Source: a virus
DNA length: 24,089 bases
Virus record (IMG/VR): IMGVR_UViG_3300027963_000332
Span: 1 to 24,089 of that record
Direction: 5' to 3' (one strand)
Part shown: positions 1 to 24,089 of the stretch, piece after piece
How the letters are laid out: each line of letters begins with the position of its first letter
Position numbering within the stretch: the first letter of the stretch is position 1
Notes under the pieces: generated by a model
What the model was told of the DNA's origin: nothing
What the model saw: the letters and a program-made list of their open reading frames with translations, nothing else
Database searches by the model: none
Program-made: the position numbers and the translations under genes

Positions 1-322
1 GGGCGTTCAGATGACCTAGTGCTTCGCCTGCCTTTAGGTATTCCTGCTTGGTGATGTGGGAGCAGATGCCCTTCACCAAGTCTCTGTCAAACTGTCCGTC
101 TTGCATAAGAAGCAGGATGCCTCTTGCAATCTCGAATCGTCTGTGAGATTTGTTTGCACTCAAATTGATGTTCCGTTTGGCTGACTGGGCATCAATTAGC
201 AAGGTTGCGTATTCGTTGCGTCGTTCATGATCAAGCGACTGGATTTGTGTCTTGATGTAGTTGATCGCTTGGATGTCTTCGTTGGTGACATCGTAGGCAC
301 GACCTTCGATTGGGTCGGTCAT
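1..322 (-). CDS. Unknown protein, partial, runs off the window
   Basis: An open frame of 107 codons starts at ATG 322, overlapping the nuclease stop by four bases, and continues beyond base 1. It reads MTDPIEGRAYDVTNEDIQAI, then a charged region with LDHERRNEYATLLIDAQSAK and later RRFEIARGILLLMQDG, mostly helical. I recognise no domain. Its translation is likely coupled to the nuclease, so it may have a related DNA role, but this is inference from position alone. Confidence 0.72.
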   Translation of the reverse strand, partial: MTDPIEGRAYDVTNEDIQAINYIKTQIQSLDHERRNEYATLLIDAQSAKRNINLSANKSHRRFEIARGILLLMQDGQFDRDLVKGICSHITKQEYLKAGEALGHLNA

Positions 323-1449
323 CCTGGGTACGCATCCTTCGGGTTGTCGAAGCCTGCGATGTTGCGTTTCTTCGGCTTCGGGGTTGTTGGATCGGGTTCA
401 AAGAACGGTGCCGAATGTTCAGCCTCAACCAACTCGATGACTCGGATCAACGCATCAAAGTGTTCGTTGGTGCATTGGTCAAAGTGTGGCACTCCTTGTG
501 GCCATGACAACACCAGCATCTTCTGTGCCGGAACTGTGAGGGCTTGGATTCGTGCTTTCATCCATCCTGCACGGGCTGTCAACGACTTGGTTGTTTCAAC
601 AACTTTGGTTGGTACGGCTTTGGGTGGGGTTGGTGTTCTCGGTTTGTCTGAGAATGTGTACGGCTTAAATAGGTCTTTGCGTTTGCGCCATTCACGGGTT
701 GCGAATGATTGTTTGGCTGCTTCCCATCCTGCTACCAAGTTGACTTCGTGGAAGGCAACTGTTGCGTCGCCTGCTGGTAGGTGGCAGATGATGCCAACGG
801 TCTTGTCGATGGCAGGCATCGGCAGGCGTTCGCCTGTTTTCCAGTTGTACATCCAGTCAGCGTTGGCATACATGGCGAGTTGCACTGCGATGTTGCCGTA
901 GGAGTACGACAAGTCTGTGCCTGTTTTCAAGTCGAAGATGACCAGACGACCATCCATCAGGGTGACGATTCGGTCTGCTGTACCTGCGTATTCCAACTCG
1001 TCGTTGATGAGTAGAACTTCAATGAACTCGTCGTGCATTTTGATTCCGTAAGCTGCAATACCTGCAACATAGGCATCAATGTCGGCTTGTAATCCAGGCA
1101 GGATCGCAGGCTTGAGTCCGAGGTCTATCTGCTCGGTGATGGCGTGAAGCGCAGTGCCAAGGTTGGCACGGCTGTATCCACCTGATGCTTCAACACAATC
1201 GTTGGCAATCTTGTTCAGTCGAGTGCGATCATCTATTGCAGTTGATGCTTGTGCGAGGAGGTCTGGTCGTTGAACCAAACCTGTGATGGCCATACGGACT
1301 TTCCAATCAGCAAGTGATGCTGTGTCGTCAAGTGTTTTGGCAATCGTTGTGACACGGGTGTATCCACGTGCTTTGCCTTCGGGTTGTTGGACGAGGTACC
1401 GTCCCCAACGATCCTTGGGTGCTTCTTCAGTTAAGAATTGATCGGACAT
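319..1449 (-). CDS. Cas4/RecB-like PD-(D/E)xK exonuclease
   Basis: The 376-residue product has the RecB-family motifs in order: Gly98-Thr-Ala-Leu-His102 (motif with His), Gly156-Thr-Ala-Asp159-Arg, Asp173-Leu-Lys175-Thr-Gly and Gln190-x3-Tyr194 (AVQLAMYA). Such actinophage proteins are usually named Cas4-like exonuclease and probably process DNA ends for recombination or replication. The four conserved Cys of true Cas4 are not seen: Cys85, Cys222 and a late Cys are widely spaced, so an iron-sulfur cluster is unlikely. After about residue 265 it continues with Pro/Thr-rich linker and a C-terminal helical domain that I do not recognise. Ribosome-binding site AAGGAG is good. The stop overlaps the next start (ATGA). 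Confidence 0.82.
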   Translation of the reverse strand: MSDQFLTEEAPKDRWGRYLVQQPEGKARGYTRVTTIAKTLDDTASLADWKVRMAITGLVQRPDLLAQASTAIDDRTRLNKIANDCVEASGGYSRANLGTALHAITEQIDLGLKPAILPGLQADIDAYVAGIAAYGIKMHDEFIEVLLINDELEYAGTADRIVTLMDGRLVIFDLKTGTDLSYSYGNIAVQLAMYANADWMYNWKTGERLPMPAIDKTVGIICHLPAGDATVAFHEVNLVAGWEAAKQSFATREWRKRKDLFKPYTFSDKPRTPTPPKAVPTKVVETTKSLTARAGWMKARIQALTVPAQKMLVLSWPQGVPHFDQCTNEHFDALIRVIELVEAEHSAPFFEPDPTTPKPKKRNIAGFDNPKDAYPG

Positions 1450-1501
1450 TGCAGGGCTCCTTGTTGTTTGGGAATTATTGGAAGTGTGACTGTAGCACCT
1501 G

Positions 1502-1888
1502 TTATCGGTGCCGATGAGGATATTGCTCTAAGGGTGTAACAGGGTTGTTTGGTTGGTCTAATTCAAGTAGTAGTTGCGCCCATACTGAGGCAGGCATGAC
1601 GGCATACCAGTCGTTGACATCGGTGCTTCCACGCCGTTTGACAATGACAGTTCCCGTCCAAGCTTTAGCGTTCTCCATCTCAACAGCCAACTCACGAAGG
1701 TAGCCAGGCAGATCAATTCGCTTCTCATTCTTGACTTCGATGCAAACCCCAGGCATACCGTCGATGTCGCCTCGGTCATCTGTCCAACCGGCACGACTGC
1801 GCTCTGCACCCGTCCAACCAAGTTTGTTGAGCCACTTAGCCACAGCCAACTCAGCCGAAGAACCTTTGCGCTTCTGAGGTGATGTCAT
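1502..1888 (-). CDS. Holliday-junction-resolvase-like nuclease (PD-(D/E)xK)
   Basis: The 128-residue product starts SPQKRKGSSAELAVAKWLNK and has RGDIDGMPGVCIEVKNEKRI, the restriction-like core with Glu13, Asp41/Asp43, Glu51 and Lys53. This arrangement matches the small resolvase and VRR-NUC-like nucleases common in actinophage replication regions. It could resolve branched recombination or replication DNA, or trim ends. The substrate is not clear. Translation is coupled to WhiB by an ATGA overlap. Confidence 0.8.
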   Translation of the reverse strand: MTSPQKRKGSSAELAVAKWLNKLGWTGAERSRAGWTDDRGDIDGMPGVCIEVKNEKRIDLPGYLRELAVEMENAKAWTGTVIVKRRGSTDVNDWYAVMPASVWAQLLLELDQPNNPVTPLEQYPHRHR

Positions 1889-2181
1889 GACAACACCCTA
1901 ATGTTCTTACGTAAAGAACGCCTGATGCGCTCACGCTCATTCGTTGATGTCCCAGCCCAAATGCCTTGGTCATCGTTCTTCATTGCGAACGCCAAGCATT
2001 CACGCCGAACAGGGCAGGTGCCACAAATAACTTTTGCTGCACGAACATAGATGCTGTTGCCTTCGTTGAAGAACAGTTCTGTTTGCCCTTTGCATTTGGC
2101 TTGAATCATCCATTGTGGTTGTGTTGGTCTGAAGACATGTGCGCCTTCAGACCAACTTTCAACTACATGAACCTCAGTCAT
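1885..2181 (-). CDS. WhiB-family iron-sulfur transcription regulator
   Basis: The product (98 residues from ATG 2181) has the WhiB layout: a Trp-rich start near PQWMIQAKC, Cys30, then Cys53-x2-Cys56-x5-Cys62, the four ligands of a [4Fe-4S] cluster, then GIWAG (73-77, usual consensus Gly-Val-Trp-Gly-Gly) and a basic C-terminal tail (ERERIRRSLRKNIRVL) for DNA contact. WhiB proteins work with the host primary sigma factor in Actinobacteria. Phage copies can act against or alongside host WhiB proteins. A GTG at 2253 in the same frame would add 24 residues that include two more Cys and overlap the previous gene by 80 bases. I find that less likely, though not excluded. The stop overlaps the next start. 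Confidence 0.85.
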   Translation of the reverse strand: MTEVHVVESWSEGAHVFRPTQPQWMIQAKCKGQTELFFNEGNSIYVRAAKVICGTCPVRRECLAFAMKNDDQGIWAGTSTNERERIRRSLRKNIRVLS

Positions 2182-2446
2182 TGCGCCATGTTGGGTGCAG
2201 TTTTCTTGCCCGTTGCATCGCACGATTGAATCGTTTAGCTGCACGATGCTCACGACTAACCAACAAGTGAACTTTGATTAGAAGGATCACGTTGATGATC
2301 ACCCATATAGTCCATGCTCGTTGTGTAGGTTCGCCTTGTGCTGGCTGGTTGATGTCTTCTCCACCTGGTAACAAGAAGAACATCCATCCAATCAATGTGA
2401 ATGCGATTATCCAGCCTGCCTTATTTCTGTCTGTCATTGGTTCCAT
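2174..2446 (-). CDS. Small two-span membrane protein
   Basis: The 90-residue product starts at ATG 2446 behind a strong AGGAGGGC ribosome-binding site. It has membrane segments at about residues 10-28 (GWIIAFTLIGWMFFLLPGG) and 44-61 (TIWVIINVILLIKVHLLV), a short outside loop with Gly-Glu-Asp and a strongly basic C-terminal tail. I recognise no family. It follows the exported wall enzyme and could help lysis or exclusion, but this is not shown. A longer reading from 2497 overlaps nothing useful. Confidence 0.65.
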   Translation of the reverse strand: MEPMTDRNKAGWIIAFTLIGWMFFLLPGGEDINQPAQGEPTQRAWTIWVIINVILLIKVHLLVSREHRAAKRFNRAMQRARKLHPTWRND

Positions 2447-2509
2447 TATGTCGCCCTCCTTTGGGTCATCTTCGACTGTAGAACAATGCTGTTGCATGAT
2501 GGTGGATAC

Positions 2510-3037
2510 TCACCAACCACCCTCGGGTACCGTCCAAGGCGACCATCCAGCAATCTTGTACAAAACAAGTCCTGCACGAAGATTGGTCAACGCATCCAGC
2601 AGAGGTTCTTGGGTGCAAGCGATCTTCGCCAAGCAAACAGCAGCCCATTTGTTTCGGCTGAGGTTGTAATTCACTCCGTTGATTTGAAGCAGACCAGAAT
2701 CGGACGCATGGTTTGAGCCATCGTGACCTGTCACTTCACAGTTCTTGTTCACGATGTCTCCCCCCTTTCGATAGGGACATGCCCCTGATTCACGTAGGAC
2801 AATCATGCCTAATTTGCGCCAAGTTTTTTTAGGCCATCCTGCTTGCTGTGCAAGTTGTGGCAACCAAGAGATGTCACCATGTTGGAACTTGATCGTCGGC
2901 TGGGATTCTTTGGGTATCACTTGGGTTCGGGTGACGGAAGGGCTGTGGGTGGGTTCGGGGGCTTGGACTGCGTGTGCTGTTCCGATGCCTATGGCGAGGG
3001 TGAGTGTGGTGACAATGGTTGCTGTGATGCGTCTCAT
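2510..3037 (-). CDS. Exported lysozyme-like / transglycosylase-like cell wall enzyme
   Basis: The 175-residue product begins with a signal peptide (MRRITATIVTTLTLAIGIGT, then AHA, cleavage near 23) and a Pro/Thr/Ser-rich linker (24-50). The domain from about 55 to 175 has Glu83 in VLRESGACPY, the SGLLQIN motif (114-120), Asn-rich loops and four Cys (87, 100, 135, 141) that fit disulfides in an exported protein. These are the marks of a lysozyme or lytic transglycosylase fold with Glu as acid. It could act as a second lysin, as a virion-associated wall-opener or in wall remodelling. I start at ATG 3037. The longer GTG start at 3079 would add 14 residues before the signal peptide. Ribosome-binding site is weak. 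Confidence 0.8.
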   Translation of the reverse strand: MRRITATIVTTLTLAIGIGTAHAVQAPEPTHSPSVTRTQVIPKESQPTIKFQHGDISWLPQLAQQAGWPKKTWRKLGMIVLRESGACPYRKGGDIVNKNCEVTGHDGSNHASDSGLLQINGVNYNLSRNKWAAVCLAKIACTQEPLLDALTNLRAGLVLYKIAGWSPWTVPEGGW

Positions 3038-3073
3038 GGTCTGTCCGATCTTCGCAGGTGAGTGGATATATGA

Positions 3074-3099
3074 CCTCACCCCAAGGAGGAAGGGTGAGG
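3074..3099 (-). repeat. Hairpin with CCTCCTT loop before the lysozyme-like gene
   Basis: CCTCACCC (3074-3081) pairs perfectly with GGGTGAGG (3092-3099). On the minus-strand RNA the 10-base loop is TTCCTCCTTG, the same sense as the 16S rRNA anti-Shine-Dalgarno. The hairpin lies about 37 bases before the lysozyme-like ATG. Confidence 0.55.
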
Positions 3100-3131
3100 G
3101 GCTGTTCTGCGACCAATGGGTGCGAACGAGC

Positions 3132-3163
3132 CAATACCCACCCTAGTCGGTGGGTGGGTATTG
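3132..3163 (-). repeat. 12-bp inverted repeat at the end of the ribbon-helix-helix gene
   Basis: CAATACCCACCC (3132-3143) is complementary to GGGTGGGTATTG (3152-3163), a perfect 12-bp stem with an 8-base loop, including the stop codon region. No U-run follows on the minus strand, so it is a poor classic terminator. It might be a rho-type or mRNA stability hairpin, or a protein binding site. Confidence 0.7.
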
Positions 3164-3295
3164 TGTCTTGTAGTACAGGTCTAATGCCTGTTTGACAATG
3201 TTTGCTGTTGATGTGTCGTATCGGGTTGCTTCGACTTTGAGCCAATCAATGGTGTCTTGTGGCAGGCGTATGGTGAGGGTTGGGTACTTGGTCAT
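3143..3295 (-). CDS. Ribbon-helix-helix (Arc/CopG-like) DNA-binding protein
   Basis: A 50-residue ORF reads MTKYPTLTIRLPQDTIDWLK and then VEATRYDTSTANIVKQALDL, ending YYKTQYPPTD. The order beta strand (Leu-Thr-Ile-Arg-Leu-Pro), helix (Asp-Thr-Ile-Asp-Trp-Leu-Lys), Thr-Ser-Thr-Ala-Asn and second helix is the ribbon-helix-helix dimer fold. Such proteins bind operators as dimers and usually repress. A GGGAGAG ribosome-binding site lies nine bases before the ATG, after the stop of the previous gene. The gene ends within a long hairpin (3132-3163), which could be a site of action. Confidence 0.8.
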   Translation of the reverse strand: MTKYPTLTIRLPQDTIDWLKVEATRYDTSTANIVKQALDLYYKTQYPPTD

Positions 3296-3300
3296 TGTAA

Positions 3301-3558
3301 TCACTCTCCCATTGATTCAATGAACTCAAGGCACATCTGCTGATCTACCCTTAGTTGCTGTACGAGTTCTTTCAGGGTGTTGATTGATTCTGGATATTCA
3401 AATCCATAGTCTGATTCAATCTTTCTTAGTGCATCAATGGCAGTCCATATGCCATTCCTAGCCGTGAGGTAATGGCGTTCTAGTTCTCGCCGTTCTGCTT
3501 CTATTTCAAAGTCATCAGTGTCCATGATGCGCCACTTGGTCATTGGTGTGGTGTTCAT
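3301..3558 (-). CDS. Small helical protein, unknown
   Basis: The product of about 85 residues is acidic and almost wholly helical, with FEIEAERRELERHYLTARNG and a later LKELVQQLRVDQQMCLEFIE, suggesting a coiled coil or small helical bundle. It has no known signature. I use the ATG at 3558 (MNTTPMTKW), which overlaps the preceding stop as ATGA with GAGG upstream. A longer start at 3573 is possible. Confidence 0.65.
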   Translation of the reverse strand: MNTTPMTKWRIMDTDDFEIEAERRELERHYLTARNGIWTAIDALRKIESDYGFEYPESINTLKELVQQLRVDQQMCLEFIESMGE

Positions 3559-3782
3559 CGTCCACCTCGGCACTCTTCACAGATGGTTCCACCATCACAG
3601 AACTCAACGCTGATTTCTAGGATTTCTGTCTTGGTCATTTTCTCCCAAACGGTCATACCTGTTTGGATTCTTTTTGCTGTTGGTCGTTCGGCAAGAACAT
3701 ATCGTCCTTCAAATCCAAGATGGTCATCGCATACACAACGACCTCCAAGGTCAACCCATATTCTTTTGCTTGCTACTTTCAT
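3555..3782 (-). CDS. Small Cys-rich, putative zinc-binding protein
   Basis: The 75-residue product has Cys16-Val-Cys18-Asp-Asp-His (RCVCDDHLGF) and a C-terminal Cys62, followed by Cys68-Glu-Glu-Cys71, which could form one zinc site. The middle is basic and helical (ERPTAKRIQTGMTVWEKMTK). No named family is recognised. The ATG follows a very strong ribosome-binding site AAGGAGGG, so it is probably well expressed, possibly as the first gene of an operon. It overlaps the next gene by the ATGA arrangement. Confidence 0.68.
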   Translation of the reverse strand: MKVASKRIWVDLGGRCVCDDHLGFEGRYVLAERPTAKRIQTGMTVWEKMTKTEILEISVEFCDGGTICEECRGGR

Positions 3783-3830
3783 AATGTCCCTCCTTGTGAG
3801 ACTCGGTAGGTGGTTTCTGCCGATGACTTA

Positions 3831-3859
3831 ACCATAGGGGCATTGTGAGACAATTACAA
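3831..3859 (-). promoter_or_regulatory. Candidate sigma-70-like promoter
   Basis: On the minus strand TTGTAA (3859-3854) and TATGGT (3836-3831) are separated by exactly 17 bases, each matching the -35/-10 consensus at four of six positions. It lies just after the terminator-like hairpin and about 50 bases before a strong AAGGAGGG ribosome-binding site, so it is well placed to start the next operon. Matches are partial. Confidence 0.35.
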
Positions 3860-3877
3860 GCATTGTTTTGGCTTTAT

Positions 3878-3901
3878 AAAACCCCTATTTCATTAGGGTT
3901 T
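3878..3901 (-). terminator. Weak intrinsic terminator
   Basis: On the minus strand, AAACCCTA and TAGGGGTTTT pair over an 8-bp stem with one bulged base and a six-base loop, followed by TTAT. It includes the stop codon of the gene above and precedes a 100-base gap. Stability is modest and the U-run is short, so efficiency is uncertain. Confidence 0.45.
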
Positions 3902-4151
3902 CAGGGGTGCAAATTGCGATATGGCGCACCATAGCCACAGGAATGTGCAAAACATGGTCAATATCGTCTTCCATAGTTCGTGACTGGTAGATGGTGATGT
4001 GGTCAGGCTTACCCCCATCGCAGGTCGCCAACAGGAACCCACACGTATAGACAAGCATCTCATCCTTGTCGAGTGAATCAATCGGTGTCCAAGTTGCTAC
4101 ACCAGAATGGGCATCAGCCCACGTCACCAACACCATCGGCTTACTCATCAC
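3885..4151 (-). CDS. Small phage protein, conserved unknown
   Basis: The 88-residue product begins MMSKPMVLVTWADAHSGVAT and contains a central CGFLLATCDGGKPDHITIYQ and a late DDIDHVLHIPVAMVRHIAIC, probably a small beta sheet. I have seen this kind of sequence (VTWxDAHS with VLHIPVxMVR) as an unnamed protein of actinophages and environmental phages, but no function is known to me. It overlaps the metallophosphoesterase stop (ATGA) and ends inside a terminator-like hairpin. Confidence 0.72.
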   Translation of the reverse strand: MMSKPMVLVTWADAHSGVATWTPIDSLDKDEMLVYTCGFLLATCDGGKPDHITIYQSRTMEDDIDHVLHIPVAMVRHIAICTPETLMK

Positions 4152-5122
4152 TTACCTCCAGCAAAGTAATCAACACCACGCCATCTTGCCCAACCGTTGC
4201 TGATAGCAACCTGCTCATACACAAACTTGCCGTCACCAGGCTCATAGTCGATGACTGCGATACCTGTCTGCCAATCCTCTGATCGATACAACGGACGGCC
4301 ATCAGTGTCGGTTGCTCCTCTAGTGCTTGGCACAGCTCCGTCGGTTCGGGCTAAGCAACCTGGTGATGCAGCCATAATTGTTTGCGCACCATCGTGATAG
4401 TCCCTAGTTCGTTCAGCCCATTCACGCCGGTGAATATGACCAAAGATGACTGACACCTTCTCGGATGACAGATACTTGTGCGCTGTTGACCCACCAGATG
4501 CCACCTTGTCGCCATGAATGACCTTCAGATTGTTGTTGATCCAATGCGCACCCGTTGGGTATCCAGGCAGATACTCCACCTCAAACTCATCAAGACGGCA
4601 CAGATACGGCACCGACATCACAGGCCACTCACTAGGGATGTTGCCACGTCGAAGCCCGAACGCAGCTGTGGCTGAGTCAAGAATGAAGTTGCCGAGCCGT
4701 TCCTCATGGTTGCCTGCGATCCATGTGATCGTGGCTTGGGGTGCGAGTTTGCGTAGCTGTGCGCACAGTTCTGTCGCACGATCTATCGCAGCTTGTGTCG
4801 TTCGGGCGAACGCTGGGGTGTACCGATATTTGCCGAACTCGCACAGGTCAAGGTTGTCGCCAACCAGCACGATCTGTGCAGGCTTGGATGCTTTGATGAT
4901 GTGCATAGCAACCTCGATGGCTTGCTCATCGTGGATTGGTTCTAGGTTCCCTCCGTGTTGATGGAAGTAGCCGAGTTGCATGTCAGGCAGAATCACAGCC
5001 GTCTGGTATTCACCTTGTCGGATTGGTTTGGGGTTGAGGGTGGGGACTGTGTACCGTTTGCCTGGTTGTATGACTGGCCATGCTGGTGCGCCTGCTTGGC
5101 GTAAGTCGTCAGCGAGTGACAT
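4148..5122 (-). CDS. Calcineurin-like metallophosphoesterase
   Basis: The 324-residue product has the five metallophosphoesterase motifs: Asp47-Met-Gln49 (PDMQLGY), Gly88-Asp-Asn-Leu-Asp92, Gly137-Asn-His-Glu140, His203-Gly-Asp205 and Gly228-His-Ile-His231. It would bind two metal ions and hydrolyse a phosphoester, possibly DNA ends, RNA or a nucleotide, but the substrate cannot be told. Motif I has Gln where most family members have His. A Gly-Gly-Ser stretch (210-212) and Asp/Gly-rich C-terminus follow. It is a common actinophage gene, often next to a small DNA-binding protein as here, which hints at a nucleic acid substrate. The gene ends with an ATGA overlap with the next one. Confidence 0.88.
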   Translation of the reverse strand: MSLADDLRQAGAPAWPVIQPGKRYTVPTLNPKPIRQGEYQTAVILPDMQLGYFHQHGGNLEPIHDEQAIEVAMHIIKASKPAQIVLVGDNLDLCEFGKYRYTPAFARTTQAAIDRATELCAQLRKLAPQATITWIAGNHEERLGNFILDSATAAFGLRRGNIPSEWPVMSVPYLCRLDEFEVEYLPGYPTGAHWINNNLKVIHGDKVASGGSTAHKYLSSEKVSVIFGHIHRREWAERTRDYHDGAQTIMAASPGCLARTDGAVPSTRGATDTDGRPLYRSEDWQTGIAVIDYEPGDGKFVYEQVAISNGWARWRGVDYFAGGK

Positions 5123-5333
5123 TGTTGTCTCGATGTCGGGTGATTACCGATGGAGACATTTTGAATCCACGTTTCTTCAGGGCATGCACGATTTGCATGG
5201 GTCTGATCGTGGGGTCTGCCATTGCTTCGCGTAGGTCTTTGCCATCTTCGGCAGAGAGTTGAGCAACTATCTCATCGAGCTTTGATGTTCCTCTTAGGCT
5301 TTGCGACTTTATTTCCTGCAATAGTTTCGCCAT
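5109..5333 (-). CDS. Small helix-turn-helix-like DNA-binding protein
   Basis: The 74-residue product begins MAKLLQEIKSQS and contains LREAMADPTIRPMQIVHALK followed by KRGFKMSPSVITRHRDNN. The arrangement Asp-Pro-x-x-x-x-x-x-Ile-x-x-Ala-Leu-x-x-Arg-Gly-x-x-x-Ser-x-x-x-Ile-x-x-His-Arg is a pattern I associate with small actinophage proteins that have one helix-turn-helix and a recognition helix ending in Arg-His-Arg. The ATG at 5333 has an AGGGGA ribosome-binding site, and starts 62 bases inside the gene upstream. It overlaps the metallophosphoesterase start by 14 bases, so the two are likely expressed together. The target site is unknown. Confidence 0.68.
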   Translation of the reverse strand: MAKLLQEIKSQSLRGTSKLDEIVAQLSAEDGKDLREAMADPTIRPMQIVHALKKRGFKMSPSVITRHRDNNVTR

Positions 5334-5532
5334 TGGTAGTCCCCTTGAGATGCCAGTCGATGTGTGAATCCAACTTAGTACCAATGTTCGTCACATTTCC
5401 ACTAAGCACATCTAAAGCATCCACAACCTTTGCATGGTCTTGCGTGTTTTCGTTACGCATCACCACCATCAGCGTTGTCATAACCCCACCCACAGCCGTC
5501 ACCAACGCTGCGACAACAATGCCCCAATCCAT
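5272..5532 (-). CDS. Small membrane protein of the lysis region (DUF2746-like)
   Basis: The 86-residue product has one N-terminal membrane segment (about 4-25, IVVAALVTAVGGVMTTLMVV), then a charged helix with HAKVVDALDVL, HIDWHL (about 57-62) and a basic tail with NKVAKPKRNIKAR. The His-x-x-Trp-His and coiled helix pattern resembles small actinophage membrane proteins of the DUF2746 kind, often annotated near holins. A role in membrane disruption or as a spanin-like helper is inferred, not seen. Its TAA overlaps by one base with the endolysin end. Confidence 0.68.
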   Translation of the reverse strand: MDWGIVVAALVTAVGGVMTTLMVVMRNENTQDHAKVVDALDVLSGNVTNIGTKLDSHIDWHLKGTTNGETIAGNKVAKPKRNIKAR

Positions 5533-6101
5533 TATGCGGCAGGCTTCGGGTTGGCAGTCTCGTAGTCGAGGACGGCTTGGTTCGGTGTTGAATCAGTCCA
5601 ACGCAAGTGCCAAGGCTCGGCACCTGGCATGTCAACAACTTCGTGACTGAACCCGAAGCGTTGCTCATTCTCCAGCAACCATGCCAAGACTTTGCCTGAT
5701 GCGTTGGCGACATCGACTGCAATACCAAGCATGTGACGTGAACACTTCGCAGGATCATCCACAGGTGACGCAAGTACAGCCATGCCCTTCTTCAGATACC
5801 ACTTCTTGCCCTCATAGGTTCGGGTCTGTGCGCCCTCAATCGGCTCCACCTGGAACCGTTGCAAGAACCCAGCCTTCTGTGTAGCGATACTTCGATACGT
5901 GTCGGTATATTTCAGATTGATACCAGCCTCAGCCTTAGCAGCATGCCTCATCGCTTCCCAAGCCCGAGCAGCACAATGATGCAACTGCCCAACACCACCA
6001 CTGACAGGTCGCAGCATTGTCAGCGACACCTCAGAAGGCTTCTTGCCTTTTAGGTGGTCGCACCATTTGATAGGCACCACAGGCCAAGGCATCTTGGTCA
6101 T
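5532..6101 (-). CDS. Endolysin, D-alanyl-D-alanine carboxypeptidase type (M15/VanY family)
   Basis: The 189-residue product would cut peptide cross-links of the host cell wall at the end of infection. Zinc-peptidase motifs are clear: Ser121-Arg-His123-x6-Asp130 (CSRHMLGIAVDV), and Glu162-Pro-Trp-His165-Leu-Arg, giving ligands His123, Asp130 and His165 with catalytic Glu162. YTDTYRSIATQ (65-75) also fits the family. No signal peptide and no separate wall-binding domain are seen, so it depends on the holin-like proteins upstream. I start at ATG 6101, four bases after the holin stop. An upstream in-frame extension reads into the holin gene. Confidence 0.9.
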   Translation of the reverse strand: MTKMPWPVVPIKWCDHLKGKKPSEVSLTMLRPVSGGVGQLHHCAARAWEAMRHAAKAEAGINLKYTDTYRSIATQKAGFLQRFQVEPIEGAQTRTYEGKKWYLKKGMAVLASPVDDPAKCSRHMLGIAVDVANASGKVLAWLLENEQRFGFSHEVVDMPGAEPWHLRWTDSTPNQAVLDYETANPKPAA

Positions 6102-6105
6102 AGAG

Positions 6106-6339
6106 TTACTTCTTCTTTGCGCCGAATGCGTCGTTGATTTCATCCATTGTTAGGTTGCCATCAAGCGATGATTGTGCGAGCTTCTGTACAACGGTTGCAC
6201 AAGCTGCGAAACCAGCCAAAACAGCCGACTTCCAAATCTGTAGTTCAGGCGCAATAACAGCCGAACCACCAACGATTGCGAGTGCCGACGACAGGAACAC
6301 GGCCACGATACGACCTGCGACATCTTGGAACTTCTTCAT
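6106..6339 (-). CDS. Holin-like membrane protein
   Basis: The 77-residue product has two hydrophobic segments, about residues 10-30 (IVAVFLSSALAIVGGSAVI) and 38-54 (SAVLAGFAACATVVQKL), and a C-terminal DGNLTMDEINDAF (60-72) followed by basic residues. That Asp-Gly-x-Leu-Thr-x-Asp-Glu-Ile pattern resembles the tail of holins in actinophages. It sits right before the endolysin gene, where holins normally lie, and would form the membrane hole that lets the enzyme out. The start overlaps the stop of the gene above. Confidence 0.75.
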   Translation of the reverse strand: MKKFQDVAGRIVAVFLSSALAIVGGSAVIAPELQIWKSAVLAGFAACATVVQKLAQSSLDGNLTMDEINDAFGAKKK

Positions 6340-6506
6340 GAGTTATCTTCTTTCTTGGTGAGTGCGCCGATCAAGTGCAGAACTAATGCCCCAACAGTGA
6401 GCCAGATCACGACCCGTTGGATAGCCCCAGACAACGTGAGAATGGTGGTGACAGAAGCAGCGATTGTCCACAGCAACGCATGGAACTCACCCCACAACTT
6501 CATCAT
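6336..6506 (-). CDS. Small membrane protein, candidate holin
   Basis: This 56-residue ORF is short but well supported. ATG at 6506 overlaps the stop of the stalk protein (ATGA), and its own TGA overlaps the start of the next membrane protein. It has two hydrophobic stretches, about residues 10-26 (LLWTIAASVTTILTLS) and 32-49 (VVIWLTVGALVLHLIGAL), then a Lys-Lys-Glu-Asp tail, consistent with a two-segment holin or accessory lysis protein. Adjacent ATG codons at 6506 and 6503 are alternative starts. Tandem start codons resemble dual-start holins, but there is no sign of a regulatory pair here. Confidence 0.72.
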   Translation of the reverse strand: MMKLWGEFHALLWTIAASVTTILTLSGAIQRVVIWLTVGALVLHLIGALTKKEDNS

Positions 6507-7912
6507 CGATTCCTTCGGATTGGTGCAGGGGCTGACACCAAGAATACAGCACCCAAGGCAATCAGCGCACGTCGAGTTTTGATTGGCACAGTCTGATTCG
6601 TCATCACATAATCATCAGCGAAACCTTCAAACAGATTCAACACAGCCTCAAACGCTTTACGCACTTTGGTTGGTGCTTCTTGTACAGCAGCCACCAACTC
6701 GGTTGCCTGCTCGGTGGTCAACTCCTCGACTGCAACCTGCTCAAATACTTGTTCGGCTTCAGCATTGGTCAACACTTCCAGCACTGCCGGTTCGGATGCA
6801 ACGGAGACGGCTTGGTCAGGTGTGAGGTCGAAAGCGAGCAGCTCTGTGATGATGGCTTGAACTTGGGCTGGGGTTGCCTGGTCTATGTCGGCTAGGGCTT
6901 CGACTACGGCTTGATCGCTGATGGGTGGCAATGGTGCGTCAGGTTCAGGTGCGCTCGTCTGGGGGGCTTGTGGTGGTTCTGGGAGGGTGGTTTGGGGTGG
7001 GGGCAGGGTCGTTGTTGGAGGTGTCGTAGTGGTCGAGGGGTTTGTAGCAGGAACAGTTGTTGGTGCGACAGTCGTAGAAGTTGTTGTGGTTTTTAATGTT
7101 GTCTCCGTTGTTGTGGTTTCAGGGATGGTGGTATCTGGAATGGTGGTGGTTTCAGGCACCGTTGTTTCAGCGATTGTAGTAGTCGTAGTGGTGGTAGTCG
7201 TTTCAGGGATGGTCGTTTCAGGGATGGTCGTTTCAGGGATGGTCGTTTCAGGGATGGTCGTTTCAGGGATGGTCGTTTCAGGGATAGTTGTTTCAGGGAT
7301 AGTGGTAGTAGTCGTAGTGGTAGTCGTAGTGGTGGTAGTTGTTTCAGGGATGGTGGTAGTCGTAGTGGTAGTAGTTGTGGGTGCAACGAGCGTTGTGGTG
7401 AATGCACCGTCAGGAACCATCTCCCAGCCTTGGCCATCAATGTTCCACGCAAGAAGTATGCATGTTCCACCACCGTTTTCGTACATCCAAAGATCGAGTG
7501 GCTGACTGCCTGCAACAATGTCTATCTGCCCTGACTCCATCCAAGTGCAACCCTGATCAGACCAGTTGCCCCATTCATTGCCACCGATACTGATGGTGCC
7601 ACCGTCATCGGAAGCCAACCAAAACTCAATGGTTTGATGCTCTGGGATCGTGATGAACCCTGTCATGTGAACCATGAACAAGTCATCGGTGCAGTTCTGA
7701 TACGGCTCACCGTCGTAGCTTCGATTGATGTTGTTCTCAATCTCATAACCACAAATCGGATACACACTGTCAGACCTGACAGGAGGAATCTCGTCGATGG
7801 TGTAGTAGCTGGTGTTCAGCCCAGGAACAGGTTCAGCAGAAACAGGTGAAACAAACGACCAAGCTGTAGCCAACAACGCTGGCGCAACAATCAACCAACG
7901 AGAAGTACGCAC
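6503..7912 (-). CDS. Exported PA14-like protein with Thr-rich stalk and C-terminal membrane anchor
   Basis: The 469-residue product has an N-terminal signal peptide (basic start, hydrophobic 7-22, cleavage likely after VSPVSA at 21-26). Residues about 33-170 resemble a PA14 carbohydrate-binding domain: TSYYTIDEIPPV, an Ile-Glu-Phe-Trp-Leu-Ala-Ser-Asp-Asp-Gly-Gly block (95-105) and LWMYENGGGT. Four Cys (54, 74, 122, 151) could form two disulfides. Residues about 175-340 are a Thr/Pro-rich, low-charge linker with poly-Thr runs and seven tandem IPETT units. After a helical acidic domain (about 345-435) there is a hydrophobic segment (about 449-463) and a basic Arg-Arg-Asn-Arg end, giving a membrane-anchored, outward-facing protein. 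The start looks like GTG. It is followed immediately by holin-like genes. Confidence 0.75.
   Translation of the reverse strand: MRTSRWLIVAPALLATAWSFVSPVSAEPVPGLNTSYYTIDEIPPVRSDSVYPICGYEIENNINRSYDGEPYQNCTDDLFMVHMTGFITIPEHQTIEFWLASDDGGTISIGGNEWGNWSDQGCTWMESGQIDIVAGSQPLDLWMYENGGGTCILLAWNIDGQGWEMVPDGAFTTTLVAPTTTTTTTTTIPETTTTTTTTTTTTTTIPETTIPETTIPETTIPETTIPETTIPETTIPETTTTTTTTTIAETTVPETTTIPDTTIPETTTTETTLKTTTTSTTVAPTTVPATNPSTTTTPPTTTLPPPQTTLPEPPQAPQTSAPEPDAPLPPISDQAVVEALADIDQATPAQVQAIITELLAFDLTPDQAVSVASEPAVLEVLTNAEAEQVFEQVAVEELTTEQATELVAAVQEAPTKVRKAFEAVLNLFEGFADDYVMTNQTVPIKTRRALIALGAVFLVSAPAPIRRNR
7201..7305 (-). repeat. Seven tandem 15-bp repeats (IPETT)
   Basis: The unit tttcagggatggtcg on the + strand repeats at 7201, 7216, 7231, 7246, 7261, 7276 and 7291. 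The first five are identical and the last two vary slightly. Triplet-rich Thr codon runs flank it on both sides. It encodes tandem IPETT within the stalk. Such direct repeats are prone to slippage, so the stalk length likely varies. Confidence 0.95.
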
Positions 7913-7917
7913 ATTAT

Positions 7918-8118
7918 TTAGCCCAACAATAGTTTGGCTTCGTCAGCAGTTATTCCAAGTTTGCTGAGCACAACTTGTTTAGCAGCTTCTTCAATCAAAT
8001 AAATGGCATTGCGTTTTTCTAAAACTTTTTCATCAATCTCTTCATGAGTAAGTATTTCGTCGCCATCTTTCCAACCAATGTATTCCAAGGCAATACGGAG
8101 TTCATCACGGTTCATCAT
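7918..8118 (-). CDS. Small unknown phage protein
   Basis: This 66-residue acidic, helical product has two tandem start codons and overlaps the upstream stop by four bases (ATGA). It contains YIGWKDGDEILTHEEIDEKV and ends with a helix and an alanine/leucine-rich tail. I recognise no family. It is AT-rich, uses many A- or T-ending codons, and lies between a tail gene and the exported surface-type protein. Confidence 0.6.
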   Translation of the reverse strand: MMNRDELRIALEYIGWKDGDEILTHEEIDEKVLEKRNAIYLIEEAAKQVVLSKLGITADEAKLLLG

Positions 8119-8558
8119 GCTGGGCCGATGTCCTCTACCCAGAAGTCAAGTGGGCTGTAAATAGTTCCTGTACCTGCACCACATTTGGCGCGTATTTTTC
8201 TTGTCACTGTTCCTGCGCTTTCAGTAGAAATATAGGTTAAAAGTTGATAAGTGTAATTACCGCCACCAGGTACATAAAGGTTGATTTGACCTTTAATGTT
8301 GTTGCTTGAATCAGTAACATAAGTTTCTAGTGTGCCAGCTGCTGTTGAGTTGGAAGCGTAAGCAACAAAAGTGTATTTGTAGTAACGGTTGGCAACTGCT
8401 GTAAATGACAAAGATAATCCAATGTCTCCGACTACTGTTGTGAGTCCTCCGTTTGTTCCGAGTGTTGCAAAAGCCATAATGCCACGAGGAAGACGGTTCT
8501 GCTGCGCAGCAGTAAGAACTGCCCCAACTGTGAAATCGGTGTTCGGATTGATCGCCAT
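8115..8558 (-). CDS. Small tail-region virion protein
   Basis: The 147-residue product starts MAINPNTDFTVGAVLTAAQQ and continues NRLPRG, an opening I associate with small virion proteins found near the tail tip of actinophages. The rest is Ser/Thr/Tyr/Asn-rich with likely beta strands (YYKYTFVAYASN, YTYQLLTYIST) and ends with a Lys-Ile-Arg-Ala-Lys-Cys-Gly-Ala segment, as expected for a small beta-sandwich domain such as a fibre head or carbohydrate-binding piece. The ATG at 8558 has AGGAG upstream. A longer in-frame reading would overlap the minor tail gene and is not needed. The gene is more AT-rich than its neighbours. Confidence 0.72.
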   Translation of the reverse strand: MAINPNTDFTVGAVLTAAQQNRLPRGIMAFATLGTNGGLTTVVGDIGLSLSFTAVANRYYKYTFVAYASNSTAAGTLETYVTDSSNNIKGQINLYVPGGGNYTYQLLTYISTESAGTVTRKIRAKCGAGTGTIYSPLDFWVEDIGPA

Positions 8559-8565
8559 AATGCTC

Positions 8566-9813
8566 CTATTGTAGTCCGTAATCGGGGTTATCAAGGTTGG
8601 ATGTATCCAGCACAAAGGCTAGCCGAATCTGACCCAACCCAACCGTCACATCATGCCGAATGGGGTTGATGCTGTGGCGAATAGATTCGACAACCACGTT
8701 CTGTGAAACCGTAGAAGGCGAACCAACATTGAATGTCTTTGACACCGACACCAAATCACCAATCTCCAACCCAGCCACAACCTCCTGCTGTGCAGCCGTC
8801 AACGCATTCAACAACACAGTGAACCCCGAGAAGTTCACTGTCGGATTCTCAAACTTAGACACCAAAAAATTGGCTAACGCCTGATCAGCAACACCATCAT
8901 CAACCAACGGCAAATCAGTTAACGACACAGTTTTGATCCCATACTCACCTTGAGACGCAGTGCCATTAGCAACCGCAACATCAACCCCACCAGCAACCGA
9001 AACAGTCACACGATTCAACACCGTCTCAGCACCATACTCATTTGTCAAAGACTGAATAGGCAACCCAGCCGTACCACCAAAGTTTGCAACAGCAGAACCA
9101 GACGCAGCACCAACCCGAGCATCAAAGTTCAACAACCCAGAACGACCAACAAACAAACGCCCACCCTCAGCCACAGCCAGATCATTCAACGCCTGCAACA
9201 CATTCGTCCCATCGTCATACGGGAAATCACCACAAGTTGCCACACCTGTCTCAATGCTTCGCAGAGCTGTCGAGAACGAAACTTCGTTGAGATTGAGGAT
9301 GGCGTTCACCCGTGCCGAAGTTAATTGTTCAGATGGGGTGAACGCTTCAAATGTGGCTTGACCTAGTTGACCGAGCGCATCAGTTGACATGATCGTTGCT
9401 GTTGACAGGTTTGGATCGGCATAGTCAATGTTTAAGTCGTACACAAACCCTGAGAACATTGCTTGCGTACCGGCAGTTCCTCCGTACACCTCAAACTTGC
9501 GACGTGGTGCGATACCCACAGTGCCACCGGAATACCATGCCGAGGAAGTATTTAGTGGATCAAAGTATCGATCTGCTGCACGATCATCAGCAACAATCGT
9601 GCAACTCGATGAAGGAAACGAATCAAGTTGACTAGAACGACCACGATTGATATTGATGTTCGTCACATACTGTGTGATGTCCACAAAATCTGTGGAACCA
9701 TCCAACACAGCGAACCCATCCATCTCCGAAGTATCAAGCACAAAAGCGTTGGCAATAAACCCCACATCCAACAACACCTTGTACGTTGAACCCCACTTCG
9801 CCGCCTTAGCCAT
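8566..9813 (-). CDS. Minor tail protein (tail tip / distal tail component)
   Basis: The 415-residue product directly follows the tape measure, the normal place for tail tip proteins. It has an N-terminal DITQYVTNININRGRSSQLD (about 45-64) and FSGFVYDLNIDYADPNLSTA (about 119-138), then a region with ALNDLAVAEGGRLFVGRSGL. These match actinophage minor tail proteins of the Gp37/baseplate-like type in which the beginning of the protein resembles a distal tail domain. The motif Phe-Val-Leu-Asp-Thr-Ser-x-Met/Leu-Asp occurs at both ends (near residue 24 and near residue 402). The identity of the receptor-binding part is not clear, and no depolymerase or enzyme motif is visible. Confidence 0.82.
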   Translation of the reverse strand: MAKAAKWGSTYKVLLDVGFIANAFVLDTSEMDGFAVLDGSTDFVDITQYVTNININRGRSSQLDSFPSSSCTIVADDRAADRYFDPLNTSSAWYSGGTVGIAPRRKFEVYGGTAGTQAMFSGFVYDLNIDYADPNLSTATIMSTDALGQLGQATFEAFTPSEQLTSARVNAILNLNEVSFSTALRSIETGVATCGDFPYDDGTNVLQALNDLAVAEGGRLFVGRSGLLNFDARVGAASGSAVANFGGTAGLPIQSLTNEYGAETVLNRVTVSVAGGVDVAVANGTASQGEYGIKTVSLTDLPLVDDGVADQALANFLVSKFENPTVNFSGFTVLLNALTAAQQEVVAGLEIGDLVSVSKTFNVGSPSTVSQNVVVESIRHSINPIRHDVTVGLGQIRLAFVLDTSNLDNPDYGLQ

Positions 9814-12101
9814 TAGCGAACTCCCACAAAACCGCCAAAAGTATTGCCACCATTAAGCCTTCCAAAGTCAACCAACAAATCATTAATCTCTTGAGCCACA
9901 ATCCCTGGAGAACTAACCAAACCAGCGTTCACATTTACAACAAAACCACCACCACCTTGCTCGGGACGACCAGTGAACCCAGCGTTACCAGTCACAGTTC
10001 CAGGAATCGTATTAGCAGAACCAGCCATCGGATTATTCAAATTAAAATTGCCAGTAATTTTTGGATACAATGCAGCGATCTTCCCAGCAGCCTCAATCGC
10101 AGCCGCATATCTGTCTAACGCCTCAGCCTCACGATCAATCGCATCAGCCGCAGCATCAGACGCAGCAGCCTGATCCACCTTCGCATCCTTCAACTGTTCA
10201 GTCAAAGTTTTGTAAGTCTCCGAATCTGGCAACGCACCAAAGATCGCTTCATTCAACAAACCCTGTTTCTTATTCAACCCATCAGTCGCCTCAGCCTGTA
10301 CATCCACAGCATCAGCACTTGACAACTTCGCCTCAGCCAACAAAATCTCAGCATCACGAATCTCTTGAGGTGTGGAACCTGTCATCAAACGAAGATCAGA
10401 CAACTCCTTCTCTGCATCAGTAACACCAAACACAGCCTGTTCAACATCAAACTTTGCGTTAGCCAAATTAGTTTCAGCCGCCAACAACTCTTCTGGCGTT
10501 GATCGAGCACGACGACGAACACGTGCCAATTCTTTCTCAGCATCAGCAACAGCCTGAACACTTGCGGCTTGATTCTGTTTAGCCTTAGCAACACCAATCT
10601 CCCCTTCACGAATATCCCTAGGATCAGCACCCTTCTTAGCCCTCACATCAGCCAAGTTCTTTTCTGCATCCGTAACAGCTTGAATGGACTTTTCTACACC
10701 AAGATTGGCACGATCCAATCCACGCTGAGCCTGATCCAAATCCTTTGAAGCATCCTTAGCCTGTTTTGAATCAGCACCAAACCCAGCCACCGCAGCATCC
10801 AACGCAGCCTGAGAATCAATCACACCCTGGTTAGCATCCACCAACGACTGAGCAGCCTTCACCGAATCCTTCTGCGCATTAGTGTACGACTTCTGTGCAG
10901 AGTTGGATGTCTTCAACGCATCCGTGTATTCCTTCAACTTCTCTGTCGCAGTCTTCACAGCCTTAGCCACACCGCCACCCCCGTCAAACGTATCTGATGT
11001 GATCTTGCCAGTCTTGTTGAACATTCGCTCTGCTTGATCGGCAGTTATCAACTCAGTTTTGAAGTTGTTGATTGGTACAGCAATTTTGTCAAACGAAGCT
11101 CTAAGTTTGTCAATATCGATTGCTGTTCCTGTCAAGGCTTTGAATGCGTCCTTGGCTGCTTGACCTGCTGAGAATGGTGCCTCAGCAGTGGCCTTAGCAA
11201 AATAGTAAGCCTTGTATAAAACATTGACTAATTGCGCACCAGCAATAGTCATGTTTTTGAACGCTGCAACAACCGATGTTCCGGCACTGCCAGATTCAAA
11301 GATCAGTTGCTGGAACCCTGCAATCAAACCGTCTTCACCAATAACAGTGGTGATTCGTTGAACAGCAGGAGCAACTTTGTCCACTAGGAACTTTGCGAAC
11401 TGATCCAAGTATGGGAGCAAGGCTGCACCAATCGTTTCAACAATCTCACCGAACTGTCCTCTTATGATTTTTAATCTGCCACCAAATGTGTTAGCAGCAG
11501 TCGCAGCCGCACCACCAAAGGTCGCAGTCAACGACTCCAACACCGCCTGGAAGTCTTTGGACTTGACCACATTCTCATCGATTGGCACACCCAACTTCTT
11601 CAACGCTGTGAAGTTGCCCAAACTGGCCTTGCCCAAACTTATGCTCACAGCCGTCAAGTCGTTTCCTGTGGCTGCTGCAATATCTTGTGACAAACTCAGC
11701 AGACCTGTTGCTTTGTTGTAGTCACCAGTTGCGCGAGTCAACCCACTCAACGCTGCTCGAAGGTTCGTATCAGACTCACCAGTCAACAGTTGTTGAGTGG
11801 CAATCAATCGTTCTGTGGATTCAATCAACTGATCACTAGCACCAAAAGTCGTGCGCAACTGTTTAGCCAACAATGCCTGTGACTTCTCATCTTCCATTGC
11901 AGCCTGAACTGCTTTTGTGGCGAATGCACTCACAGCACCGAACGCAGCTGCACCAGCAATCGCCATTGTTTTGAATGAGGGCAACAAACTAGACACCTGG
12001 GTCTTCAACCCACCCATGCCATCGTTGACTTGTTTAATGCCCTTCTTGTATTGATCAGCGTCAGCAAGGAACCGAACAACAAAGGTACGTGCGCCAGCCA
12101 T
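9813..12101 (-). CDS. Tape measure protein
   Basis: The 762-residue product is the longest gene here and would set tail length and line the tail tube. Residues 1-45 are the ordered start (RTFVVRFLADADQYKKGIKQ). Residues 45-65 are hydrophobic, residues 70-350 hold helical parts including TFGGRLKIIRGQFGEIVETI (205-224), a common tape measure motif, and residues 385-675 are a long coiled coil. Within this, three exact 42-residue repeats carry the AlaGluLys element starting at Asp478, Asp520 and Asp562, each followed by an Arg-rich stretch and a Ser-Thr/Ala-Asp-Pro turn. The end is Gly/Asn-rich. Using the usual 0.15 nm per residue, a tail near 110-115 nm is expected. It abuts the next gene by a TAATG overlap. 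Confidence 0.93.
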   Translation of the reverse strand: MAGARTFVVRFLADADQYKKGIKQVNDGMGGLKTQVSSLLPSFKTMAIAGAAAFGAVSAFATKAVQAAMEDEKSQALLAKQLRTTFGASDQLIESTERLIATQQLLTGESDTNLRAALSGLTRATGDYNKATGLLSLSQDIAAATGNDLTAVSISLGKASLGNFTALKKLGVPIDENVVKSKDFQAVLESLTATFGGAAATAANTFGGRLKIIRGQFGEIVETIGAALLPYLDQFAKFLVDKVAPAVQRITTVIGEDGLIAGFQQLIFESGSAGTSVVAAFKNMTIAGAQLVNVLYKAYYFAKATAEAPFSAGQAAKDAFKALTGTAIDIDKLRASFDKIAVPINNFKTELITADQAERMFNKTGKITSDTFDGGGGVAKAVKTATEKLKEYTDALKTSNSAQKSYTNAQKDSVKAAQSLVDANQGVIDSQAALDAAVAGFGADSKQAKDASKDLDQAQRGLDRANLGVEKSIQAVTDAEKNLADVRAKKGADPRDIREGEIGVAKAKQNQAASVQAVADAEKELARVRRRARSTPEELLAAETNLANAKFDVEQAVFGVTDAEKELSDLRLMTGSTPQEIRDAEILLAEAKLSSADAVDVQAEATDGLNKKQGLLNEAIFGALPDSETYKTLTEQLKDAKVDQAAASDAAADAIDREAEALDRYAAAIEAAGKIAALYPKITGNFNLNNPMAGSANTIPGTVTGNAGFTGRPEQGGGGFVVNVNAGLVSSPGIVAQEINDLLVDFGRLNGGNTFGGFVGVR

Positions 12102-12110
12102 ACGCCAATT

Positions 12111-12815
12111 CTAGATGACATCCTCACAAGCCGAGCGCAAGGCACGGAAGTCAGCCAACACAGCAGACCACAATGCTTTACCTTCAAGACCGTCATACTT
12201 CGTTAATACTTTGCCTGCATCCCACCACGCATCATTCATCTCAACACCAACAGTGCGCTTGCGTCGAGGTTGAGCAGACTGACGTGGTGACGCTGGTGTT
12301 GGGTTGCGTGCAGGTTCGTATTGGAAGTTGGTGTCAATGAACTTTCCTGATTGTTCGTGGAACTCCCAAGGTTGATCTGGTGCATGTTGTGGAAGGTAGA
12401 AGATACGTGCAGCATCCTTGGTTGCAGGGTCACCAACAAGATTGAGTCGTTCATGCAACTCAGCCCACACAGCACGCCACAGCCCTGCCGGTACACGCTC
12501 AGCCAACGGCAAAACTAAGTGATAGTGAGGGTCATCTAGTCGATGCGAATAGGTGGAGTAGGCGAGATACTCGTAGCCGTCGAGGTTGGCGTTGGCAAAT
12601 GATTCACCGTCCATGTCAACGACCAACGCTTCAATAAACCTGATCGCAGTATTACCGCGAGTCCTACCCTGGTAGTACTCAACAGGTGACCACAACGCAC
12701 CATCAGACTTGTGTGAGTTCTCCTCATGGTGCATCAGGCGTTCCTTGAGGTCATCCCAATTTGAGGCGAACGGCTTCGGCTGAACAGACTTGACCGAATC
12801 AAAATAGACAACCAT
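12111..12815 (-). CDS. Primase/RepB-like (archaeo-eukaryotic primase fold) protein, stand-alone
   Basis: The 234-residue product resembles the catalytic region of phage and plasmid primase-polymerase proteins. It has the acidic metal motif EALVVDMDGESF (about 62-73), then YLAYSTYSHRLDDPHYHLVL and PLAERVP (about 84-110), where the Ser-Thr-x-Ser-His and Tyr-His-Leu-Val-Leu-Pro elements match the second and third motifs of this fold. DAARIFYLPQHAP (about 134-146) is also typical. After about residue 165 it is Pro/Arg-rich and ends with a short helical domain. No helicase motifs are present, so if active it would be a primase alone. The gene has a strong AGGGAGG ribosome-binding site. Its place between tail genes is odd. 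Confidence 0.62.
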   Translation of the reverse strand: MVVYFDSVKSVQPKPFASNWDDLKERLMHHEENSHKSDGALWSPVEYYQGRTRGNTAIRFIEALVVDMDGESFANANLDGYEYLAYSTYSHRLDDPHYHLVLPLAERVPAGLWRAVWAELHERLNLVGDPATKDAARIFYLPQHAPDQPWEFHEQSGKFIDTNFQYEPARNPTPASPRQSAQPRRKRTVGVEMNDAWWDAGKVLTKYDGLEGKALWSAVLADFRALRSACEDVI

Positions 12816-12857
12816 GAACGCCTCCCTATCTACAGGGTAGCGAACCCACAGCCAAAG

Positions 12858-13430
12858 TCAACGATCTTTCAGATTGTCCAACACCCTGTCAATAGCGTTC
12901 AAATACTCCTTGGCGATGTTGTCCTTATTCTTGCGCACAGTAGGCCAAAAGAAGTACCCAGACTTCCCACGATGCCGGAGGAACTGTGTCGTCCTGCCCC
13001 CACCCTTACGCCCCATCTCAGTACCAGCGCGAGACTTAGCCCCAGCCGTCGTCCGATTGGATGAGCCATGTTTGCCACCACCGAACTCGGCACCGAAGAA
13101 CACATCGCCCCTGGTCACCTTGGTCTTGCGACTTCGGTTCGGCTTCGACTTAGATACGAACCCAGACTTCTCCTGCAACTTGATTGTCGGGATGCGGTCA
13201 CGTTGCGCCCTCATGCCCTTCATCACTTCCAACGCCTGACGATTACGGGTCACCGATGCAGCCTCGAAGGTTGCTGCGACAACAAGCAGCTCTGCTACGC
13301 CTTGACTTGCGATTCGTGCTTCTTTGTTGAAGTCAGGATATGTCTTGGCAAGATCGCGAAGGAAGTCTGCAAGACCGTCAATCTGTATTGGGGCATCTCC
13401 TGCATTGAATGATCCTGCTCGACCTGCCAT
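12858..13430 (-). CDS. HK97 gp10-like virion protein (putative tail-completion/neck)
   Basis: The 190-residue basic protein starts with a helical segment (APIQIDGLADFLRDLAKTYP) and ASQGVAELLVVAATFEAASV, then has a long Lys/Arg/Gly-rich central region with VFFGAEFGGGKHGSS and RKGGGRTTQFLRHRGKSGYF, and ends FWPTVRKNKDNIAKEYLNAI. The FGAEFGG element plus the final Phe-Trp-Pro-Thr and helix are typical of gp10-like (tail completion or minor capsid) proteins in actinophages. These usually lie before the tail tube gene, while here the gene follows the chaperone, so the order is unusual. The function is inferred from these motifs. A neck or tail-joining role is most likely. Confidence 0.65.
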   Translation of the reverse strand: MAGRAGSFNAGDAPIQIDGLADFLRDLAKTYPDFNKEARIASQGVAELLVVAATFEAASVTRNRQALEVMKGMRAQRDRIPTIKLQEKSGFVSKSKPNRSRKTKVTRGDVFFGAEFGGGKHGSSNRTTAGAKSRAGTEMGRKGGGRTTQFLRHRGKSGYFFWPTVRKNKDNIAKEYLNAIDRVLDNLKDR

Positions 13431-13439
13431 GCTTCGATA

Positions 13440-13849
13440 CTACTTGCCTAAATGAATTGCTCTCCAACGAAGGTACGCCAACATTGTGAACAGCATTCGT
13501 GGTTCTTCTGTCAGCAACACTGATGGTGCAATTCCTGTCTCGCAAGCGAGATACGAAATTACCCAGTGGGCTGACTGGTCTCCAAAGGGACGATCACTGC
13601 GTCTGCGCTGTCTCCCACTTCGAGTGCGTCAATCTCATTGCACCAAGAATCAAAGTCCAAACCTGTCTTCTTCATTCGGTGTTCTGCATGCCATCCAAGG
13701 TATGCAAGATCAGTCAATGTGAGTTCGGCTTCAAACTTGGCGACACTGCGATTGTATTTATTTTCAAACGCAATGAAGTCAGGGAACGCAGCCATGATGG
13801 TGCGTTGCTTGCCATCTAATGCACTAGTCAAACTGAGTGCGATTTTCAT
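13440..13849 (-). CDS. Tail assembly chaperone, long form made by -1 frameshift (G-T type)
   Basis: The upstream frame alone gives a 96-residue protein ending at 13559. A canonical slippery heptamer C-CCT-TTG lies at 13589-13583, 22 bases before that stop. Slipping back one base there gives 89 residues from frame 0 plus 47 from the -1 frame, ending at TAG 13442-13440, for a total of 136 residues. The added part reads WVISYLACETGIAPSVLL and later EEPRMLFTMLAYLRWR, which closely resembles the C-terminal parts of actinophage G-T chaperones (ThrGlyIleAlaPro, ArgMetLeu). In lambda-like phages gpG and gpGT bind the tape measure and recruit tail tube subunits. The long frame ends 10 bases before the next gene. 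Coordinates here cover both frames. Confidence 0.82.
13559..13849 (-). CDS. Tail assembly chaperone, short form (G type)
   Basis: This is the unshifted product, 96 residues from the ATG at 13849. It starts MKIALSLTSALDGKQRTIMA and has a mostly helical body with AYLGWHAEHRMKKTGLDFDSW, a pattern seen in actinophage tail chaperones (Trp-His-Ala-x-x-Arg followed by an acidic Trp-containing segment). Position between the tail tube and the tape measure genes is the second line of evidence. It is short for its class. Confidence 0.8.
   Translation of the reverse strand: MKIALSLTSALDGKQRTIMAAFPDFIAFENKYNRSVAKFEAELTLTDLAYLGWHAEHRMKKTGLDFDSWCNEIDALEVGDSADAVIVPLETSQPTG
13583..13589 (-). promoter_or_regulatory. 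Programmed -1 ribosomal frameshift site (CCCTTTG)
   Basis: The minus-strand heptamer CCCTTTG has the XXXYYYZ form, read CCT TTG in frame 0 and CCC TTT in frame -1. Two hairpins follow: CCAGT/ACTGG (13563-13578) begins four bases after the heptamer, and TCTCG-CTTG-CGAGA (13538-13551) lies further on, with a CUUG tetraloop. Such downstream structures commonly stimulate slippage. Confidence 0.75.
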
Positions 13850-13852
13850 TAT

Positions 13853-13868
13853 TTACCTCCGCAGGTAA
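13853..13868 (-). promoter_or_regulatory. Hairpin covering the ribosome-binding site of the tail chaperone
   Basis: On the minus strand TTACCT-GCGG-AGGTAA forms a perfect 6-bp stem with a 4-base loop. It contains the GGAGG Shine-Dalgarno sequence and ends four bases before the ATG at 13849. Pairing would partly hide the ribosome-binding site and could lower initiation of the chaperone relative to the tail tube gene just upstream. Confidence 0.45.
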
Positions 13869-13886
13869 GGGTTGGGATTATTTGAA

Positions 13887-14309
13887 CTACGCGCCAGTAC
13901 CTGTCTTGGTGATTGCACCAGAGATTGGGAAACTGATTGACATGGTTGCGAGGTCACCGATAGCACCCTTGACCATCTCATGCGAAGTCGGCAGAACCGA
14001 GAAGGCGTACTGAGGATTCGTGGACGAAGCAGCAGCAGTACCGTTTGGCTTCACTGTCATCGGTACAGCAGTACCAGCAGTGAACGCATCGAAGAACAAC
14101 TTCTCAATCGTTGGGTAGTCCTGTTGCAATTCCAATGTGACCGAGTTGTCGATCAAGCCTTGGATGCGCGTCACGGCTGACGAACCCATCGCAGTTGTGA
14201 CAACTTCAGCCGCACTTGATGCAAGCGTGATTGACGTGACATACGCTGAGATGTCAGTTGCAGCAGTGCCGTAGGTGACTGCGACGTTTGTGAGTACTTG
14301 CTTTGCCAT
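13887..14309 (-). CDS. Major tail protein (tail tube subunit)
   Basis: The 140-residue product is a short, Ala/Thr/Ser-rich beta protein with VTYGTAATDISAYVTSITLA, a central SAVTRIQGLIDNSVTLELQQ and late YAFSVLPTSHEMVKGAIGDL followed by TMSISFPISG. The pattern Asp-Ile-Ser-Ala-Tyr-Val at the start and a strand near the end are common in actinophage tail tube proteins, which stack as hexamers around the tape measure. It has a clean AGGAG ribosome-binding site, a 94-base upstream gap (the largest in this module) and is followed by the chaperone gene, the expected order. The gap may hold a promoter; I see no convincing one. Confidence 0.83.
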   Translation of the reverse strand: MAKQVLTNVAVTYGTAATDISAYVTSITLASSAAEVVTTAMGSSAVTRIQGLIDNSVTLELQQDYPTIEKLFFDAFTAGTAVPMTVKPNGTAAASSTNPQYAFSVLPTSHEMVKGAIGDLATMSISFPISGAITKTGTGA

Positions 14310-14403
14310 GAGTATTCTCCTGCCTATCGGCGTTCGAGTTGATGTCTGCTCGGCTGAGCCGATGCGATAACACTACACGCCACAAGCATCCAACGGCAAG
14401 GGG

Positions 14404-14817
14404 TCAGGCGTACACCGTGACAACGAAGTCAATCGCCAAATAAGTAGCATCATTCGCTTCAAGAGTAGAGATGTTGTTTGCTGACTCAACAATCAAATCC
14501 TGCACCACACCACCCAAAGTCCGATCTGACTCAATCGCCTGACGAATCGAGGTAGCACCCTTATATGACAGGTAGCCATCCAACAGATTTTGTGCAGTGC
14601 GCTCAGCAGCACGACCCACCACAACGCTGATCGTGAACTGGTGAGTAATCAAACCCCCACCCATAGCCCCGTTGTATTGAATTGAATCCAGCAACGGCCA
14701 AGCGAACGGGGTGTTCACATTGTCAGGCTGATAGGCGTAAGCCCTAAGCCCTGACACGGTTGCCAGGTTCGCAGCCAGACCAGCCTTGATCTGGGAGACG
14801 GTAGTGGTTGAACTCAT
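14404..14817 (-). CDS. Tail terminator / tail completion-like protein
   Basis: The 137-residue product has the length and order of a tail terminator protein, which caps the tail tube and joins it to the head. An N-terminal helix (VSQIKAGLAANLATVSGLRA) is followed by AYQPDNVNTPFAWPLLDS, a beta strand region with HQFTISVVVGRAAERTAQNL, a helix SIRQAIESDRTLGGVVQDL and a final strand YLAIDFVVTVYA. This alternation is typical of gp17/gpU-like terminators. The assignment rests on size, predicted pattern and position just before the tail tube gene rather than on a signature residue. It overlaps the connector by 4 bases. Confidence 0.68.
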   Translation of the reverse strand: MSSTTTVSQIKAGLAANLATVSGLRAYAYQPDNVNTPFAWPLLDSIQYNGAMGGGLITHQFTISVVVGRAAERTAQNLLDGYLSYKGATSIRQAIESDRTLGGVVQDLIVESANNISTLEANDATYLAIDFVVTVYA

Positions 14818-15440
14818 GCGAATAGACGCATGCGTCGGTACGGCTCGACGAGCTGTGCCACGTCAGGGTCAAGCGCACGGCTCACCCTTATCGCGCCCAT
14901 ATCGCCGAATCCGGCCACGCCGAGTGGCGAATCGTATCTCTTAAAAAGTCTTGATGCCTGAATGATCGTTGCCTGCGTGACCGGCTCAGGGACATACGGC
15001 CAACCGAAGTTTGCTGTCACCTTCACCAACGCTTGCGAACCATAGTTGGCATTCACAGTTGGGAACAGGTAGTCACCTACTGCACGAATCTTGTCGTATG
15101 CCCAAGTGATGCCATCAAGATCACCGTTCAACGGTTCCAACTGATAATCGGTCACAGCCCAAGTTGTATCAAATATGCCGTCAGCGTTCGTTGAAGTTTG
15201 CAAAGTGAGTGCAGTTCCAGACATGTCATCAACTGAACAGAAGAATGAATCCTCAGCCTGGAACACACGGGCAGTCGCAGAACCAACAGCCCAAAACTTG
15301 CGATTGCAATAACCATCTATCAGACGTGAAGCAGCACCGGCACAGTTGTCAATCAGTTCGTCATCAATAGTGTCAGCCGTTCCAATTCTGAGAGCTGATT
15401 TGATTTGGTTTCTGCTCGCGTAGCCGTTGGTGATTGCCAT
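14814..15440 (-). CDS. Head-tail connector (gp6-like adaptor)
   Basis: The 208-residue product fits the connector family that docks below the portal. It opens with a helical block (RNQIKSALRIGTADTIDDEL, then LIDNCAGAASRLIDGYCNRKFW, about 30-50), the classic N-terminal two-helix pattern of gp6-like adaptors. A central beta region with YQLEPLNGDLDG follows, then a helix near residues 158-172 (ATIIQASRLFKRYDSPLGV), and it ends with DPDVAQLVEPYRRMRLFA, the typical C-terminal helix. Its ATG follows a GGAAT element 12 bases after the sugar cassette stop. The stop overlaps the next start (ATGA type). Confidence 0.85.
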   Translation of the reverse strand: MAITNGYASRNQIKSALRIGTADTIDDELIDNCAGAASRLIDGYCNRKFWAVGSATARVFQAEDSFFCSVDDMSGTALTLQTSTNADGIFDTTWAVTDYQLEPLNGDLDGITWAYDKIRAVGDYLFPTVNANYGSQALVKVTANFGWPYVPEPVTQATIIQASRLFKRYDSPLGVAGFGDMGAIRVSRALDPDVAQLVEPYRRMRLFA

Positions 15441-15452
15441 AGGATTCCAATT

Positions 15453-16106
15453 CTAGTTGATTGACGCTGCTCCACGATACTGCGTACCTTCCAAACTGTA
15501 GTTCACAAATGGATTCAACGAATAGACATGACATCCATATATGTCAAACAATCGTTGCTTCATGTCTCTAAGGTTTGACTCGTACAATTCCCAAGGAGTA
15601 TCCCCTAGCCCATATCCTTTGATCCGATGCGCACCACCCAAAGTTCCACAATCGGCACCTACCAACACAATGAACTTCGCACCCATATACGCAGCCAAGT
15701 GCATCGCACCATGAATGCCAGATGACCCGATGACTAGCGAGTTGTCGAGAGTAGGCCAGTCCTTGCCGAATGGGTTGAACGATGCACCAGGACGACCAGT
15801 AGTGGTTGGGAACGTGACAACCTTTGGCATGAACCCTGGAAACTCTGCATCAGTGCCATGCGCACGTTCAGGGATAAACATAGCAATAGTCTCATCAAGT
15901 TTTGCTTCTGATATTTGGTCTTCTTCAAAGTGATAATGGCTGAACACGTAATACCTGCTCAAACCGAACACTGAACCACAGAAGTTCGTTGCCACACAAA
16001 TCTTGTCATCAAAGAAACTCGGTGCCAAATAGTTCAGTGTTGCACCAGACCCAAACACAAAGATCGTCTCACCATCATGCACACCTTTGAAATCTTCTAA
16101 TCCCAT
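15453..16106 (-). CDS. DUF115 / MptE-like (MAF flagellar-type) sugar-modification protein
   Basis: The 217-residue product resembles the DUF115 family, which includes 6-hydroxymethylpterin diphosphokinase MptE-like proteins and motility-associated factors tied to nonulosonic-acid glycosylation. Visible features are an N-terminal GETIFVFGSGATLNYLAPSF, the segment NSLVIGSSGIHGAMHLAAYM and GAKFIVLVGADCG, which are the Gly-rich nucleotide-binding and Asp-containing motifs of this group. I choose the ATG at 16106, preceded by AAGGGA and overlapping the upstream stop by 10 bases. A longer reading would need TTG at 16136. In phages and surface-glycan loci these proteins accompany glycosyltransferases, which fits here. 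The exact reaction is unknown: it could supply or transfer an unusual sugar. Confidence 0.75.
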   Translation of the reverse strand: MGLEDFKGVHDGETIFVFGSGATLNYLAPSFFDDKICVATNFCGSVFGLSRYYVFSHYHFEEDQISEAKLDETIAMFIPERAHGTDAEFPGFMPKVVTFPTTTGRPGASFNPFGKDWPTLDNSLVIGSSGIHGAMHLAAYMGAKFIVLVGADCGTLGGAHRIKGYGLGDTPWELYESNLRDMKQRLFDIYGCHVYSLNPFVNYSLEGTQYRGAASIN

Positions 16107-16762
16107 CCCAAATCCCTTCGACGCTTCAAATCCCAATGCCCAGCATCAGGAACACCTGACTCCCAACGCAACTGATGCAACTCCTGATTTGAATGGTAAC
16201 TGCGTTGATTCTTATCAGCCAACGAATTATCCGACCTAATAGTCGAAGAATTATCATGCACAATCTTTGCTTGAGAAACCTTCACCTCAACATTGATCCG
16301 TGACGCTCTTTGTTGGAAGTCGTTGTCCTCAAAATATGCAGGCACATAACATTCACTAAACAAGCCAACCCGTTCAACCACACCAGCACCCACCCAAGCA
16401 CACGACCAACCAGGCATGCCAGTCGTCAACGTAATTGCATCAGGTTCACAGTCCTTGTAGAACACTTCTAGTTGACCTGGTTTGAAGAACGCATCAGAGT
16501 TCAACAGAATCCAACCGTCAGCATGAGGGGTTGCTTTGATACCAAGATTCCATGAAGGTGCCACACCAAGATTGGTTGGCATACGCCACAGATACCAGTT
16601 CTGTACATATTGCCAAGGTGCAGACCAAGCCAACATGTCAGGGTCATACCCATCGCCGTTGTCAATGATGATGAGATTCTCAACAGGATAATCAATCGAG
16701 CGAATCGCCCGTTCCATCAAGTCGTATCGGTTTAGGACTGGGATGATGATGCACGGCACCAT
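16097..16762 (-). CDS. Small family-2-like glycosyltransferase (GT-A fold)
   Basis: The 221-residue product has the GT-A opening CIIIPVLNRYDLMERAIRSI (4-23), a nucleotide-binding IIIDNGDG (31-38), NLGVAPSWNLGI (64-75) and an Asp-containing metal-site motif LLNSDAFF (86-93) in the usual DxD place. A late acidic PAYFEDNDFQQRA (about 140-152) matches the acceptor-side ED motif of GT2 enzymes. It is shorter than many GT2 proteins but contains the core. The ATG follows an AAGGGAC ribosome-binding site inside the end of the upstream glycosyltransferase. No transmembrane segment is seen, so it should act in the cytosol. It probably works with its two neighbours on one glycan. Confidence 0.87.
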   Translation of the reverse strand: MVPCIIIPVLNRYDLMERAIRSIDYPVENLIIIDNGDGYDPDMLAWSAPWQYVQNWYLWRMPTNLGVAPSWNLGIKATPHADGWILLNSDAFFKPGQLEVFYKDCEPDAITLTTGMPGWSCAWVGAGVVERVGLFSECYVPAYFEDNDFQQRASRINVEVKVSQAKIVHDNSSTIRSDNSLADKNQRSYHSNQELHQLRWESGVPDAGHWDLKRRRDLGWD

Positions 16763-18045
16763 TCAGCAAGTCCCTTCATCACAGGCTTCCAATGTTCATC
16801 CCAGACACGATCAGCGTTATATGCCTGTGCGAAGTCCACAGCTACCTGATCAACGCCTCTAGGAGCCTCGTAGGCGTGTCTCAGGGCATCCACAATGGAA
16901 CCCACCTGAGGAGTACAGAACCAAGAACGCTGTGCATTATCCCAAAACGGTTGAACCTCCACAGCCCACCCAGACCCAACCAACTCCGGCTGTGCAGTGA
17001 AGTCCGAAACAATGACCCTGGTGCCACATGCCTGAGCCTCGATCACAGCCAACCCAAACCCTTCACCCATAGACGCAGACAACAACACATCAGCAGCTGC
17101 ATACATTGAAGCCAACGCCTGCTGAGGGAAACCAGTCCGATATGCGTACTGGTCAACAATCTTGTATTGATCCTCACGAATCCCACAAGCATGCAACAGA
17201 TGAATCAAATTGACACCACCCATCGCACCATCCTTCTCGGTGTGCAGATACAGCATTGCGTCAGGTTTATCTTGTGCGAAGATACCGAACGCCAACAAGT
17301 TCTCTGCAAACGATTTGCGTGACGGACTAGAACCCTTGTTCGCTGCGTTCATCATCACCACAAACTTGTCATCAGGAACATCACCCATCAACTGCCGACC
17401 TGTGAATGTCTTGTCACCGTTCACAAACTTTGCGTCAGGATTGAACACTGACTCGATGCCATGAGGAACATAGAAACATTCCACATCAGCATCATTCAAC
17501 ATCTGCTCACCGAACCTAGACATAGCAATCGGTTTTACATTCGGACGAGCGCACCATTCGACCACATCGGCTGGACAAGGTGCATGATCAATAGGAACCC
17601 AAGACGCAATGTTCTTCACCATGTCCAATGACTTTGACTTCAACGGCCACACATCAAACAAAGTCATCAACAACGAAGGCAACTTTGGATTCCCATTTGC
17701 CCAATCCATCCCATGAGCAACCATCACATCATCTGAATATGGTGCCATCCCACGTGGATACATTTTGATGCCATTCCAATTTGACGAAACTCCTTCGAGT
17801 CCGTACATGGCATGGATCGCTACTTCGTGACCTTCTTTGACGAGCCTTGTGACGGCTTGCGCTGTTTGCGTACCGTAGCCGGTGGGGACGAAGGGAGCGT
17901 TGGAATACCAGAGGATTCGTAACGGGTCAACATTGGTAGGTCTGCCACTTCTGGCAAGTGCGCTATCCCTCGATGCAACAACAGCTCGGCTTCTAGGGGT
18001 GGTAGTTCGACCATTGTGTTTCGGATTATTACCAGCATTCTTCAC
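16732..18045 (-). CDS. Glycosyltransferase, family 4 (GT-B fold)
   Basis: The 437-residue product would transfer a sugar from an activated nucleotide donor to an unknown acceptor in the cytoplasm. The N-terminal Rossmann-like half begins near residue 42 with RILWYSNAPFVPTGYGTQT, a typical GT-B opening. The C-terminal half has the family signature MGEGFGLAVIEAQACGTRVI (about 326-345), including the EX7E pair Glu328 and Glu336. The first 40 residues are Arg/Thr/Ser-rich and probably disordered. The start appears to be GTG, with AAGGAG upstream. Its stop lies 31 bases inside the next glycosyltransferase gene, so the two are coupled. It lies between the capsid terminator and the head-tail connector. 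Donor, acceptor and linkage cannot be read from the sequence; virion glycosylation or host envelope modification are both possible. Confidence 0.9.
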   Translation of the reverse strand: MKNAGNNPKHNGRTTTPRSRAVVASRDSALARSGRPTNVDPLRILWYSNAPFVPTGYGTQTAQAVTRLVKEGHEVAIHAMYGLEGVSSNWNGIKMYPRGMAPYSDDVMVAHGMDWANGNPKLPSLLMTLFDVWPLKSKSLDMVKNIASWVPIDHAPCPADVVEWCARPNVKPIAMSRFGEQMLNDADVECFYVPHGIESVFNPDAKFVNGDKTFTGRQLMGDVPDDKFVVMMNAANKGSSPSRKSFAENLLAFGIFAQDKPDAMLYLHTEKDGAMGGVNLIHLLHACGIREDQYKIVDQYAYRTGFPQQALASMYAAADVLLSASMGEGFGLAVIEAQACGTRVIVSDFTAQPELVGSGWAVEVQPFWDNAQRSWFCTPQVGSIVDALRHAYEAPRGVDQVAVDFAQAYNADRVWDEHWKPVMKGLAEWCRASSSQS

Positions 18046-18083
18046 TTCCTTCTCCTTCGCAGATCGCAGGGGGTAAATAGAAA

Positions 18084-18120
18084 TAGGGTCGGTACGCCCT
18101 GCGTGTTCGTACCGACCCTA
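18084..18120 (-). terminator. Strong intrinsic terminator after the major capsid gene
   Basis: There is a perfect 13-bp inverted repeat, TAGGGTCGGTACG (18084-18096) against CGTACCGACCCTA (18108-18120), with an 11-base loop. On the minus strand it is followed by TTTCTATTT. Two smaller hairpins precede it at the capsid stop codon: CAGCC/GGCTG (18160-18173) and AGGGG/CCCCT (18146-18159). The position, just past the most expressed virion gene and before the sugar cassette, supports a real terminator that lowers read-through into the glycosyltransferases. Confidence 0.8.
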
Positions 18121-18164
18121 AGCCTAGGGGAATTATGGGATGTCAAGGGGCAAGCCCCTCAGCC

Positions 18165-19343
18165 TTACGGCTGGAGGAGATGCTTGACGTGTGTAACTTG
18201 TGGCAAGTTGCCGTCAACACGGAATGTTGCACGGAATGTTGCGAGTCCTGCGCTGAATGCGAAGTCATCGGAACGATCCAACTTCAAACCACCAACACTG
18301 CGCACGTAGTACGAAGGCAAGTGGCCAACGATTACGGACTTGGTGCCAGTTGCTACGTCAACCATCGAAGGGTTTTCGTAGATTGGTTTGCCCAAGAGCA
18401 TGTCTGGGGAATCCATTGCCAATGAAGGTTGGAACACGTAGTTGCCTGCCGTGTCCTTCAACTTACGGACTGCACCAATCGACTTACCGTTCATCTGCCA
18501 TGCCACACCTGGCAAGTTTCTCGCACCACCATCAAGGCTGTAGAGAAGATCGATGAGGTTGTCAGCTGTGAATGCAGTTGCTGTTCCAGCAGTACCACCA
18601 ACAGACGAAGCTGTCACGATACCAGTTGGCTCATTTGTGCCAGTTCCGACAGTCAACGCTGAACCAACAGCGAAGCCCAATGCGTTACCGACCTGATCAG
18701 CCAAGAAGCTAAGCATGTCAACACCAGAATCTTCAAGAAGTTCCTGCGACACTTGTGTCAAGAAACCGTATTTGAATGCTCCGAGTGTGATGAATGCTGA
18801 GAACGCTGGATCGCTTTCGCCCAGTGTTGCTGCTTCTGCGTTGACAGTTCCTACGGAGTAGGTTGACAAACGTGGAATCTGAAGGTTCTCGCCACCAGCA
18901 GTGTTGAGGACAGTTGATGTTGCCAAGACTGGCGCAATCAAACGTGCCTTCATGATCACCTGGTTGTAGAACGAAGTCGGTACTGGTGAACCAGTGCTTG
19001 ACTTCAGGATGTCACGACGCTCGAAATTGGCCGAACGTGATTCGCCCTTGATAAGCGCACGGATCATTGCAACATCTTCGTTCACTGGTGCCGAAGCAAC
19101 AGGACGAACTTGGTCTGCAATCTCACGGGTTGCTGCGTCCATGCGAAGTTCACGTGATTCATCTTCACGGAGTTTGGCAATGGTTGCTGCTCGCTCGTTC
19201 AACTCGTTGTTCAAACGGCTGTAGGTTTGCTCTTCTTCTGCTGAGAGGTCACGCTTTTCGGCTGTGGCCACGTCGATGATTGCTTTGGCTTGGTGCCATG
19301 CTTGCTGACGAATCTCAACTTGACGATCTAGATATTCTTTCAT
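18165..19343 (-). CDS. Major capsid protein, HK97 fold
   Basis: The 392-residue product is the main shell subunit. Residues 1 to about 65 form a charged, helical delta-like segment (EYLDRQVEIRQQAWHQAKA and on through SRLNNELNERAATIAKL), expected to act as an internal scaffold and to be removed by the protease encoded upstream. The remainder has HK97-type features: GSPVPTSFYNQVIMKARLIA, NLQIPRLSTY, a SDPAFSAFITLGAFKYGFLTQ strand region and the QVGNALGFAVGSALTVGTGTN helix and loop. I start at the ATG at 19343. An in-frame extension upstream to 19424 reads through the hairpin-containing leader and does not look like coding sequence. The Shine-Dalgarno sequence is weak (GAAAG). Two short hairpins and a strong terminator follow the stop. 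Confidence 0.93.
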   Translation of the reverse strand: MKEYLDRQVEIRQQAWHQAKAIIDVATAEKRDLSAEEEQTYSRLNNELNERAATIAKLREDESRELRMDAATREIADQVRPVASAPVNEDVAMIRALIKGESRSANFERRDILKSSTGSPVPTSFYNQVIMKARLIAPVLATSTVLNTAGGENLQIPRLSTYSVGTVNAEAATLGESDPAFSAFITLGAFKYGFLTQVSQELLEDSGVDMLSFLADQVGNALGFAVGSALTVGTGTNEPTGIVTASSVGGTAGTATAFTADNLIDLLYSLDGGARNLPGVAWQMNGKSIGAVRKLKDTAGNYVFQPSLAMDSPDMLLGKPIYENPSMVDVATGTKSVIVGHLPSYYVRSVGGLKLDRSDDFAFSAGLATFRATFRVDGNLPQVTHVKHLLQP

Positions 19344-19402
19344 GATATTTTTCTGCTTTCGGATTGTTGATGGATTGGGGATACGCAGGGAGTTACTACT
19401 TC

Positions 19403-19453
19403 TCAACCTGATGTGGCTCCACATACAGCAACAAGGTTGACGGCTCCGTCAAC
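19403..19453 (-). promoter_or_regulatory. Two mutually exclusive hairpins in the capsid-gene leader
   Basis: In the 127-base gap between protease stop and capsid start, the minus-strand RNA can form hairpin 1, GTTGACG-GAGC-CGTCAAC (19436-19453, 7 bp perfect). It can alternatively form hairpin 2, TCAACCT...AGGTTGA (7 bp, 19403-19409 with 19434-19440), enclosing a perfect ATGTGG-AG-CCACAT stem (19411-19424). The two share bases 19436-19440, so they cannot coexist in full. No U-run follows either, so they are not ordinary terminators. Possible roles are RNA processing, mRNA stabilisation or translational control of the most abundant virion protein. Confidence 0.5.
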
Positions 19454-19470
19454 TATGCAGTGAACAAATG

Positions 19471-21339
19471 TTAGGCGATGGTCTTCAATAAATCAAGGTG
19501 CTTGGCCATGACACCCAAACGAGCAGGTGCAGCATCTTGCACAGGTTCAAGTTTGGCGACAGTTTCACGCAACAACATCGCATGATCCTGCGACAAAGTT
19601 TGACCAGATTCAAGGTTCGTGATCGCAGCTGCGAGTTGATCTGCGTCAATACCTGTGCGAGTAGCAAGCGCATCAAGCGAACGAACTGCTGCTGAGGTGG
19701 CTGCATACGCTGGGAACCCTGTGACAACGCTGACTTCATACAGTTTGATTTGACGAAGTTCACGGGATTGACCATCATCAGACCACATATCTCCACCAGA
19801 TGGAACTGTGAAACCAAACGACATCGAGTTCACATCGCCACGTTGCATCAACACCGACAGGTCACGACCAATCGAAGTATCAGGCAGGGATGCGTCAACG
19901 AATAAGCCTTTGGAATCTTCAGATAGTCGCAGTGTTTTAGCACGGGTTGTAGCAAGGAGCATGCTTGAGTCATGGTTCATGTACATGCGCACATTGTTCT
20001 TTGATTTGAGTGAGCGTGAGAATGCGCCTGGTGCGATCCGTTCGATGAACGGCAACGGTTCTGAAGGTGAATTGAACACAGCTGCATAACCTGAGAACGA
20101 CATGCCGTTGCCTTGTGGATCGGCACGAAGTTCAAACTCGTTTGATGTGATGCGACGTGTTTCTACAGTTGAGTCCATGTCGCCAATGCTAGTACCAAAT
20201 GAGCCAAGCGATCTAGATGACTTAGGATGACCCTTCGGCAACAAATCATTGTCGCCAACATATTTTGCATTCTCAGGGCTGCCAACTCTTAACAAACGCA
20301 AGAACGCATTCACTCTTGCATAAGCCCACTGATCACGGGTGACACCTGGACGATGCGAAGTTGAATATGCTCCAGCACCTCGACGGAACACTGTGCGCAA
20401 CATACCAACAGTCGCACGTTTGGAAGGGTTATCACCAACCTGATCATTGTGTTCTTTGGCTTTGTTTTCTAAACCTGTCTCAATCGCAGCAGACAACTCA
20501 ATGGTCTTTGACCCAGCAGGAGCCTTCGCAGACCCAGCAGGATTATTCTCTGAACCTTTGATCTGATCTTTAGGTGGGGCAGGAGCATCAGCCCGTTCAG
20601 CTTTGATCGCTTCAGCCTTAGACATGAACCAGTTCATCGCAGGTTCAGGGTCGAGTGGGTTGATGCCCCACAGATAGAACGCCACAGCACCGGCACCAGG
20701 GAACTCTTTGTCATCAGGGTCAGAGTTCTTTGGCGCATCCAAGTCCACAAGATGTCTGGCACCCCAAGCGTTCGTGCGAATCACCTTGTCTTCAGTGACC
20801 TCACCTCTGGCCATGTCCCGTGCCTCACGCACAGTGCGATCAACCAAACCGTCACCAGCCAAACCTTGGCCGTAGTAGTCCAAACCTTTACGAGCAGCCG
20901 AACGGATATAGACAGGAACATCCAAGGAAACTTGGCGCACCTCATCTTCCATTACGTCTTCCTCCATGTCATCCAAAACTTCTTCCTCTTCGTGTTCTTC
21001 GGATTCCCAAGCGTTGCAATACCAACCACCATTCACATACGCATCCCACTTCATGCAATATGCTTTCAAATCTCTGCCATCTTCTTGAATCATGTCTTCG
21101 TTGTAGTAATGGCAGTTCCCACATGCTCGACCTTCAGGAACATCAGCAGCCAACGCTGGACGATAATTATCTGGCAACGCCCGTTCACCACCAGGTTCCA
21201 TGTCTTCAGCAATCGACACAGCAACCATCTGATCTATCGCATCCTGTTTTGTGGTGTGGCAACCAATAACTTCACCATCCTCTTTGACGGTTGCCCAACC
21301 TGAACAATCAGGTGATTTGTCTGTAATGAAATAAGGCAT
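19471..21339 (-). CDS. Multi-domain head protein ending in a prohead protease (capsid maturation protease)
   Basis: This 622-residue protein joins several modules. Residues 1-45 are a phage-specific segment with CHTTKQDAIDQM. Residues 73-108 hold Cys73-x2-Cys76, Cys95 and Cys108 followed by Ala-Trp, a spacing like a small high-potential iron-sulfur or metal-binding motif. A very acidic Glu/Asp stretch follows (about 112-134). Residues 145-250 and 285-375 match two phage-associated helical regions (ARDMARGEVTEDKV and RPGVTRDQWAYARVNAF). Residues 395-545 are the S78-type HK97 prohead protease domain, with FSGYAAVFN, a His456 in MNHD, the Ser motif NSMSFGF (504-510) and Glu535. The protease would trim the scaffold or delta domain from the capsid protein encoded next. 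Typical prohead proteases are about 200 residues, so the fusion is large. About 130 bases with hairpins separate it from the capsid gene. Confidence 0.88.
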   Translation of the reverse strand: MPYFITDKSPDCSGWATVKEDGEVIGCHTTKQDAIDQMVAVSIAEDMEPGGERALPDNYRPALAADVPEGRACGNCHYYNEDMIQEDGRDLKAYCMKWDAYVNGGWYCNAWESEEHEEEEVLDDMEEDVMEDEVRQVSLDVPVYIRSAARKGLDYYGQGLAGDGLVDRTVREARDMARGEVTEDKVIRTNAWGARHLVDLDAPKNSDPDDKEFPGAGAVAFYLWGINPLDPEPAMNWFMSKAEAIKAERADAPAPPKDQIKGSENNPAGSAKAPAGSKTIELSAAIETGLENKAKEHNDQVGDNPSKRATVGMLRTVFRRGAGAYSTSHRPGVTRDQWAYARVNAFLRLLRVGSPENAKYVGDNDLLPKGHPKSSRSLGSFGTSIGDMDSTVETRRITSNEFELRADPQGNGMSFSGYAAVFNSPSEPLPFIERIAPGAFSRSLKSKNNVRMYMNHDSSMLLATTRAKTLRLSEDSKGLFVDASLPDTSIGRDLSVLMQRGDVNSMSFGFTVPSGGDMWSDDGQSRELRQIKLYEVSVVTGFPAYAATSAAVRSLDALATRTGIDADQLAAAITNLESGQTLSQDHAMLLRETVAKLEPVQDAAPARLGVMAKHLDLLKTIA

Positions 21340-22094
21340 TAGACCAACAACAATACTTCAGCATCGTCATCCAAAGTGGAGAACGTGACCGAACCCAACG
21401 CACCCACATCAGCACCACCAAGCCGTGCCACAGCCACAACCGACACCAACACAGGTCGTCGAGGCTTGGGAATCTCAATGATGATCTGTTCTGGTAGTTC
21501 TTGTTTCTTGATCGGTGAGGCAGGTTGCTTCCACCAGCGTGACCCCGAAGGAGGTATGACAGGTGGTTCAGGAGGATTTATGTCAGCTGTGGCTGAACCA
21601 ACCACATTGCCAAGATCGGCTGAAGCAATCGCAGTTTTATCGACCTTCGTTGTCGCAGAAGCATCAAGTCCACCCAAACTTGCTGACGCAATAACATCTT
21701 TAGAAACCTTCGTTGTCGCAGAAGCATCAAGCCCACCAAGGTCAGCGTTCGCTGACACACTTTTCTTCGCTTTGGCTTGAGCCGAAGCATCCAGCCCACC
21801 CAAGTCTGCGCTCGCAACAGCAGGCACCACCACTGTTGCTGTGGCTGTAGCACTTGTCCCACCAAGCGACGAAGCACCAGTGGCAGAATGTATGACTGTT
21901 GCTGATGCTGTGGAACTGGTACCACCAAGCGATGAAGCACCAGTGGCAAAATGTTTGACTGTGGCTGATGCTGTAGCACTTGTGCCACCAAGCGATGAAG
22001 CACCAGTGGCATTCATCGGGAATGGTGAACCATCCAATCCAACTGTTGCATCATCCAGTTGAGATGTGTTTAGGGTGAACCTACTGAACGCCAT
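21339..22094 (-). CDS. Virion-associated repeat protein with seven 21-residue repeats
   Basis: I do not recognise a named family for this 251-residue protein. After an N-terminal Phe-x-Leu-Asn-Thr-Ser-x-Leu-Asp motif (about 6-14) it has seven units of exactly 21 residues, with the Leu-Gly-Gly core at residues 35, 56, 77, 98, 119, 140 and a Leu-Gly-Asn variant at 161. The first three units are of the GASSLGGTSATASATV type and the next ones of the ADLGGLDASA type. A Pro-rich, basic segment follows (about 173-215), then a degenerate Leu-Gly-Gly-Ala-Asp element near 225. The composition (Ala, Ser, Thr, Gly) and regular period suggest a repetitive beta structure such as a fibre or decoration protein. 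It lies between the portal-proximal structural gene and the protease, so a head-associated role is inferred. The downstream gene starts where this one stops (shared base 21339). Confidence 0.75.
   Translation of the reverse strand: MAFSRFTLNTSQLDDATVGLDGSPFPMNATGASSLGGTSATASATVKHFATGASSLGGTSSTASATVIHSATGASSLGGTSATATATVVVPAVASADLGGLDASAQAKAKKSVSANADLGGLDASATTKVSKDVIASASLGGLDASATTKVDKTAIASADLGNVVGSATADINPPEPPVIPPSGSRWWKQPASPIKKQELPEQIIIEIPKPRRPVLVSVVAVARLGGADVGALGSVTFSTLDDDAEVLLLV
21838..22020 (-). repeat. Near-identical 63-bp DNA tandem repeats inside the repeat protein gene
   Basis: The three N-terminal 21-residue repeats are also strongly conserved as DNA. The block ccaccaagcgaygaagcacc begins at 21859, 21922 and 21985, exactly 63 bases apart. 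A second, more diverged pair with the same 63-base step begins at 21646 and 21709 (ttcgttgtcgcagaagcatc). Near identity at the DNA level implies recent unit duplication or homogenisation, so copy number probably varies between related phages. Confidence 0.9.
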
Positions 22095-22101
22095 AGGCGA
22101 A

Positions 22102-22485
22102 CTAACTTGCGAGAGTCAATGAAACAGTGAGATTGCCTGAACTGATTGTGTACGTGTCACCAGCCGTGTAAGGGTTCGCTGTGATAGTTCCAGAGAACAA
22201 GAAGTTCCCTGCCGACAACGCATCCCAACAAGTGAAATGATTTGCATCTTCCGATCCAGCAATGTTTGTCCAACTGATGTCAGCATCCGATGCCAACGCA
22301 CCAGTAGTAGAAACACCAAACGACACAGACTTCCGTGTCGTCTCAACAGCAGGATTTGCTGTACCAGCAGCACCAGGATCACCAGTGTGGAGTTTCACGT
22401 ATGGTACGGCCACCGAGAACGCTGTTGCGTTACCCAATGCGTTCATCCATGCGTTGCCTAAGTATGCGCCTATTCCGTGTGCCAT
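22102..22485 (-). CDS. Small virion structural protein, LHTGDPG family
   Basis: The 127-residue product carries the sequence VKLHTGDPGAAGTANPAVET followed by a Thr-Arg pair. This is a widespread phage family usually annotated as a tail fibre, minor tail or head-fibre-like virion protein. The rest is Ser/Thr/Gly/Ala-rich with alternating hydrophobic residues and few charges, as expected for a mainly beta virion protein. Its start overlaps the portal stop by one base (TAATG), so translation is probably coupled. The family identification is from memory of the motif. Placement beside the portal favours a head or neck decoration role, but the sequence does not decide between head and tail. Confidence 0.75.
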   Translation of the reverse strand: MAHGIGAYLGNAWMNALGNATAFSVAVPYVKLHTGDPGAAGTANPAVETTRKSVSFGVSTTGALASDADISWTNIAGSEDANHFTCWDALSAGNFLFSGTITANPYTAGDTYTISSGNLTVSLTLAS

Positions 22486-24029
22486 TAGTCTTCAACCCTT
22501 TCAGTGATTGTAAGAATGCGTCCATCAGCGTCACGTTCAACGGTGCGAACAGTTGGCTTTGACTGTGGCATGTTGACACGAACCACAGTCTCAGGAACAT
22601 TGATGATGGGTGCAGGAACATTCACAGCCGGTGGCGTGTAGTTGAGAACCATCTCAGGCATGTTAATGCTCATATCTTGCGACTTCACCTCATACACCGA
22701 AGCAGGATCAGCAGGATTGATCGTTGACAACGCTTGCAACTGTGTCGAAGGAACACCAGTGTGAGCAATCCTTGGCAACTCCAACGAAGCCATCACCTCA
22801 GCAGGATCAAACCCTGACAGAATCAGACGCTGAGCAATGACCGACTTCCGATCCAACTCAGACAAGTTCGCAGCAGCAATATCCACGTTCGCCAACGGAA
22901 CCCGATATACATCCCCACCCTCAGTCGGAGCCATATCCTCGATGCGATGAATGTCGTTGATTGACAAGAAGCCTGATTGCAGACCTGTTGAGAACGCTGC
23001 ATAACGTGAAGCCTGATCGCCACGAAGCAGGCCGTCCACGTTGAACTTCAAGAATGCTCGACTGTCCAACAACTTCTGGTATCCATCTTCGATCTTGGAG
23101 ATGTACGGACGCAATGTGTGTTGAACGAAGTGAATGCCGTTCTGTTCTACCGAAGCATAAGACATCGCTCCAGCTGTGGTGACACCAAGCATTGATGGTG
23201 GGCATCGGAAGATGCGACCAATCTCCTCGATGGCAAAACGGCGTGATTCTAGGAACTGTGCAGAATCGTTGTCAACGGTTGTCTTCGTGAACTTGGCTCC
23301 ACCGAACAACACGCCTGGACGATGTGACCGGCGCAAACCTCTGTGACCTTCCTCAAATGAGGACACTAAATCTTTGGCTTGTTCACGGGTTAGGTTGCCT
23401 GGGAACTCGATGATGCCTGAAGCTGATGAGCCTTGACCGAAAAATCGTGCAGCAAACTCTTCTAACGCTTTAGCCAAACCGAGGTTCTCTTTGATGAGGT
23501 CAATCTTGGAACGGCCACGCAACTCACCTGGCAAACGCAGTTCGGTGATATGGATCATGTCATCAGATTGAATGATGTCTCGTTGGTCGTAGATGTAGAT
23601 CGGTCTGCGAGTCACTTGGTCACGACTGCATTCAACCTTCTCAGGGTTCAACACCACTAGAGCTGCAACACCTTGGTCGTCACGAACAACCCGTGTGAAC
23701 GAGTTGCCATTCAACAGCAACGAAACCAGCACCTGTTGGAAGTGTTCAGTGCGTGTCACACCAGTTTCAGGAATCTCCAACCACAATGGTCTAGGTCGGA
23801 ATGCTTTGCGTTCTGCGCCTACACGAATGTAAGTATCGACAGGCAAAGTTGAAATTGAATCGGAGATGAGACGCACACATGCGTACACTGCTTCAATTCG
23901 TAACGAATCTATTTGGGTGACTGTTGTGCCAGAGTTTGTTGAAGTGGCAAAACCTTCACCTGCTGCGAACAATGACTGGAATGAGATTGCACGATCCTCG
24001 GTGCCTTGGTTCAGAAGTCGTGACAACAT
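22485..24029 (-). CDS. Phage portal protein, HK97 family
   Basis: The 514-residue product would form the dodecameric ring at the capsid vertex through which DNA enters and leaves, and to which the connector and tail attach. The sequence has the HK97/SPP1-type portal look: an N-terminal segment with EAVYACVRLISDSISTLPV (about 46-64), a central region with LLLNGNSFTRVVRD, GRSKIDLIKENLGLA and FAARFFGQG, and the late IGRIFRCPPSMLGV and SYASVEQNGIHFVQHTLRPY blocks typical of the clip, wing and stem regions. The last 60 or so residues are a Pro/Val-rich extension (NMPEMVLNYTPPAVNVPAP) not needed for the portal fold. A good ribosome-binding site (AGGAAGG) lies upstream and the previous stop codon abuts the ATG. 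The gene ends by sharing base 22485 with the next ORF. Confidence 0.95.
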   Translation of the reverse strand: MLSRLLNQGTEDRAISFQSLFAAGEGFATSTNSGTTVTQIDSLRIEAVYACVRLISDSISTLPVDTYIRVGAERKAFRPRPLWLEIPETGVTRTEHFQQVLVSLLLNGNSFTRVVRDDQGVAALVVLNPEKVECSRDQVTRRPIYIYDQRDIIQSDDMIHITELRLPGELRGRSKIDLIKENLGLAKALEEFAARFFGQGSSASGIIEFPGNLTREQAKDLVSSFEEGHRGLRRSHRPGVLFGGAKFTKTTVDNDSAQFLESRRFAIEEIGRIFRCPPSMLGVTTAGAMSYASVEQNGIHFVQHTLRPYISKIEDGYQKLLDSRAFLKFNVDGLLRGDQASRYAAFSTGLQSGFLSINDIHRIEDMAPTEGGDVYRVPLANVDIAAANLSELDRKSVIAQRLILSGFDPAEVMASLELPRIAHTGVPSTQLQALSTINPADPASVYEVKSQDMSINMPEMVLNYTPPAVNVPAPIINVPETVVRVNMPQSKPTVRTVERDADGRILTITERVED

Positions 24030-24089
24030 TTACTTTTTGACCTTCCTCTGCCCACGCTCAAATGCGAATGCGAACAATAGAACTGTGAA
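24030..24089 (-). CDS. C-terminal end of an upstream gene (partial)
   Basis: An open frame enters from the window edge and gives 19 residues before a TAA that abuts the portal ATG directly. The visible residues are a hydrophobic run (Val-Leu-Leu-Phe-Ala-Phe-Ala-Phe) followed by a basic tail ending Arg-Lys-Val-Lys-Lys. This would suit the end of a small membrane protein, but nothing shows what the whole protein is. Of the other two minus-strand frames, one stops within these bases and the other stops shortly inside the portal gene. In most siphoviruses the large terminase lies just upstream of the portal, so this could be its end, although the hydrophobic stretch does not look like a terminase nuclease domain. 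Confidence 0.4.
   Translation of the reverse strand, partial: FTVLLFAFAFERGQRKVKK

Follow-up and report, generated by a model that had tools for sequence, protein, structure and literature searches.

The window, meaning the whole 24,089-nucleotide stretch of viral DNA analysed here, probably encodes a calcium-dependent lectin that is made with the lysis proteins and displayed on the infected cell through a two-part anchor of host type, a reading to which we assign a probability of roughly 0.55 on the strength of sequence comparisons. Phages alter host surfaces, usually by lipoproteins, by proteins that mask receptors or by sugar-modifying enzymes. If the reading is right, a widespread group of freshwater phages would encode both a lectin for display and the membrane partner that goes with it, a pair assembled from host-type components and coupled to the lysis genes.

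A conserved gene between tail and lysis genes

The lectin gene is a 469-aa open reading frame on the minus strand, and its limits agree exactly with the original prediction for this DNA (Table 1). An IMG/VR scan found relatives encoded in 88 stretches, from which 80 loci (L002-L081) were retained; these belong to freshwater actinobacterial viruses, and complete relatives span 446-579 aa when measured from the upstream stop codon. Across 61 distinct sequences the four cysteines, head, stalk and tail are all kept, and dN/dS has a median of 0.17 in the head, 0.16 in the C-terminal helical domain (C-domain) and 0.49 in the stalk. Because relatives occur in so many viral stretches and these ratios are low in the head and C-domain, we do not regard the frame as a product of chance; by the same ratios the head and C-domain are under purifying selection, and the stalk mainly retains its length and composition. 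The predicted Sec signal peptide (RTSRWLIVAPALLATAWSFVSPVSA/EP), which the original prediction had also placed at the N-terminus, has a conserved basic n-region and hydrophobic core, and 44/61 sequences show A-x-A close to the cleavage point.

Table 1. Coordinates of the lectin gene, its parts and its neighbours in the window
Feature	Position	Strand	Evidence
Complete gene for the PA14-head surface protein (469 aa, GTG start at 7912)	6503..7912	-	ORF; relatives in 88 viral stretches
Predicted signal peptide, residues 1-26	7835..7912	-	hydropathy, A-x-A motif, conservation
PA14 head, residues 28-172, four invariant Cys	7397..7831	-	Pfam, alignment, AlphaFold model, structural matches
D102-D103, counterpart of the DcisD calcium motif	7604..7609	-	invariant 61/61; role in relatives from PMC8092209
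E145-N-G-G-G149 loop, counterpart of MpPA14 calcium/sugar loop 11	7466..7480	-	E145 and G148 invariant 61/61
Stalk, residues 173-332, Thr/Pro/Glu-rich; TTIPE-type 15-bp DNA repeats at ~7200-7300	6917..7396	-	composition, repeats, dN/dS
Helical C-domain, residues 333-446, with homologues in surface proteins of actinobacterial chromosomes	6575..6916	-	alignment, chromosomal matches, model
Tail, residues 447-469 (RR - 17 hydrophobic residues - RRNR); candidate segment for docking or membrane insertion	6506..6574	-	conservation, hydropathy
56-aa two-helix TLSG membrane hairpin, proposed membrane anchor	6336..6506	-	overlaps lectin stop by ATGA; conservation, fusions
77-aa holin-like membrane protein	6106..6339	-	PHROG holin, weak, E 0.004; start overlaps hairpin stop (ATGA); synteny
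M15/VanY-type endolysin	5532..6143	-	Pfam PF02557, E 1e-11
Small membrane protein coupled to lysin gene	5272..5532	-	neighbourhood, overlap
66-aa protein immediately upstream of lectin, poorly conserved	7918..8118	-	neighbourhood
Variable 166-aa protein, weak CBM6/DUF7298 similarity, candidate host-range protein	8115..8615	-	profile match, loci comparison

The location between tail and lysis genes was confirmed and is conserved across loci. The full order, seen wholly or in part across the 80 loci, is tape measure, tail protein, the variable 166-aa protein, the 66-aa protein, lectin, holin-like protein, M15 endolysin and small membrane protein; a lysin was detected in 57 loci and a holin-like protein in 56, many of the others being short contigs. 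Overlaps continue along the cassette, from the end of the holin-like gene into the endolysin frame and from the end of the lysin gene into the gene for the small membrane protein. Two PHROG labels in this cassette appear misleading: the 77-aa membrane protein is called 'nuclease' (phrog_26427) and the M15 lysin 'tape measure' (phrog_16823). The 166-aa protein shows 38-67% identity where it is present and is far more variable among relatives than its neighbours; it is the better candidate for host range or receptor binding.

Several features elsewhere in the window, all on the minus strand, may be recorded here. A WhiB-family regulator (1885-2253) speaks for an actinobacterial host. A 189-aa protein (2510-3079) with a signal-peptide-like N-terminus has the look of a lysozyme or transglycosylase, matches no family significantly and is possibly a second, exported wall enzyme. 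Directly downstream of the capsid gene lie MptE-like, GT2 and GT4 glycosyltransferase genes (15453-18045), whose products might add sugars to proteins of the virion or to the stalk of the lectin, and a protein of ATGASSLGGTSATAT-type repeats (21339-22094) adjoins the head protease gene. Scans for promoters and terminators returned no more sites than in shuffled DNA, and integrase PF00589 was not found in ten records of relatives, mostly fragments.

A PA14 head with a likely calcium-dependent sugar site

The original prediction of a PA14-like head with four cysteines was borne out by both sequence and structural comparison. Pfam PF07691 matches lectin residues 57-118 at 24.5 bits, barely over its gathering cut-off of 24, and a profile search with the head matched an RsgI3 chain at E 8e-12. 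AlphaFold, run on a 14-row alignment (A2), gave a PA14 beta-sandwich (pLDDT 84, pTM 0.81), this being the best of five models whose mean pLDDT ranged from 84 down to 31. The solved structures closest to this model are themselves PA14 domains, those of RsgI3-type anti-sigma factors (Z 17), followed by MpPA14, a Marinomonas lectin solved in complex with sugars (Z 15), the PA14 domain of an RTX adhesin (Z 15) and yeast adhesins (Z 12-13). The cysteines, at residues 54, 74, 122 and 151, are invariant in 61/61 sequences.

MpPA14 binds sugar via calcium, through Asp110-Asp111 (the DcisD motif) together with Gln156, Gly157 and Asp159 of a loop (PMC8092209), and MhPA14 uses a comparable set of residues (PMC6650083). 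Since D102, D103, E145 and G148 of the lectin align with these calcium- and sugar-holding residues and are invariant throughout the family, the head likely contains a calcium-dependent sugar site.

In the apparent host family discussed below, the PA14 profile matched 4/200 genomes, with weaker scores. One of these genomes (G401) encodes, at chromosomal locus L167, a secreted protein whose Cys-rich PA14 domain is like the phage head. The head, too, may derive from the host.

A mucin-like stalk, a helical domain and a marginal tail

The stalk, which the original prediction put at about 165 residues, proved to be ~160 residues long with 46% Thr; in relatives it measures 135-240 residues (median 162) with 19-50% Thr. 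By length and Thr content it qualifies as the long Thr/Ser/Pro-rich stretch of a mucin-like protein. The C-domain that follows was correctly foreseen as helical, in that the predicted model contains eight helices (pLDDT 78, pTM 0.63); the row for Actinomycetia phage DSL-LC01 was omitted from the alignment used in one structure prediction. A Foldseek search of the PDB with this model gave nothing at E <=0.001 (best E 0.2), a sequence search for solved structures reached only E 0.28, and neither the C-domain nor the hairpin has a significant match in Pfam or NCBIfam. Weak Pfam scores of related C-domains to MgtE_N, GatB and Glycos_trans_3N were judged to reflect generic helical similarity.

The protein had also been predicted to end in a transmembrane segment and a short basic tail. 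The hydrophobic stretch and the RRNR after it are there, and the RR-hydrophobic-RR pattern recurs in 61/61 sequences, but with 15-17 residues the segment is marginal for spanning a membrane: the apparent dG, a rough position-independent sum used alongside hydropathy, is +2.8 for the window and +4 to +6 for two relatives. The LPxTG motif of sortase substrates was not found before the hydrophobic segment in the tails listed, the conserved motif being YV...RR, and the Por-secretion C-terminal sorting domain (T9SS) is absent from the lectin, for which PA14 is the sole Pfam family at E up to 1. Sortase or T9SS anchoring was dropped as an explanation, with neither the motif nor the family match present.

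A second, overlapping gene as the probable anchor

The gene that follows the lectin and precedes the holin-like protein is a 56-aa open reading frame encoding a two-helix hairpin (MMKLWGEFHALLWTIAASVTTILTLSGAIQRVVIWLTVGALVLHLIGALTKKEDNS), whose start shares ATGA with the lectin stop and whose stop shares ATGA with the start of the holin-like gene. The hairpin follows the lectin gene, overlapping it or at most ~20 bases away, in 63/63 relatives that have enough downstream DNA. Its median dN/dS is 0.055, and the four residues TLSG are invariant in an alignment of 13 rows. No Pfam family was found for it; in PHROGs it matches phrog_29041 (55 positions), with E 3e-13 for one relative and 0.0017 for the window's own hairpin. 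Hits to Pseudomonas phage PaBG were disregarded (E 0.9).

The association extends well beyond the lectin phages. We compared a profile built from standalone hairpins of PA14 phages only with 77 further C-domain loci, which had been picked by C-domain and not by hairpin; it matched 74/77, and the remaining three spell TLSG at the corresponding place, so that a hairpin is fused or adjacent to the C-domain in 77/77. As fused forms exist, and the fusion of two proteins suggests joint function, we take the hairpin to be a partner of the C-domain protein and probably the membrane anchor of the lectin.

In the alternative view the tail alone anchors the protein, as the original prediction had it, and the hairpin would be a small lysis protein that comes next by coincidence and has no link to the lectin. 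The unbroken conservation of the tail pattern and the placement of the hairpin before the holin-like gene would suit it; against it stand the marginal hydrophobic segment, the homologous hairpins that hosts and other phages have fused to proteins of this type, and the co-occurrence of C-domain and hairpin in host genomes, and we consider it unlikely. The hairpin is accordingly the better anchor candidate, and it had been overlooked earlier, as had the host-type display module that phages and chromosomes share.

A proposed display module shared with actinobacterial chromosomes

A C-domain alignment (A1) matched two contigs of freshwater actinobacterial MAGs (L083 and L084), where the genes around the matching proteins are metabolic. 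Chromosomal proteins of this kind comprise a signal peptide, an RCC1 and/or DUF4082 head, a Thr-rich stalk, the C-domain and the TLSG hairpin, the last either fused or encoded by the next open reading frame (L100-L102, L093-L095). The C-domain of the window's lectin, with its YV...RR motif, is homologous to that of these hairpin-bearing surface proteins. It was found in 14/200 genomes of one actinobacterial family and in 2/396 sampled phylum-wide, both already among the family matches; that this family is Acidimicrobiia/acIV is only a guess. The hairpin was detected in 18 of the 200 family genomes, including all 14 with the C-domain (hypergeometric P ~3e-18, kinship ignored). Among the four extra genomes, which have no C-domain match, G343 has a hairpin like the split host form and two are marginal. 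The fourth, G472, places a TLSG hairpin (locus L185) beside a Thr-rich secreted protein that ends in hydrophobic-RR and apparently lacks the helical C-domain. These sequence relationships identify the C-domain and hairpin as a display module common to actinobacterial chromosomes and phages, and, because nearly all of its bacterial occurrences in our samples fall in one family, the module may aid host assignment of uncultured actinophages.

The same evidence bears on whether the lectin is instead a virion protein, that is, a receptor-binding tail component carrying PA14. Such a reading could appeal to the gene's place directly after the tail genes and to the PA14 and related domains in predicted phage proteins of uncultured Caudovirales, but the conserved signal peptide, the membrane hairpin adjoining or overlapping the gene in every relative that could be scored, and the use of the same C-domain by chromosomal surface proteins disfavour a virion or tail-fibre role to the point that we think it very improbable. 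The protein is, as originally proposed, probably outward-facing and no part of the virion.

For a search of further phages, single host and DSL-LC01 C-domains served as queries, because a host-first alignment (A5) proved too diverse to scan viral records with. They recovered further loci, including contigs of ~200 kb, whose C-domain proteins have signal-peptide-like N-termini and a fused or adjacent hairpin. A Terminase_6N domain was present in 6/18 tested records, five of them 190-216 kb. PF07691 heads sit on the C-domain proteins of L153 (33.7 bits) and L163 (27.8 bits); the PA14 head of L141 and the SUEL-like head of L130 fall below cut-off. Large surface proteins with C-domain and hairpin were noted on ~200 kb contigs at L130 1949-4426 (SUEL-like), L153 2342-4651 (PA14) and L107 1049-5002 (unassigned head). 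An endolysin adjoins the module in L153, none was seen among the checked neighbours in L163 and L148, and in other phages the module adjoins glycosyltransferases or further non-lysis genes. A tblastn search of 50,697 phage records returned DSL-LC01 as the sole match, by C-domain and by hairpin alike.

In a C-domain tree the host rows are scattered among phage rows, with four changes, at least three of which are forced by well-supported branches. The tree is compatible with repeated exchange between hosts and phages, its details being unsure because several branches are long. We judge the chances about even that these loci represent an undescribed two-component display system, in which a C-domain with a YV...RR docking tail and a TLSG hairpin, fused or encoded by the next gene, is native to one freshwater actinobacterial family and was acquired by phages, in two size classes or more (~40 kb and ~200 kb), to coat infected cells with lectins; in the smaller phages it would be tied to the lysis operon, so that coating precedes the burst.

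Possible roles at the surface of the infected cell

We envisage that Sec would export the lectin and that its C-domain and short hydrophobic tail would dock onto the separately made two-helix hairpin as anchor; in bacteria and ~200 kb phages the hairpin is often fused to the C-domain protein. The ~160-residue stalk, up to roughly 50 nm if fully extended, would take the head through the wall, and its ligand would be a conserved sugar borne either by the envelope of the producing cell or by neighbours. Given that ATGA overlaps lead on to the holin-like gene and that the lysin gene comes immediately after, synthesis would take place alongside holin and endolysin, as lysis is prepared; a lysis-linked display is at odds, however, with the several larger phages in which the module lies away from lysis genes.

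The most likely benefit, held tentatively, is that the lectin occupies surface sugars and so keeps superinfecting phages or released progeny off the dying cell and its debris. Blocking of adsorption to dying cells and debris fits the proposed timing. Late-only expression would nevertheless lessen its use against early superinfection, and a conserved head beside a varying candidate host-range protein speaks against the masking of a fast-changing receptor.

Ranked next, and possible rather than probable, is adhesion or aggregation, whereby the lectin would stick infected cells to neighbours, particles or polymers, and progeny would be freed near new hosts. The lectin structures nearest to the head are adhesin tips (MpPA14, the RTX adhesin, Flo/Epa), the surface module is of host type, and the conservation of the head under purifying selection suggests one common ligand; expression next to the lysis genes, on the other hand, would leave little time to adhere.

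A direct part in lysis seems unlikely. Head, stalk and hairpin might help to break the envelope or to localise the endolysin, and would then be what accessory lysis proteins are elsewhere, in a Gram-positive setting; the ATGA coupling to the holin-like gene, the conserved position in the lysis cassette and the adjacent endolysin in L153 are all points in its favour. Bacteria, however, employ this C-domain and hairpin in genes on their chromosomes that are distant from any lysis gene, and other phages keep the module by glycosyltransferases or other non-lysis genes. Some role other than these three we rate lower still.

Comparison with known systems

The RsgI3-type PA14 dyad (6qe7, 6qdi) is the top match to the head by both profile and structure, yet it comprises two PA14 domains in a membrane sensor, whereas the lectin carries a single PA14 domain on a stalk and has no signalling domain. 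MpPA14, MhPA14 and the yeast Flo/Epa proteins share with it the fold (Z 12-15), the DD calcium motif, the acidic-x-G-G loop and the plan of a stalked sugar-binding tip; they differ in sequence (identity ~18% or less), the lectin has four invariant cysteines, and the window encodes a small two-part phage protein in place of giant RTX adhesins or GPI-anchored proteins.

The chromosomal Thr-stalk proteins (L083, L084, L087, L093-L102) have the signal peptide, Thr-/Pro-rich stalk, C-domain with YV...RR and TLSG hairpin in common with the lectin, but bear RCC1/DUF4082 heads or none, have the hairpin fused or separate, and lie away from phage genes. Among phages, WJZ48438 of Actinomycetia phage DSL-LC01 and the proteins of L107, L108, L130, L148 and L153 likewise combine C-domain and hairpin with Thr-rich stretches, and several have lectin-type heads; these proteins are longer, their hairpins are mostly fused, and among those checked only L153 has an adjacent endolysin. 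In the available part of the DSL-LC01 description (PMC10611076), WJZ48438 passes without comment.

The C-domain/hairpin anchoring module appears undescribed in the libraries searched. phrog_29041 is a family with no assigned function, whereas the window's hairpin is tied to a surface protein; given this, and the lack of significant Pfam or NCBIfam matches for C-domain and hairpin, the present analysis offers a testable role both for phrog_29041 and for an unnamed bacterial surface-anchoring module.

Our search of the literature on phage PA14 surface proteins, mucin-like proteins and superinfection lectins found nothing directly relevant except a report on Cryophage (PMC7468147), and on its account the original statement that no such phage system had been described was too strong. 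Cryophage encodes PA14, endoglucanase and GH39 proteins with T9SS type A sorting domains, and superinfection exclusion or inter-strain competition has already been proposed for its PA14 protein (PMC7468147). As far as the available text of that report goes, Cryophage resembles the window's phage in joining a PA14 protein to a host-type C-terminal surface or secretion module; it differs in using the T9SS of Bacteroidota where the window's phage would use Sec and a membrane hairpin, in having highly variable cargos where the lectin head is conserved, and in that the available text reports no coupling to lysis genes of the kind seen here (PMC7468147). A displayed phage PA14 protein thus has a direct conceptual precedent in Cryophage, judged from that same text (PMC7468147), from which the present lectin differs in host phylum, anchor, gene arrangement and conservation of the head.
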